From NCBI GenBank assembly GCA_001898935.1, contig MKVT01000008.1, positions 186,001 through 250,000 of the forward strand: a DNA stretch of 64,000 nucleotides, given 5' to 3'. The translations under genes were made by a program, and so were the position numbers. The DNA is from Paludibacter sp. 47-17 (lineage in GTDB: Bacteria; Bacteroidota; Bacteroidia; Bacteroidales; Paludibacteraceae). A model generated the notes under the pieces. That model saw only the letters and a program-made list of their open reading frames with translations. It was not told where the DNA came from and did not search any database. This document shows, piece after piece, positions 1 through 64,000 of the stretch; position 1 is the first letter of the stretch; every line of letters starts with the position of its first letter.

Positions 1-1
1 T

Positions 2-1396
2 TGCATTCAAAAAACGGGCAATGAAAAGGATTTTGAGGATTTTAAAGCCCGAGGTTTTTTTCGTGATGAGTTTATACATACAACAGGTTGGCACAACGGC
101 AGTATGACTACTGTCATCGGCGATCGGGGCGAGCCGGTGAAAGGCACGCTTACCGGAAATATCGATTTCGAAAACCCGGAAGCGGTAAGGTATTTCAAGC
201 AACGGATGAAGCACTTCTTCGATCAGGGGGTCGATTTTATAAAATTAGATAAAACCGATGCCATCCCGGTAGCGAAAGCAATGTTCGAAATGAGCCGGGA
301 GCTGGGTAAAGAGTCGGAGGGAAGAGGTTTTGTACTTACGCACAGTCATGGGGTTGAAAAGGAAGAGTATAAGCGTTATCCCGGGAAATGGACCGATGAT
401 ACACGCTCCGATTGGTCGGTGGGTCATTCAGGACGAGCATTTTCTCCCTGGTTGCCCCGGGTCGCTTTTCAGGAAAATATTGCGATGTATACTGATACTG
501 CCCGTCATTTTTGGAAAATCCCGTTTTTAGCAAATGATATGGGAGGCTTTGCCCTCAGTAATGATGGATACGTGGATGAGGAGTTGTATATACGGTGGAC
601 GCAGTTTGCGATGTTTGTACCACTGACTACGGTTTTTTCGCAGCCCGAAAATCCGACCGGGAATATGGCTTATAAGGTTTCATCGCGCGCCGATAGCGTT
701 TTCAGAGCATATGCTCAACTTAAACTCCGGATGTTTCCTTATATTTATTCGTATGCCCATCGGTCGCGTTGGGACGGCGTAAATACCATTCGCCCCATAC
801 CGGGTTATCTGTATCAATATCTTTTTGGAAACGAATTGTTGGTAGCTCCTGTATGTGAACAGGGAACGATGACGAAAAACGTATTTCTTCCGGCAGGTTC
901 CGCTTGGTACGATTGGCGAACCGGTGAACGGTACGAAGGTGGCCAAACCGTTACAGTGGCTGCTCCGCTCCGCGAAATACCGGTGCTGGCAAGAGCCGGG
1001 GCTATGATTCCTATGCGTAACTATGCCCGCTCGGTGGAGCTGGGTTCCAACGATACCATAAACCTTCATGTATTTGCAGGCGATGCGGGTGAGTTTGTGC
1101 TGTACGAGGACGATGGTCAAAGTAACGATTACCTGGCCGGTCACTATTCTACGACCTGTTTTCGTTTGAACTCGAACGCTGATGGTTACGAAATCGTGAT
1201 TGAGCCGGTACAGGGCGCTTACCGCTCGATGCGGGAGGCTACCGTTTATCAGTTAATTGTTCATGGAGATCAACAGTTGCATCAAATACAGATACAGGGT
1301 AGCGCACTTCATTTTGTAAAAATGAACGGGCACCTGAAAACCGGTTATTTCAAAAAGTTGAACGACCGGAAAATGGTGATTTCTCTTCTCCGGTAA
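2..1396 (+). CDS. Glycoside hydrolase family 31 (alpha-glucosidase/alpha-xylosidase-like), C-terminal part, truncated at window start
   Basis: Frame stays open upstream of the tracked ATG at 104 to base 2; contains FIKLDKTDAIP, MGGFALSNDGYVDEELYIRWTQFAMFVPLTTVF and LLVAPVCEQGT...YDWRTGERYEGG typical of GH31. Confidence 0.9.
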   Translation, partial: CIQKTGNEKDFEDFKARGFFRDEFIHTTGWHNGSMTTVIGDRGEPVKGTLTGNIDFENPEAVRYFKQRMKHFFDQGVDFIKLDKTDAIPVAKAMFEMSRELGKESEGRGFVLTHSHGVEKEEYKRYPGKWTDDTRSDWSVGHSGRAFSPWLPRVAFQENIAMYTDTARHFWKIPFLANDMGGFALSNDGYVDEELYIRWTQFAMFVPLTTVFSQPENPTGNMAYKVSSRADSVFRAYAQLKLRMFPYIYSYAHRSRWDGVNTIRPIPGYLYQYLFGNELLVAPVCEQGTMTKNVFLPAGSAWYDWRTGERYEGGQTVTVAAPLREIPVLARAGAMIPMRNYARSVELGSNDTINLHVFAGDAGEFVLYEDDGQSNDYLAGHYSTTCFRLNSNADGYEIVIEPVQGAYRSMREATVYQLIVHGDQQLHQIQIQGSALHFVKMNGHLKTGYFKKLNDRKMVISLLR

Positions 1397-1420
1397 AAAT
1401 AATCCACCTTTTGTGAAGCG

Positions 1421-1453
1421 AACCCCGAGGTTTGGATAACAAACGTTGGGGTT
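1421..1453. terminator. Imperfect inverted repeat between convergent genes, likely bidirectional terminator
   Basis: aacccc-gag-gtttg ... caaac-gtt-ggggtt between the GH31 stop (1396) and the convergent BadF-type gene (1453). Confidence 0.55.
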
Positions 1454-2289
1454 TATGCATGAAAAGCAGCCAGGCCTTCGATCGGGTTTTGTTGGATAGT
1501 TGCTATCTCCAGTTGGTGCTCCGAAGCTACGATTTCAAGTACGTCTTTGAAATGCCAGGCGATAGAGCCGATAAAGCCGATCGGCAGCTCCGGGCTATCG
1601 TATTGTTTGATATTCCGTACAATGAAACTATCGAAAGCATCGTATACCAGATTGAATAAGGAGGGTTCTTCGATATGAGCCGACAAAAAGGGCGTAAACG
1701 AAGCCAGGAAGCGGTTGGGGAACGGTTGTTTGTATACCCGGTCCAGAATCATGGCTGGTGTGAGTTCGTATTCGTCGAGGAACTTCTCACGCAACCACTC
1801 AGGAAGCTGGTTTTTAAGGCAATCGCCAATAAACAATTTGCCCAGCACGGCTCCGCTTCCTTCGTCGCCCAGAATAAAGCCAAGTGGTGAAACGTTTTTG
1901 ACGATTTCTTTTCCGTTGTATTCACACGAATTGGAGCCCGTACCCAAAATGCAGGCAATACCGCTTTCATGGTTAAACAGGCCGCGGGCCGCTCCCAGCA
2001 AATCGCTCTCCACGGCAATGCTCGCCTTGGGAAAACCACTTTTCAGAGCATTGGCCACCATCCGTTTTTTATCGTCGAAAGCACATCCGGCGCCGTAAAA
2101 AAACAGCTCGTCGAGCCGGTCGGTGTCTTTTAAGAACGGAACCAGCGAGTGGAGCACTAATTCGCGTATTTCGTCCTCGGTTTGGTAAAACGGATTTATT
2201 CCGGAGGTCTGCAGTTCCTGAATATGCAGGGAGCAATCGCTTACGAGCCAGGTCGTACGCGTCGAGCCACTATCGGCAATTAGTTTCAT
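1453..2289 (-). CDS. BadF/BadG/BcrA/BcrD ATPase family, N-acetylglucosamine kinase-like
   Basis: MKLIADSGSTRTTWLV N-terminal phosphate-binding loop, GTGSNSCEYNG, GDEGSGAVLGK. Confidence 0.85.
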   Translation of the reverse strand: MKLIADSGSTRTTWLVSDCSLHIQELQTSGINPFYQTEDEIRELVLHSLVPFLKDTDRLDELFFYGAGCAFDDKKRMVANALKSGFPKASIAVESDLLGAARGLFNHESGIACILGTGSNSCEYNGKEIVKNVSPLGFILGDEGSGAVLGKLFIGDCLKNQLPEWLREKFLDEYELTPAMILDRVYKQPFPNRFLASFTPFLSAHIEEPSLFNLVYDAFDSFIVRNIKQYDSPELPIGFIGSIAWHFKDVLEIVASEHQLEIATIQQNPIEGLAAFHA

Positions 2290-2382
2290 GAATCAATAAA
2301 TGCTAAAAATTTATACAAACCTAAGAATTTTTTTTAGATGTTTGTGTATCTTTGGACTTTAATTGAATAAAAAACTGAAATC

Positions 2383-3843
2383 ATGGCAACGATTGATTGT
2401 TTTATTCCCTGTAACCATGCCGCTGATGCTGAGAATGCCGTGAAGCAATTCGATGCATGCCCGCTGGTGAGCCGGATATGCTTCTTATCCGATACTTTCT
2501 TTGAGGCTGGCGACAAAGCCGATGTGATGGTGGTTGACTCGCTTACCGGTACGCGACTTATCCAATCGATAGCGGCCGCAGCGGTATCGGAGTTCGTGAT
2601 GGTGGTTACCCGCGATACTGCCGTCGAATTAGGGCAGTTTGCACTCGACCGCATGGTACGGATCGCGCAGGATACAGGGGCGGCGATGGTATATTCCGAT
2701 TACTATAAAATGGCAGGCGATGTGCGTACAGCCTATCCCGTGAACGATTATCAACAGGGCAGTTTGCGCGACGATTTCAATTTTGGTTCGGTATGGGTTC
2801 TGAATACGGAGCTCTTTAAAAAAGCAGCCGGTTCCTTTACGGACGAATACAAATTCGCAGGCTGGTACGACCTGCGGTTAGCGCTTTCGCGGTTGGGCGA
2901 ATTGGTACATATCAACGAATTGCTGTATTCGGAAGTCGATACCGATTCGCGTAAAAGCGGCGAAAAACAATTCGACTATGTCGATCCGCGCAACAGGGCG
3001 GTACAGGTGGAGATGGAGCAGGTGTGCACCGCACATCTGAAAGCGATCGGAGGCTGGCTGGCTCCTGTTTTTGAAGATATGAGCCCCGAGGGCAGCGATT
3101 TCCCGGTCGAGGCATCGGTTATTATTCCGGTTCGTAACCGGGTGAAAACCATTGGCGATGCTATCCGGTCGGTACTGCGCCAGCAAACCCGTTTTTCGTT
3201 TAATTTGATTATTATCGACAATTATTCGACCGATGGAACAACGGAGCTGATTGCACAGGCGGCTGCCGGCGATACTCGCATACTGCACCTCATTCCCGAA
3301 CGCACCGATCTGGGCATCGGAGGATGCTGGAACGAGGGCGTTTTTCATCCGTCCTGTGGAAAATTTGCCGTGCAGCTCGATTCGGATGATGTGTACAGCA
3401 GCGAGACTACACTCCAGAAAATGGTAGATGCTTTTTACGAACAGCGTTGTGCGATGGTGGTGGGCTCGTATACGATGACCGATTTTGCCATGAATGAAAT
3501 TCCTCCGGGCTTGATTGATCATCGGGAATGGACTCCTGATAACGGCCGGAACAATGCTCTGCGGATTAACGGACTGGGCGCTCCCCGGGCCTTCTATACC
3601 CCGGTACTCCGTTCGGTAAAAGTGCCGAATACAAGTTATGGCGAGGATTATGCGTTAGGATTGGCCATTAGCCGCCGTTACCGCATCGGAAGGGTGTACG
3701 ACTCGTTATATCTTTGCCGCCGGTGGGACGATAACTCCGATGCTTCGCTGGATGTGGTGAAGTTGAATGCTCACAATGCGTACAAAGATAAAATCCGCAC
3801 CATCGAACTGCAGGCGCGGATGAATATGAACAAGTTACAATAG
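2383..3843 (+). CDS. Family 2 glycosyltransferase with an additional N-terminal GT-like domain
   Basis: C-terminal half VEASVIIPVRNRVKTIGDAIRSVLRQQ...LIIIDNYSTDGTTE and QLDSDD; -7-like TATCTTTG at 2347-2354. Confidence 0.85.
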   Translation: MATIDCFIPCNHAADAENAVKQFDACPLVSRICFLSDTFFEAGDKADVMVVDSLTGTRLIQSIAAAAVSEFVMVVTRDTAVELGQFALDRMVRIAQDTGAAMVYSDYYKMAGDVRTAYPVNDYQQGSLRDDFNFGSVWVLNTELFKKAAGSFTDEYKFAGWYDLRLALSRLGELVHINELLYSEVDTDSRKSGEKQFDYVDPRNRAVQVEMEQVCTAHLKAIGGWLAPVFEDMSPEGSDFPVEASVIIPVRNRVKTIGDAIRSVLRQQTRFSFNLIIIDNYSTDGTTELIAQAAAGDTRILHLIPERTDLGIGGCWNEGVFHPSCGKFAVQLDSDDVYSSETTLQKMVDAFYEQRCAMVVGSYTMTDFAMNEIPPGLIDHREWTPDNGRNNALRINGLGAPRAFYTPVLRSVKVPNTSYGEDYALGLAISRRYRIGRVYDSLYLCRRWDDNSDASLDVVKLNAHNAYKDKIRTIELQARMNMNKLQ

Positions 3844-3847
3844 GGGG

Positions 3848-4417
3848 ATGAAAAGAGGACGGAATACAGTACTGTTGCTGTTGCTTACCCTGCTGGTACC
3901 TATGAAAAGTATCGCGCAGGAAATCACCGATTCGCTGATGAGTGAAGTAGAGCGGATTATTGAAACAGGCAAACGATACCTGGGAAAACCGTATCGGTTT
4001 AAAGCCGACAGCGGTTACCATTTCGATTGCAGCGGTTATGTCTCCCATGTGTTGCTCCAGCATAACATCCGGTTACCACGGTCGTCGCGCGATATGCAAA
4101 AGGCTGTTCGTAAAGTTCCCTACGATGAAGTTAAAAAAGGAGATCTCATCTTTTTTAAAGGCCGGAATTCGAAATCGCCGGCCATCGGACATGTGGCAAT
4201 GATAGTGGATGATACACCCGGTGCGTTGAAAATGATTCATGCCGCGAGCCGGGGCATTGTAATCGATCCGTATCCAACCCCCTATTATAAAAAAAGGTAT
4301 GTGTCGGTGGGCCGTATTCCCAGATTGGCCGGCGATTCGACCGTAGCACCGGCCGATACCCTGCATGCAGCCTCGATTCCCGATTCCTTGATCCATCAGT
4401 CGCTGTCGGTCAATTAG
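3848..4417 (+). CDS. NlpC/P60 family C40 cysteine peptidase (secreted)
   Basis: Signal peptide; FDCSGYVSHVLLQ, GDLIFFKG, IGHVAMIVDD motifs. Confidence 0.9.
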   Translation: MKRGRNTVLLLLLTLLVPMKSIAQEITDSLMSEVERIIETGKRYLGKPYRFKADSGYHFDCSGYVSHVLLQHNIRLPRSSRDMQKAVRKVPYDEVKKGDLIFFKGRNSKSPAIGHVAMIVDDTPGALKMIHAASRGIVIDPYPTPYYKKRYVSVGRIPRLAGDSTVAPADTLHAASIPDSLIHQSLSVN

Positions 4418-4438
4418 AAAGTTTAAAATCAATTGTTT

Positions 4439-5761
4439 ATGAAAGTTCTGAAGTTATTGGTTGCATTGTTTATTGTTCATGTTCAACTGGCTGAAGCTCA
4501 AAACATAAATTTGTTTGCTCGAACGGATAGCTTGATCGGCCGGATCGAACAGTCGGATCGCGGAATGGGATCCGTGTCGGTATTCATGAATGGAGAAGAG
4601 GTTTATAAGCGGCATTATGGTTTTGCATCGCTCGAATCCCAAATGCCCATTGACGATAAAACGCTTTTTCGGATTGGTTCGATCTCTAAAACTTTTACAG
4701 CTACCCTGGTATTGAAACAGGTAGAACTCGGGAAACTGAAACTGACCGATTCGCTGAGCAAATGGTTTCCGATGTTCGGCAATTCGCGGAAAATTACAAT
4801 CAGGCATTTGCTCTCGCATCAGAGCGGGATTTATAATTTTACGAGCGATGCTACATATCTGCAGTGGAATGTACAGCCACACAGCCGGAAGGAATTGCTC
4901 GAACGGATGCTCCGATACCCGAATGTTTTTATGCCCGGCGAAAAGACCGAATATTCCAACTCCAATTATGTGCTGCTCACCTGGATTCTGGAGGAGGTGA
5001 GTGGCGAGACTTATTCCAACTTGCTTGATAAGTGGATTGTAAAACCTGCCGGTTTGAAACAGACTTTTTTTACAACCGATCCGGCAATGCCGTTGGCTTC
5101 GTCGTACAACCGCACGACTAGCTGGATAAAATCGACCGATACGCACGAAAGTATCCCCTTGGGTGCAGGTGCTATAGTGTCGACCCCCTCGGAGTTGAAT
5201 CGTTTTCTTTTTGCGCTGTTGTCCGGCAAATTGCTCAGTCCCGGATCGCTTACGGCTATGAAAACGATATCGGCCGACCGGTTTGGGTTGGGGCTTATTA
5301 AAGTACCTTTTTATACCTATACCGGCTATGGACATACCGGAGGCATCGATGGATTTCAATCGCAGCTCTTCGGTTTTCGCAACGATTCGGTCGTAGTGGC
5401 TATTACAGCCAATGCGGTGATGTACCCGATCAATGAATTAATGATCGGGATATTGAGTGATGTGTTCCAGCTTCCGTTCCAGTTACCGGTATTCAAATCT
5501 GCCGTCGAAACAAGCCCTGAACAGCTGCAAGCCTATACAGGCGTGTATTCGGCAGCAGGATTGCCTATCAAGCTTACGATCAGCGTGCAGGATGGTGTGC
5601 TCACAGGGCAGGGAACCGGTCAGCCCTCTTTCCCGCTTACCTGTACAGGGCCTCATCAGTTCGCATTTGAACAAGCAGGCATCGTGCTCGAATTTCAACC
5701 GGCCCAGCACCAGATGGTACTGATTCAGATGGGAAATCGTTTCGTAATGAAAAAAGAATAA
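4439..5761 (+). CDS. Serine hydrolase, beta-lactamase/class C-like family
   Basis: FRIGSISKTFTATLVLKQ (SxxK), YSNSNY, GHTGGIDGF; ATG at 4439 follows a TTG at 4433. Confidence 0.88.
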   Translation: MKVLKLLVALFIVHVQLAEAQNINLFARTDSLIGRIEQSDRGMGSVSVFMNGEEVYKRHYGFASLESQMPIDDKTLFRIGSISKTFTATLVLKQVELGKLKLTDSLSKWFPMFGNSRKITIRHLLSHQSGIYNFTSDATYLQWNVQPHSRKELLERMLRYPNVFMPGEKTEYSNSNYVLLTWILEEVSGETYSNLLDKWIVKPAGLKQTFFTTDPAMPLASSYNRTTSWIKSTDTHESIPLGAGAIVSTPSELNRFLFALLSGKLLSPGSLTAMKTISADRFGLGLIKVPFYTYTGYGHTGGIDGFQSQLFGFRNDSVVVAITANAVMYPINELMIGILSDVFQLPFQLPVFKSAVETSPEQLQAYTGVYSAAGLPIKLTISVQDGVLTGQGTGQPSFPLTCTGPHQFAFEQAGIVLEFQPAQHQMVLIQMGNRFVMKKE

Positions 5762-5763
5762 CT

Positions 5764-6837
5764 ATGACACGGTTCAATCTTTGGTGTTTTGCAGTGGGGC
5801 TGATGCTATGGTCCTGTACACAAGTGCCGGGATCGGGCGATAAAAATCGTTCGATAAGCGATCCCGACTCGCTGGCATTCGATACGCTGGTTGTCGATTC
5901 CATGTTTGCCGGAAGCGCGTTTACACTCGATATGGTTCAATTTGCAAAAAAAGTGGTGAATCTTCCCTATACTACCGATATGACCAACGAAAGGCAGCGC
6001 CTCGATATTATTTATCCCGAAGAAACGATAGGACCGTATAAGGTAATTGTCGTTCTGCATGGAGGAGGTTGGATGACAGGCGATAAACAGTCGGAAGCAA
6101 TCGCTCCGATTTTTGAAGTCATCAATCAGGGATATGCTGTCGTATCGGTGAATTACAGGTTATCGGGCGAAGCGCGCTGGCCTGCTCCGATTTACGATGT
6201 GAAAACCGCTATCCGTTTTTTACGTGAAAATGCAGATACCTATCGGCTCGATGCCGAAAAAATTGTGGTATGGGGTGTCGATGCCGGCGGGCATCTGGCA
6301 CTCATGCTGGCAGCAACCAACAATCAGATCGATTATGAGGATTTGTCGATGGGATCTTCCGAGGCATCGAGTAATGTGGATGGTGTGATCGCCTGGTACG
6401 CGCCCACCGAATTACTGGCATTGCCGGCGGCGGTGATACCGATGGCGAACCGGTTAATGGGATTTTCGGTTCAAAAATCGCCCGACCGGGCTAAGCTGGC
6501 GAGTCCGCTCGAAATGGCCACCGCCGATTTTCCTCCCATGTTGCTGGTGCATGGTACCGCCGATTCCATCGTTCCGTATCAACAGGCACTCGATCTGGTA
6601 CATAAAGTTAATTTACTGACGGGCGATCTCAGAGCCGAGCTAACCACCTACGAAGATGGAATTCACGGTGATCCGCTGATCCGTTCGTCGGTGAATGTGT
6701 TAAATAATCTTGATTTTGCCGATAATATTTATTATAAAGAGAAAAACCCTTATCGCACTTCGGTTGTTAAAGATATCAAGGTTGTATTTAATTTAAACGA
6801 TGAAGATGATAATACATCAGATTTTGAGATCGAATAG
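5764..6837 (+). CDS. Alpha/beta hydrolase (esterase/lipase, BD-FAE-like) lipoprotein
   Basis: LWSCTQ lipobox; VIVVLHGGGWMTGDK, VWGVDAGGHLALMLAA, LLVHGTADSIVPYQQ. Confidence 0.88.
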   Translation: MTRFNLWCFAVGLMLWSCTQVPGSGDKNRSISDPDSLAFDTLVVDSMFAGSAFTLDMVQFAKKVVNLPYTTDMTNERQRLDIIYPEETIGPYKVIVVLHGGGWMTGDKQSEAIAPIFEVINQGYAVVSVNYRLSGEARWPAPIYDVKTAIRFLRENADTYRLDAEKIVVWGVDAGGHLALMLAATNNQIDYEDLSMGSSEASSNVDGVIAWYAPTELLALPAAVIPMANRLMGFSVQKSPDRAKLASPLEMATADFPPMLLVHGTADSIVPYQQALDLVHKVNLLTGDLRAELTTYEDGIHGDPLIRSSVNVLNNLDFADNIYYKEKNPYRTSVVKDIKVVFNLNDEDDNTSDFEIE

Positions 6838-7642
6838 ATTACGGCGTATGGTATTGTTATTGCTCGCCATGACTGTAGCGACCGGAGCATGCCGTAAAAA
6901 AGAGGCTTCCAATGAAGTGAACATTATCCCCCTTGAAAAACATCAGAATACCTATAATACTGATTTTTATCATATTTCGGTTGAATATCCCATCGAGCAA
7001 TGGGACTATGACGGCGATATAAAGCAGTTTGTCGACGATGTGGTATCCTATTACAAACGCGATTGGAGCCCCGGGGGATTTTATTATGAAAAGGAAATGA
7101 GTTTCCGAGGAGGGATACGCGACAAAAAACAATACCCGAAACAGGAACTGGTTATTCGTTACGAGAAATTTTTCTCCCCCCGTATCGACATTCACGCTTA
7201 TTTGTTTACGATTTACGTCTACACGGGCGGTGCCAATGGCATGTCGACCGTCGCCACATTTAATTTTAATCAGAATGGGTTGATTCGTTCCGATGAAGCA
7301 ATGAATTTATCGTCCCGCAAGGAAGTGCAACTGGCAAAGCTGATTGCTGCTACGGCCCTGAAAGATAGGGAACGTTTCCAGAAAGACTTTGTCTATGAGG
7401 GGCTTGGGCTTAACTATCTGTATGCCGACGGCATTACTCCCAATGCCGAACTGATGGGAAGAAATAATTTCCAGTTCAGTTCGGTGTATCAAAACTTTCT
7501 TTTGACCGACGAAGGGGTTCGTTTTTGTTTCGACAAATATAAAATTGCAGCTGGTGCTGTAGGTACGCCTTCGATTTTGTTAACCTGGGATCAAATGAAT
7601 CCGTTTGTTGAAAAAAAATCACTGTTAATTAATTCTTTTTGA
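6800..7642 (+). CDS. RsiV-like DUF3298/DUF4163 family exported protein
   Basis: N-terminal hydrophobic signal plus RIDIHAYLFTIYVYTGGANGMSTVATFNF typical of DUF3298; true start may be 6848. Confidence 0.7.
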   Translation: MKMIIHQILRSNRLRRMVLLLLAMTVATGACRKKEASNEVNIIPLEKHQNTYNTDFYHISVEYPIEQWDYDGDIKQFVDDVVSYYKRDWSPGGFYYEKEMSFRGGIRDKKQYPKQELVIRYEKFFSPRIDIHAYLFTIYVYTGGANGMSTVATFNFNQNGLIRSDEAMNLSSRKEVQLAKLIAATALKDRERFQKDFVYEGLGLNYLYADGITPNAELMGRNNFQFSSVYQNFLLTDEGVRFCFDKYKIAAGAVGTPSILLTWDQMNPFVEKKSLLINSF

Positions 7643-7644
7643 AG

Positions 7645-8013
7645 ATGAAGGGCTTTTATACGATAATTTTATTAATTTTGTCGAATACCTTTATGACATT
7701 TGCCTGGTATGGTCATTTGAAATTTGCAGAATGGAAATGGTTCAGCAAGCTTGGGCTTATTTCTATCATATTGATAAGCTGGGGGATAGCATTGTTTGAA
7801 TACATGTTTCAGGTGCCGGCCAATAAAATTGGTTTTCATCAAAACGGAGGGCCCTTTTCGTTGGTGGAGTTGAAAGTGATTCAGGAAGTAATCACATTAG
7901 TTGTGTTTTCGGTGTTTAGTTTGGTTATGTTCAAGACCGAAACGCTGAAGCCCAATCACCTGATTGCCTTTGTGTTTTTAATTCTTGCCGTATTTTTTAT
8001 GTTCAAGAAGTAA
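7645..8013 (+). CDS. DMT/DUF486 family small membrane protein
   Basis: Four hydrophobic segments; TFAWYGHLKF, EYMFQVPANKIGF; ATG at 7645 preferred over TTG at 7639. Confidence 0.85.
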   Translation: MKGFYTIILLILSNTFMTFAWYGHLKFAEWKWFSKLGLISIILISWGIALFEYMFQVPANKIGFHQNGGPFSLVELKVIQEVITLVVFSVFSLVMFKTETLKPNHLIAFVFLILAVFFMFKK

Positions 8014-8082
8014 AAAATCAGCTCCGGTGGCCGCTGCTCTTTCAATCTCCTTCCCGGCTTTCAATTTTTAAAACGGAAAAGT

Positions 8083-8970
8083 ATGGATGAATTAGTAGTT
8101 AAAGAAAAATTAGTAGCGTGGGTCGATTCGTTGGTACCCTGGTTTTTATCGAGTGGATTAAAGATCTTCTTTATCGCCGTAGCAGCAATTGTATTAAACA
8201 AGGTTGTCAGTAAAATTATAGAGAAAGCCATTCGTATCGCTGTTGTCAGTCATCATTATTCGTCGAGAGATGCTGAAGTGAAGCGCGAAAATACCTTAAT
8301 CCAGATTTTCACCATTACATTCCGTTCGTTATTGTTCATTGTAGCGGGTCTTATGATTCTCAAAGAATTCGGAATCGACATCGCTCCCATGATTGCCGCC
8401 GCCGGTATTGCCGGGTTGGCCCTGGGTTTTGGAGGCCAGTACCTGATCCGCGATATTATTACCGGTTTGTTTATTATTCTCGAAAATCAGTACCGGATCG
8501 GGGATGTGGTTAATTTCGACGGATTGGGCGGTGCGGTAGAGGAAATAACCTTACGTAAAACCACTTTACGTGATATGAATGGAACGGTGCACCACATACC
8601 GCATGGTGAAATTAAGCGCGTATCTAATTTATCAAAAGATTTTGCACGGGTCAATATGGATGTGGGTGTTGCCTACGATTCGGATCTCGACCAGGTAATC
8701 GCTGTTGTGAACGAGACCGGAACCCGGATGGCCAACGACGAACGATGGAAAGATGCGTTTATAAAGCCGATTCAGTTTGTACGTGTCGACAGTTTTGGCG
8801 AGTCGGCTATCCTTGTAAAGGTAGTAGGCGAAACCCATGTATTGCGGCAGTGGGAAGTGGCAGGTGAGTTCCGTAAACGACTGAAGGCGGCCTTTGATAA
8901 AGCGGGTATTGTAATTCCTTTCCCACAAACCGATATACATATACATAAAATGCCGGGAGTACCCTCTTAA
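8083..8970 (+). CDS. Mechanosensitive ion channel MscS family
   Basis: AAAGIAGLALGFGGQYLIRDIITGLFIILENQYRIGDVV pore/beta-domain signature. Confidence 0.93.
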   Translation: MDELVVKEKLVAWVDSLVPWFLSSGLKIFFIAVAAIVLNKVVSKIIEKAIRIAVVSHHYSSRDAEVKRENTLIQIFTITFRSLLFIVAGLMILKEFGIDIAPMIAAAGIAGLALGFGGQYLIRDIITGLFIILENQYRIGDVVNFDGLGGAVEEITLRKTTLRDMNGTVHHIPHGEIKRVSNLSKDFARVNMDVGVAYDSDLDQVIAVVNETGTRMANDERWKDAFIKPIQFVRVDSFGESAILVKVVGETHVLRQWEVAGEFRKRLKAAFDKAGIVIPFPQTDIHIHKMPGVPS

Positions 8971-9034
8971 GGCATATTCATGGTGGATTCCGAAAAACCT
9001 TACGAGTAGGAGACAACCTTTATAGCAATAGAAT

Positions 9035-9433
9035 ATGAAGACGCAACGATTATTTACGATGGGTATACTGGCGATAGGCCTGCTACTTTCAGGGTGCTCG
9101 CCGCGTATTATCGGGGTGTGGCAGGTAGAGAACTACGAAATCATCTCGAATAGCGCGGAAAGTGTAAAAGCTACCAACATCGGGACCATCCGTTTTACAG
9201 CCGATGGTAATGGGCAGAAGGAGCTGAATTTTAGTGTGTTGGGGATGAATCAGGTGGATAAGGCTGCATTTACCTGGGTGTTGAACGAGAATTTTATCAC
9301 AGTGTCGGGCGATAGTTCCAGTTTCGTGAAAACATGGATCGTACTGGAGAACAAAAAGAACTTCCAAAAACTGACCTCCACCGACGGAGCACGACAGGTA
9401 CAGGTGATGGAATTACGACGTATAAAACAATAA
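9035..9433 (+). CDS. Small lipoprotein, lipocalin-like fold
   Basis: LLLSGCSPRIIGVWQVENYEI: lipobox plus lipocalin-like GVWxV start. Confidence 0.6.
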   Translation: MKTQRLFTMGILAIGLLLSGCSPRIIGVWQVENYEIISNSAESVKATNIGTIRFTADGNGQKELNFSVLGMNQVDKAAFTWVLNENFITVSGDSSSFVKTWIVLENKKNFQKLTSTDGARQVQVMELRRIKQ

Positions 9434-9489
9434 ATGCCGGGCACGTCGTTTCGCTTTGTGTTTGTAATTAACCAATAATTTGAAATAGT

Positions 9490-9897
9490 ATGAAATTAAT
9501 TGAAGAGTTTAAGACCTTTGCGCTCAAAGGAAATGTGGTCGATATGGCCGTAGGTATCATCATTGGTGGGGCATTTGGTAAAATAGTTTCTTCGTTGGTA
9601 AGCGATGTTATTATGCCCCCGATCGGTTTGTTGGTGGGTGGCGTTAACTTTACCGAACTATCCTTTGTGATGAAAGAGGCGGTTGGCGACAATCCGGCCG
9701 TGACCTTGAATTACGGCAATTTTATTCAGGTTGTATTCGATTTTCTGATCGTTGCTTTTGCGATTTTTATGATGGTAAAAGGGATGAACTCGCTTAAAAA
9801 GAAAGAAGAAACGCAGCCTGCAGCTCCTCCCGCTCCTCCGGCACCTTCAAAAGAAGAATTATTGCTGACCGAAATCAGAGATCTGTTGAAAAAATAA
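9490..9897 (+). CDS. mscL: Large-conductance mechanosensitive channel MscL
   Basis: [46 protein letters not shown]. Confidence 0.97.
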
Positions 9898-9960
9898 ACA
9901 CAGTTCGCTTTGCTGGAAGAATAATCCGGGATTTCCGGAGGCATATGTTGTGTTATTCTA

Positions 9961-9994
9961 TCAAAAACCGTCGGCTATTACCGACGGTTTTTGA
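9961..9994. terminator. Strong hairpin terminator
   Basis: Perfect 14-bp inverted repeat tcaaaaaccgtcgg-ctatta-ccgacggtttttga with flanking A and T runs. Confidence 0.9.
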
Positions 9995-10257
9995 GTATAA
10001 TGAAGCAAGTTGTATAAATATTAATTCAATTCGTAAATGGTGCGGTGATTTATACGTTTTGGTGTATCGATTACCCTCTGGACGGCTTACTTTTGCATCG
10101 ATTACAAAAAACGGAAGGAGGTGCCCACTCATGATAACCGAAGACATGAGAGCTTAGCCGGAGCTTAACCGGTAAAACAAAATGCTGTAACAGTGGTTGC
10201 AGTACTATCCAAAAGTTTATTTACACAAACCTGTTTTTAATTTTAAATCGTACAACT

Positions 10258-11094
10258 ATGAAAAAGTTAATTTGTTTGTCGGTTATCGTGATGGGTCTCC
10301 TTCTTGTTTCCTGTGAGAAAAGCTCCGATAGCCAAGTGGAGAAAAAGAATGAATCCGCCGGACTGTTAGAAAAGGCCCGGCAGTTTTCGAAACAACACGA
10401 TCAGTTGGTTCTGCAAATGATGGAGCTCGATAAAGAGTTGCTGCGTAAGGGCGTGTCCTCTGCTATTGGCAGTGCCGGTGGCCGGCTGCGCGAGCAAGTC
10501 CTGCAAGTGGTATTTCAGGTAACCGGTATAAAGCCCGAGATTGCCGATCCCGGATCTCAGAAGGTATTGCAGGCCAGTTCCGGCGATCCCGGTTATTTCT
10601 GGGTTTCGTTGGATACCGATGCCATCAGTCTGGCTCCCTATGCCGAGTCGAGCACCGGTCTTCAGTTTTTGGGAAGTGTTGATGATCTTGTCGAAGATCA
10701 AAACCTGAGTTTGGAAGAAAAACTGGATCGTCTGGAGTTGTTATCGGCCGAAGCTGCGAACAATACCCAGCTGGGAACAGCTGAGATGGAGCGCGTGCTT
10801 ACTACCATCGAAGTACTGAAAGGTTCGTTGCAGCTCTGGAGCAGTTTTCCGGAGCAGGCGCCCTCATTGTCACCCGCTCAGGGTTTAATGAAAGTATCGA
10901 TTCGCGATTGGAGCCGGTGGAAAAAACTAGGATTCGTTGCGGCAGCCGATGCCGTCGGCGGTGCGCTCGGTTTTTTTCTGGGCGGTTATATCGTTGTCAA
11001 TGGTGTACCTGTTTATTTGCCTGCTGGTCCGACGGGATTGGCCGGTACTGCCGCCGCCTTGTCGTTTATTGCTGCAAAAATGGTTGGATGGTGA
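10258..11094 (+). CDS. Hypothetical lipoprotein with glycine-rich hydrophobic C-terminus
   Basis: MKKLICLSVIVMGLLLVSCEKSS lipobox; C-terminus AAADAVGGALGFFLGGYIVVNGVPVYLPAGPTGLAGTAAALSFIAAKMVGW. Confidence 0.75.
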   Translation: MKKLICLSVIVMGLLLVSCEKSSDSQVEKKNESAGLLEKARQFSKQHDQLVLQMMELDKELLRKGVSSAIGSAGGRLREQVLQVVFQVTGIKPEIADPGSQKVLQASSGDPGYFWVSLDTDAISLAPYAESSTGLQFLGSVDDLVEDQNLSLEEKLDRLELLSAEAANNTQLGTAEMERVLTTIEVLKGSLQLWSSFPEQAPSLSPAQGLMKVSIRDWSRWKKLGFVAAADAVGGALGFFLGGYIVVNGVPVYLPAGPTGLAGTAAALSFIAAKMVGW

Positions 11095-11116
11095 AAATGA
11101 AAATAACGAATTGGTT

Positions 11117-11656
11117 ATGAAGCGGATAATAAACATGTGTCTTGGTGTTGTGATCGTGTTTGCGTCGTTGTTGCCCCTGAGTGCTCAGGAACGAAACGGT
11201 TTCACGTTGGGATTATCGTCCGACTTGTTTTCAGTGCCCTTAACCGAAGGTAGTAATTCGGTACGAGCCGGTTCGGTATCGGTGGGTTATGGAGTTGGCA
11301 AACACCTGCACTTTGCTGTCGGCTGGGAAAACCATTTGCTTCTGGAGCCGGCATTATCGGGCTATGCAAGTAAGAATGGTTTGTTGCTGGAAGCTGAATA
11401 TCGAACGGAATCCCGGCGCTATCGCCGGGGGGGCTTTGGATTCAATGTGCAGTTGGTAAAAGGGGGAGGCGATTTTTTCTCGGTCGATGATTATTCCGCA
11501 GGTGCCGGCATGCGTTGGTATACCGCCGGAAACTTCTTTATAGGAAGTGGTTTCCGATACGACAATTGGTTGCCTGCTCAACCGCAACTTCAAAACACTA
11601 CTTCGCTAAACTGGTACTGGCAGCTTGGAATAAAAATATCATCCCGTAAGGAATGA
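11117..11656 (+). CDS. Hypothetical outer-membrane beta-barrel protein
   Basis: ATG at 11117 gives MKRIINMCLGVVIVFASLLPLSAQERNG signal peptide; alternating aromatic/polar strands; the longer ORF from 10937 overlaps the preceding gene. Confidence 0.65.
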   Translation: MKRIINMCLGVVIVFASLLPLSAQERNGFTLGLSSDLFSVPLTEGSNSVRAGSVSVGYGVGKHLHFAVGWENHLLLEPALSGYASKNGLLLEAEYRTESRRYRRGGFGFNVQLVKGGGDFFSVDDYSAGAGMRWYTAGNFFIGSGFRYDNWLPAQPQLQNTTSLNWYWQLGIKISSRKE

Positions 11657-11708
11657 GTTGCGTTCACCTGGTTTTGAACAGACAATGTAGATTTTTATTG
11701 TTTACAGT

Positions 11709-11733
11709 CGGGGGTAAGTTCAACTTACCCCCG
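11709..11733. terminator. GC-rich inverted repeat between convergent genes
   Basis: cgggggtaagtt-c-aacttacccccg, perfect arms, between genes ending at 11656 (+) and 11751 (-). Confidence 0.75.
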
Positions 11734-11750
11734 TAAAACGCAATGAATTG

Positions 11751-12818
11751 CTAATAGTGTTTTGCCTGTTCGTCGCCCCGTATGATCCTCAGGCCTGCTT
11801 GCGCCAGTGCTCTCATTTCATCTTCACCGGGATATACCGCAACTTTACACATGGGCGATATCATACGCGTAATATAATTAACGATCAATTCGTTGTAGGC
11901 TATCCCGCCCGTCAGTATTACGGCATCGGCTTTGCCTTCCAGTACAGCCAGCATGGAGCCGATTTCTTTCGCTACACTGTAAGCCATGGCTTCCAGTATC
12001 AAACGAGCATGAAAATCGCCGTTCATAGCCAGCTGATAGGCCGTATTTACATCGTTGGTACCCAGGTGTGCAACCAATCCGCCCTTACCTACCAGCAAGC
12101 GCTGTATCTCTTCCTGTTCGTAAATTCCGGCATATATAACCCGGATCAGCGCTCCGGCATCCATGGTGCCTGCACGCTGCGGCGAAAAAGGACCAAAACC
12201 ATCGAGGGCCTGGTTGGTATCGACCACCCGCCCCAATCGATGAGCTGCAACCGAGATACCGCCCCCCATATGCGCAATCACCAGGTTTAACGATTCGTAA
12301 CTCGTACCCATATCGGAAGCGTATTTGCGCCCGATAGCTTTGTGATTCAGCGCATGAAACGACGACCGGCGGGGGAACTGGGGCAATCCGCTGATACGGG
12401 CCACATCCTGCAATTCGTCGACAACCACCGGATCGGCAATATAAGCCTTGCAGTCGGGTATTTTATGCGCTATCTCCTGTGCCAGAATGGCACCCAGATT
12501 ACTGGCATGTTCACCATTCAGTACCTGACGCAAATCATAAATCATTCGCTCGTTCACTTCATATACTCCCGATTGCAGCGGACGCAACAAGCCGCCGCGG
12601 CCTACCACCACATCGATGGTCGCTAAGTCGATCTTTTCTTTCGCTAAATATTCCAGTATATGATTGCGGCGAAATTGGTATTGATCAATAACATGAGGAA
12701 AATTGTGCAATTCCTGAGTCGAATGTTTCACTGTACTTGAAAGCAAAACATGCTCGTCGTCAAAAACAGCAATTTTCGTGGAAGTCGACCCCGGGTTGAT
12801 GACTAATATTCTGTGCAT
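11751..12818 (-). CDS. buk: Butyrate kinase
   Basis: MHRILVINPGSTSTKIAVFDDE; acetokinase-family GGLLRPLQSGVYEVN, HMGGGISVAAHRLGRVVDTNQALDGFGPFSPQRAG. Confidence 0.95.
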   Translation of the reverse strand: MHRILVINPGSTSTKIAVFDDEHVLLSSTVKHSTQELHNFPHVIDQYQFRRNHILEYLAKEKIDLATIDVVVGRGGLLRPLQSGVYEVNERMIYDLRQVLNGEHASNLGAILAQEIAHKIPDCKAYIADPVVVDELQDVARISGLPQFPRRSSFHALNHKAIGRKYASDMGTSYESLNLVIAHMGGGISVAAHRLGRVVDTNQALDGFGPFSPQRAGTMDAGALIRVIYAGIYEQEEIQRLLVGKGGLVAHLGTNDVNTAYQLAMNGDFHARLILEAMAYSVAKEIGSMLAVLEGKADAVILTGGIAYNELIVNYITRMISPMCKVAVYPGEDEMRALAQAGLRIIRGDEQAKHY

Positions 12819-12837
12819 ATATTCGATTTAAGGTAGT

Positions 12838-13938
12838 TTATTTGGGTGCAGTATGATACAGGTAGAGCCCGATCCCCAGGAACAACAGGTTGGGCAGCCA
12901 TACAGCCATCAGGGGCGACATGGCGCCGCTCACCGAAAAAGATGTCGACAAGGTTGAGAACAGAATGTACAAGGCACTCAGTGCGATTCCGATTCCGAGA
13001 TTTATGCCCATCCCGCCGCGCACTTTTCGCGACGACAGGGAGACTCCCATCAGGGTCATTATAAATGCAGCCAAGGGCATCGCATACCGTTTGTAATACT
13101 CGTCCTCGAAGGCAAAAGTATTGCCTATTCCCCTGGTTTTCAGCCGGTCGATATGTTGCCGGAGTTCCTGGTTGTTCAGCTGGGCGCTTTCCTTTGCCGA
13201 AATAAAGAATTCGGCAGGTTGTACGTTGATGGTTGTATCGAGGCTTTCGCCCCGGTGCAGGTATTCGCGCATGCCCTGGAAATCGCGCTGCATATAATCC
13301 TGCACCTTCCAATGATAAGCCGAGTCCCAGCTCACGCTTTCGGCGGTGAGGCGCGATACCAGTTTTTTCTCATCAAATTTTTCCAGCGACATACGGTATC
13401 CCTTGTTCTGGTCAATTTCAAAGCGTTCGATGTATAGAATCACTCCCGGCTCGATTTCCATTTGAATATTTCGGGCGTAATTGGTTTTGAATTTTTTAAT
13501 GTATTGATTTTCAAAGGCTAGTAATTCGGCGTTGGAAGGCGGGATGATGTAGCCACCCAGGAAGAATGACATTACGAAAATAATAAACGCCGAGATGGCA
13601 TAAGGAACCATCAGGCGTTTAAAGCTGATGCCACTGGCCAGCATGGCGATAATTTCGGAGTTGCCCGCCAGTTTCGAAGTAAAAAAGATAACCGATAAAA
13701 AAGTGAACAGCGGAGTTAGCATGTTCAGATAAAACGGAATAAAATTGAAATAATAATCGAACACAATGGCCTCCAGCGGTGCATTGTTGTCGAAAAAGTT
13801 ATCCAGTTTTTCACTCAGGTCGAAAATGACGGCTATACTGAGAATAAGCACAATCGAAAAGAAGAAGGTGCCGAGGAATTTTTTTATAATGTACAGGTCG
13901 ATTCGCTTCAACCCGATTTTGCGGTAATCCAGCTTCAT
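12838..13938 (-). CDS. LptF/LptG family permease (YjgP/YjgQ)
   Basis: IDLYIIKKFLGTFFFSIVLILSIAVIFDLSEKLDNF and six-TM topology. Confidence 0.9.
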   Translation of the reverse strand: MKLDYRKIGLKRIDLYIIKKFLGTFFFSIVLILSIAVIFDLSEKLDNFFDNNAPLEAIVFDYYFNFIPFYLNMLTPLFTFLSVIFFTSKLAGNSEIIAMLASGISFKRLMVPYAISAFIIFVMSFFLGGYIIPPSNAELLAFENQYIKKFKTNYARNIQMEIEPGVILYIERFEIDQNKGYRMSLEKFDEKKLVSRLTAESVSWDSAYHWKVQDYMQRDFQGMREYLHRGESLDTTINVQPAEFFISAKESAQLNNQELRQHIDRLKTRGIGNTFAFEDEYYKRYAMPLAAFIMTLMGVSLSSRKVRGGMGINLGIGIALSALYILFSTLSTSFSVSGAMSPLMAVWLPNLLFLGIGLYLYHTAPK

Positions 13939-13957
13939 GTTTCAGTAGGGTGGTGTT

Positions 13958-14509
13958 TCACTGATTAAAATGCGTGTTGAATTTCTCGGGAAAGCGGGTG
14001 TTAACGGTCGCGTAAAAGCGTTGCAACTCCCGGAGATCGGCTTTCTCGTCTCCGGTAGGATGAAAAATACGGGTAATGCCCATTTCTTTTTTCTTGTAGT
14101 CGAGGTAAGCCAATTGGATGGGGACGTTCGCTTTCAATGCAATGTAATAAAATCCCATCTTCCAGGAACTGGTTCTGCTGCGGGTGCCCTCGGGAGTGAT
14201 CGCCAGGTGAAACCGTTTGCGCCGGCTAAATTCTCCGGCCATTTGTTCGGTCACCGAATTCTTTTTCGACCGATCGACCGGCACTCCGCCCATCGAGCGC
14301 AGCAACAGGCCTAATGGAAAGAAAAACCAGCTTTTCTTCATCAAAAAGTTGGCTTCACGACCTGCCGACCAGTACGATAGTTTCCCGATAATGAAATCCC
14401 AGTTGCTGGTGTGCGGTGCAACACATATGACACTTTTAACCGGCTCATCCACCGTGATTTTCATCTTCCAGCCCATCTGCCGTATGATCCACGTGCTTAC
14501 TTTCTGCAT
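13958..14509 (-). CDS. 1-acyl-sn-glycerol-3-phosphate acyltransferase family (PlsC-like)
   Basis: CVAPHTSNWDFIIG (variant HxxxxD), AITPEGTRSRTSSWKMGFYYIA; internal ATG at 14509 preferred. Confidence 0.82.
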   Translation of the reverse strand: MQKVSTWIIRQMGWKMKITVDEPVKSVICVAPHTSNWDFIIGKLSYWSAGREANFLMKKSWFFFPLGLLLRSMGGVPVDRSKKNSVTEQMAGEFSRRKRFHLAITPEGTRSRTSSWKMGFYYIALKANVPIQLAYLDYKKKEMGITRIFHPTGDEKADLRELQRFYATVNTRFPEKFNTHFNQ

Positions 14510-14657
14510 ATTTATAATTTGAAGTGCAAATCTACAAAAAATTTGACAAGCTACCGTGCTATCCGAAAACAAAAATTAATTAGTAACTTTGCAATCTTTA
14601 TAATTTTTGCAAGTGTTATTGTTTTCTTGGTTGTTAATTGATTGTACGTTCCTATAA

Positions 14658-17030
14658 ATGAAGTTGTTAGAAGATTTAAACGACGATCAGCGCGCTGCTG
14701 TCGAATTTGTTGACGGTGCCTCTCTCGTGATCGCGGGCGCAGGCTCGGGAAAGACACGTGTGCTTACGTATAAAATTGCTTATTTGCTTAAAAAGGGCCT
14801 CGCTCCTTCGTCGATTCTGGCGTTAACCTTTACCAATAAAGCGGCGCGTGAGATGAAAAAGCGGATTGCCGATATGGTGGGCGAACGCACGGCCCGCTAT
14901 CTTTGGATGGGTACTTTTCACGCTGTTTTTTCACGGATTTTAAGAGCGGAGGCTGCCCATATAGGCTTTTCGTCGCACTTTACCATCTATGATTCATCCG
15001 ATTCGGGTTCGCTCCTCAAATCGATTATCAAAGAGATGAAGCTCGACGATAAACAATACAGGCCGGGTTTAGTCCACAGCCGTATTTCGGCAGCTAAAAA
15101 CAACCTGATCACTCCTGCTGCTTATTCGGGCTCTACCGATTTATTGAAGTCGGACAACAATGCCCGTGTGCCCCGGATTCACGAAATTTATCACGTGTAT
15201 ACCGAACGGTGCAGGATGGCCGATGCCATGGACTTCGACGATTTACTGCTGCAGACCAATATACTTTTCCGCGATCATCCCGAAGTTCTGAATAAATACC
15301 GGGAGCACTTTCAGTATATTCTGGTAGACGAATACCAGGATACCAATTATGCTCAGTATCTGATTGTAAAAAAGTTGTCGGAACAGCACCAGCGTATTTG
15401 CGTGGTGGGCGACGATGCACAAAGTATTTATTCGTTCCGGGGGGCCAATATCGATAATATCCTTCAGTTTAAAAACAATTACAGCTCGGCGCAGGTGTTT
15501 AAATTGGAACAAAACTACCGTTCTACCCAAACCATCGTCAATGCCGCCAACAGCCTGATCGACAAAAATGCCCACCAAATACGCAAGAAAGTATTCTCCG
15601 AAAAGGCGAAAGGGCAAAAAATCAAGGTGTTGCAGGTGTATTCGGATATTGAAGAAGGGCAGGTTATTGCCAATCATATAGCCGATTTCAAGCATCTCGA
15701 CGAATACGATTACCAGGACATCGCGGTGCTTTACCGCACCAATGCGCAATCGCGTGTCATGGAAGATCAACTGCGGAAAAATTACATTCCTTACCGCATT
15801 TACGGAGGCCTTTCGTTTTACCAGCGCAAGGAAATCAAAGATGTGATTGCCTATGGAAGGTTGATTGTGAATCCGAACGATGAGGAAGCGCTGAAGCGCA
15901 TTATTAATTATCCGGCTCGCGGGATTGGCGATACAACGCTCAATAAGTTGCTCGAATGTGCGGCCTTGCATGCGGTAAGTGCCTGGGAAGTACTCAACCA
16001 GCCGCTGCAGTACAACCTGGCAGTGAATGCGGGCACCGCCAAAAAACTAACCGGTTTTGCCGATATGATGAAGGTGTTTATGGCTCAGGCCGAAGTGCTG
16101 AATGCCTACGAACTAACCGGGTTGGTGATTAAAAGTACCGGGCTGTTGAGCGATACCTATGTCGACCGGTCGCCCGAGAACCTGAGCCGGCAGGAAAACG
16201 TTCAGGAATTGCTCAACGCCATCCATGAGTTTTGCGAAACCAGGGCCGATGCCGATGAGCCGGCGCAACTGACCGATTTCCTGTCGGAGGTGTCGTTGCT
16301 CACCGATCAGGATACTGATAAAGAATCGGAGAAAGATAAAGTAACTCTGATGACGGTGCATGCTGCCAAGGGTTTGGAATTCAAGGTGGTTTTTGTTGTG
16401 GGGATGGAAGAGGAATTGTTCCCGTCGTTGTTTTCGATGGAGTCGCCCCGCGAATTGGAAGAAGAACGCCGCCTGTTTTACGTGGCCATCACCAGGGCCG
16501 AGGAACGTTGTTTCATCAGCTATGCCAAGTCGCGGTTTAAAAACGGGCAGATTCATTTTGCCAATCCCAGCCGGTTTATAAAGGATATCGATCCGGTGTA
16601 CCTCGATCAGCCTGCCGAATCGCCTTTTGCAGGTCGTACAACCGTATTCGACGATGATTTCGGACCTGATTCCGGTTTTAATCAGGGATTGAAGTTGCAA
16701 GGCGGACCTTTTCCATCGTTCGGGCGTTTGTCGAGGAAAGAGCCACCGGCTTCTCAGTCTTCTTCCTGGAAAGACGCTGCTCAGGAGAGGGCTTTGAATC
16801 CCGCCTCTGTAAATCCTAAAAAGCTTACAAAATTGTCGCGCCGGCAAGGCGATACTCCGGCAGCAGCTTCCTCGCTTCCTGTCGGTGCAAAAGTGCGCCA
16901 CCAACTCTTTGGCGAAGGAGTGGTGCTTGCGGTGAGCATGGCCGGTGCCAACGAAAAAGCAGAGATCGATTTTGGCTCCAAAGGAGTGAAAACCCTGCTG
17001 CTTAAATTTGCCAAGCTGGAGATTTTATAA
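14658..17030 (+). CDS. UvrD/PcrA-type ATP-dependent DNA helicase
   Basis: GAGSGKTRVLTYKIAYLL, LVDEYQDTNYAQY, VVGDDAQSIYSFRGA, TVHAAKGLEFKVVFVVGMEE. Confidence 0.96.
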   Translation: MKLLEDLNDDQRAAVEFVDGASLVIAGAGSGKTRVLTYKIAYLLKKGLAPSSILALTFTNKAAREMKKRIADMVGERTARYLWMGTFHAVFSRILRAEAAHIGFSSHFTIYDSSDSGSLLKSIIKEMKLDDKQYRPGLVHSRISAAKNNLITPAAYSGSTDLLKSDNNARVPRIHEIYHVYTERCRMADAMDFDDLLLQTNILFRDHPEVLNKYREHFQYILVDEYQDTNYAQYLIVKKLSEQHQRICVVGDDAQSIYSFRGANIDNILQFKNNYSSAQVFKLEQNYRSTQTIVNAANSLIDKNAHQIRKKVFSEKAKGQKIKVLQVYSDIEEGQVIANHIADFKHLDEYDYQDIAVLYRTNAQSRVMEDQLRKNYIPYRIYGGLSFYQRKEIKDVIAYGRLIVNPNDEEALKRIINYPARGIGDTTLNKLLECAALHAVSAWEVLNQPLQYNLAVNAGTAKKLTGFADMMKVFMAQAEVLNAYELTGLVIKSTGLLSDTYVDRSPENLSRQENVQELLNAIHEFCETRADADEPAQLTDFLSEVSLLTDQDTDKESEKDKVTLMTVHAAKGLEFKVVFVVGMEEELFPSLFSMESPRELEEERRLFYVAITRAEERCFISYAKSRFKNGQIHFANPSRFIKDIDPVYLDQPAESPFAGRTTVFDDDFGPDSGFNQGLKLQGGPFPSFGRLSRKEPPASQSSSWKDAAQERALNPASVNPKKLTKLSRRQGDTPAAASSLPVGAKVRHQLFGEGVVLAVSMAGANEKAEIDFGSKGVKTLLLKFAKLEIL

Positions 17031-17786
17031 GCTTTCGGCCAGTATGTCCCTGATTATAAGCGATGCCAGCGTCATCCCAAACATAGCGGGCATGTAGCTG
17101 CAAGTGCCGTTGATGCGTTTGTGTGCGCTGTAGGGATTCGTTTCCGACTGCATGGCAGCTGTGTCGCCCATCTTTTCGGCGTCGATACTGCCTTTGTTTT
17201 TAAATTGTTCTTCGCTGAAAACGCAGTAAAACTTCTTGTCGACCCCGCCTCCGGCACGCAGGCGACGGCGCACAGCAGCAGCCAGCGGACAACCGGTCAC
17301 TTTATTGAATTCGGCTACCTTCATTTTTAAAGGGTCGGTTTTTAAAGCGGCCCCCATCGAAGCATACAGTTTGGCAGGGGTCAGGCAGGCCTGCCGGATC
17401 AAATGTACCTTGTGTTCGAGCGAATCGATGGCATCGACGATGTAATCGTAGGAGTCCAGTCCGAAAAGCGAATGCGTTTCGGAAGAATAGATCCGTTGCT
17501 GAATCGTAATTTCCGCCATGGGATTGATTTCTTTTAAACGCTCGTACATTACTTCCACTTTTGGCCGGCCTACTGTTGCAGTGGTTGCCGGCAACTGCCG
17601 GTTGATGTTCGATTCGGCCACCACATCGGCATCTACCAAGGTTATGTGCCCGATTCCCGAGCGCACCAGCATCTCGGCGCACCAGCTGCCCACTCCGCCT
17701 AACCCAAACAAAATCACCTTCTTGTGAGCAGCTTCTTCGAGAAACGAATCTCCGAAAAGCAACCCGGTACGTTGAAAAATTTCCAT
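17025..17786 (-). CDS. tcdA: tRNA threonylcarbamoyladenosine dehydratase (TcdA/CsdL, ThiF family)
   Basis: GLGGVGSWCAEMLVRSGIGHITLVDADVVAESNINRQLPA. Confidence 0.9.
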   Translation of the reverse strand: MEIFQRTGLLFGDSFLEEAAHKKVILFGLGGVGSWCAEMLVRSGIGHITLVDADVVAESNINRQLPATTATVGRPKVEVMYERLKEINPMAEITIQQRIYSSETHSLFGLDSYDYIVDAIDSLEHKVHLIRQACLTPAKLYASMGAALKTDPLKMKVAEFNKVTGCPLAAAVRRRLRAGGGVDKKFYCVFSEEQFKNKGSIDAEKMGDTAAMQSETNPYSAHKRINGTCSYMPAMFGMTLASLIIRDILAESL

Positions 17787-17789
17787 GTG

Positions 17790-18467
17790 CTATCCGTTCT
17801 GACTGATTAATTCCAGACTCCGTTTGTTGATAATCTCGAGGTGTTTACCCTGCATCCTGATGATCCCGTCTTTTTCGAATTCCGACAACATGCGGCTTAC
17901 ACTTTCGCGGCTGGTGTCGATGAGGTTGCCGATTTCGGCCTGCGACAAGGGGATGGTAAACCGGTCGGAACTGAAGATGTTTTTCGACATGTCGAGCAAT
18001 ACTTCGGCCAGATTGCCCCGGGTTTGTTTCTGTATGCGATTGGCACAGCGGCGGAACGAATCGATCTCGTACCGGCACAACGAGCGGATAATTTCAAATG
18101 CAAACTCATCGTTCGATTTCAACAAATCTTTAAATGTACCCATGTCGATAAAACAAACCTCGGTATCTTCCAGGGCGGTGATGGAATACTGATTGATTTT
18201 ATCGCCCACGGTAGTGGGAAGTCCCAGGTAAGTAGGGGGCTTGGCCAGTTTGACGATTTGCTCGCTGTAGGGACCGGTGATATGGATTTTTACCAGCCCT
18301 TTTCGTAAAAAAATTACATTGGTAGAGTAGGTGCCCTGTTTGATGATGGAGTCGCCTTTTTTGAATCCTACCACGATGTGGTTGTCCGATAAAAGTTGCA
18401 GATCGCAACCGGCCAGCTTAGCGGCTGCGTCGGAAATATAGATGCAATGGGTACAATCGGTTTTCAT
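17790..18467 (-). CDS. Crp/Fnr family transcriptional regulator
   Basis: cNMP-binding fold plus HTH LSQAEIGNLIDTSRESVSRMLSEFEKDGII. Confidence 0.92.
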   Translation of the reverse strand: MKTDCTHCIYISDAAAKLAGCDLQLLSDNHIVVGFKKGDSIIKQGTYSTNVIFLRKGLVKIHITGPYSEQIVKLAKPPTYLGLPTTVGDKINQYSITALEDTEVCFIDMGTFKDLLKSNDEFAFEIIRSLCRYEIDSFRRCANRIQKQTRGNLAEVLLDMSKNIFSSDRFTIPLSQAEIGNLIDTSRESVSRMLSEFEKDGIIRMQGKHLEIINKRSLELISQNG

Positions 18468-18537
18468 GAAGATTGTTTGTTATGTAGCATAGGCACAACA
18501 TTACAAGCTTCCTCGGTATTGCTGTACATATTTTACG

Positions 18538-18545
18538 CAAATATA
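18538..18545 (-). promoter_or_regulatory. Bacteroidota -7-like element TATATTTG for the Crp/Fnr gene
   Basis: caaatata on + strand = TATATTTG on - strand, upstream of start at 18467 and adjacent to palindrome. Confidence 0.45.
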
Positions 18546-18549
18546 TACA

Positions 18550-18567
18550 TTGTGATTTAAATCACAA
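18550..18567. promoter_or_regulatory. Perfect 18-bp palindrome TTGTGATTTAAATCACAA, candidate Crp/Fnr-type (or Rex-type) operator
   Basis: Direct reading; TTGTGA-N6-TCACAA upstream of the Crp/Fnr gene. Confidence 0.7.
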
Positions 18568-18798
18568 AATGCCGGTACGGATTTAACATCTTGTTTCCCT
18601 TGCCTACGAACAGACAAGGGACGCCTACGGTAACCTCCCTTTCGTATCTGTGAAACGGTAAATGTATATGAAACGATATTCCGGTTGTAATGAAACATAT
18701 CACATTATCAAGAGCCGTATCGCGGAGTATGAAGTTAACAAAGGTGAGTGATGGTATGGCTTTTTTTTGTATTTTTGGTTGCTCAAAATGTATATACA

Positions 18799-21222
18799 AT
18801 GAAACGCAATTTTTTTCTCCTGGTTGGAGTGTTGGTAGCCAGCTGTTTAGTAGCGCAGACGCGCATTGTTCGAAGCATGGAATCGTGGCGGTTTTCGCGC
18901 AATGACGATCCGGCGGCATCGAAACAGGTGTATGACGACAGTAAGTGGCAACAGGTGGTGGTGCCGCACGACTGGGCCATTTATGGCCCTTTCGACAAAG
19001 AAATCGATAAACAGGTAGTGAAAATTGTGCAAAACAACGAACAGGAAGCTACCGAGAAAACCGGACGCACGGGTTCGTTGCCGTTTATCGGAGTGGGTTG
19101 GTACCGTACGGGGCTCAACCTGAACGAATATACTCCCGGTAAGCAAGTTTTACTTACGTTCGATGGAGCCATGAGTAATGCCGAAGTGTATGTAAATGGC
19201 ACGAAGGTCGGTAACCGTCCCTATGGTTACAGTTATTTTTATTTCGATATCAGCAAGTTATTGCAGCCGGGTGTTCAAAATACAGTGGCGGTACGTCTCG
19301 AGAATCGTCCTTTCTCGTCGCGCTGGTATCCCGGAGCGGGTTTGTATCGTAAGGTCCAGCTCATCATAAAGGACCCGGTGAGTTTTCAGCACTGGGGACA
19401 CGTCATTACTACTCCCTACGTTTCGGATCACCAGGCGAAAGTGGTGGTGAAGTCGAAGGTGCAGGGCGAAAATGTGAGTATCCGGACTATTATTCGCGAC
19501 GGTCGGGGCAATCAGGTGGCCGAACATTCTTCCAATCAGCGGTTTGGAGATGAGATTGAACAGCAGATCGGTGTGGGGAACCCGCAACGCTGGAGTACCG
19601 AAACGCCGCATTTATATACTGCCGAATTGTATTTATATCAGGGCGACCAACTGAAAGATGTGGAAACCGTACGGTTCGGGATCCGCACCATCCGCTATTC
19701 GGCTGAAAAGGGTTTTGAACTCAATGGTAAAACAACCAAATTCAAAGGAGTATGTTTGCACCACGATCTGGGACCGGTTGGTGCGGCGATCAATACCGCA
19801 GCGTTACGACGCCAGCTTACGCTGTTGAAAGATCTGGGTTGTAATGCCATCCGTTCGGCTCACAACATGCCGTCGCTGGAGCAGTTGGAGTTGTGCGACG
19901 AGATGGGTTTCCTGGTCATTGCCGAGAGTTTTGACGAATGGAAGCGTCCGAAAGTGAAAAACGGCTATAATCTCTATTTTGACGAATGGGCCGAGCGGGA
20001 TGTGGAAAATTTGGTGCGCGCCACCCGCAATCATCCGAGTATCGTGATGTGGAGTTCGGGCAATGAAGTGCCCGACCAGTGGGGCGCCGAGGGAGTGAAA
20101 CGGGCCAAATGGTTGCAGAATATCTTCCATCGCGAGGATTCCACCCGGCCGGTTACCGTGGGAATGGATCAGGTGAAGGCGGTAATGGAGAGCGGTTTTG
20201 GCGCTATAATGGATGTGCCCGGACTCAATTACCGTGTGCATTTGTATGAAGAAGCATACAAGCGATTTCCGCAAGGATTTATTCTAGGTTCCGAAACGGC
20301 ATCGACGGTAAGTTCGCGGGGCGTTTATAAATTTCCGGTGGTAAGTGGTGCCGATAAGGTACATCCCGATTATCAGAGTTCATCGTACGATTTGGAGTAC
20401 TGCAACTGGTCGAACATTCCCGAAGTCGATTTCGAGATGCAGGATGATAAACCCTGGGTGATCGGTGAGTTCGTATGGACCGGTTTCGATTACCTGGGCG
20501 AACCCACTCCCTACGACAATTACTGGCCATCGCGCAGTTCGTATTTCGGGATCCTCGATCTGGCGGGACTGCCTAAAGACCGGTATTACCTGTATCGCTC
20601 GCGTTGGAATACCGGTGCGCCTACTTTACATGTGTTGCCGCACTGGAACTGGGAAGGTCGCGAAGGAGAAGTCACGCCGGTATTTGTGTATACCGGTTAT
20701 CCGAAAGCCGAGCTGTTTATTAATGGTAAAAGCCAGGGTATCCGCGAAAAAAGCCGCGAGTCGCGCCTGCACCGTTACCGCTTGATGTGGAACGAAACCC
20801 GTTATGAACCAGGAGAGGTAAAAGTGGTGGCGTATGACGAATCGGGTCAAGCCGTTGCCGAAAAAGTAGTGCGTACCGCCGGTAAGCCTTACGCCATTCG
20901 TTTGGAGGCCGACCGCACACAGCTCGTGGCCGACGGAAAAGACCTTGGTTTTGTGACCGCCACCATTGTCGATCGCCAGGGTAACGAATGTCCCACCGCT
21001 AACCTTCAGCTTCAGTTTAAGGTGAAAGGAGCCGGCACCTACCGCGCAGCCTGCAACGGCGACGCTACCTCGCTCGAACTTTTTCACCTGCCTACTATGA
21101 AAACCTTCAGCGGGAAACTGGTGGTGCTGGTGCAAACGTCCACCCAGGCCGGGGATATCCAATTGGAAGTAAGCGGGAAAGGTTTGAAGAAAAATACAAT
21201 AAAAATGGTGGCGGTTGACTAA
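18799..21222 (+). CDS. Glycoside hydrolase family 2 (beta-galactosidase-like)
   Basis: Sugar-binding jelly-roll N-terminus, GVCLHHDLGPVGAA, RSAHNMPS, NHPSIVMWSSGNEVPDQWG, GEFVWTGFDYLGEPTPY; start at 18799 (MKRNFFLLVGVLVASCLVAQT). Confidence 0.93.
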   Translation: MKRNFFLLVGVLVASCLVAQTRIVRSMESWRFSRNDDPAASKQVYDDSKWQQVVVPHDWAIYGPFDKEIDKQVVKIVQNNEQEATEKTGRTGSLPFIGVGWYRTGLNLNEYTPGKQVLLTFDGAMSNAEVYVNGTKVGNRPYGYSYFYFDISKLLQPGVQNTVAVRLENRPFSSRWYPGAGLYRKVQLIIKDPVSFQHWGHVITTPYVSDHQAKVVVKSKVQGENVSIRTIIRDGRGNQVAEHSSNQRFGDEIEQQIGVGNPQRWSTETPHLYTAELYLYQGDQLKDVETVRFGIRTIRYSAEKGFELNGKTTKFKGVCLHHDLGPVGAAINTAALRRQLTLLKDLGCNAIRSAHNMPSLEQLELCDEMGFLVIAESFDEWKRPKVKNGYNLYFDEWAERDVENLVRATRNHPSIVMWSSGNEVPDQWGAEGVKRAKWLQNIFHREDSTRPVTVGMDQVKAVMESGFGAIMDVPGLNYRVHLYEEAYKRFPQGFILGSETASTVSSRGVYKFPVVSGADKVHPDYQSSSYDLEYCNWSNIPEVDFEMQDDKPWVIGEFVWTGFDYLGEPTPYDNYWPSRSSYFGILDLAGLPKDRYYLYRSRWNTGAPTLHVLPHWNWEGREGEVTPVFVYTGYPKAELFINGKSQGIREKSRESRLHRYRLMWNETRYEPGEVKVVAYDESGQAVAEKVVRTAGKPYAIRLEADRTQLVADGKDLGFVTATIVDRQGNECPTANLQLQFKVKGAGTYRAACNGDATSLELFHLPTMKTFSGKLVVLVQTSTQAGDIQLEVSGKGLKKNTIKMVAVD

Positions 21223-21291
21223 AGGCCATAGTTCGCTCGGAAACAACCTGGAGAATCGCAGGCGATTACTTGGCGGTGTGTTGTTTTGCTT

Positions 21292-21885
21292 CTACGTTAA
21301 CCGTCGGAGTTCACTGCATGCATGGATGAGCTTTTCGAGCCGTTGTGCCCGGGTGGTTTCCTGTTTGCCACTCATAATCCAATGGGTTACTGCCTTGCGG
21401 TACGATGGCGCCTGTTTCATGAAAAAGTCCCATGCCTGAGGATTGGCCTTGAACCGATCGTCGAAAAATGAATCCGACGCTAACGCATTATTTTCATGCG
21501 AGTAAATTCCCGATTTGTCCTCCTTTCGGAGGTTAAAGGCTTTTAGTCCGGCCGGTTTCATCAGCCCAGCTTTGGTAAGTTCTTCCACCTTGTCGATGTT
21601 GATTTGGCTCCAGACGCTGCTGCTTCGACGCGGAGTAAACCGGATGCAATAACTTTCGCTGTCGATGGTTTTGCGGATGCTGTCGATCCAGCCGAAACAA
21701 AGCGCCTGATCTACCGATTGCGACCAGCTCATGGACGGTTTTCCGCTTTTCACTTTGTAATAACCCACCACCAATTCGCTCGCCGTTACGTAGTTAAGCT
21801 CCAGCCACTTTCTGAATTCCTCCTGAGTGGCGAAGAAGGTGACCGATTCTTTGGAAATAGGCTGATTTACACGCTTGTTGCTCAT
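21292..21885 (-). CDS. YdeI/OmpD-associated family protein
   Basis: FATQEEFRKWLELNYVTASELVVGYYKVKSGKPSMSWSQSVDQALCFGWIDSIRK. Confidence 0.9.
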   Translation of the reverse strand: MSNKRVNQPISKESVTFFATQEEFRKWLELNYVTASELVVGYYKVKSGKPSMSWSQSVDQALCFGWIDSIRKTIDSESYCIRFTPRRSSSVWSQINIDKVEELTKAGLMKPAGLKAFNLRKEDKSGIYSHENNALASDSFFDDRFKANPQAWDFFMKQAPSYRKAVTHWIMSGKQETTRAQRLEKLIHACSELRRLT

Positions 21886-22013
21886 TTGTAGAGTAGTTTG
21901 GGGATAATCAATATTTTATTGCTTGTTATTTTTGGTACATCAGGAAACTATTGCGCAAAGTTAATAAAACTATTTTAAGTTGTTCTCAGCATCCAGCAAT
22001 GCTTATTAGCAAA

Positions 22014-22045
22014 CCGCCCGGTCCATCTTTCGACAAACCGGGCGG
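22014..22045 (-). terminator. Hairpin downstream of the Hdr/Qmo-like operon
   Basis: ccgcccggt...accgggcgg inverted repeat, followed on - strand by TTTGC, about 20 nt after the qmoC-like stop. Confidence 0.6.
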
Positions 22046-22065
22046 CTTCTTCTCTTCCATTTTTC

Positions 22066-23109
22066 CTATTCTTTCAGTTTCGCAAAATACATTGCAAACG
22101 ACCGGTACAGAAAATGTGTCCATTTTCCGAAAGGTACAATCAGCAGCGCCCATTGTGCCAGCACGGTGAAATGTGCAATATACAGCCATTTGTTGCTTTC
22201 CAGCCAGTCGAAATCGATGAAGAGGCGTACCACGAAGGCGGTGAAACCCATCAGGAAAAGCCAGATTACGAAGAACCAGTCGGAGGGTTGCGAATGCTTG
22301 TTCACTTCGCGGTTCTTTTTCATGCGGCCCGATACGAAATCGATGGTGACGACAAACACCACGGCGCTCACCACATAGCCGAATATCTGTACGAATACCG
22401 ATGGGGTGGAAAACCAGTTGAGGAACACAGTGGTGAATAAGAGCGAGAGGTATCCGAATACCAGAATCAGGTGCTCGAACCAGCGTTTCTGGTTGTCGTC
22501 GCAGCCCAGTGCGCGTTTTTGGGTAAACATGTGTACGAACAGTTCGCCCAGACTACTCACGTATTTTTTGAAAGGTACTTTCACGCCGGGTTTCAGGATG
22601 GTGTAATTCCACATCCGGATAATATTCGGGAGTAAAATTACCAGTCCGATGGTTCCGATGGCTATCATTTCGAACCGATGCCCTACGTGAAGAAGGGTCT
22701 CTAGTTCGAAGTTGACCGATAGGGCAAAAGCCATTACTCCAACCAACACCAGAACAAATGCAGCGATGCTAACCGGTAGCGATTTATAGAGCAGTCCCGA
22801 GAGCCCGGTCCAGTCGTATTTCGCAGTCAGGTAGCGGCGCAGCGACATCATCAACTCGCCCGGGTTGGCTTCCTGCGGACAGTAAGTGGTGCACTCGCCA
22901 CAGTAATAACATTCCCAGGGTTTGAGCGAGGATTGGATTTCCTCTTCCAGACCCAGCGCGCTCAGGCGAACCATTTCGCGGGGAAACGAATTTTCGGTGG
23001 TCGAAAGTGAACAAACTGCCGTACAGTTGCCACAATTGTAGCAGGCGTTGAAATTGACAGAACCGTATTTTTTCAGTTCCTTGCCAAAAGCAGGATTGAT
23101 CGTTGCCAT
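22066..23109 (-). CDS. QmoC-like HdrC/HdrE fusion: 4Fe-4S dicluster domain plus membrane cytochrome b-like domain
   Basis: CYNCGNCTAVC and CYYCGECTTYCP cluster motifs followed by several hydrophobic segments. Confidence 0.85.
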   Translation of the reverse strand: MATINPAFGKELKKYGSVNFNACYNCGNCTAVCSLSTTENSFPREMVRLSALGLEEEIQSSLKPWECYYCGECTTYCPQEANPGELMMSLRRYLTAKYDWTGLSGLLYKSLPVSIAAFVLVLVGVMAFALSVNFELETLLHVGHRFEMIAIGTIGLVILLPNIIRMWNYTILKPGVKVPFKKYVSSLGELFVHMFTQKRALGCDDNQKRWFEHLILVFGYLSLLFTTVFLNWFSTPSVFVQIFGYVVSAVVFVVTIDFVSGRMKKNREVNKHSQPSDWFFVIWLFLMGFTAFVVRLFIDFDWLESNKWLYIAHFTVLAQWALLIVPFGKWTHFLYRSFAMYFAKLKE

Positions 23110-23390
23110 TATTTATTCAGTTTGTAGGTGTAATACTCGTCCATGTCATCTATATCTCCTACAAGCACTTGTCCGTATTTTACAAGTGAGCTCAGGTAGT
23201 ACATTACCTCGTGCGAGGGCATCTCCAGTTTTTCAGCCAGTTGCTTCACCGTAAGCTCTTCTTCTTTCAGCGCTTCGGTAATTTTTTTCTTCTGCTGGTT
23301 AAACTCTTTCAGTTGTTCCTTGGCCTGCCCGGGGATTCCTCCCAACTTCTCGCGCAGGTATTTCGCGGTTTTTCCTTTTTCTACTTCCAT
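23109..23390 (-). CDS. Small winged-helix-like protein of the Hdr/Qmo-like operon
   Basis: LTVKQLAEKLEMPSHEVMYYLSSLVKYGQV resembles HTH/winged helix; start/stop spacing consistent with operon membership. Confidence 0.75.
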   Translation of the reverse strand: MEVEKGKTAKYLREKLGGIPGQAKEQLKEFNQQKKKITEALKEEELTVKQLAEKLEMPSHEVMYYLSSLVKYGQVLVGDIDDMDEYYTYKLNK

Positions 23391-23412
23391 AATTGTTCTG
23401 TTTTTAAAGTCA

Positions 23413-25344
23413 TCAGGCCAACGCGTCGATCATGCTCATGATTTCGGCGCTCGAACAGGCAATCAGATCGATGGCGTCGGGTTCGCATACGGGCATACAC
23501 ATTCCGCATCCTTTGCACACGGCATTGTTGATCTGGGCAATCACGCGGCCGTTGCTCCCGGCTTTCAGAATGGCATCGAACGGGCAAGCTTCTTCGCAGG
23601 CACCACACCAGGTGCATTTATCTTCGTTGATGACGGCAATGAGCGGCTGGGCTTCCAGTTCGGGTTTGCTGACAATCGAATACGATTTGGTGGAGGCCGA
23701 AAGAGCCGAATTGACCGACTCTGCAATGTTTTTCGGTCCCTGACAGGCGCCGGCAATGGTAATGCCGTCGATTACGGTTTCAACCGGACGCAGTTTCATG
23801 TGCACTTCGTTGAAGAATTGGTCGCGACCTTTCGGCAGTTTGAAGAGCGATCCCACCTGATTGTCGGCACGCGGTACCATTCCGGTTACCAATACCACCA
23901 GGTCGGCAGCTACTTCCAGTTCCTTGCCGGCGGTAAGAATGTCGTTGATTTTCACGATGGTTTTGTCGCCTTTCGGGGTTACGGTCGGCGGACCGTCTTC
24001 GTACGATTGCAGGTAGATATCGCCATTGCGCAATGAGTCGGCATACAGGATTTCCTGTTTTCCATAGGTACGCAATCCGCGGTTGAAGTGGAAATTGTTT
24101 ATCTTCCCGAACTTTTGCTTAGCTGTTACCGCCGCATGAATGGTGGATGTGCAGCAGTTGCGCGAGCAATAGGTGTTTCCGCCTTCTTCCTGGCGACTTC
24201 CCACGCAGTAGATGTAAGCGATATTGTGCACTTCTTTTCCTTTGTGCATCAGCTTGCCTTCCTGCGTGTCGATCATGCGTTTGAATTGCGGCAGGGTGAT
24301 TACATGGTCGGAGGTTGCGTAACCAAACTCGCCGTAAGCCGGCGTATACGAGTCGAAACCGGTAGCCATCAACACCGAACCTACATTAAAATGCAGTTCT
24401 TCGGGCTGTTCCGAGAAATCGATGGCGGTGCATATTTTTTCGCACTCGCCGCAGCGGGTGCAGGCTTTCAGGTCGATCACCGGAGTCTGCGGGTATTCGC
24501 TCGGGTAATTCTTGTAAATAGCCTTGCGGTTGCTCATGCGGAAGTTAAAGGTATCGGGCACTTCCACAGGACACACTTCGATGGCCCGTTTCAGATCTTC
24601 CGGATGGCACGAGCCCTTCACGTAGCGGGGTGTCTTGCGCACGGTAAGTTCGATATTTCCCACCGAGCCCTTGTTACCAATCAGTTCGCTGTTGGTGAGG
24701 ATGGTGATGTTCCCGCGACGCAGTAACTCATTGTACAGGCGCGTGATCATTTCCTTGCCCGTTTCGGTAGTGGTCGAAAGCGTATCCCACTGGGCCACGC
24801 GTCCGCCTACAAAGGGTTCTTTCTCGATAAGGATTACTTCGCATTCTTTGTCGGAGAGCGACAGCGCCGCTTTCATGCCCGCTACGCCGGCGCCTACGAC
24901 GGCCACCCGTTTTTCGGTTTTCACCCTGGTGCTTTCCAGGGCTTCGGCGTAATGAGCCTTTGCAATGGCTGCTTTTACGAGGTGAATTGCTTTTTCGGTA
25001 GCGCCCATCTTATTGTCGGAATGCGCCCACGAAGCCTGTTCGCGGATATTGGCATGAACGTAGGTATATTTGTTCAGGTCGGCCCGTTCGGAAACATTCC
25101 GGAAGGTAGTAAGGTGGAGTTTCGGTGAACAGGAAGCCACCACAACGCCATCGAGCCGATGCGTTTTGATATCGTCGACCATATCGCGCTGGTTCGAATC
25201 GGAACAGGCAAACATGGTGGTTTTCGACAAGAAAACGATTTCATCTCCCGCAACGGCTTCGCGTACTTTCTCCACGTCCACATAGTCGGAGATATTTCCT
25301 CCGCAATGGCATATATATACGCCTATTTTCTTCTTCTCTTTCAT
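23413..25344 (-). CDS. HdrA/QmoB-like FAD and iron-sulfur oxidoreductase
   Basis: IGVYICHCGGNISDYVDV, VAVVGAGVAGMKAALSLS, YTYVHANIREQ, CTRCGECEKIC, C-terminal CTWCGACEEACP and CKGCGMCMPVCEP. Confidence 0.92.
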   Translation of the reverse strand: MKEKKKIGVYICHCGGNISDYVDVEKVREAVAGDEIVFLSKTTMFACSDSNQRDMVDDIKTHRLDGVVVASCSPKLHLTTFRNVSERADLNKYTYVHANIREQASWAHSDNKMGATEKAIHLVKAAIAKAHYAEALESTRVKTEKRVAVVGAGVAGMKAALSLSDKECEVILIEKEPFVGGRVAQWDTLSTTTETGKEMITRLYNELLRRGNITILTNSELIGNKGSVGNIELTVRKTPRYVKGSCHPEDLKRAIEVCPVEVPDTFNFRMSNRKAIYKNYPSEYPQTPVIDLKACTRCGECEKICTAIDFSEQPEELHFNVGSVLMATGFDSYTPAYGEFGYATSDHVITLPQFKRMIDTQEGKLMHKGKEVHNIAYIYCVGSRQEEGGNTYCSRNCCTSTIHAAVTAKQKFGKINNFHFNRGLRTYGKQEILYADSLRNGDIYLQSYEDGPPTVTPKGDKTIVKINDILTAGKELEVAADLVVLVTGMVPRADNQVGSLFKLPKGRDQFFNEVHMKLRPVETVIDGITIAGACQGPKNIAESVNSALSASTKSYSIVSKPELEAQPLIAVINEDKCTWCGACEEACPFDAILKAGSNGRVIAQINNAVCKGCGMCMPVCEPDAIDLIACSSAEIMSMIDALA

Positions 25345-26642
25345 AGGTGTTGAATTAAGTAACTGATTGCTTCGGAGGAGGCGGAGCCTGCCGAGAGAAT
25401 AGAATCGGGGATATCCATCGGACCGGTGGCGGTGCCGGCTACAAAAACTCCGTCGATACTGGTTTTCGAAGGATTGGCCAATGGGTCGGCTTGTCCCACG
25501 AAATTGAATTTATCGAGGTAGAGTGTTTCGCTCTCAAACAGTCCGTCGATGCCCTTGGGAGGAACTACGCCGGTGGAAAGCACAACCAGATCGTGATCGG
25601 CTTCCATCAGTTTGCCGGTGTTGATATCTTCGTAACGCAGGGTGAGATTGCCGTTTTCCTTTTCGGAAATTCGTCCGATTTTTCCTTTTACGAAATTCAC
25701 GCCCATTCCTTTGGCCTGTTGGTAGAATTCTTCAAAGCCTTTCCCAAAGGAACGTATGTTGATGTAGTAGATGGTTACGTCGGCCATCGGCAGTGCGCCC
25801 ATCAGGAGTTGTGCCTGCTTGATGGAGTACATGCAGCAGATTTGCGAACAAATCGGGTTGCCCACGGTGGCATCGCGCGAGCCCACGCAGAGCACATAGG
25901 CTACCTTGTCGGGCACTTTGCCGTCGCCCGGACGCAGGATAGTGTTGAACGGGCGGGTAGGGGCCAGCTGGCGTTCCATCTGCATGGCCGTGATAATGTT
26001 TTTGTATTCGCCAAAACCATAGCGAGGCATCTTTTTCGCATCGAAAAGATCGAAGCCGGTAGCCAGGATTACGGTACGTACGTGCAGGTTCATTGTTTCG
26101 GGCTCCATGGTGAAGTCGATACAATTAGTAGGACATACCTTTTCGCAGGCGCCGCAGAGCGTGCAGTTTTCAATATCGATGGCCGCCGCTTTCGGGCTGG
26201 CGATGCTGAAGGGGATAAAGGCCGCCTTGCGACCGACCAGTCCGAACTGGTACTGGTCGGTAACATTTACCGGGCAGGCCTGTTCGCAGAGTTGGCACGA
26301 AGTGCAATCGGCCACGTGCACATATCTTGGATTTTTCGTTACTTTCGCTACAAATCCGGTATCGCTTACTCTCCGGATATTCCCCACTTCCGATCCCGTG
26401 AAGATGGTGATATTCGGATGGCGCGATATCTCGGAGATTTTCGGTGTCGTGATACAGGCCGAGCAGTCGAGGGTAGGGAATACCTTGCTGAGCATGATCA
26501 TTTTACCACCCACCGATAAATCTTTTTCCACGAGCAGCACTTTGTAGCCTGTGACGGCCAGGTTGAGAGCAGCCTCTCCGCCGGCAATGCCGCCCCCGAT
26601 TACAAGCGCGTCGTAGGTGATGTTTTTTATCGTGTTTTCCAT
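25341..26642 (-). CDS. HdrA/QmoA-like FAD and iron-sulfur oxidoreductase
   Basis: ALVIGGGIAGGEAALNLA, CTSCQLCEQACP, CTLCGACEKVCP, YVLCVGSRDATVGNPICSQICC. Confidence 0.9.
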   Translation of the reverse strand: MENTIKNITYDALVIGGGIAGGEAALNLAVTGYKVLLVEKDLSVGGKMIMLSKVFPTLDCSACITTPKISEISRHPNITIFTGSEVGNIRRVSDTGFVAKVTKNPRYVHVADCTSCQLCEQACPVNVTDQYQFGLVGRKAAFIPFSIASPKAAAIDIENCTLCGACEKVCPTNCIDFTMEPETMNLHVRTVILATGFDLFDAKKMPRYGFGEYKNIITAMQMERQLAPTRPFNTILRPGDGKVPDKVAYVLCVGSRDATVGNPICSQICCMYSIKQAQLLMGALPMADVTIYYINIRSFGKGFEEFYQQAKGMGVNFVKGKIGRISEKENGNLTLRYEDINTGKLMEADHDLVVLSTGVVPPKGIDGLFESETLYLDKFNFVGQADPLANPSKTSIDGVFVAGTATGPMDIPDSILSAGSASSEAISYLIQHL

Positions 26643-27049
26643 TAATTATGCAGTGTTTTAAGTAAATACTCGTTGAAGCTTTTTACCTGTTTTACGAAGG
26701 ACGCACTACACACCGAACAGATGGCCGCCATACGCAGGCGGGCCGGATCCAGTTCTTTTTCCTTCATCAGAGTATGTGTTTTCGCGACCAGATTACCGGT
26801 TTTTTCGGTACACGACTCTCCATATACACAGTCGCTACCATCGGCTGCAATGAAAACGCCGTCGAAGCCTTTTTCGTAGGCATATAAAATCCAGCTCGGT
26901 TTGATAGCGCTGGAGCAGGGCACTGAGATGGTATAGACGGTAGGAGGATAATGTAATTTCAGAAGTCCTGCCATATCGATGGCAGGATCTGAAATTTTTT
27001 CAGTGGAAAATACGAGGATTTTCGCACTTTTCTTGTTGAAATCGCCCAT
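26642..27049 (-). CDS. Divergent MvhD/FlpD-like hydrogenase iron-sulfur subunit family protein
   Basis: LLKLHYPPTVYTISVPCSSAIKPSWILYAYEKGFDGVFIAADGSDC aligns by eye with MvhD family; gene context. Confidence 0.75.
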   Translation of the reverse strand: MGDFNKKSAKILVFSTEKISDPAIDMAGLLKLHYPPTVYTISVPCSSAIKPSWILYAYEKGFDGVFIAADGSDCVYGESCTEKTGNLVAKTHTLMKEKELDPARLRMAAICSVCSASFVKQVKSFNEYLLKTLHN

Positions 27050-27057
27050 GGCAGAAC

Positions 27058-27309
27058 TTATTTCTTACGCAGGTAAATCTTGAAATAACCATTCTCCTCG
27101 ATGGTTCCCAGGAATTCATGGCCCTGTTTGGTACACCATTTCGGAATGTCCACCTTGGTGCCTTCGTCGGCCGAAAGCACTTCCATTACTTCGTTTGCAC
27201 CTACGCCGCCGATGGCTTTTTTAGCTTCGAGGAGGGGGCCCGGACAAGCGGTACCACGAGCGTCGACCGATTTTGCTACGGTAAGAGCGTTTAATTCTTC
27301 TTGTGTCAT
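27058..27309 (-). CDS. TusA family sulfurtransferase
   Basis: VDARGTACPGPLLEAKKAI (CPGP motif), 83 aa. Confidence 0.93.
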   Translation of the reverse strand: MTQEELNALTVAKSVDARGTACPGPLLEAKKAIGGVGANEVMEVLSADEGTKVDIPKWCTKQGHEFLGTIEENGYFKIYLRKK

Positions 27310-27329
27310 TGTTGTAAAAATTTATAGGG

Positions 27330-27896
27330 TTAAATAAAAAGCTGCATACTGCTTTCGCCGGCTTCGGCTACGAAGGTGGCGGCGCCGGCCATGCGGAGGT
27401 TGGGATAGTCGATGAATTCCTCTTTTCTGAAGCCCATCAGACCCGCCGACATTTCGCATACCGTGATTTCTATTCCCAGCTCAGCCGCCTCTTTCAGCAT
27501 CTGCTCCAGCGACATCACATTCTGCTTCCGCATCAGGTGTTTAATCATCATAGGGCCCATTCCCGCCATATTCATGTTCGAGAGTTTAAGCTGGCCGGTA
27601 CCCTTGGGCAACATCATGCCAAACATCTTCGAAATAAAATCCTTGCCTTTCGCTTTCTTCCGCGCGTCGCGCAGTGCCGCGAGCGACCAGAACGAGAAAA
27701 ATAATTTTACCTGCGTATCCATGGCGGCGGCCGCGATACTGATAACGAAAGCGGCCAATACCTTGTCGAGGTCGCCCGAAACAACAGCGATCGACAGTTG
27801 ATCCTTTCGTCCGCTTTCCAATTGCGCAACCCTTTGCTTCAATGCTTCCAGCTGCTCGAGCAGTTGCGCCGGGGTGGGTTCTGTAGTGTTACTCAT
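27330..27896 (-). CDS. DsrE/DsrE2-like family protein (possibly membrane-associated)
   Basis: LSIAVVSGDLDKVLAAFVISIAAAAMDTQVKLFFSFWSLAAL and ITVCEMSAGLMGFRKEEF; ATG at 27896 chosen because the longer TTG start (27926) overlaps a -7-like element. Confidence 0.85.
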   Translation of the reverse strand: MSNTTEPTPAQLLEQLEALKQRVAQLESGRKDQLSIAVVSGDLDKVLAAFVISIAAAAMDTQVKLFFSFWSLAALRDARKKAKGKDFISKMFGMMLPKGTGQLKLSNMNMAGMGPMMIKHLMRKQNVMSLEQMLKEAAELGIEITVCEMSAGLMGFRKEEFIDYPNLRMAGAATFVAEAGESSMQLFI

Positions 27897-27923
27897 AATA
27901 GTTGTATAATTATTCCGTCGGGG

Positions 27924-27931
27924 CAAAGATA
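27924..27931 (-). promoter_or_regulatory. Bacteroidota -7-like element TATCTTTG for the dsrE-tusA-hdr/qmo operon
   Basis: caaagata on + strand, 27 nt upstream of ATG 27896. Confidence 0.55.
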
Positions 27932-27984
27932 GAGCGTATCGGCGAATTAATTCCTTAAACGGACGTGCAGAAACATATCAAAAA

Positions 27985-28002
27985 TTGTGATAATTCTCAC
28001 AA
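27985..28002. promoter_or_regulatory. TTGTGATAATTCTCACAA, candidate operator matching the one at 18550
   Basis: TTGTGA-N6-TCACAA with identical half-sites, about 90 bp upstream of the operon start codon. Confidence 0.7.
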
Positions 28003-28114
28003 AAAACACCGCATCCAGATCAGCTTTTTTCCTGTTCTTAATTCAATTGATCCATGGGTAATACATGAAAAATATGTATCTTTGCAAAGTCGAATATTAA
28101 AAAAAACAGATTGC

Positions 28115-28654
28115 ATGAGCACTACCAATGCCCAGTACGACAAAGCCGCCGCACAGTGTAGCGAGATATTTTTCAAAAAGCTGAAGGACTATGGTTCGTC
28201 GTGGCGGATCATGCGCACCCAGTCGGTTACCGATCAGATTTACATCAAGGCCAAGCGTATCCGGAGCATCGAAATGAAAGGCGTGTCGAAGGTCGACGAA
28301 GGCATTCGGTCGGAGCTGATCGGCATTGTCAATTATGGTGTTATCGGGCTCATTCAGCTCGAACGGGGCATCTCCGACGAAGATGATATGACCAGCGAGG
28401 AGGTGATCGGGCTGTACACCCGATTCGTGCAACAGGCCAAGGAGCTCATGATGGCCAAAAATCACGATTACGACGAGGCCTGGCGCTGGATGCGGATGGA
28501 ATCGTACACCGACCTCATATTGATGAAGATTAAACGAACCAAGCAAATAGAAGACAACAAGGGCGTGACGCTTATTTCCGAAGGTATCGATGCCAACTAT
28601 TTTGATATGATTAACTACGCCATCTTCGGGCTGATAAAAATGGAGGAAGAGTAA
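28115..28654 (+). CDS. DUF1599 domain-containing protein
   Basis: Internally repeated LKDYGSSWRIMRTQSVTDQIYIKAKRIR / AKNHDYDEAWRWMRMESYTDLILMKIKRTKQIE; TATCTTTG at 28077. Confidence 0.88.
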   Translation: MSTTNAQYDKAAAQCSEIFFKKLKDYGSSWRIMRTQSVTDQIYIKAKRIRSIEMKGVSKVDEGIRSELIGIVNYGVIGLIQLERGISDEDDMTSEEVIGLYTRFVQQAKELMMAKNHDYDEAWRWMRMESYTDLILMKIKRTKQIEDNKGVTLISEGIDANYFDMINYAIFGLIKMEEE

Positions 28655-29809
28655 TTGGGTTTTAATTTCAGAAGAAGAAAAATAAGTTCGGCCGGCCTGC
28701 CTTTTACGAGTTCCAGGGCGGGAAGGATTACCTTGCACCTGTTGCGTTTACTGGCAGGGAGTGTGTTTGTGTTTTCCGGTTTTGTGAAAGCGGTGGATCC
28801 GCTGGGAACCGTCTATAAGATAAGCGATTACCTCGACGCATTTGGAGGGTTCGGGCCACAGCTGGCAGTGCTGGCGTATCCTGCGGCTTTTTTGCTTATC
28901 GTATTCGAACTGATGCTGGGGGTTCAGTTGATGCTGATGCTGCGTTTCCGGAGCAGTACCTTGCTGGCGCTTGTGTTCATGGTGGCGATGACCGGGCTTA
29001 CGCTGTACATTGCCGTTTATAATCCGGTGACCGACTGCGGTTGCTTTGGCGATGCACTGAAGGTGTCGAACTGGCAAACCTTTTACAAGAATATTGTGCT
29101 GCTCACCATCGTGGTGCTGTTGGTGGTATGGCGCGATAAATTCAAATCGTTTTTTCTGAAACCGGTGGAGTACTGCATCGGTGGCGTTTTTCTGGCAGCA
29201 ATCATTGCATTTATGGTGTACAACCTCCTGCATCTGCCCGTACTCGATTTTCGTCCTTACAAAATCGGAGTGAACATCCCGGAGGCTATGTCGGTGCCGG
29301 AAGGAGCTCCTGCCGATGTATACAATTATAGTTTTGTGTATCAGAAAGAGGGGGTGAAGCAGACGTTTTCGCTCGATGCGCTGCCCGATTCCACCTGGAC
29401 CTTCGTGGAGCAGAAATCGGAGCTGGTTCGCAAGGGGTACGAAGCGCCCATCACCAACTTTACAATATTAAATGCCGACTATCAGGATGTAGGACATGAG
29501 ATTCTGGCGTACCGCGGTCGTACCTACCTGGTGGTGATGTACGATCTTACCCGGACTTCGGTGCGGGGCCTTGAAACGATTACGGAAGCCCTGGCAGCCC
29601 GCACCGACGGGCGTGTGGCAGGTGTTACCGCCTCCAATCCGGCCGAGGTGGAGGCGTTCAAATCGGCCCATAAGGTGAAATTTCCGGTTTATACGGCCGA
29701 TCCTGTATTTTTAAAAACCATGATCAGGGCCAATCCCGGGGTGGTGGTGATCGAAAACGGGACGATTACCGATAAGCGGAACTGGCGCGACAGCGATAAA
29801 ATTCAATAA
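28655..29809 (+). CDS. BT_3928-like protein: DoxX-family membrane domain plus C-terminal thioredoxin-like domain
   Basis: LLRLLAGSVFVFSGFVKAVDPLGTVYKISDYLDAFG, NPVTDCGCFGDALKVSNWQTFYKN; TTG start abuts the DUF1599 stop. Confidence 0.85.
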   Translation: MGFNFRRRKISSAGLPFTSSRAGRITLHLLRLLAGSVFVFSGFVKAVDPLGTVYKISDYLDAFGGFGPQLAVLAYPAAFLLIVFELMLGVQLMLMLRFRSSTLLALVFMVAMTGLTLYIAVYNPVTDCGCFGDALKVSNWQTFYKNIVLLTIVVLLVVWRDKFKSFFLKPVEYCIGGVFLAAIIAFMVYNLLHLPVLDFRPYKIGVNIPEAMSVPEGAPADVYNYSFVYQKEGVKQTFSLDALPDSTWTFVEQKSELVRKGYEAPITNFTILNADYQDVGHEILAYRGRTYLVVMYDLTRTSVRGLETITEALAARTDGRVAGVTASNPAEVEAFKSAHKVKFPVYTADPVFLKTMIRANPGVVVIENGTITDKRNWRDSDKIQ

Positions 29810-29827
29810 TTAAATACGAAAACAAAA

Positions 29828-30586
29828 ATGAGAAAAAACATTGTTGCAGGAAACTGGAAAATGAACAAGACCCTTCAGGAAGGGATGGCGTTGGCCGCAG
29901 AATTGAACGAAGTGCTGAAAGGTGCGAGTCTGAATTGCGATGTGGTGATCGGTACGCCGTTTATCCACCTGGCAAGTGTGGCTGCTGCCGTCGATAGTGC
30001 TAAAATCGGGGTTGCTGCCCAAAACTGCGCCGATAAGGAATCGGGCGCCTATACCGGCGAGATTTCGGCTTCGATGGTGAAGTCGACGGGAGCCGCTTAT
30101 GTAATCCTCGGTCACTCGGAGCGTCGGGCGTATTATGGCGAAACGGCTGCTACCTTGAAGACCAAGGTGGAGCTGGCGCTGAAGAACGAGCTGACTCCCA
30201 TTTTCTGTATTGGGGAAGTGCTGGAAGAGCGTGAAGCCGGAAAGCATTTTGAAGTGGTAAAACAGCAGATTGAAGATTCGTTGTTCGAACTGTCGGCCCA
30301 GGATTTCGGTAAAATCGTATTGGCTTACGAGCCTGTCTGGGCGATTGGCACCGGTAAGACTGCTTCGGCGGCTCAGGCTCAGGAGATTCATGCGTTTATC
30401 CGTCAGACCCTGGCTGCAAAATACGGACAGGAAGTTGCCGATGCAACGTCGATCCTTTACGGTGGTAGCTGTAATGCAGGTAATGCGAAAGAGCTGTTCT
30501 CGAATCCCGATGTGGATGGCGGGCTGATCGGTGGAGCTTCGTTGAAGGTTGCCGATTTCAAAGCTATTATCGACGCGTTTAATTAA
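29828..30586 (+). CDS. tpiA: Triosephosphate isomerase
   Basis: [56 protein letters not shown]. Confidence 0.98.
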
Positions 30587-30591
30587 GTTGT

Positions 30592-31962
30592 ATGGCCAAG
30601 GCTAAAACGGTTTACGTGTGCCAGAGCTGTGGCAACGACTCGCCTAAATGGATTGGGAAATGTCCTGCTTGCGGCGAGTGGAATACCTACGTGGAAGAAA
30701 TTGTCGCGAAGGAAACCAGGCAGCAGGTGCAGCTTTCCGGTTTAGAGCCGGCCAAATCAAAACCCGTGCTGATTTCAGAAATTGAAACAGCCGAAGAAGT
30801 CCGCATCGATACCCGTTCCGCTGAGCTGAACCGGGTACTCGGTGGCGGACTGGTTCCCGGTTCGCTGGTGCTTATCGGCGGAGAGCCGGGCATCGGTAAG
30901 TCGACCCTGGTATTGCAGGTGGTATTGAATCTGACCGGAAAGCGAATTTTATATGTGTCGGGCGAAGAAAGTGTGCAGCAGATTAAACTGCGTGCCGGAC
31001 GCCTGCAGGCGCACAATCCCGGTTGTTATGTGGTGAGTGAAACCGCATTGGAGCAAATCTTCGCTCATATTAAAAATATTCAACCCGATTTGGTGATTGT
31101 CGATTCCATTCAGACCATCTCCACCGAAACCATCGATTCGTCGCCGGGAAGTGTGTCGCAGATACGCGAATGTGCAGCAGCATTGCTCAAATATTGCAAA
31201 ACTTCTGCCGTGCCGGTGTTACTCATCGGGCATATCAACAAAGAGGGCAGTATAGCCGGTCCGAAGGTACTGGAACATATAGTCGACACCGTGCTTCAGT
31301 TCGAAGGCGACCAGCATTACCTGTACCGTATCCTTCGCTCCATCAAAAACCGCTTCGGTTCCACTGCCGAGTTGGGTATTTACGAGATGCAGCAGAGCGG
31401 ACTCCGCGAAGTGAGCAATCCCTCCGAATTATTGCTTTCCCAGAATCACGAAGGTCTGAGTGGTGTTGCCATCGCTTCGGCCATCGAAGGTATTCGCCCT
31501 TTCCTTATCGAAGTGCAATCGCTGGTGAGTTCGGCTGCCTACGGCATGCCCCAGCGCTCGGTTACCGGTTTCGATCTGCGCCGGTTGAATATGCTGCTGG
31601 CGGTACTTGAAAAACGCGCCGGTTTTAAACTTGCTCAAAAAGACGTTTTCCTCAATATCGCAGGGGGAATAAAAGTAAACGATCCGGCTATCGACCTGGC
31701 GGTGTTGGCCGCCGTACTCTCATCGAACCTCGATATAGCGCTCGAGAAGCAGGTGTGTATGGCCGGAGAGGTAGGTCTTTCGGGCGAGATACGCCCCATC
31801 AACCGCATCGAGCAGCGTGTCCGTGAAGCCGAAAAGCTAGGGTTTACCAAAATGATTATCCCTTGGTTCGATATGAAAGGACTCAATCTCGGTGGAAGCA
31901 CGATCGAGTTGATACGGGTACGCAAGGTGGAGGAGGCGTTTCGGGTGATGTTTAAAAAGTGA
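30592..31962 (+). CDS. radA: DNA repair protein RadA
   Basis: YVCQSCGNDSPKWIGKCPACGEWNT zinc motif, GGEPGIGKSTLVLQV, KNRFGS motif. Confidence 0.97.
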   Translation: MAKAKTVYVCQSCGNDSPKWIGKCPACGEWNTYVEEIVAKETRQQVQLSGLEPAKSKPVLISEIETAEEVRIDTRSAELNRVLGGGLVPGSLVLIGGEPGIGKSTLVLQVVLNLTGKRILYVSGEESVQQIKLRAGRLQAHNPGCYVVSETALEQIFAHIKNIQPDLVIVDSIQTISTETIDSSPGSVSQIRECAAALLKYCKTSAVPVLLIGHINKEGSIAGPKVLEHIVDTVLQFEGDQHYLYRILRSIKNRFGSTAELGIYEMQQSGLREVSNPSELLLSQNHEGLSGVAIASAIEGIRPFLIEVQSLVSSAAYGMPQRSVTGFDLRRLNMLLAVLEKRAGFKLAQKDVFLNIAGGIKVNDPAIDLAVLAAVLSSNLDIALEKQVCMAGEVGLSGEIRPINRIEQRVREAEKLGFTKMIIPWFDMKGLNLGGSTIELIRVRKVEEAFRVMFKK

Positions 31963-31969
31963 GTGTGGT

Positions 31970-32028
31970 TACGCTGCGGGCGTTGCCCTTTGCTAATGTG
32001 TACGCTGCGGGCGTTGCCCTTTGCTAAT
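31970..32028. repeat. Two identical 28-bp direct repeats separated by gtg
   Basis: tacgctgcgggcgttgccctttgctaat at 31970-31997 and 32001-32028; contains gggc-gtt-gccc palindrome. Confidence 0.9.
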
Positions 32029-32112
32029 TATGCGCTTTGCGCTGCGTTGCAGGGACGTAAGTCGGGCGTATTAAAAAAAATACTTTTTTTATATGCAAAA
32101 TCGGTGTTATTA

Positions 32113-32143
32113 TTTGGTGATTCTAAAAATTATCGTATCTTTG
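32113..32143 (+). promoter_or_regulatory. Bacteroidota-type promoter for the tRNA-Val pair
   Basis: TTTG/TTG ending at 32116, 19-nt spacer, TATCTTTG at 32136-32143. Confidence 0.7.
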
Positions 32144-32182
32144 CACCGCTTTAGTCGAAAAGCACTGTAGAAAAGAAAGAAC

Positions 32183-32260
32183 GGGCGTTTAGCTCAGCTG
32201 GTTCAGAGCATCTGCCTTACAAGCAGAGGGTCGGCGGTTCGAATCCGTCAACGCCCACCA
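32183..32260 (+). tRNA. tRNA-Val (anticodon UAC), CCA encoded
   Basis: gggcgtt...aacgccc acceptor stem, tctgc-cttacaa-gcaga anticodon arm, ggcggttcgaatccgtc T arm. Confidence 0.95.
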
Positions 32261-32295
32261 ATACGATTCTTTCTCTTATCTAAAAAACACACTTC

Positions 32296-32370
32296 GGGCG
32301 TTTAGCTCAGCTGGTTCAGAGCATCTGCCTTACAAGCAGAGGGTCGGCGGTTCGAATCCGTCAACGCCCA
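32296..32370 (+). tRNA. tRNA-Val (anticodon UAC), second copy without encoded CCA
   Basis: 75 nt identical to the first copy; followed by CAT instead of CCA. Confidence 0.95.
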
Positions 32371-32382
32371 CATTACAAAACT

Positions 32383-32418
32383 AAAAAGGTTGGACATCAC
32401 GTTCAGCCTTTTTTATTT
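32383..32418 (+). terminator. Terminator after the tRNA-Val pair
   Basis: aaaaaggttgga...ttcagccttttttattt hairpin with T-tract. Confidence 0.75.
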
Positions 32419-32555
32419 TGCCGTCGAATCATGGTTATCTGTAAATAATCATGTAAATTTGTGCCACCTTTTTAAGTGTTAGCTGGTAATGGATTATTAT
32501 TAACCGGCAGGCGAGAAGGTGAAGTAAGCTGTTCAAATTCTAATTGCAGGAAGCA

Positions 32556-32590
32556 ATTAACAAGTAACAATTAATAATTGACAAGTAAAA
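32556..32590. repeat. Five degenerate heptanucleotide units abutting the gltX start
   Basis: attaaca-agtaaca-attaata-attgaca-agtaaaa immediately before aATG at 32592. Confidence 0.75.
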
Positions 32591-32591
32591 A

Positions 32592-34109
32592 ATGAAACGC
32601 GTCAGAGTGAGATTTGCTCCGAGTCCGACCGGTCCCTTACACATCGGTGGGGTACGTACTGCTTTGTATAACTATTTATTTGCCCGCCAGCATGGCGGCG
32701 ATATGCTTCTCAGGATCGAAGATACCGATTCGGCCCGCTTTGTGCCGGGCGCCGAGGATTATATCGTTGAAGCGCTCCGGTGGATGGGCATTACCATCGA
32801 CGAGGGGATAGGTGCAGCCACCGAAGGCTCGCACGCTCCTTATCGCCAGAGCGAGCGCAAGGCTATCTACCGGCAATATGTGGATCAGCTGCTCAATGCG
32901 GGTAAAGCCTATATCGCCTTCGATACGCCTACCGAGCTGGAAGTGAAACGTGCGGAAATTGCTAATTTCCAGTACGATGCTTCAACGCGTTTGACGATGC
33001 AGAACTCGCTCACATTGCCGGCCGATGAGGTGCAACGCCGTATTGCCGATGGTGAGAATTATGTGGTGCGCATAAAAATCGAACCCAACCAGGAGGTGGT
33101 GGTCAACGACCTGATACGGGGCGAAGTGGTGATTAACTCTTCGGTCATCGACGATAAGGTGCTTTTTAAAGCATCCGACGAATTGCCTACTTACCACCTG
33201 GCCAATGTGGTCGACGACCGCCTGATGGAAATCTCACACGTGATTCGTGGCGAGGAATGGTTACCATCGGCACCGTTGCATGTGTTGCTGTACCGTTATT
33301 TGGGCTGGGAGGCCGAAATGCCTGCATTTGCCCACCTGCCTTTACTGCTTAAGCCCGACGGAAATGGAAAACTGAGCAAGCGTGATGGCGACCGCCTGGG
33401 CTTTCCCGTGTTCCCGCTCGACTGGAACGATCCGAAAACGGGCGATTTGTCGCCGGGCTACCGCGAAGCAGGCTATTTCCCCGAAGCGCTGGTGAATTTC
33501 CTGGCTTTTCTGGGCTGGAATCCGGGTACGGAACAGGAAATCTTCTCGATGCAGGAATTGATCGATGCGTTTTCGCTCGAACGTGTTAGTAAAAGCGGGG
33601 CAAAGTTCGATTTTGAAAAAGGTAAATGGTTCAATCATCAATACCTTCAACTCAAACCGCTCGAAGAGGTGACCGATCGTTATCAGCATTTTCTTATCGA
33701 AGAAAAGGATTTGATTGAAGACAGCGACAAGGTGAAACGGGTTGTGGAACTGGTACGCGAACGAGCTGGTTTCGTGCACGAACTCTGGGATCAGTCGTCG
33801 TTTTTCTTTGTGGCTCCTGCCGGATATGCCGAAGCGGATGTGAAAAAACGCTGGAAAGCCGATTCGGCCAATCAAATGTTCCAGCTTTCGGAGCTCCTGG
33901 AAACGCTCGGCGATTTCACAGCGGCTGCCACCGAGGAAGTGATAAAGGCCTGGATACAGGAAAAGGGCTATGGAATGGGCGCAGTGATGAATGCGTTCCG
34001 GCTGTGCATCGTAGGCGCTTCGAAAGGCCCGCATATGTTCGATATTATTGAGATGATCGGCAAAGAGGAAACGATCAGCCGGTTGAAAAGAGCTATCGCG
34101 ACGCTATGA
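32592..34109 (+). CDS. gltX: Glutamyl-tRNA synthetase
   Basis: [44 protein letters not shown]. Confidence 0.98.
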
Positions 34110-35422
34110 CAAAACCACGGGTTCTCATCATCAGTTACTACTGGCCGCCTTCGGGTGGTGCCGGGGTGCAGCGCTGGGTGAAGTTTGTTAAATACCTGCG
34201 CGATTTTGGCTGGGAACCGGTCGTGTATGTGCCCGAAAATCCGGAGTATCCGTCGCTCGACGCTACTTTTGCCAACGATTTGCCCGATGGACTGGAAGTA
34301 ATTAAACGACCCATCTGGGAACCTTATACCATTTACCGCAAGCTGACGGGCAAAGGCAATGAGCCCATCAACGCGGGTTTTATCTCCGAAAACGCCAGAA
34401 AAGGATGGAAAGATGCACTGTCCATCCGGTTGAGAGGGAATTTCCTGATTCCCGATCCGCGTTGTTTCTGGATTCGTCCGTCGGTGCGTTTTCTTTCCGG
34501 TTATTTAAAACAAAAACCGGTGCAGGCGCTGGTTACCACCGGCCCGCCGCATTCGATGCACCGCATCGGGTACGGGCTGAAGAAGCGCTTCCCCGACCTG
34601 CCCTGGCTGGCCGATTTCCGCGATCCGTGGACCAATATCGATTTTTACCACGAACTGGGCCTTACCCGTATTGCGGATGCAGTGCACCGCCGCATGGAGC
34701 GGCAGGTGGTTCGGCAGGCCGATGCGGTGGTGGTGGTCTCGGGTGGAATGATGCAGGAGTTCAAGGCGTTGAAACCAAAGCGGCTGGTGATGATTCCCAA
34801 CGGTTTCGATACCGCTGATGTCCGGCATACCGCTGTCCGGCCCGATGCCCGCTTTACCATTTCACATATCGGCACCATGAATGCGGCCCGTAACCCCGAG
34901 GTTGTATGGGCGGCGATCAGACAATTGTGCGACGAAAATATCTTCTTCAAAAAAGATGTGAAAATTCAACTCATCGGTAAAGTCGATTTTTCGGTGCTCG
35001 AATCGTTGAAGAAATACCAGCTCGACGATAAGGCGGAGAAAACCGATTACCTTCCTCATGCCGAGGCTATTCGGCGCCAGCAGGCGTCGCAGGTGTTGCT
35101 GCTCATCATCAACAACACTCCCAATGCCAAAGGCATACTGACCGGGAAGTTTTTTGAGTATATTGCTTCGGGACGGCCTGTGCTGGGCGTAGGTCCGTCG
35201 GATGGCGATGCGGCACAGGTGCTGGACGAAACGGCAGCGGGCCGAATGGTCGATTACGAGGACGTGGAAACAGCCAAACGTATACTCGGGGAATGGTATG
35301 CGCTGTATCAGGAGAACAAGTTGGAAGTAGAAGCTTCGGAGGTAGAAAAATATTCCCGCAGGTCGCTCACCGGCACCTTGGCGGATGTGCTTGCGGAACT
35401 GCAAATGAACAGGACAACATGA
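34106..35422 (+). CDS. Glycosyltransferase, GT4-like
   Basis: [34 protein letters not shown]-like region, [22 protein letters not shown] overlap with gltX. Confidence 0.88.
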
Positions 35423-36543
35423 AACGGATCATCACAATAGTAGGCGCTCGTCCGCAGTTTGTAAAGGCTGCCACCCTGAGCCGCGAATTCTCGGTGGCGG
35501 GAATCGACGAAAAAATAATTCATACCGGCCAGCACTTCGATGCCAATATGTCGGAGGTGTTTTTCACGGAGATGGAAATTCCGCAGCCAGCTTACCGCCT
35601 GGATATTAACGGGGTGGGGCATGGCGCTATGACCGGCCGGATGCTGGAAGGAATCGAAAAGATATTACTCGGCGAAAAGCCGGAAGGAGTGCTGGTATAC
35701 GGCGACACGAATTCGACCCTGGCCGGTGCGCTGGCCGCGGCCAAACTGCATATCCCGGTACTGCATGTCGAAGCCGGACTTCGTTCGTTCAATATGCACA
35801 TGCCCGAAGAAATCAACCGGATTCTTACCGATCGTATTTCGTCGGTATTGTTTTGTCCCACCGATGCCGCACTGAAAAACCTGGCTGCTGAAGGCTTTGT
35901 AAATACCGCCGGTAACGACCCGGGTTCAGACCGGCAGAAGTCCGGGCTCAACGGCGCTATACCCGTTCGTATCGTCAAAAACGGTGATGTGATGCAGGAT
36001 GCGGCACTTTTTTATGCCCGGAAAGCCGCCGGAAAAGCAACGGTAGTGAAACAACTCCCCGTGAGCCGTTTCGTGCTGGCAACCGTGCATCGTCAGGAAA
36101 ATACCGACGATCCCTCGAATCTGAAAGGGATTGTCGAAGGATTAAATGCCATCCATCGCCAGGTCCCGCTCGTATTACCCTTGCATCCGCGTACCCGGAA
36201 TATCTTGCAACAGTCGGGGTTAACCCCCGATTTTATCACCATCGATCCGGTGGGGTATTTTGATATGATCGGTTTACTGCAACAGTGCGAGATGGTGGTT
36301 ACCGACAGCGGTGGTGTACAGAAAGAAGCGTTTTTCTTTCAAAAACACTGTATTACATTGCGTGAACAAACCGAATGGGTGGAATTGACCGAACTTGGAT
36401 TCAATCAATTGGCCGGAAGCGATCCGGTTGCCATAGGCGAAGCATTCAAAAAGCTGATGAATCAACAATCCGATTTCTCGGTTAATCTCTACGGAAATGG
36501 CGAAGCTGCCCGGAAAGCAGCCGAGCTGATAGCAACTCTTTAA
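35419..36543 (+). CDS. wecB: UDP-N-acetylglucosamine 2-epimerase (non-hydrolysing, WecB-like)
   Basis: ITIVGARPQFVKAATLSRE, VYGDTNSTLAGALAAAKLHIPVLHVEAGLRSFNMHMPEEINRILTD, TDSGGVQKEAFF. Confidence 0.94.
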   Translation: MKRIITIVGARPQFVKAATLSREFSVAGIDEKIIHTGQHFDANMSEVFFTEMEIPQPAYRLDINGVGHGAMTGRMLEGIEKILLGEKPEGVLVYGDTNSTLAGALAAAKLHIPVLHVEAGLRSFNMHMPEEINRILTDRISSVLFCPTDAALKNLAAEGFVNTAGNDPGSDRQKSGLNGAIPVRIVKNGDVMQDAALFYARKAAGKATVVKQLPVSRFVLATVHRQENTDDPSNLKGIVEGLNAIHRQVPLVLPLHPRTRNILQQSGLTPDFITIDPVGYFDMIGLLQQCEMVVTDSGGVQKEAFFFQKHCITLREQTEWVELTELGFNQLAGSDPVAIGEAFKKLMNQQSDFSVNLYGNGEAARKAAELIATL

Positions 36544-36554
36544 TTTTACAGATC

Positions 36555-37223
36555 ATGGAAGCAGATCAATCGCAACAACTGAAAAGTACGATCGGATACT
36601 ATGGAACGTTCCGTTCGGAAATGTTGGACTATATCCCGGCCGATGCCGTGAGAATCCTGGAAGTAGGATGTGGAGAAGGTAATTTTTGCCGCCAGTTGAA
36701 AACGTCCGGTCGCGAGGTATGGGGAGTGGAAATAAATCCCGAAGCGGCCCTGAAAGCAAGTGAAGTGTGCGACAAAGTGCTGGTGGGCAGCTTCGACGAA
36801 CAATTGGCTCATCTGCCCGAACAGTATTTCGATTGTGTTGTTTTCAACGATGTGCTGGAGCATTTGTACGATCCGTGGACTACCATCCGGCAGGTGAAAG
36901 CCTTAATGAGCGATAAGGGAGTGTTGGTTACTTCCATTCCCAATTTCCGCTATATTTCCAATTTGATCACCGAAATTCTTTTTCGGAAAGATTTTGAATA
37001 TAAACCGGAAGGAGGAATTCTCGACGACACGCATGTTCGCTTTTTTACTTCGAAAAGTATGTTACGGATGTTTCGGCAGGAAGGATACCAGGTACTCCGG
37101 CACGAAGGGATACGGCCGTGCAGAAGCTGGAAAGAGAAATTATTCCTTACACTTACCCTGGGATTTCTGAAGGACGCCCGGTACAAACAATTTGCCACTG
37201 TTGCCAAACCCATTCGCCAATGA
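36555..37223 (+). CDS. Class I SAM-dependent methyltransferase
   Basis: ILEVGCGEGNFCRQLK, DCVVFNDVLEHLYDPW. Confidence 0.88.
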   Translation: MEADQSQQLKSTIGYYGTFRSEMLDYIPADAVRILEVGCGEGNFCRQLKTSGREVWGVEINPEAALKASEVCDKVLVGSFDEQLAHLPEQYFDCVVFNDVLEHLYDPWTTIRQVKALMSDKGVLVTSIPNFRYISNLITEILFRKDFEYKPEGGILDDTHVRFFTSKSMLRMFRQEGYQVLRHEGIRPCRSWKEKLFLTLTLGFLKDARYKQFATVAKPIRQ

Positions 37224-38233
37224 GTACTCCGCTGGTGTCGATTATCACACCGACTTACAATCACGAACTGTATATTGCCGATTGCATCCGCTCGGTGTTG
37301 CAGCAGTCGTATGCCCATTGGGAGATGATTATCGTCGACGATGGAAGCACCGACAACACGTTAACGGTAGCACGCTCGCTGGCTGCGGGCGATAGCCGCA
37401 TCCGGGTGTATACCCAGCAAAATGTGGGAATCTTCCGGCTGGGCGAAACGTATAATTTTGCCGTGTCGGTTGCAGGGGGCGATTATTTGGCCGTGCTGGA
37501 GGGCGATGATGTGTGGACGGCGTCGAAACTGGAACTGCAGGTAAGAGCGATGGAAGCACAACCCGATGCTGTATTGTGTTGGGGCAGGGCCTACAGTTCG
37601 ACCGCCGATCTTTCGTCGGATTACCGGCTTTTTCCACTCGAAGATAAGAGCAGGGGGGTGTATACCAATACTCCGCGTTACGAAGCGTCGAAGCAGCTGA
37701 TTTTGAGCTGTTTTATTCCGGCCCTCACGGTGATGGTGCGTAAGTCGGCGCTGGCGGAGGTAGGTGGTTTCCTGCAGATGCACCGCCTGCCCCTGGTCGA
37801 TTTGCCTACTTGGCAGCAGTTGTCGCTTCAGGGACCGTTTATTTATATTCCGGAGGTATTGGGCCGGTGGCGTATTTATCCGAATCAGGTTACTAAGACC
37901 TTTGCCATCGAAATGGTCGAAGGTTTTTATAAACTGGCGATTGACTTTTATGCCCAGTGCAAAGCATTGGGAGTGTTTACCGGTGCCGATTACAACCGTA
38001 TCGTTACACATTATATGCGCATGCACGTGGTCAGTTATTCGCGTTCGGGGCGTTACAAGCTGATACGGAAAGATTTTGCCGGAGCGCGGCGCGATTATAT
38101 CCGGTCGATTCTGCACTTTGGCATGCACGAACCCTTGTGGAAGTTGCGTTCGTTGGTGGGGATAGTGTTCAGTTACCTGAAAATGGATATCGAAGGGCTG
38201 GCAAAGCGCTTGGGCAGGGTGAGTTACCGTTAG
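37220..38233 (+). CDS. Glycosyltransferase family 2
   Basis: LVSIITPTYNHELYIADCIRSVLQQSYAHWEMIIVDDGSTDNT, LEGDDVW; ATG at 37220 overlaps preceding stop. Confidence 0.92.
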   Translation: MSTPLVSIITPTYNHELYIADCIRSVLQQSYAHWEMIIVDDGSTDNTLTVARSLAAGDSRIRVYTQQNVGIFRLGETYNFAVSVAGGDYLAVLEGDDVWTASKLELQVRAMEAQPDAVLCWGRAYSSTADLSSDYRLFPLEDKSRGVYTNTPRYEASKQLILSCFIPALTVMVRKSALAEVGGFLQMHRLPLVDLPTWQQLSLQGPFIYIPEVLGRWRIYPNQVTKTFAIEMVEGFYKLAIDFYAQCKALGVFTGADYNRIVTHYMRMHVVSYSRSGRYKLIRKDFAGARRDYIRSILHFGMHEPLWKLRSLVGIVFSYLKMDIEGLAKRLGRVSYR

Positions 38234-39387
38234 TTTTGCTGTTGCCGGATGGCTGTTTCGTATACCTGTGTCAGTTGGATGCCGATAGCGTCGAGGCTGA
38301 ACCTGTTTTTGATTTTTTCGGCAATTCCGAAGCGGTCGTAATCATGTTCAATTACCTGTTCGAGTGCGTCGGTCCAGCTTTGAAGGGTGTTGTCGCATAA
38401 AATGCCATTGCTGGGATCGACAAGCTCGGGAAGTGCGCCGGTCCTGGAGCATACTACCGGCAGTCCGCTTGCCAGGGCTTCGGCAACTACGATGCTGAAG
38501 GTTTCGATGGTGCTGGCGTGTACGAAGAAGTCGACCTGCCGGAATTCTTCTGCAATTTTTTCTTTTGGTATAAAACCGGTAAACCGGGCATCAACTCCAG
38601 CCGAGTTGCAGCGTTGCCGCAATTCGTCCAGCCGGTCGCCTCCTCCGATGACGATCAGTCGGATACGCCGGTTGAGTTTCCGTTGCAGCTGCGAAAGTGC
38701 TCCGATAAATAGTTCAGGCATTTTATCGGGCTTTTTTTTATGCTGCCAGGTAGCAACAGCACAAAAGGTGAGAACGTCGGAGGTGTTTTCTGAGGATCTG
38801 AAATGGAACAGCCCGGCATCGACCACATTGCCGGTAACCGTAAATTTTTCATCGTCCAATTCGGGCATAAGCGTTTGAATGTTCTTTTTCAGGAAGTTGG
38901 ATACCGGCAAAATCCTGGTTGCAGCAGCATATACCTTCCGGGCTTTCCCGAAATAAATACTCGACGAGAAATCGGAGAGGCGGCTCCAATGTTCGGTAAC
39001 GATATGAGGCCGGTTCAGTTTGCGGGCAAGTGCGTCGGCCCAGAGTGCAGCCGGATAGATCACCTGCGAATGGATGATGTCGGGGGGGAGCTGGTTCAGT
39101 TCCTGTTGTACGGCCTGATTCAGAAAATACTGCTGCAGATGGGGAAGATGAAACAAAGCAGCTTTCCATCGGCTGTGAAGTTCGCACTGGATGGTTTTTA
39201 TTCCGAATTCGTCGGTATAATGATAGATCTTTTTGTTCAACAGCCCCTTACTCTTGTGCAACGATAATGCGAGCACCTGTACCGTATGTCCTGCCGATTG
39301 TGCTGCCCGTACCTGTTCGCGCACAAAAATGCCAAAAAAAGGATTTTCTCTGTTTGGATACCATTGAGTGATGAAAAGTACGTTCAT
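38230..39387 (-). CDS. Glycosyltransferase family 4
   Basis: NVLFITQWYPNRENPFFGIFVREQ, FVHASTIETFSIVVAEALASGLPVVCSRTGALPELV. Confidence 0.93.
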   Translation of the reverse strand: MNVLFITQWYPNRENPFFGIFVREQVRAAQSAGHTVQVLALSLHKSKGLLNKKIYHYTDEFGIKTIQCELHSRWKAALFHLPHLQQYFLNQAVQQELNQLPPDIIHSQVIYPAALWADALARKLNRPHIVTEHWSRLSDFSSSIYFGKARKVYAAATRILPVSNFLKKNIQTLMPELDDEKFTVTGNVVDAGLFHFRSSENTSDVLTFCAVATWQHKKKPDKMPELFIGALSQLQRKLNRRIRLIVIGGGDRLDELRQRCNSAGVDARFTGFIPKEKIAEEFRQVDFFVHASTIETFSIVVAEALASGLPVVCSRTGALPELVDPSNGILCDNTLQSWTDALEQVIEHDYDRFGIAEKIKNRFSLDAIGIQLTQVYETAIRQQQN

Positions 39388-40847
39388 GAAGCAAGTTTTT
39401 TCAGAACAGGAATATAGTTTCCTGCAAAGGTAAGAAATTTATCGAAGAGCGAGCGGAAAAACAACCGCACGATGATGAGGTAAAGCGCCATCGCGACACT
39501 TCCCTGCACCGCAAGTAAGGCCACCGTTGGTAAAGGCAGTAAAAGCCGAATAAGTGCCGCAGCTCCCCCGGTTACGATTGCGGTTGCAATGCCGGGAAGC
39601 AGAAAACCGATTTGCTGACGGAACGACAGCCGGAGCTCTTTTTTCACAAAATACACCGACACCGGATAGGCCAGAAGCGATCCGATGGTAAAAGCAAGCA
39701 ACATGTACACGATGCCTTGCCGGTAAAGCAACACTATCCCCGCAGCAATCAACACTTTTTTGAAGAGTTCTATCGCCATGGTCTGACCCGATTTGCCTTT
39801 GGCATTCAGTGCGTTGAGATTCATTGTGTAAAATGGAGCAAGAACCGATGCAATGCTCATCATCTGAAAATAGATTACCGCCGGTTGAAATTTATCGGTC
39901 CAGAGGAGGGTGATAAGCGGCGAGGCGACGGCAATCAGAATACTCACCACAGGAATCGTAACCAATGCGGTACGGCGGTGCATTTCACCCAGAATACGTC
40001 CAAAACGGGGAATGTCGTGTTGGAGTTGCGAAAACAGGGCGAAGGTACTTCCGGCAAATATCGATTGGAAGGTATAACTAAAGGTCTCCGATAATTTATT
40101 GCCTTGCGAAAACTGCCCTGCTTCAGCTTTCGAGTACGATCGTCCAAGAATAATTACAAAAAGATTGTTGAACAGCACATTGACGAGCGATGTGAAAAGA
40201 ATCTTCAGGCTATAATCCCATAAATTCTGGATGATGCTGAAACTGAACTTCCCGGTGGGTTGCCATTGCACCGACAAATGGAGCAACATCATCTTTAAAA
40301 GATGATAAACCGACTGCTGGACGACCAGCGACCAGACCCCGAAATCGAGAAAAGCTACCGTAATACCTGCCACGGCTCCTCCTGTAATCGCGATGATATT
40401 TACTTTGGAGATGGTTTTAAAATCCATCGCCCTTCCCAGTTGTGCGTAGGGGATCAGGTAAAAAGCATTCACGATAATAACGAGCGACATCACTCGGATG
40501 AGCGCAACAAGGCTATCCTGATGAAAAAAATCGGCAATAAGCGGGGCCAGGAAGAAGAGCACCAGGTACACTGCCACGGCAGTGGCCAGGTTGAAATAAT
40601 ATACCGAAGTGTAATCGTTGCTGTCGATATCGGTTTTACGGATCAATGCCTGGCCGAACCCGCTTTCCACCAGGACGAGCGAGACGGCGACAAAGATCAT
40701 GATAATCCCCATCACTCCGAAATCCTCGGGCATCAGCAACCGGGCAAAAACCAATCCCGCCAGAAACTGAAGCACCTGCTGACCGAATTTCTCGATCGTA
40801 CTCCAGGCCACGGCACTGATCATTTTCTGTTTCAGAGAGTCGCCCAT
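39384..40847 (-). CDS. Lipopolysaccharide/oligosaccharide flippase (MOP superfamily, Wzx-like)
   Basis: MISAVAWSTIEKFGQQVLQFLAGLVFARLLMPEDFGVMGIIMIFV; multi-TM. Confidence 0.92.
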   Translation of the reverse strand: MGDSLKQKMISAVAWSTIEKFGQQVLQFLAGLVFARLLMPEDFGVMGIIMIFVAVSLVLVESGFGQALIRKTDIDSNDYTSVYYFNLATAVAVYLVLFFLAPLIADFFHQDSLVALIRVMSLVIIVNAFYLIPYAQLGRAMDFKTISKVNIIAITGGAVAGITVAFLDFGVWSLVVQQSVYHLLKMMLLHLSVQWQPTGKFSFSIIQNLWDYSLKILFTSLVNVLFNNLFVIILGRSYSKAEAGQFSQGNKLSETFSYTFQSIFAGSTFALFSQLQHDIPRFGRILGEMHRRTALVTIPVVSILIAVASPLITLLWTDKFQPAVIYFQMMSIASVLAPFYTMNLNALNAKGKSGQTMAIELFKKVLIAAGIVLLYRQGIVYMLLAFTIGSLLAYPVSVYFVKKELRLSFRQQIGFLLPGIATAIVTGGAAALIRLLLPLPTVALLAVQGSVAMALYLIIVRLFFRSLFDKFLTFAGNYIPVLKKLAS

Positions 40848-41773
40848 TATTTGCTTTTGATCACATCGAATCCCTCGCCGTACACACCAATTACCGATGA
40901 TTGTGAGATAAAGGCATTCGGATCAATTTCCTTTACAATCCGGAATACATGGATCGATTCATTCTTGCGTACCACCACCGTTATTACTTTCATCGGTTCT
41001 TTCGAATACCATCCCATACCGTCGAGTACCGTCACCCCCCGGTGCATATCGATATTGATCCGCGTGGCAATCTCATCGTAGTTTTTCGAAAAGATGAAAA
41101 ACTGCACCGACTGCCGCACCCCGTTGATCACCATATCCACGGCAATCGTGGAAATAGCGAGCGTCGTGAGCCCGTATACGATCTTTTCGATGCTTCCGAA
41201 TTCAAGAAAATAAGAAGAACTGATAATCAATACGTCGGTATACAACAAAGCCCGTCCCGGCGTAATATTCCGGTATTTGTTGACAATCTTGGCGATGATG
41301 TCGGTCCCTCCCGAACTTCCGTTATTCAGAAACACCAGTCCGATGCCGGTGCCCATCAGCAAGCCACCCAGCACGGTGGCCATAAATCCTTCGGTTTCAC
41401 TCACGAAAAAACCAAGTTCGAATTCCGGAATCACCGACAGGAAAAAGGTGAGGATGCCGACACCCACGATAGTTCTGAAACTGAACTGCCAGCCAATAAC
41501 CCTGATGGCTACAAATAACAATACCGCATTGATGGCCATGTAAATGGCGAACATCGGGATACCGGTGGCGTAATACACCAGTGCGGCAACTCCCGTTGCC
41601 CCTCCCGCGGTGATCTGGTACGGCAAAAGCAGGGCTTTCCATGCAAAAGCATACATAAACAGCCCCAGGGCGATCAGGATCCACTCCCGTACCACGACAA
41701 AGGTTTTTTTGCCGGTTATCGACAGTTCCCGGAGCGATTTTGCCGGAGTTGCGTTTTTATTACCTGCATCCAT
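40847..41773 (-). CDS. YitT family membrane protein (DUF2179 C-terminus)
   Basis: LLPYQITAGGATGVAALVYYATG, NNGSSGGTDIIAKIVNKY, C-terminal RGVTVLDGMGWYSKEPMKVITVVVRKNE. Confidence 0.92.
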   Translation of the reverse strand: MDAGNKNATPAKSLRELSITGKKTFVVVREWILIALGLFMYAFAWKALLLPYQITAGGATGVAALVYYATGIPMFAIYMAINAVLLFVAIRVIGWQFSFRTIVGVGILTFFLSVIPEFELGFFVSETEGFMATVLGGLLMGTGIGLVFLNNGSSGGTDIIAKIVNKYRNITPGRALLYTDVLIISSSYFLEFGSIEKIVYGLTTLAISTIAVDMVINGVRQSVQFFIFSKNYDEIATRINIDMHRGVTVLDGMGWYSKEPMKVITVVVRKNESIHVFRIVKEIDPNAFISQSSVIGVYGEGFDVIKSK

Positions 41774-41784
41774 ATCGTGTCAAT

Positions 41785-44541
41785 TTATGATACAATGTTG
41801 ATAATTTTTCCGGGTACTACAATTACTTTCTTGATGGTTGCCCCATTCAGCTGACGGAGTGTATTCTCGTCGGCCAAAGCTGTTTTTTCAAGCTCCTCTT
41901 TCGATAATCCGGCGGGTAAAGTAAGCGTGAAGCGTACTTTACCATTGAACGATACCGGGTAGTTGATCGACGATTCGATCAGATATTCTTCATTATGCAC
42001 CGGATAACCGGCATCGCATACGGTGGTTTCGTTGCCGCATACGCGATACAGCTCCTCGGCGATGTGCGGTGCAAAGGGAGCCAGCAATACCACCAAAGGT
42101 TCCAGAATGGCTTTCTTACTGCATTTCAGGCTGTACAACTCGTTGACACAGATCATAAAAGCCGAAACCGAAGTGTTGTACGAGAAATTCTCGATATCAA
42201 AAGTAATTTTTTTGATGGTCTTATGCAAAATCTTCAGCTCTTCGGCCGTAGGTTGCGCGTCGTTGAGTAGTAACTGCCCTTCGCGGTAAAACAGCGACCA
42301 CAAGCGTTTCAGGAAACGGTGCACCCCGTCGATTCCGTTGGTATCCCAGGGTTTCGATTGCTCGAGCGGGCCGAGGAACATTTCGTACAGCCGCAGGGTA
42401 TCGGCTCCGTAGCGCTCTACAATATCGTCGGGATTCACCACGTTGAACATCGATTTCGACATCTTTTCCACCGCCCAGCCGCAGATGTATTTCCCGTCTT
42501 CCAGAATAAATTCGGCCGTTTTGTATTCGGGATTCCAGTTGCGGAATTTCTCGGTGTCGAGCTGGTCGTTGTGTACGATATTCACATCAACGTGAATAGC
42601 TGTGGTTTCGTACCGATCCTTCAGGTTGAAGGAAACAAAGGTGTTCGTATCTTTTATACGGTACACGAAATTGCTTCGACCCTGAATCATCCCCTGATTG
42701 ATGAGTTTACGGAAGGGCTCGTCTTCACAAACCAAGCCCAGGTCGAACAGGAATTTGTTCCAGAAGCGGCTGTAGATGAGGTGCCCGGTAGCATGCTCGG
42801 TACCGCCGATGTATAAATCCACACTTCTCCAGTATTCATTGGCTTCCTTGCTCACCAGCGCCTGGTCGTTCGATGGATCCATGTACCGCAGGTAATAGGC
42901 CGACGAGCCGGCGAATCCGGGCATGGTCGACAATTCGAGCTGATAGCCTTCGCCGGTTGTCCAGTTTTCGGCACGGCCCAGCGGCGGCTCACCTTTTTCG
43001 GTAGGCAGGTATTTGTCCACTTCGGGCAGTACCAGCGGCAAACGGCTTTCGTCGAGCATATAGGGCAATCCTTCTTTATAGTACACGGGGAAAGGTTCGC
43101 CCCAGTAGCGCTGGCGGCTGAAAATAGCGTCGCGAAGACGGAAATTCACTTTCACATTACCAATTCCTTGTTCAGCAATGTATTCTTTGGTCTTTTGAAT
43201 GGCTTCTTTAACGGTGAGGCCGTTCAGGAAGCCAGAGTTCATCAGGATACCTTCTTTGGCATCAAAACTTTCTTCCGAAACGTCGCAACCTTCGATCAAG
43301 GGGATAATGGGGAGGTTGAAGTGGCGGGCGAATGCATAGTCGCGGCTGTCGTGGGCCGGTACCGCCATGATGGCGCCGGTACCGTAACCAGCCAGCACAT
43401 AATCGGCAATCCACACCGGGATTTCGGTGCCGCTCACCGGGTTGAGGGCATAGCTCCCCGAGAACACTCCGGTTACGCGGCGGTCGGCCTGGCGTTCGCG
43501 CTCGGTTCGTTTTTTAGTCCAGTCGAGGTAGGCCTCCACCGCCTGTGCCTGCTCGGGAGTGGTACAGGTGTTTACCAGCTCGCTTTCGGGGGCCAGCACC
43601 ATGAAAGTAACCCCGTAAATAGTATCGGCCCGGGTGGTGAAAATATCGATGTCGAGATCGGTACCTTTCAGCCTGAATTTCATTTCAGCCCCTTCGCTTC
43701 GTCCGATCCAGTTTTTTTGAGTTTCTTTGAGCGACTCGGTCCATTCGATGGTGTCGAGTCCCTGGAGCAGGCGATTGGCATAGGCCGAAACACGCAAACT
43801 CCACTGCCGCATCACTTTTTGCTCCACCGGATGTCCGCCACGAATCGAGAGGCCTTCGCTTACCTCGTCGTTGGCCAGCACAGTGCCTAAAGCCGGACAC
43901 CAGTTCACCTTTAAATCGGCCAGGTAGGCAATACGGTAATTCAGCAGAATCTCCTGCTGCTCCTTTTCCGATTTGGCTTTCCATTCGTCGGCGGTGAAGC
44001 TCAGTTCCTCCGAGCCATGAGCGTGAACCCCCTCTGTACCCGCGGTCTCGAATTGGAGAACCAGCTCGTCCACCGGCCGAGCCTTTTGCAGCCGGGTGTC
44101 GAAATAATGATTGAACATCCGGATGAAAGCCCATTGCGTCCATTTATAGTAATCGGGTTCGCAGGTGCGGATTTCGCGGTCCCAGTCGTAGCAGAAACCG
44201 ATTTTGTCGAGTTGCTCGCGGTAGCGTGCAATATTGCGGGCGGTGGTTACGGCCGGATGCTGTCCGGTTTGAATGGCGTATTGCTCGGCCGGAAGCCCGA
44301 ACGCATCGTAACCCATGGGGTGAAGCACGTTGAAACCCTGTTGTCGCTTAAAACGGCTGTAGATATCGGAGGCGATATAGCCCAGCGGATGCCCGACGTG
44401 CAGCCCGGCTCCCGAAGGATATGGAAACATGTCCAGTACGTAATATTTCGGTTTACCGGGATTGATTTCGGTTTTATACGTCTTGTTGTCGCGCCAGTAA
44501 TTCTGCCATTTTTGCTCTATCGCTCTGAAATTGTACTCCAT
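41785..44541 (-). CDS. leuS: Leucyl-tRNA synthetase
   Basis: [45 protein letters not shown]. Confidence 0.98.
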
Positions 44542-44623
44542 AAATTTAGCTTAAATAAATAAACGTGCAAAATTAATTAAAATATTTGATTATTTTTGCC
44601 GGACTAATCTAATTTCAGGCTAA

Positions 44624-45316
44624 ATGGCATCGAATAAAAGCACGATACAGTTTCATGTGCCCGAACCTACTTTACGCCGCCTGCCCTGGTACCTGGCCTT
44701 CGCAAAATTGGTGTTGAAGAAGGGAGAGTTACATCTTTCATCGACTCAGATTTCCAAAAACATCGCGGTAGATGCCTCGATTGTGGCTAAGGACCTTTCA
44801 TATGTAAACATCTCGGGCCGCACAAGGGTAGGGTACGATGTGAAGCAGCTGGTCGACGTTCTGGAAGAGTTTCTGGGATTCACCAATTTTCATAAGGCAT
44901 TTCTATTTGGAGTGGGAAGTCTGGGGGGCGCGTTAATGCACGACAATGGTCTCGAACAGTTTGGTTTGCAGATCGTGGCCGGTTTCGACGTAAAGTACCA
45001 GCTGGCAGGCACCTCCATCAATCATATTCCTATTCATCATATCGAACGGTTTGAAGAACTCCAGCACCAGACAGGCGTGCATATCGGGGTGCTCACCGTG
45101 CCGGTCGAAAAGGCGCAGGAAGTGTCGGAACTGATGGTGGAAGGCGGGATTAAAGCCATCTGGAATTTTACTCCCTACCGTATTGTGGTTCCCGAAAATA
45201 TTATCGTTCAAAACACGTCCATCTATGCTCACCTGGCTGTGATGTTCAACCGCCTTAATGCGTTGAAGGAACTGAACCAGGAATCAAGAACCAGGAATCA
45301 AGAGTCAAGTTTATGA
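44624..45316 (+). CDS. rex: Redox-sensing transcriptional repressor Rex
   Basis: Winged-helix N-terminus LSSTQISKNIAVDASIVAKDLSYV, Rossmann GVGSLGGALMH. Confidence 0.93.
   Translation: MASNKSTIQFHVPEPTLRRLPWYLAFAKLVLKKGELHLSSTQISKNIAVDASIVAKDLSYVNISGRTRVGYDVKQLVDVLEEFLGFTNFHKAFLFGVGSLGGALMHDNGLEQFGLQIVAGFDVKYQLAGTSINHIPIHHIERFEELQHQTGVHIGVLTVPVEKAQEVSELMVEGGIKAIWNFTPYRIVVPENIIVQNTSIYAHLAVMFNRLNALKELNQESRTRNQESSL
45275..45309. repeat. Five heptanucleotide units at the 3' end of rex
   Basis: aaccagg-aatcaag-aaccagg-aatcaag-agtcaag. Confidence 0.85.
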
Positions 45317-45924
45317 AAATCATCGCCATAGGTCAGAATTATACCGAGCACAACAAAGAGCTCAACAGTAAGCATCCTACCGAGCCGGTCGTGTTTATGA
45401 AGCCCGATTCGGCCCTGCTGAAAAACAACAAACCTTTTTATCTTCCCGATTTTTCAGGAGATCTTCATTACGAGACGGAACTGATTATAAAGATCAACCG
45501 CCTGGGTAAGAATATTTCGCCGCAGTTTGCCCACCGTTATTTTGCCGAAATAGGGCTGGGGGTCGATTTTACCGCCCGCGACCTGCAGCGCAAGCTGAAG
45601 AACGACGGACATCCCTGGGAAATTGCCAAGGCCTTCGATAATTCGGCGGTGATCGGCGGTTTTCTGCCGGTGAGTGAGTTGGGCGATATCCACCGGATCG
45701 AATTCCGGCTCGATTTGAATGGTGTCACCGTTCAACAGGGGAACTCGAAAGATATGATTTTTCCTGTCGAAGAATTGATAGCGCATGTAAGTAAGTTTTT
45801 TACACTTAAAATCGGCGATCTACTGTTCACCGGAACCCCGGCAGGTGTAGGGCCGGTAAAAGTGGGCGACCGGCTCGAAGGCTACATTTTCGATACGAAA
45901 ATGTTTGATTTCAAAATTAAATAA
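45313..45924 (+). CDS. Fumarylacetoacetate hydrolase family protein
   Basis: IIAIGQNYTEHNKE, FMKPDSALLKNNKPFYLPDFSGDLHYETELIIKI, DLLFTGTPAGVGPVKVGD. Confidence 0.93.
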   Translation: MKIIAIGQNYTEHNKELNSKHPTEPVVFMKPDSALLKNNKPFYLPDFSGDLHYETELIIKINRLGKNISPQFAHRYFAEIGLGVDFTARDLQRKLKNDGHPWEIAKAFDNSAVIGGFLPVSELGDIHRIEFRLDLNGVTVQQGNSKDMIFPVEELIAHVSKFFTLKIGDLLFTGTPAGVGPVKVGDRLEGYIFDTKMFDFKIK

Positions 45925-46001
45925 TGTTATCATAACCTAAGTGTAACAACAAAAGAGCGAAAGTCCCGTTTTTAGGTTTGTATATCAAACGCTTTTCCCG
46001 G

Positions 46002-49000
46002 ATGAAGAAAATATTGCTACGTATTCTTGTTTTATGTATTCTGGTGGCAGGGTCGGCCTATGCACGGCTTGAAGCCGGTATTCACAGTTATGTTCCGGAA
46101 TCGGTGCTGTCGAAAGGTAAGTTTGTGAAAATCAGGGTGAAAAACTCGGGGGTTTACCGCTTAACGTATGAGGACCTTACGGCTATGGGCATCACTCCGG
46201 CCAATGTTCGTATTTTCGGGTATGGTGGCGCCTTGTTGCCTCAGAGTTTTATGGCGCCCAAGTACGACGATCTGCCCGAGATAGCCATTCACATGGAAAA
46301 GGGCTCCGACGGCGTATTTAATGCCGGCGATTATATCCTGTTTTATGCGCAGGGCACGGTGCTCTGGAATTACGATTCAAGCCGTGGTATTTATACCCAT
46401 CAACCGCATTACTATTCCAACTACGGACACTATTTTGTGACGTCGGATGCCGGGACCGGCCGGTTGCTGGCTACTAAAACCGAAGATCCGGTCGATCCTC
46501 AACAGGTGAACACCATCACTACCTTTGTCGATTTCGGAGTGTACGAAAAGGACCTTCAGTCGCTCACCAATTCGGGCAAAGAGTTTTACGGCGAAACGTT
46601 TTCCGAAATGCTGAGTCTCAATATCGGCTTCAATTTCCCTAATGTCGTTCAGGGTACCGCAACCGTTGCCGCTCGTTTGGATGTGGCTGCCAATTCGGCC
46701 GAAATTCCGTCCGATTTCCGGTTAACGTTGGCAGGCGGGCAGGAAAAACGCTTGCAGGTGTCGGCCAAAAGTAAAAACGATAATTATGAAAAAGGGCGCG
46801 ATGCCAATGCGACCTTCCTGTTCGATCCGGCTTCCGATCAGCTCGATTTTAAATTAAGTTACACCAAAACGGTACCAACGGGGAAAGGGTATCTTAACTA
46901 CCTTTCGGTGAATGCCCGCCGGCAGCTTAAGTTCACATCGGGCAGCATGCGCTTCCAGAATACCGACTTCCTCGGGTCCGACACGTTCAACCGTTACCGC
47001 TTGTCGAATGCCGGCGCCAATGTGCAGATCTGGGATATCACCAACCCGGTGAACACCCAGCGAATGAGTACCGTGCGCGAAGGCAATGAATTGATTTTTA
47101 CCGCTTCGGCAAAAACCCTCAGTTCGTATATGGCGGTCGACCTGTCGGCTGCATCGTCGTTTCCCAGGCCCGAAACGGTAGGGGTGGTGCCCAATCAAAA
47201 TCTCCACGCCTTGCAAGCCGTCGATATGCTCATTATCACCCATCCCGATTTTATTCAGCAAGCCCGCCGGCTGGCCGATGCACACAACGAACGGGGCGAG
47301 ATCAAAGTAGATGTAGTAACCACCGAACAGGTGTACAACGAATTTTCGTCGGGCAATCCCGATGCAACAGCCTATCGTTGGGTGATGAAAATGCTGTACG
47401 ACAGGGCTATCGAAAAGCAGGATCCGTCGCTTCAACCTAAAAGTGTATTATTGTTCGGACGAGGTTCGTTCGACAACCGTAAAATTTTACCTTCGTCGAA
47501 CCGGGGCTTTGTATTGACCTATCAAACCGAGCATTCCTTGTCGGAAACATTATCGTACGTGAGCGACGATTATTTTACTTTTCTCGAAGATCATGAAGGT
47601 ACCCGTGTCGACTCCCATTCGATGGATATAGCCGTAGGCCGTTTCCCGGTCACCACGGTACAGGAAGCGTCGGATGTGGTGAATAAAACCATTTCGTACA
47701 TGCAGAATCTGCAGAAAGGCATGTGGAAGAATCAACTCTGTTACCTGGCCGACGACGGCGACGGTGCCTTGCATATGAAAGATGCCGATACGGTTGCGGT
47801 GACGGTGGCCCGCAATCATCCTTCGTATCAGATTACGAAGATTTACCTCGATGCGTATCAGCAGATGGTCAATGCAAGCGGCGAAACTTATCCGCTGGCA
47901 CGTACGCAATTTCATAACCTGTTGCGCAATGGCATGTTGTTTCTGAATTATGTGGGTCATGCCGGCGCTTCGGGTTGGACCAACGAGCAAATTCTTTCAA
48001 CTGCCGATGTGAAAGCATTGTCGAATAAGAATCTGCCCCTTTGGGTAGGAGCGACCTGCGACTTTTTACAGTTCGACAATATCTCGGTATCGGCGGGCGA
48101 ACAGGTGCTGCTGAATCCCGTCGGGGGTGGAATAGGTATCATTTCGGCCGCCCGTCCGGTGTATGCTTCGCAGAACAAGCATATTAACAAGAAGATTAAC
48201 GAATTTCTGTTTTACAAGGAAAACGGGAAACATTTACGGGTAGGAGAGGTGTTGCGGAGGGCCAAAAACAGTTTAGGTACCGAAATCAACAAACTGTCCT
48301 ATATTTTGGTGGGCGATCCGTCGTTGCGACTCAATTACCCCGACGAATACCAGGTGGTGGCTCAACAGCTGAATGGAAAAGTGATTTCGGGGAATGATAC
48401 CCTTCGTGCTTTGTCGGTGGCAACTATTAAAGGAGCGATCACCAATGCGCAGGGAACTGTCGTGTCGGGTTTCAACGGAAAGATTTATGCCGACGTTTTT
48501 GACAAGGTGCAGCGTATCGAGACCCTGAACAACGATAAGAACGGCGGTTTTGTGTATCGCGATCGTCCCAATAAATTGTTTTCAGGTGTAACCGAGGTTA
48601 CCAACGGACAGTTTGAGATAACCTTTGTAATTCCACGTGATATCAAGTACAATTATGGTACAGGCCGTGTGAATTTCTACGCCGAAGATGCGACGGTGGG
48701 TTCGGAGGCGCAGGGTATGCTCGAGAATTTTTATATCGGAGGTTCCGATGAGGCTGTTTCGTACGAAACCGATGGCCCGGAAATTAAAATGTACCTGAAT
48801 ATGCTTGATTTCCAGTCGGGCGACCCAACCAATGAAACGCCCTTGTTTATTGCCGATATCAGCGATGAAACAGGAATCAACCAGGTAGGAAGTGGAATCG
48901 GGCACGATATGACCCTGATAATCGACGACGATCCGGGGATGATTTATAGCCTGAACGATCATTTTACAGCCGAAATGAACGATTACAAGCGTGGACAGGT

Positions 49001-49409
49001 ACGGTTTAAACTGCCCGAACTCAAATCGGGTAAACATACTCTTTCGTTCCGGGTATGGGATGTGTTGAACAACTCGACTACACAAACCATCGATTTTGAA
49101 GTAGTAAGAGGACTTCAGCCTACCATTTTCAGGATTTACAACTATCCGAATCCGGTCACTACCTCGACCCGTTTCGTGATTGAACACGATAGGCCCGAAT
49201 CGGTGATTGCAGCCCGGGTGGATGTGTTTGATGTTGCGGGACGCCGCGTATGGACTTTCACACAATCGACCCTGGACGAGATCCAATGGGATGTGAAAGA
49301 TGATTTTGCACGTCAGTTACCCCCAGGTGTTTATCTGTACCGGATCAGTATCGAAGATGCGAAAGGCAGCGTGAAATCGAAATTAAATAAGTTTATTTTG
49401 ACCCGCTAA
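46002..49409 (+). CDS. porU: Type IX secretion system sortase PorU
   Basis: Gingipain-like C25 domain (LLFGRGSFDNRK, LNYVGHAGASGWTNEQILS, GATCDFLQFDN) and C-terminal YNYPNPVTTSTRFVIEHD...GVYLYRISI sorting-domain-like end. Confidence 0.92.
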   Translation: MKKILLRILVLCILVAGSAYARLEAGIHSYVPESVLSKGKFVKIRVKNSGVYRLTYEDLTAMGITPANVRIFGYGGALLPQSFMAPKYDDLPEIAIHMEKGSDGVFNAGDYILFYAQGTVLWNYDSSRGIYTHQPHYYSNYGHYFVTSDAGTGRLLATKTEDPVDPQQVNTITTFVDFGVYEKDLQSLTNSGKEFYGETFSEMLSLNIGFNFPNVVQGTATVAARLDVAANSAEIPSDFRLTLAGGQEKRLQVSAKSKNDNYEKGRDANATFLFDPASDQLDFKLSYTKTVPTGKGYLNYLSVNARRQLKFTSGSMRFQNTDFLGSDTFNRYRLSNAGANVQIWDITNPVNTQRMSTVREGNELIFTASAKTLSSYMAVDLSAASSFPRPETVGVVPNQNLHALQAVDMLIITHPDFIQQARRLADAHNERGEIKVDVVTTEQVYNEFSSGNPDATAYRWVMKMLYDRAIEKQDPSLQPKSVLLFGRGSFDNRKILPSSNRGFVLTYQTEHSLSETLSYVSDDYFTFLEDHEGTRVDSHSMDIAVGRFPVTTVQEASDVVNKTISYMQNLQKGMWKNQLCYLADDGDGALHMKDADTVAVTVARNHPSYQITKIYLDAYQQMVNASGETYPLARTQFHNLLRNGMLFLNYVGHAGASGWTNEQILSTADVKALSNKNLPLWVGATCDFLQFDNISVSAGEQVLLNPVGGGIGIISAARPVYASQNKHINKKINEFLFYKENGKHLRVGEVLRRAKNSLGTEINKLSYILVGDPSLRLNYPDEYQVVAQQLNGKVISGNDTLRALSVATIKGAITNAQGTVVSGFNGKIYADVFDKVQRIETLNNDKNGGFVYRDRPNKLFSGVTEVTNGQFEITFVIPRDIKYNYGTGRVNFYAEDATVGSEAQGMLENFYIGGSDEAVSYETDGPEIKMYLNMLDFQSGDPTNETPLFIADISDETGINQVGSGIGHDMTLIIDDDPGMIYSLNDHFTAEMNDYKRGQVRFKLPELKSGKHTLSFRVWDVLNNSTTQTIDFEVVRGLQPTIFRIYNYPNPVTTSTRFVIEHDRPESVIAARVDVFDVAGRRVWTFTQSTLDEIQWDVKDDFARQLPPGVYLYRISIEDAKGSVKSKLNKFILTR

Positions 49410-49503
49410 GGCGTACGATACAATAAACCCGAAAAAATCCGTTTAAGTTATTCCGATTATGATGTATTTTTGTATGAAATTTAAAACTGAAAATAGCAAC
49501 CTA

Positions 49504-50649
49504 ATGAAAAAATGTTTTTTAGTACTTGTTTTGATTGCAGCTATTCCCGCATTGAATAGGGCTCAGGAAGTTGAGAATCATCCGGTGACGATTGGAGTTC
49601 AATCGCTTACCATATCGCCCGAGGCTCGTGGATCGGCTATGGGCGACCTGGGTGCGGCCACTTCTCCCGATGTCAATTCTCAATTCTGGAATCCGGCCAA
49701 GTATGTATTTACCGAAAGCAATGCAGGACTCTCCTTTTCGTTTACTCCCTGGTTACGCCGGTTGGTTGATGACATCAACCTTACCTACCTTACCGGTTAC
49801 TATAAATTCAGCGACCGTAGTGCGATCAGCTCTTCGTTGCGTTATTTCTCGCTGGGTGAAATTAAAATGACCAACTGGCAGGGGCAGGATGAGGCATCGG
49901 CATTCCCCAACGAATATGCATTTGATGCGGCCTATTCGCAGAAACTGTCGGATTATTTTTCGATGGCCACGGCATTACGGTTTATTTATTCCGATTTGAG
50001 CAACGGACGCAACACCACCGGCGGTAGCGAGACCTATGCAGGTGTGGCGGTAGCTGCCGATGTGGCCTTATTCTATCAGCGTCCGCTTCAGCTGGCTACC
50101 GGCGATGCAAGGCTGGGCCTGGGATTGAACATCTCCAATATCGGTTCTAAAATCAGCTACGATGCAGGCGCTTCCAGCAGTTTTATTCCGGCCAATCTTC
50201 GTTTGGGAGGTTCGTTCGATTATCCGATCGACGATTTTCAGCGCATATCGTTCAGTGCCGATGTGAACAAACTGATGGCGCCTACAACCGATTATTCGAA
50301 AACAGCCGAGAATATCGATTATTACAACGATATGACTTCGCTGCAGGGGATTATTTCTTCTTTTAACGATGCGCCCGGCGGCCTGGCCGAGGAATTGCGC
50401 GAAATTTACTGGTCGGTAGGTGCCGAATACCTCTACAACAACCAGTTTGCTGTGCGCGCAGGGTACTACCACGAAGATAAGTACAAGGGAAACCGTAAGT
50501 ATTTTACCGCCGGTGCCGGATTCAAACTGAATGTATTTCAACTCGATGCCGCCTATGTGGTATCGGTATCACAAACCAATCCGCTCGACGGAACATTGCG
50601 TTTTTCGTTGTCGTTCGACTTATTCGGACTCCAAAATCTGATGCGATAA
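49504..50649 (+). CDS. porV: Type IX secretion system outer membrane protein PorV
   Basis: VTIGVQSLTISPEARGSAMGDLGAATSPDVNSQFWNPAKYVF; follows porU. Confidence 0.92.
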   Translation: MKKCFLVLVLIAAIPALNRAQEVENHPVTIGVQSLTISPEARGSAMGDLGAATSPDVNSQFWNPAKYVFTESNAGLSFSFTPWLRRLVDDINLTYLTGYYKFSDRSAISSSLRYFSLGEIKMTNWQGQDEASAFPNEYAFDAAYSQKLSDYFSMATALRFIYSDLSNGRNTTGGSETYAGVAVAADVALFYQRPLQLATGDARLGLGLNISNIGSKISYDAGASSSFIPANLRLGGSFDYPIDDFQRISFSADVNKLMAPTTDYSKTAENIDYYNDMTSLQGIISSFNDAPGGLAEELREIYWSVGAEYLYNNQFAVRAGYYHEDKYKGNRKYFTAGAGFKLNVFQLDAAYVVSVSQTNPLDGTLRFSLSFDLFGLQNLMR

Positions 50650-50654
50650 CCACT

Positions 50655-51143
50655 ATGGAACTTACTATTCGTACCGGCTTTGGCTACGATGTACATCGAT
50701 ATGCCGAAGGACGTGAATTATGGCTTGGGGGGATCAGGATTGATCACCCCATCGGCTTATCAGGGCATTCGGATGCCGATGTGTTGATTCATGCCTTGTG
50801 CGACGCCCTGCTGGGAGCCGCCAATTTGCGCGATATCGGGTATCATTTTCCCGATACGGCGGGAGAATACAAAGATATCGACAGTAAGCTGTTGCTGGCC
50901 CGCACGATGCAGTTGCTCGACGAAAAAGGCTATAGCTTTGGCAATGCCGATTGCACCATCTGCGCCGAACAGCCCAAAATAAACCCCCATATTCCGGCCA
51001 TGCAGCAGAAACTGGCCGAAGTGATGCAGACCGATCCCGACCGGATCTCCATTAAAGCTACTACTTCAGAAAAGATGGGCTTTGTGGGCCGAATGGAAGG
51101 GATGAGCGCCTATGCTTCGGTGTTAATTTGTAAAAAAGGATAA
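50655..51143 (+). CDS. ispF: 2-C-methyl-D-erythritol 2,4-cyclodiphosphate synthase
   Basis: RTGFGYDVHRYAEGRELWLGGIRIDHPIGLSGHSDADVLIHALCDALLGA. Confidence 0.97.
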   Translation: MELTIRTGFGYDVHRYAEGRELWLGGIRIDHPIGLSGHSDADVLIHALCDALLGAANLRDIGYHFPDTAGEYKDIDSKLLLARTMQLLDEKGYSFGNADCTICAEQPKINPHIPAMQQKLAEVMQTDPDRISIKATTSEKMGFVGRMEGMSAYASVLICKKG

Positions 51144-51244
51144 TATTGGATATCCCGGCTGCGTGATTTGTACGTTTTGCTACCTCATTAATAAGGATTG
51201 AATAGTATATTTGCGGTACTATTTACCTTATATGAATTGTTTAG

Positions 51245-52783
51245 ATGCTAGTAAAATGTTATGGTGCTGCCGTACAAGGTATAGGCGCACGGGTGGTCAC
51301 CATCGAAGTGAATATCAGTCCGGGAATACGCTTTCTGATCGTGGGGCTCCCCGACAATGCGGTAAGGGAAAGTCACGAACGAATTTCATCGTCGCTGGCC
51401 TGTTACGGTAAGAAGATTCCGCGGATGCAGGTGGTGATCAATATGGCGCCTGCCGATATCCGGAAGGAAGGGTCGGCTTACGATTTACCCTTAGCCATCG
51501 GCATTTTAGCAGCATCGGGGCAGGTCAGGGCCGCGTTGTGCGACGATTACCTGATCATGGGCGAGTTGTCGCTGGACGGAGTTTTAAAGCCTATCCGGGG
51601 AGTGCTGCCCATTGCCTTGAAGGCTCGCGAGGAGGGTTTCAGGGGGATGGTTGTGCCGCGTGCCAATGCGCAGGAAGCGGCTGTGGTAGAGGGGCTGGAG
51701 GTGTACGGGATGCTTACGGTGGAGGAGGTGATCCGCTTCTTTAACGGGCATTCGGACCAGGTTCCGGTAACGATTGATAAGGACCGGTTGCTTCGGTCCG
51801 GGGACCGGCTCTACGGAATGGATTTTTCGGAAGTGAAAGGACAGGAAAGTGTGAAACGGGCGCTTGAAATTGCCGCGGCCGGATCGCACAACATTATATT
51901 GATAGGGCCTCCGGGCGCAGGGAAATCGATGCTGGCGCGCAGGATACCTACTATTATGCCGCCGTTGACGGTGCAGGAGGCCATAGAAACGACTAAGATT
52001 CATTCGGTAGCCGGGGTTATTGAATCGAATATGGCGCTGGTGATGCAGCGTCCCTTCCGGAGTCCGCATCATACCATATCCGATATCGCCCTCGTAGGAG
52101 GCGGGAATTCGCCTCAGCCTGGCGAAATATCGCTGGCTCACAATGGTGTGTTGTTTCTCGACGAACTGCCCGAATTTAAGCGTTCGGTGCTGGAGGTGAT
52201 GCGCCAACCGCTTGAAGAACGGAAAATTCAGATAGCGAGGGCAAAGTACAGCCTGGAGTATCCGGCTTCGTTTATGCTGGTAGCCTCGATGAACCCTTGC
52301 CCGTGTGGTTTTTATAACCATCCCGATAAGGAATGTGTGTGTGCTCCGGGAGCGGTGCATAAGTATTTGAACCGGCTTTCGGGGCCTTTACTCGACCGGA
52401 TCGATATTCATATCGAAATAGTTCCGGTACCCTTTGAAAAACTGGCCGAGCAACGCGATGCGGAATCCAGTGAGGCGATACGGCAACGGGTTGTGAAAGC
52501 CAGGGAGATACAGGAACAACGGTTTAGGGCATTCGAAGGGGTGTATTGCAACTCGCAGATGTCGTCGCGTCAGCTCCGGATGTTTGCAACGCCCGATAAG
52601 CAGGGTGCGGAGTTGCTCAAAACGGCCATGCGCCGGCTCAATTTATCGGCCCGGGCCTACGACAGGATATTAAAAGTGGCGTTGACCATAGCCGATTTAG
52701 ACGGATCGTCCCGTATATTGACGCATCATCTGGCCGAAGCCATCAATTACAGAAATCTCGACCGAGAAGGTTGGGCGGGGTGA
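51245..52783 (+). CDS. YifB/ComM family Mg-chelatase-like AAA ATPase
   Basis: NIILIGPPGAGKSMLARRIPTIMPPLT, FRSPHHTISDIALVGGG, MNPCPCGFYNHP. Confidence 0.96.
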   Translation: MLVKCYGAAVQGIGARVVTIEVNISPGIRFLIVGLPDNAVRESHERISSSLACYGKKIPRMQVVINMAPADIRKEGSAYDLPLAIGILAASGQVRAALCDDYLIMGELSLDGVLKPIRGVLPIALKAREEGFRGMVVPRANAQEAAVVEGLEVYGMLTVEEVIRFFNGHSDQVPVTIDKDRLLRSGDRLYGMDFSEVKGQESVKRALEIAAAGSHNIILIGPPGAGKSMLARRIPTIMPPLTVQEAIETTKIHSVAGVIESNMALVMQRPFRSPHHTISDIALVGGGNSPQPGEISLAHNGVLFLDELPEFKRSVLEVMRQPLEERKIQIARAKYSLEYPASFMLVASMNPCPCGFYNHPDKECVCAPGAVHKYLNRLSGPLLDRIDIHIEIVPVPFEKLAEQRDAESSEAIRQRVVKAREIQEQRFRAFEGVYCNSQMSSRQLRMFATPDKQGAELLKTAMRRLNLSARAYDRILKVALTIADLDGSSRILTHHLAEAINYRNLDREGWAG

Positions 52784-52818
52784 AAAATCAATGGATAGTT
52801 ATTTATAAAATTGGGTGG

Positions 52819-53946
52819 ATGAAGTATTTTATTATTGCAGGTGAAGCTTCGGGCGATATGCATGGTGCGGGCCTTATTCGTGCGATACGCCAACGGGATG
52901 CTGCGGCAGTTGTCGAATGTTTCGGAGGCGATGCCATGCAGCATGCCGGCGGCCGGCTGGTGCGTCATTACCGGGAGATGGCCTTCATGGGCTTTTTCAA
53001 TGTTATGCTGAACGCCCATAAAGTAATTGCCAATTTCAGGATTGCTAAAAAAGCGCTCAGGAACTTCATGCCCGATGTGGTGATATTAATCGACTATCCC
53101 GGGTTTAATATGAAAATGTCGACTTATGTGGTCGGGCAACTGGGGATTCCGGTTTATTATTATATCGCTCCAAAGATTTGGGCCTGGAAAACCTATCGGG
53201 TCAGGCAACTGAAGCGGGAGATGAGCGGCATCCTCACCATATTTCCTTTCGAAACAGCGTTTTATGCCCGCTATGGGGTTACTGTTCAGTATGTAGGGAA
53301 TCCTACGGTAGATACAATTGCTTCGTATATCGACAGCGATCCGATGACCGGGAGTGAATTCAGACAGTTCGCGGCCTTGGGCGAAGCTGATTATATCGCG
53401 TTATTGCCGGGCAGTCGCCGGCAGGAAATCGCGTCGTGTTTGCCCGAAATGATTAGAGCTGCCGAAAAGCTGAACCTGCCTTTCCTGATTGCCGGAGCTC
53501 CGGGAATCGATGCCTCTTTTTATGAAGCGTGCGGAGCCGATGCTTCGCGGGTCATTGCCGGGCATACCTACCGGATGATCCGTTATGCAGCCGTAGCTGT
53601 GGTCAATTCGGGTACTGCTACCCTCGAAACGGCTCTGCTCAACACCCCGCAGGTAGTGGTATACCACGTCAAAGGAGGACGGCTGACGTACTGGTTGAAA
53701 AACAGAATACTTAAAATTCCGTATATCTCCCTGGTGAATATTTTATTGCAAAAAGAAGTGGTGACCGAATTGGTGGCCCATCTGATGACGGCCGGGAAGA
53801 TCGAATCGGAAGTCGACCGTATTCTTCGCGATAAGGAGGTGAAAGAGAAGATGCTTTCGTCGTACAGCGAGTTGAAAAGGCAATTGGGCGCTCCGGGCAC
53901 AGCCGGGAGAGCGGCCGACTACCTGCTGAATAAGCTGAAAAAGTAA
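52819..53946 (+). CDS. lpxB: Lipid-A-disaccharide synthase
   Basis: MKYFIIAGEASGDMHGAGLIRAIRQRD, ALLPGSRRQEI, VNSGTATLETAL. Confidence 0.96.
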   Translation: MKYFIIAGEASGDMHGAGLIRAIRQRDAAAVVECFGGDAMQHAGGRLVRHYREMAFMGFFNVMLNAHKVIANFRIAKKALRNFMPDVVILIDYPGFNMKMSTYVVGQLGIPVYYYIAPKIWAWKTYRVRQLKREMSGILTIFPFETAFYARYGVTVQYVGNPTVDTIASYIDSDPMTGSEFRQFAALGEADYIALLPGSRRQEIASCLPEMIRAAEKLNLPFLIAGAPGIDASFYEACGADASRVIAGHTYRMIRYAAVAVVNSGTATLETALLNTPQVVVYHVKGGRLTYWLKNRILKIPYISLVNILLQKEVVTELVAHLMTAGKIESEVDRILRDKEVKEKMLSSYSELKRQLGAPGTAGRAADYLLNKLKK

Positions 53947-53951
53947 CGGTC

Positions 53952-55181
53952 ATGCGCAGTCTTGTACTCATTCTGGCGATACTGATTGCCGTACACGCGA
54001 AAGCAGCTGACCGGGAACAGATGCCGGCCTGGATGAAAAAAATGTCGTTCGAGGCCGGTCCTGCCTATATTCAATACCCCTTTTCGCCGGCTCAGCTCAA
54101 TCCGGGCTTCATTGCCCGGGAAATCGTGGTGCCGAATATCGCATTTAAAATGGGGCTGGCTTACCAGGTCAATGCATATTTATCGGCTAAAATGTCGTAC
54201 CTGATGCCTTCGGCCTGGGTTAGCTATACGGTCGAAGCCGGTGAAACGGCATCAGCCACCGATCGGGCAGTTTCGCAAAACGGTACGCTGACCCGCCCCG
54301 TATGGATGAACTATGCCGGATTTACCCTGAACGGCCATCTCCGGCTTAGCAATAAAATGGAAGCTGTGGCCGAAGCCGGTGCCGCCCTGGTTACCCGCAA
54401 GGGGTTTGCCACCGAATCGAACCTACAGGTTATCGATCATGCAACCTACTTTGCGCCTTTGGTGGGCGCCGGTATTCATTACAGGCTCCACGATTCGTGG
54501 TCGGTTGTAGCTTCGGGCGGCTGGATTCCCGCTTCGGTCGGGCATAATCAGCCGCGTACCACCTACGCTTCGCTGGGCATTCGCTTTAAACCACCCGTCG
54601 CACCAACTGCTCCGGGGCAAAAACCGGCCGCGATGATTCATCCGCGCCAATGGCTGCAGGTTGGTTATACATCCAATGGTTTGGGATATGGCGTCAACAG
54701 TTTTATATCCGGCATGGGAATATTCTGGGGCGGCAGGCTCGAAGTGGAAGAGGGTGTTCAGCTGCAATATCAACGCAACATTTATCATACTCCCCGGTGG
54801 TTTGCCATCGACTGGGGAATACATGCAGCCCGCTGGCAGCCGGTGCCGCTCATGGCCGGCGGACAGGAAATACAAGAAACCTTTTACACCTTTTCGGTTT
54901 ATCCGGTGTTTCGTCTCAATTTTCTGCAAACGGCGCAAGCCGACTTGTATTTTTTCTACACTGTGGCCGGTCCCAGCTTTATCTCCCGATCTACCCTTCA
55001 CAACATCGATCTGGGCCGGCAATTCATATTCACCGACACCATGGGTTTCGGCGCATTTGCAGGGAAGAACCGCCGGTTGGCGCTCGAGCTGCGCATAGGA
55101 CACTACTCGAATGGCAATATGTTTCCGTCCAATCCGGGGGTGAAAGTTCCGCTGACCTTGCTGGTGGGAACCACGTTCTGA
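53952..55181 (+). CDS. Outer-membrane protein with C-terminal acyloxyacyl hydrolase (PagL)-like domain
   Basis: Signal peptide; C-terminal ALELRIGHYSNGNMFPSNPGVKVPLTLLVG resembles the PagL HxSN motif; N-terminal half looks like a separate barrel. Confidence 0.6.
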   Translation: MRSLVLILAILIAVHAKAADREQMPAWMKKMSFEAGPAYIQYPFSPAQLNPGFIAREIVVPNIAFKMGLAYQVNAYLSAKMSYLMPSAWVSYTVEAGETASATDRAVSQNGTLTRPVWMNYAGFTLNGHLRLSNKMEAVAEAGAALVTRKGFATESNLQVIDHATYFAPLVGAGIHYRLHDSWSVVASGGWIPASVGHNQPRTTYASLGIRFKPPVAPTAPGQKPAAMIHPRQWLQVGYTSNGLGYGVNSFISGMGIFWGGRLEVEEGVQLQYQRNIYHTPRWFAIDWGIHAARWQPVPLMAGGQEIQETFYTFSVYPVFRLNFLQTAQADLYFFYTVAGPSFISRSTLHNIDLGRQFIFTDTMGFGAFAGKNRRLALELRIGHYSNGNMFPSNPGVKVPLTLLVGTTF

Positions 55182-55201
55182 TCCGCAATGGAAAACAGAC
55201 G

Positions 55202-56098
55202 TCAGAATATCCCGGCCAGGGCAATGCTGTTGAACTTCGAAGCGGCCGTATCGCTGCGCGATGTCATCACAACCGGTTTGTCGGTACCAAACAAAATGCC
55301 ACCCATTTCGGCTCCTGCAAAAGTAATCACCGTTTTATAAAACACATTGGCAGCCTCAAATCCGGGGAAAATAACCACATCGGCATCACCCTGAATGGGG
55401 GTGTTTACCTGTTTAATGGAACCCAGTTCCGGATTCAGTGCCAGAAATATATCCAATGGTCCGTCCACGATGGCATCACCAAAAACACCCTTGCGCGCTT
55501 CCTGGATAATATGCAGATAATCGTCCATGAAATTCAATTTCGGATTAGGTTTCTCCGTTCCATGCAACAAGGCAATTTTCGGCCGGGCAATCCCGAAATT
55601 TCCGGTCATACGAACGGCGTATTCGATCATGGCGGTACGTTGTCGTAAATTGGGAGCCGGGATCACCGCCGGATCGCTCATAAACAGCAATTTAGGATAG
55701 GAGGGGATTTCCATGGCGGCAATAAATGTCACCACATTGCCATAAGGCACCAATCCGTGTTCTTTGCTGAGAATGGCTTTCAGCAACACATCCGTGTTCA
55801 CCAGGCCCTTCATGAGAATGTCGCCATCGCCTGCTTTGACCATGGCGACGGCACGTTCGGAAGCTGCTTTAAGATCCTTACATTCAATAAATTCAAGCAT
55901 GGGATGTGCTTCGATGAAGGCCATGTCGTAATGCTTGCTGTCGCCCAGCATCGTTGCATGTACCAGACCGGCGTCGACCGCACGGAGGACGGCTTCGAAA
56001 GTCTGCACGTCGGAAGGGTTAACAACGACCAGATGTTTACGTTCGTTCGTATTCTGCAAGTGCTTTGTCAGCTCTGAAAATGATGTGATTGGATGCAT
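55202..56098 (-). CDS. ptb: Phosphate butyryltransferase/phosphate acetyl-butyryl transferase family
   Basis: GDILMKGLVNTDVLLKAILSKEHGL, FMSDPAVIPAPNLRQRTAMIEYAV, ADVVIFPGFEAANVFYKT; ATG at 56098 preferred. Confidence 0.92.
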   Translation of the reverse strand: MHPITSFSELTKHLQNTNERKHLVVVNPSDVQTFEAVLRAVDAGLVHATMLGDSKHYDMAFIEAHPMLEFIECKDLKAASERAVAMVKAGDGDILMKGLVNTDVLLKAILSKEHGLVPYGNVVTFIAAMEIPSYPKLLFMSDPAVIPAPNLRQRTAMIEYAVRMTGNFGIARPKIALLHGTEKPNPKLNFMDDYLHIIQEARKGVFGDAIVDGPLDIFLALNPELGSIKQVNTPIQGDADVVIFPGFEAANVFYKTVITFAGAEMGGILFGTDKPVVMTSRSDTAASKFNSIALAGIF

Positions 56099-56251
56099 AG
56101 CGGCTCGTTTGTGAAATTTTACAAATATAGCATTTTTTATCCTGACAGAATGAATTTTCTTTGTATCTTTGAGCAATTTTTTTGAGTAATCATTCAGTTG
56201 CAGTGCGGAATTCGGCTTCTTGCAACCACGGTTTTTTATTAATTGAATAAA

Positions 56252-59200
56252 ATGAACAAATTCCGATTATTAAACAATCTCTTTGGCTGGATTGCGTTTG
56301 CAATAGCCGCAGCTACCTATCTGACCACCATGGAGCCAACAGCCAGTTTCTGGGACTGTGGTGAGTTTATCGCATCAGCTTACAAACTCGACGTAGGACA
56401 CCCGCCCGGAGCTCCTTTCTTTATGCTCACCGGACGGTTTTTCTCCCTTTTCGCATCCGATCCCACGCAGGTAGCGCTCATGGTGAATGCTCTTTCGGCA
56501 CTGGCCAGCGCCTTTACCATCTTGTTCCTTTTCTGGACCATCACCCACCTGGCCCGCAAAATCCTGATTCGTAGCGAAGAAGATTTTACCCCGGCCCGTC
56601 TCATCGGAATCATCGGCGCCGGTATGGTCGGTGCGTTGGCTTACACTTTCTCCGATACGTTCTGGTTCTCGGCCGTCGAAGGCGAGGTATACGCCTATTC
56701 GTCGTTGTTCACAGCCGTGGTGTTCTGGGCCATTTTAAAATGGGAGGACGTGGCCGATCAGCCCGGATCCGACCGTTGGCTCATCTTTATCGCCTACCTG
56801 ATGGGGATTTCCATCGGGGTTCACTTGCTCAACCTGCTGGCTATCCCGGCCATCGTGCTGGTGTATTACTTCCGTACTTATTCCAAAGTAACTACCTGGG
56901 GGGGTGTAAGAGCGATGCTGGTTTCGGTGGTGATCCTCGGTACCGTGCTCTATGGGATCATCCCGGGATTTGTAGAAGTGGCCAGCCGTTTCGAACTGTT
57001 GTTTGTAAATACCTTCGGTATGAGCTTCAATACCGGGTTGCTGGTGTATATTGCACTTACCATAGCAATACTGGCCTGGGCTATTGTGGAATCCACCACC
57101 CGTAAAAGCTACCTCCGCATTATAATCTCGTTCGTGGCAGCCCTGGCGATCACAGGTATTCCGTTCTTCGGCAGTCATTTCCTGCTGGGAATCGTACTGC
57201 TGGGCGGGCTCGCTTATCTGCTGGTCAAATTCAAATCGAAAGTGGACGTGCGCTGGCTGAATACGGCCGTGTTGATGATTACCGTTATCCTGATCGGTTA
57301 TTCGTCCTACACGGTTATCGTGATCCGTTCGGCGGCCAATCCTCCCATGGATCAGAATTCTCCCGATAATGTGTTTGCGCTTAAATATTACCTCAACCGC
57401 GAGCAATATGGCGACCGTCCGTTGTTTTACGGACAGGCCTACAACGCGCCGGTGAAACTGCGCATCGAAGGTAATACCTGTATCCCGATTTATGAAACCG
57501 GCGATCCGCAATATTCTCCGATGCCTAAAACGTCGCCCGACCAGAAGGATAGTTATATTGTGACGGGGCATAAAATGGATTATGTGATGGACGACCGTTT
57601 TATGATGTTGTTCCCCCGTATGTACAGCTCGCAGGCCCACCACGTAAATGCTTATAAGATCTGGGGCGATGTGAAGGGCAAACGGGTTCGTTTCGATTAT
57701 TGCGGTCAGCAACGCACCGAATATGTTCCTACTTTCACCGAAAACCTGCGTTTCTTTTTCAATTATCAGTTGAATTTCATGTATTTCCGTTATTTCATGT
57801 GGAACTTCAGCGGAAGACAGAACGATATTCAGGGACATGGCGAGGTGGAACATGGTAACTGGATTACCGGAATCGATTTCATCGACAAAAAACTGGTGGG
57901 CGACCAAACCAATCTGCCCCAGGAACTAAAGGACAATAAAGGAAGGAATAAATATTACATGTTACCGCTCCTGCTTGGGATTATCGGTATCTTATTCCTC
58001 GTTTACAATGGCAAGGAAGGCAAACATACTTTCTGGATTACCATGCTGCTGTTCTTCCTTACCGGTATTGCCATCGTTATGTACCTGAATCAGACTCCTT
58101 ACCAGCCCCGAGAGCGCGATTATGCCTATGCGGGTTCGTTCTACGCCTTCAGTATCTGGATCGGGCTGGGAGTATTGGGAATCATTCAGTTGGTGAAGAA
58201 ATACCTCCCCGAGACGGTGGTGGCTGCCCTGGCGAGTGTGCTTTCGTTGGGCGTACCGGCGCTGATGGCGGCCGAAAACTGGGACGACCACGATCGCAGC
58301 AACCGTTACGCCGCCCGCGATTTTGGATATAATTACCTCGTTTCGACCGATAAAGATGCCATCATATTCTCGAATGGCGACAACGATACTTTCCCGCTGT
58401 GGTACAATCAGGAGGTGGAAGGTGTACGTACCGACGTGCGCGTATGTAACCTGAGCTACCTGCAAACCGATTGGTACATCGATCAGATGCGTCGTCAGGC
58501 GTACGAGTCGGCGCCGCTTCCCATCTCGTGGACGCCGCAGCAATACATCGTGGGTACCAACGAGGTGGTTTCGGTGCGTGAAATCGACAGCCGGCCGCTC
58601 GATGTAAGCACTGCGTTCCGTATACTTCACGATCCTGAAATAAAGGTCGACGGCGAGGGCGTGATTCCTACCAGACAGCTGTATATTCCGGTCAATAAAG
58701 AAGAGGTGCTGAAGTCGGGTCTGGTCGATTCGTCGCGCATCGATTCGATTGCCCCTCAAATGGAGATCACGCTCAACAAAACAAGGATGACCAAAAGTGA
58801 ACTGATGATTATCGATATGCTGAATACGAACCAGTGGAAGCGTCCGATGTATTTCGCGGTTTCGGTAGGCGACGATTACTACCTGGGTATGAACGACTAT
58901 TTCGAACTTACGGGTATGGCTTACCAGATCAAACCGGTGAGGAACCAAGGCAAGGGAGCTTCGGTGAATGTTGAAAAGATGTACGACAATATGATGAATA
59001 AGTTTAAATGGGGTAATGTTGCGGATCCGAAGGTGTATCTCGACGAAAATACCTCGCGCATGTGTCGTACGCACCGTATGATGTTCGCCCAGCTGGCCGG
59101 TGCGTTGGTCAACCAAAAGGATACGGTGCGGGCTGCCAAGGTGCTTGATTTCTCGTTCGAGGTGTTGCCGCCTTCGCAGGTGCGTCACGATATTACTTCG

Positions 59201-59464
59201 GTAATGATGGCCGAAAGCTATTATGCGCTGGGTAAACACGAGCAGGGAAATGCGATTATCGATTTTGTAGCCAACGATTGTGTGGAATACCTGACCTGGT
59301 ATTTCGGTCTGAAAGGCGCTCATCGTTCGAGTATCAACCGTCAGATCGGGGAGAAGTTCGGGCTGTTGAACCATGTGCTGAGTATTGCCGATAAAAATGG
59401 CCAGAAAGCGCTGGTCGACAAATACATGGCTGCTTACGAGCAATTCAGCCAGCGGGTGCGGTAA
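56252..59464 (+). CDS. DUF2723 family multi-TM protein (protein O-mannosyltransferase-like)
   Basis: [45 protein letters not shown]; many TM segments. Confidence 0.92.
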   Translation: [1070 protein letters not shown]

Positions 59465-59467
59465 GTA

Positions 59468-60076
59468 ATGAAAGCGCAGGTTCCCTCCTGGCTCAGGCCG
59501 TTGTTGGGTAAAGGGCTGCTTTGGAGAGTCGATACGTCGTCGAAAGTAATTTATCTGACTTTCGACGACGGACCGGTTCCGGAAGTAACTCCCGAGGTAC
59601 TTGCGATCCTGGACGAGTACGGGTGGAAAGCTACTTTTTTTTGTGTGGGCGAAAATGTGATGCGTTACCCGGAGCTGTACCGGCGGTTGATCGATAGCGG
59701 ACATCGCACCGGCAATCATACTTACAATCACCTGCAACGCTTCAAAACGGCACCCGCGGCGTATCTGTCCAACGTATACAAAGCCCGTGAACGGATCGAC
59801 AGCAACTTGTTTCGTCCGCCGCACGGACAGATTACCCGGAATGTTTCGCGTGTTTTACGGCGCGACTTTACGATTGTAATGTGGGATGTACTTACCTACG
59901 ATTACGATGCTTCCATGAGGGAAGAAGATATAATGAACCTGCTCGGAAAAGAATTAAGGCCAGGTTCCATCGTGGTGTTTCACGATTCGTTGAAAGCCCG
60001 CGACCGTGTTCTGAAAGTATTGCCCAAAGCGTTGGAGTACTGGAAGTTGAACGGATATAGCTATGGCCTGCTTTGA
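59468..60076 (+). CDS. Polysaccharide deacetylase (NodB homology) family protein
   Basis: VIYLTFDDGPVPEVTPEVLAILDEYGWKATFFCVGENV, GHRTGNHTYNHL. Confidence 0.92.
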   Translation: MKAQVPSWLRPLLGKGLLWRVDTSSKVIYLTFDDGPVPEVTPEVLAILDEYGWKATFFCVGENVMRYPELYRRLIDSGHRTGNHTYNHLQRFKTAPAAYLSNVYKARERIDSNLFRPPHGQITRNVSRVLRRDFTIVMWDVLTYDYDASMREEDIMNLLGKELRPGSIVVFHDSLKARDRVLKVLPKALEYWKLNGYSYGLL

Positions 60077-60104
60077 TACTAACCTGACTTAAAAATCCTA
60101 CTCT

Positions 60105-61388
60105 ATGAAAGAATCTGTTTTACAGTATGTATGGCAGCACAAATTGTTTGTGCAACATGGTCTCATTTCCACGGCCGGACAAAAGGTGAAGGTGATTGAT
60201 GTCGGTAAACTGAATACCGATGGCGGCCCCGATTTTTTTAATGCTAAAGTTCAGATTGGCTCTACCATCTGGGCCGGAAATGTGGAGGTTCATGTGAACG
60301 CGTCGGATTGGTACCGTCATGGTCACGATGCCGACGAGGCTTACGATTCGGTGATTCTTCACGTGGTTTACCGTGCCGATCGGGAAGTGCTGGTACAAGG
60401 GAAAAGAATGTTGCCGCAGCTGGAGCTTCGGTTTCCCGAACTACTCGAACAGCGGTTCGAGGAACTGGTGTATAGCCGGAAATGGCTGGCTTGTTCCGAT
60501 CATCTGCACAAGGTGCCATCGGTTCTTTGGACCAGCTGGAAGAATGCCCTGCTGTACGAGCGGCTCATGCATAAGGTAAACGATAGTAAAGGCCTGTTGT
60601 TGCAGAGTAATTTTTATTTTGAAGAAGTTTTTTTCAAAGTATTGGCCCGGAGTTTCGGTTTTTCGATCAATGGTCCGGCCTTCGATGCATTGGCAGCTTC
60701 GCTTCCCTGGCAGGTGATCATGAAGAACCGTAATTCGCAGCAGCAGCTCGAAGCCTTGCTGATGGGACAGTCGGGATTGCTTTTTAAAGCGTACCGGCAT
60801 CATCCCGACGATGTGTATTTACAGCAGTTGATCGGCGAGTACCGCCAGCAGCAACGGAAATTCGGACTTATTCCCATTCCGGCTTCGTTGTGGAAATGGC
60901 TCCGGCTGCGGCCCGAGAATTTCCCCGAGCTGCGTATCGCCCAGCTGGCCGCTTTGTTGTCATGCAACAGGCATTTGTTCCGCGATTTGATGGAGAATGT
61001 AAGGGTGGAGGCCTGGCGCAAGGTATTGGAAAAGAGTGAACTGTCCGAATACTGGCAACACCATTTTCAGGCTGGGAAATATACTTCCAAAAAAGTGCAA
61101 AGGCCAGGTTCCGATTCGCTCACCGGATTGATTATTAATGCGGTGATTCCGGTGGCTTTTGCTTATGCCGATTATAAAGGCGATTTTGAATTGAAAGAAA
61201 CCATTGTTGTGATGATGGAGCAATTGCCTCCTGAAAACAATAGGATAATAAGAAACTGGAACGAGACGGGTGTAAAGGTCGAAAGTGCTGCCGATACCCA
61301 GGCGCTTATACAGTTGTATCGAAATTATTGTGAACCCAAAAAATGCCTGCGTTGCCGGGTCGGACATGCAGTGCTTACCCTAGGTTAA
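60105..61388 (+). CDS. DUF2851 family protein
   Basis: VIDVGKLNTDGGPDFFNAKVQIGSTIWAGNVEVHVNASDWYRHGHDADEAYDSVILHVVY. Confidence 0.9.
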   Translation: MKESVLQYVWQHKLFVQHGLISTAGQKVKVIDVGKLNTDGGPDFFNAKVQIGSTIWAGNVEVHVNASDWYRHGHDADEAYDSVILHVVYRADREVLVQGKRMLPQLELRFPELLEQRFEELVYSRKWLACSDHLHKVPSVLWTSWKNALLYERLMHKVNDSKGLLLQSNFYFEEVFFKVLARSFGFSINGPAFDALAASLPWQVIMKNRNSQQQLEALLMGQSGLLFKAYRHHPDDVYLQQLIGEYRQQQRKFGLIPIPASLWKWLRLRPENFPELRIAQLAALLSCNRHLFRDLMENVRVEAWRKVLEKSELSEYWQHHFQAGKYTSKKVQRPGSDSLTGLIINAVIPVAFAYADYKGDFELKETIVVMMEQLPPENNRIIRNWNETGVKVESAADTQALIQLYRNYCEPKKCLRCRVGHAVLTLG

Positions 61389-61389
61389 A

Positions 61390-63201
61390 GTGAAAGAAAG
61401 AATGAAGTGGATTAAATGTATTACCGGCCTGTTGCTGGTGCTGATTATGATTTCGTGTGCCAACCGGGCTGCCGGTCCTACAGGGGGCCCCAAGGATTCG
61501 ATCCCGCCGGTGGTGCTGCGTTCGGTTCCGGTCAATGGCGCCATCAATTACAAGAAAAAGGAGATCCTGGTCTATTTCGACGAAAATGTGACCCTCGATA
61601 AAGTTACCGATAATTTTATAATTTCGCCTCCCCAGCAGGTGCAGCCTGTACTGAAGGCTAATGCCCGCGTGCTTTCGGTGACGCTGGAAGATGAACTGAT
61701 GGATAGTACTACCTACAGTCTGTTTTTTGGCAATGCGATTGTCGATTTAAACGAGAAAAACCCATTGGAGAATTATCAGTTCGCATTCTCTACAGGCAAT
61801 GAAATCGACACCTTGCAGGTAGGGGGGCGTTTGTACGACGCCTGGACCCTCGATCCGGTTCAGGGTATTTTTGTCGGGCTTCATAAGCACGATAAAGATT
61901 CTGCCTTATATACCGATAAATTTATAAGGGTGACCAAAACCGACGATGAAGGACGGTTTTCGATCCGAAACGTGAAGGCAGGCATCTATTCGGTGTATGC
62001 GCTGGGGGATGCAAACCGTGATTTCATGTACCAGCCGGGTGAAGCAGTGTCGTTTTTGGAGTCTGCGGTTGTTCCGGAAGTAAAGGTGCAACAGCGCAAC
62101 GATACGGTATGGAAAGATTCGGTAACCATCGATACCGTGCGGGTGCGGCGTACGGTGGCCTACAGTCCCGATACGCTTACCCTGCGCCTGTTTAAGGAGG
62201 ATATTAAGCGACAATACCTGGTGAAATCGGAACGTAAAGAGGCTTATTCGTTCTCCATGTATTTCAACCGGCCCTCCGACTCGCTTCCCCGGCTACGACC
62301 GTTGAATTTTGAACCCACCACTCCCTTGTTGCTCCAGAAAAACAGCACGCTCGACAGCCTTACGTGGTGGATTCCCGATTCGGCCGTATACGGACTCGAC
62401 ACGCTCAGCATGACGGTAGAGTACCTTAAAACCGATTCGTTGTTCCGCCTGGTGGAACAGGTGGATACTCTTTCGCTGATTTACCGGCGTCCTGTGAATA
62501 CCAAAAAAGAGGTCAGAAGTACTAAACCCAGCTCCAAGGCGCTGGCAGTGAGTGCTAATCTCAGTTCCTCCTTCGACCTGAACGCGAAGATCAGGTTGCA
62601 GTTCGGGATACCGGTGAATAAGGTGGATACCTCAAAAATAACGCTTTCGATGAAAAAGGATTCGCTCACCACGCCGGTACGGTTTACCTGGCAGGCCATC
62701 GATTCCATTGGATTACAATTCCAGCTCGATAATAAATGGGAAGAAGGCAAGAGTTACGAGTTGAAAATTGACTCGGCCGCATTTTTCGGGTTGTACCACA
62801 ATACCAATGTGGAGTTTAAAAGCGGATTTAAAACGAAAACAGCCGAGGATTATTCCACCCTGAAGATACTTCTCGAGCCTTTCGATTCGCTGGCGGTTTT
62901 ACAATTAATCGATTCGAAAGAAACGGTTATCCAGCAACAGCCGGCACAGGCCAAGGGTAACTCGTTTCAATATGTGAAGCCCGGTGATTATTTTGTGAAG
63001 CTTTTTGTAGATGCCAACGGCAATGGGAAATGGGATACGGGTGAATTGCTGAACAAAAAGTTCCCCGAGAAAGTACTGTATTTCTCGAAAAAACTAACGC
63101 TGAAAGCCAATTGGGAGCTTGAAGAAACCTGGAATGTCGATTCGGGAGGTAATCCCTACGCCAAGCCCGACGATCTGGTGAAAAAAACGAAAAAACAATA
63201 A
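61390..63201 (+). CDS. Lipoprotein with SbsA-type Ig-like domain
   Basis: LIMISCANRAAGPTGGPKDSIPPVVLRSVPVNGAINYKKKEILVYFDENVTLDKV; GTG start or ATG at 61402. Confidence 0.88.
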   Translation: MKERMKWIKCITGLLLVLIMISCANRAAGPTGGPKDSIPPVVLRSVPVNGAINYKKKEILVYFDENVTLDKVTDNFIISPPQQVQPVLKANARVLSVTLEDELMDSTTYSLFFGNAIVDLNEKNPLENYQFAFSTGNEIDTLQVGGRLYDAWTLDPVQGIFVGLHKHDKDSALYTDKFIRVTKTDDEGRFSIRNVKAGIYSVYALGDANRDFMYQPGEAVSFLESAVVPEVKVQQRNDTVWKDSVTIDTVRVRRTVAYSPDTLTLRLFKEDIKRQYLVKSERKEAYSFSMYFNRPSDSLPRLRPLNFEPTTPLLLQKNSTLDSLTWWIPDSAVYGLDTLSMTVEYLKTDSLFRLVEQVDTLSLIYRRPVNTKKEVRSTKPSSKALAVSANLSSSFDLNAKIRLQFGIPVNKVDTSKITLSMKKDSLTTPVRFTWQAIDSIGLQFQLDNKWEEGKSYELKIDSAAFFGLYHNTNVEFKSGFKTKTAEDYSTLKILLEPFDSLAVLQLIDSKETVIQQQPAQAKGNSFQYVKPGDYFVKLFVDANGNGKWDTGELLNKKFPEKVLYFSKKLTLKANWELEETWNVDSGGNPYAKPDDLVKKTKKQ

Positions 63202-63206
63202 GTGTT

Positions 63207-63806
63207 TTATTCCTCTCCTGTCGAAGGAGGGGAATTTTTTTTGGAATGGCTGCGCACCCTGGTCTGATTTTTTGCTACAAAATCTTTCCAGCCTCTGTAG
63301 GAAGCATCGGAAGTAGGGCGTCCCAACTGCAGGTAATGACAATAAGCTGCAGCCAGGCCATCGGTGGCATCCATCTGTGGAAGCATCTGATCGGCGGGAA
63401 TCGATAGAAACCGGCGCAGCATGTCGGCTACCTGTTCTTTCGATGCGGCGCCATAACCGGTGATGGCCATCTTAATCTTCAGCGGAGCATATTCGGTAAT
63501 GGGAAGGTTGCGGTAGAGAGCTGCCGACATAGCTACTCCCTGCGCACGTCCCAGTTTGAGCATCGACTGCACATTCTTTCCGAAAAACGGAGCCTCGATG
63601 GCCAGGGCTTCCGGCTTAAACTCGTCGATCAGCGATAGCGTACGGCTGAAAATACGTTGCAGCTTCTGGTAATGATCCTTGTATTTCTTCAGATCCACTA
63701 CCCCCATGGCAATCAGGCTTACCTTATTTCCTTTTACCGAAATAAGTCCGTAACCCATAATCGTGGTTCCGGGGTCGATGCCCAGTATGATTGTTTCGTC
63801 GGACAT
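63207..63806 (-). CDS. ruvC: Holliday junction resolvase RuvC
   Basis: [54 protein letters not shown]; start MSDETI at 63806 rather than 63911. Confidence 0.95.
63209..63242 (+). terminator. Terminator of the plus-strand lipoprotein gene, inside the ruvC 3' end
   Basis: attcctctcc-tgtcgaa-ggaggggaat followed by T8. Confidence 0.8.
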
Positions 63807-63808
63807 CG

Positions 63809-64000
63809 TTAGTGGGAAATAACTTCGAGGGTGGTGGCAAAAAACAACACGTTGCCGTTGAAGCGGCCAGTGCATACCTGCTGAAGCGATGCTCCGCCGG
63901 TACTCAGCCAACGGTCGATGGCGTGCAGGTGCTCGGTCCGGAACTGTAAAGCGTACGACAGCCCTTCTTCATCCGAAGGGGTGTGCACCCTGGCCAGCTG
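63809..64000 (-). CDS. Probable DUF4286 family protein, C-terminal part, truncated at window end
   Basis: Manual translation of - strand: ...[62 protein letters not shown]-stop; stop lies 2 nt before the ruvC start; absent from the ORF track. Confidence 0.6.

Follow-up and report, generated by a model that had tools for sequence, protein, structure and literature searches.

Digesters, sediments and sulfidic springs commonly harbour Bacteroidales fermenters. The Hdr/Qmo family of redox complexes is known for acting on disulfides, APS and H2. A seven-gene operon in the analysed 64,000-nucleotide stretch of the Paludibacter sp. 47-17 genome (the window) joins sulfur carriers to HdrA- and QmoC-type proteins, raising the question of what such a machine does in a fermenter. 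The operon may let these bacteria use sulfane sulfur as an electron acceptor with none of the known enzymes of sulfur or sulfate reduction; if true, the range of the Hdr/Qmo family extends to carrier-bound persulfides, and the operon would predict sulfide production in habitats where annotation shows no sulfur reductase.

A conserved operon in Bacteroidales

All seven open reading frames of the sequence-only reading were confirmed on the minus strand (22066-27896 of the window), with family matches in agreement, in the order DsrE-TusA-MvhD-HdrA1-HdrA2-wHTH-QmoC-like and with gaps of +20, +8, -1, -4, +22 and -1 bp, from DsrE/TusA to wHTH/QmoC-like. The 80 Bacteroidales-type loci that were inspected, 44 of them complete, keep this order. 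In a contig scan that kept the best 80 among at least 562 relatives, those kept were labelled Bacteroidota, except for one 'Chlorobiota' MAG. Of 392 Bacteroidales genomes, 43 have QmoC orthologues of the window grade. Rather than being peculiar to one genome, the operon is common in Bacteroidales, preserved gene for gene across dozens of anaerobic species, and this conservation, in which the gene order recurs locus by locus, is well above chance expectation. The congeneric genomes G003, G014, G016 and G029 gave no match, which makes the operon an accessory trait of the genus.

Across Bacteroidales, the carrier genes head the operon and the redox genes follow. In other species, further sulfur-trafficking genes adjoin the operon. 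They encode additional DsrE-family members, rhodaneses that are secreted or lipoproteins, a DsrE lipoprotein, TauE/SafE, a porin and HdrBC, the HdrBC pair lying downstream in a few loci.

Sulfur carriers and the MvhD-type adaptor

The DsrE-family sulfur carrier (27330..27896, minus strand, 188 aa; Pfam DrsE_2, 150.8 bits) has Cys147 in the CEMSAGLMG motif, conserved in 100% of 63 orthologues. Its best solved relative is 3pnx, a putative DsrE sulfurtransferase (E 3.5e-25), and its score against the membrane-bound DsrE2 model NF047629 is 65.8 bits, below the cut-off of 210. TusA (27058..27309, minus strand, 83 aa; Pfam TusA, PF01206, 80.2 bits) matches its profile with the CPxP cysteine, Cys22 in CPGP, conserved in 100% of 79 orthologues. 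The carrier pair first recognised by these two motifs is thus supported by both profile matches and conservation.

Ordinary MvhD faces a hydrogenase. The adaptor of the operon (26642..27049, minus strand) has the FlpD profile (PF02662, 95.4 bits) and fold, and its AF2 model of moderate confidence (mean pLDDT 77), in which no cluster is visible, matches 5odc_D/5odh_D with a TM of about 0.8. Its cysteine set is remodelled: in the sulfur-type members the hydrogenase-type CxxC and CGC are lost and three near-invariant cysteines, C80, C111 and C114, are gained, the pattern CxxC ... C ... GC ... DC is absent, and C45, C74, C80, C111 and C114 are invariant among 39 sequences. The assignment as an MvhD-like adaptor therefore stands for the fold and profile, and does not stand for an ordinary MvhD. 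A hydrogenase-linked MvhD was ruled out, since the host genome has no NiFe hydrogenase match (PF00374) that would indicate an MvhA/MvhG partner.

Bacteroidales HdrA-QmoC-HdrA-MvhDGA hydrogenase clusters (L036, L150-L152) share the redox core of the operon, including QmoC and MvhD, but their MvhD keeps CxxC and CGC and adjoins the MvhG/MvhA NiFe hydrogenase, and they have no TusA/DsrE. The different cysteines of the sulfur-form MvhD, compared with these MvhG/MvhA-wired units, support the sulfur-carrier complex proposed below.

HdrA proteins, winged-helix protein and membrane subunit

HdrA1 (25341..26642, minus strand) is a short HdrA with a FAD domain and an inserted ferredoxin (NF040770, 477 bits; 5odc_A, 387 bits), whose Fe-S cysteines are 92-100% conserved. 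HdrA2 (23413..25344, minus strand) is full-length, with an N-terminal domain, a FAD domain and a C-terminal 2[4Fe-4S] domain (NF040770, 553 bits; 5odc_A, 439 bits across residues 3-634), and its inserted ferredoxin is partly degenerate. In the IQ-TREE phylogeny HdrA1 and HdrA2 are each monophyletic (100) and the apr-linked QmoA+QmoB clade is separate (100). The pair had been read as QmoA/QmoB-like; the two proteins are not QmoA/QmoB proper, and both lie closer to methanogen HdrA (5odc), at 42% and 36% identity, than they do to QmoA/B.

The HMM of the small winged-helix protein (wHTH; 23109..23390, minus strand; AF2 mean pLDDT 89) finds matches at the C-terminal ends of long HdrA2 proteins, with E values as low as 7e-20, and its conserved residues cluster in the C-terminal DDMDEYY stretch. 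We detected a second architecture, in which wHTH is fused to the HdrA2 C-terminus and a GltD-type NAD(P)H domain is inserted in HdrA1; the fusion always comes with the insert, both changes occurring in 16-19 loci and neither in 50 loci. Because wHTH occurs fused to HdrA2, it is probably a structural or allosteric subunit of the complex. A transcription factor role is disfavoured by the same fusion and by a different linked regulator. The structure search of the wHTH model gave generic winged-helix matches only. One of them is DsrD of the Dsr system (PDB 1wq2), likewise a small protein in a sulfur operon with a similar fold (TM 0.73 by target, rank 45), but with no sequence link and with ArsR/SmtB proteins ranking higher. 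The paired GltD/wHTH fusions and the natural MvhD cysteine change provide direct handles on partner switching in HdrA complexes. The HdrA1 of the second architecture resembles HdrL, an HdrA that bears an additional NAD(P)H-binding domain (PMC12142623), whereas the window-form HdrA1 lacks this domain and the operon adds QmoC and sulfur carriers.

The QmoC-like membrane subunit (22066..23109, minus strand) is a fusion of an HdrC-type 2[4Fe-4S] domain and an HdrE-type cytochrome b domain, scoring 138.2 bits with the QmoC equivalog NF038018 (cut-off 300). Its eight Fe-S cysteines are 100% conserved, and His213, His313 and His332 are invariant across apr-linked QmoC and the QmoC-like family of the operon. 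The proposed membrane-bound, quinone-linked character is plausible from the sequence, because these cysteines and histidines are kept and menD was found in the host genome.

Known sulfur pathways and related systems

The Paludibacter-like host genome (G000) is 99.98% complete. The lack of sat, apr and dsr genes, initially noted for the window, extends to the whole genome for dsrA, aprA and sat, with dsrC likewise absent. The genome has no molybdopterin oxidoreductase (PF00384), that is, no catalytic subunit of the Psr/Phs/Sre type. Profile searches detected no HdrB among the seven operon genes, in agreement with the sequence-only reading, and one 259-aa HdrB-type CCG protein elsewhere in the genome.

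An ordinary Qmo locus was ruled out by the genome-wide absence of apr/sat/dsr and by the position of the HdrA pair outside QmoA/B. Canonical QmoABC shares with the operon two HdrA-type flavoproteins, an HdrC/HdrE-type membrane subunit and, plausibly, a quinone link; the operon differs by separate MvhD and wHTH genes, the TusA/DsrE linkage and the absence of apr/sat. AprBA-QmoABC loci were also seen (L038, L039, L153-L156, and L145 from elsewhere in the phylum), and since genome G042 holds both a true AprBA-QmoABC locus and the DsrE-TusA-MvhD-HdrA-QmoC-like operon, these are separate systems. Of the quinone-linked sulfane-sulfur complex in the sequence-only reading, the results support a carrier-linked membrane system of HdrA/Qmo type that differs from an ordinary Qmo locus, in a genome lacking sat/apr/dsr; the sulfane-sulfur chemistry is a proposal.

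Type II Qmo, as described in the accessible part of its source, has QmoAB nearer to HdrA than to bacterial QmoAB, occurs with or without Dsr/Apr and is reported for Vulcanisaeta and Ammonifex, with no DsrE-TusA-MvhD-wHTH unit mentioned there (PMC10504309). Compared by description alone, it may resemble the operon in an HdrA pair nearer to HdrA than to QmoAB and in the presence of QmoC. Type II Qmo without Apr/Dsr is already in print, while the open-access literature yielded no description of the sulfur-carrier system and no characterisation of the operon in Bacteroidota. We consider it improbable that the operon encodes a type II Qmo-like complex with an unrecognised acceptor, the sulfur carriers serving only cofactor or Fe-S assembly. 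The QmoC-like fold is common to both, but apr/sat/dsr are missing from the host, the carriers are kept at the operon head with extra sulfur carriers added in many species, and G042 has the two systems side by side.

The YTD cluster of sulfur disproportionators also has TusA beside a DsrE-like gene, but it contains YedE and CHP1-3 and no Hdr/Qmo, whereas the operon has no YedE or CHP1-3, and this gene content rules out a YTD cluster. The YTD DsrE/CHP proteins are reported only in Desulfobacterota, Nitrospirota and Acidobacteriota (PMC12998232).

Proposed function and direction of electron transfer

We suggest that the operon encodes a menaquinone-linked HdrA/Qmo-type membrane complex exchanging electrons with sulfane sulfur held by DsrE/TusA, likely reductive and with probable confurcation, and we put the probability of this reading slightly above one half (about 0.52). 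The sulfur-trafficking neighbours, the conserved order and the conserved carrier cysteines support a sulfur-carrier redox complex, and the paired GltD insert and wHTH fusion and the Crp sites described below were counted towards the same reading, as was a host genome that has menD but none of dsrA, aprA, sat, dsrC, PF00384 molybdoenzymes and NiFe hydrogenases.

The QmoC-like subunit would provide the menaquinone link by means of haem b and a pair of [4Fe-4S] clusters, the FADs and the Fe-S chain would reside in HdrA1 and HdrA2, wHTH would be a bound subunit, and the remodelled MvhD may be a docking or electron-transfer piece toward the sulfur carriers, which would replace the hydrogenase as partner. 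The substrate would be sulfane sulfur as persulfide on DsrE and TusA, probably moving from external sulfur or polysulfide through rhodanese/DsrE carriers to TusA and released as sulfide, an electron sink for a fermentative anaerobe. Menaquinol by itself is a poor reductant of sulfane sulfur, so a second low-potential donor is likely. For complexes with the GltD domain this would be NAD(P)H, and for those of the window type either NAD(P)H or ferredoxin, the donors likely being joined by flavin-based confurcation.

HdrB reduces disulfides in Hdr with its non-cubane cluster, and the absence of such a subunit from the operon speaks against the mechanism. A more specific version, which we regard as tentative and rather unlikely, is an undescribed, Mo-independent sulfur reductase of HdrA/Qmo type. 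Linked to both menaquinone and NAD(P)H, it would reduce TusA-S-SH directly, and the remodelled cysteines of MvhD would build a new cluster or a persulfide-reducing site that stands in for HdrB. It would explain S0 reduction by fermentative Bacteroidales. Reduction of S0 to H2S, accompanied by a stimulation of growth, is reported for P. sulfuriphila (PMC9695182; PMC11664143). The operon is present in Petrimonas sp. IBARAKI (L075), whose genome has no PF00384, dsrA or aprA gene. The presence of the operon, the lack of Psr-type enzymes and the S0-reducing phenotype of the genus support the reductive mechanism, and the operon is a concrete candidate for the missing S0-reducing enzyme of Petrimonas. 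The link is at genus level, the phenotype being that of P. sulfuriphila and the genome that of another strain.

Oxidative use fits the same parts, and the direction is not readable from the sequence. An sHdr-like complex would oxidise TusA/DsrE sulfane sulfur derived from sulfide or persulfide and deliver electrons to menaquinone and, through bifurcation, to NAD(P)+ or ferredoxin. TusA/DsrE carriers and HdrA occur in sHdr sulfur oxidisers as well (PMC6067878 and others), the HdrBC pair stands downstream in a few loci, and Qmo serves sulfate reducers and sulfur oxidisers alike (PMC10504309). We nevertheless find this direction unlikely. The oxidative sHdr system (HdrC1B1A-hyp-HdrC2B2 with LbpA) contains HdrB, whereas the operon lacks HdrB and has a membrane QmoC; 0 of 18 genomes searched had dsrA above the cut-off or sat, leaving no known route beyond sulfite; the hosts are mostly fermentative anaerobes; and the known Petrimonas phenotype is reductive.

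Probable regulator and predicted binding sites

A Crp/Fnr-family regulator (cNMP_binding and HTH_Crp_2) is encoded 3.6 kb from the operon (17790..18467, minus strand). In other species such a regulator is divergent at up1/up2 of the operon in 45 of 56 loci, and the window protein, with 327 bits to the operon-adjacent regulator of locus L068, is its probable orthologue. C5, C8 and C105 are present in 100% of 46 sequences, C5 and C8 forming an N-terminal CxxC.

This CxxC could sense sulfane sulfur, which fits reactive-sulfur detoxification or homeostasis, where excess persulfide/polysulfide is cleared with cellular reductant and there is no respiratory or fermentative electron sink; the accessory status of the operon in the genus points the same way. 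We judge this role quite unlikely, since detoxification by a membrane complex of several subunits, among them two HdrA flavoproteins and a cytochrome b, would be costly, and the neighbouring porin and exported rhodanese suggest uptake of external sulfur.

Scanning the region for sigma-70 promoters and terminators gave signals not exceeding the shuffled background. The palindrome TGTGA-N6-TCACA was detected at 27986..28001, 89 bp upstream of the DsrE start, and 26 of 47 loci have it ahead of dsrE, against at most 2-4 after shuffling, making it a probable binding site of the Crp/Fnr regulator. A second perfect copy (18551..18566) lies 83 bp upstream of the regulator gene, suggesting probable autoregulation. 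The dedicated regulator would likely control the operon together with its own gene. The 4.18-Mb genome has three perfect sites, a total not above the reversed-pattern control (4), so that only the positions are informative; two precede the operon and the regulator gene. The third site immediately follows an aspS-like gene and appears fortuitous.

Gene order and distribution

The seven genes that the sequence-only reading had placed on the minus strand at positions 22066-27896 were confirmed there, with spacings of +20, +8, -1, -4, +22 and -1 bp between successive genes. Profile searches matched its gene naming, rank apart: DrsE_2, TusA, FlpD (MvhD), two HdrA-type proteins (HdrA1 and HdrA2), a small winged-helix protein (wHTH) and a QmoC-like HdrC/HdrE fusion, the last with 138 bits against the QmoC cut-off of 300. 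We file the operon as a variant of the HdrA/Qmo kind, neither canonical apr-linked Qmo nor an sHdr member. The individual parts are known. For their combination, in which sulfur carriers join a winged-helix subunit and a remodelled MvhD, the search, which covered the open-access literature, found no description; subscription journals may hold a prior one.

The host genome (4.18 Mb, 39 contigs, 99.98% complete, the window on contig 8) has Paludibacter-type MAGs as closest named relatives among the matches listed. Relatives of the QmoC-like gene were detected in 41/60 close and order-level genomes and, at 1e-20, in 93/392 order-level genomes, 43 of which carry window-grade matches (460 bits or more, read from the score table of these genomes). 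The phylum sample gave a match in only 18/393 genomes, several at the lower scores typical of canonical QmoC. Within the genus the operon is accessory, being absent, for instance, from a single-contig genome (G016).

The GTDB scan detected the order DsrE-TusA-MvhD-HdrA1-HdrA2-wHTH-QmoC unrearranged in 80 loci, the best 80 of at least 562 relatives, with a median intergenic gap of 7 bp. All seven genes are present in 31 loci and a six-gene fused form in 13. Most of the incomplete patterns are explained by a contig end, a split ORF or a DsrE under the counting threshold. Record titles of operon-bearing sequences include Petrimonas, Proteiniphilum, Fermentimonas, Prolixibacteraceae, Marinifilaceae and Lentimicrobiaceae MAGs and the complete Petrimonas sp. 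IBARAKI genome.

The remodelled MvhD and the probable winged-helix subunit

The hydrogenase-linked MvhD of related Bacteroidales clusters (5 sequences) contains the CNWC, CSG, CGC and DC motifs. From the sulfur-operon MvhD both CNWC and the CGC pair are wholly gone. C45 and C74 remain and C80, C111 and C114 are new, each present in 99-100% of some 80 sequences; the invariant cysteines were confirmed by a second check. The predicted fold of the protein remains that of MvhD (TM about 0.8 to 5odc_D; model pLDDT 77). As TusA/DsrE took the place of MvhAG, the adaptor, which normally meets a hydrogenase, seems to have been rebuilt in parallel. The gained cysteines may bind a cluster or take up sulfur.

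A second architecture was detected in 16-19 loci, where HdrA1 reaches about 930 aa through an inserted GltD/PRK12771-type NAD(P)H-FAD domain that bears a Fer4_20 motif, suggesting that the complex can take NAD(P)H as a partner. In the GltD-bearing loci the wHTH is fused to the HdrA2 C-terminus (HMM E-values to 7e-20). Insert and fusion occur together in 16 loci, neither in 50, and GltD with a separate wHTH in 0; the 3 loci scored as fused without GltD are read, on the basis of gene lengths and matches, as GltD forms that were truncated or misassigned. Because of the fusion, the wHTH probably belongs to the complex as a subunit and does not regulate by binding DNA. Conservation in the wHTH is highest in an acidic C-terminal stretch. 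DsrD, an activator of DsrAB, is an earlier example of a winged-helix protein with a non-regulatory role in sulfur metabolism, and appeared among the wHTH fold matches of the structure search, but only as a generic match.

Relationship to Qmo and hydrogenase-linked clusters

In the HdrA-type tree (64 proteins, 419 columns), HdrA1, HdrA2, their two hydrogenase-linked counterparts, apr-linked QmoA and apr-linked QmoB are each monophyletic with support of 100, and deeper grouping is weakly supported (46-77). QmoA and QmoB group together, also at 100, and HdrA1 and HdrA2 each form a clade separate from them, which corrects the earlier designation of the pair as QmoA/QmoB-like: the two are not QmoA/QmoB proper. 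Window HdrA1 and HdrA2 are 42 and 36% identical to methanogen HdrA, versus 25-35% to QmoA/B. Neukirchen et al. (PMC10504309) describe a type II Qmo that has no assigned role and occurs whether or not Dsr/Apr is present; by that description the window pair resembles it in its nearness to HdrA.

Clusters of HdrA-QmoC-HdrA-MvhD-MvhG-MvhA were observed at L036, L150, L151 and L152, with two copies in genome G057; MvhD is absent from the ORF list of L151. In Bacteroidales they would encode a relative of the Mvh-Hdr hydrogenase complex that sits in the membrane and is linked to quinone. L146-L149 carry the sulfur operon, complete or broken off at the contig end, and L147-L149 form a more diverged branch that retains the same genes. 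The QmoC of all four is nearer the hydrogenase-linked type, which suggests membrane subunit exchange between the two complexes.

AprBA-QmoABC clusters were also observed in Bacteroidales genomes, at L038 (G049), L039 (G042), L153 (G671), L154 (G545), L155 (G627) and L156 (G608). The two tested genomes, G042 and G049, have aprA and DsrC-like proteins, with no dsrA and no TIGR00339-type ATP-sulfurylase.

Outside the order but in the same phylum, L144 (G100) has the order MvhD-HdrA1-HdrA2-QmoC and a probable minus-strand TusA near 13.4-13.9 kb, deduced from an antisense ORF. Its MvhD is without most of the remodelled cysteines and retains the CxxC at 111/114. L144 is a possible early form of the sulfur operon.

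Proposed function

A genome-wide search of the host detected no dsrA, aprA, dsrC, sat, PF00384 molybdopterin oxidoreductase or NiFe hydrogenase, extending the absence of sat/apr/dsr noted for the window to the whole genome for dsrA, aprA and sat. The host has one CCG protein (259 aa) and a menD match above cut-off. The same absences were found in Petrimonas sp. IBARAKI. Petrimonas sulfuriphila is described in a passage of PMC9695182 (citing Grabowski 2005) as using S0 as terminal acceptor, with H2S formed and growth stimulated. The multi-omics paper on P. mucosa, searched as text, contains no mention of heterodisulfide reductase. The operon is thus the leading candidate for the S0-reducing activity at the genus level, the link being a correlation.

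The reductive direction is favoured because the hosts are largely fermentative, no sulfite-handling enzyme was found among those searched, and the phenotype reported for Petrimonas is reductive. Menaquinol and a low-potential donor would feed the flavins and clusters of QmoC/HdrA2/HdrA1, and MvhD would hand electrons to a persulfide held by TusA or DsrE, releasing sulfide. For the cable-bacterial carriers TusA/DsrEFH, MALDI-TOF was used to follow sulfur transfer in PMC13293266. The approximate potentials are -80 mV for MK, -270 mV for sulfane sulfur and -320 mV for NAD(P)H; confurcation is argued from these gaps and the GltD insertion. The operon encodes no HdrB-type disulfide-cleaving cluster, so the S-S step would fall either to MvhD or to an HdrA flavin, or else to a separate protein, for which neighbouring HdrBC is a candidate in some species.

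In other species, extra DsrE-family proteins recur beside the operon (17 loci, with some smaller groups in addition). Other recurrent neighbours there are exported rhodaneses with two domains, a lipoprotein rhodanese, a porin of the Porin_O_P family, TauE/SafE and HdrC+HdrB. The HdrC and HdrB-like pair lies close downstream of the operon in L062, L065, L080, L081 and L086, where it could supply the missing disulfide-cleaving subunit. In L042, L043, L045 and L046 a DsrE-family lipoprotein (YACPTC motif), likely an exported sulfur carrier within the operon, is encoded between HdrA1 and HdrA2.

Putative regulation

A Crp/Fnr regulator is encoded divergently just upstream of the operon in 45/56 loci; its probable orthologue in the window lies at 17790-18467 (minus strand). 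Conserved C5, C8 and C105 make redox or sulfur sensing by the regulator possible. The palindrome TGTGA-N6-TCACA was detected upstream of dsrE in 26/47 loci, versus 2-4 in shuffles. The host genome has three occurrences, at 27986-28001 (89 bp before dsrE), at 18551-18566 (83 bp before the regulator gene) and after an aspS-like gene. Three is a chance-level number; the positions before dsrE and the regulator are not chance-like. A short gene at 28109-28654 starts divergently from dsrE, so it could share the putative site at 27986-28001.
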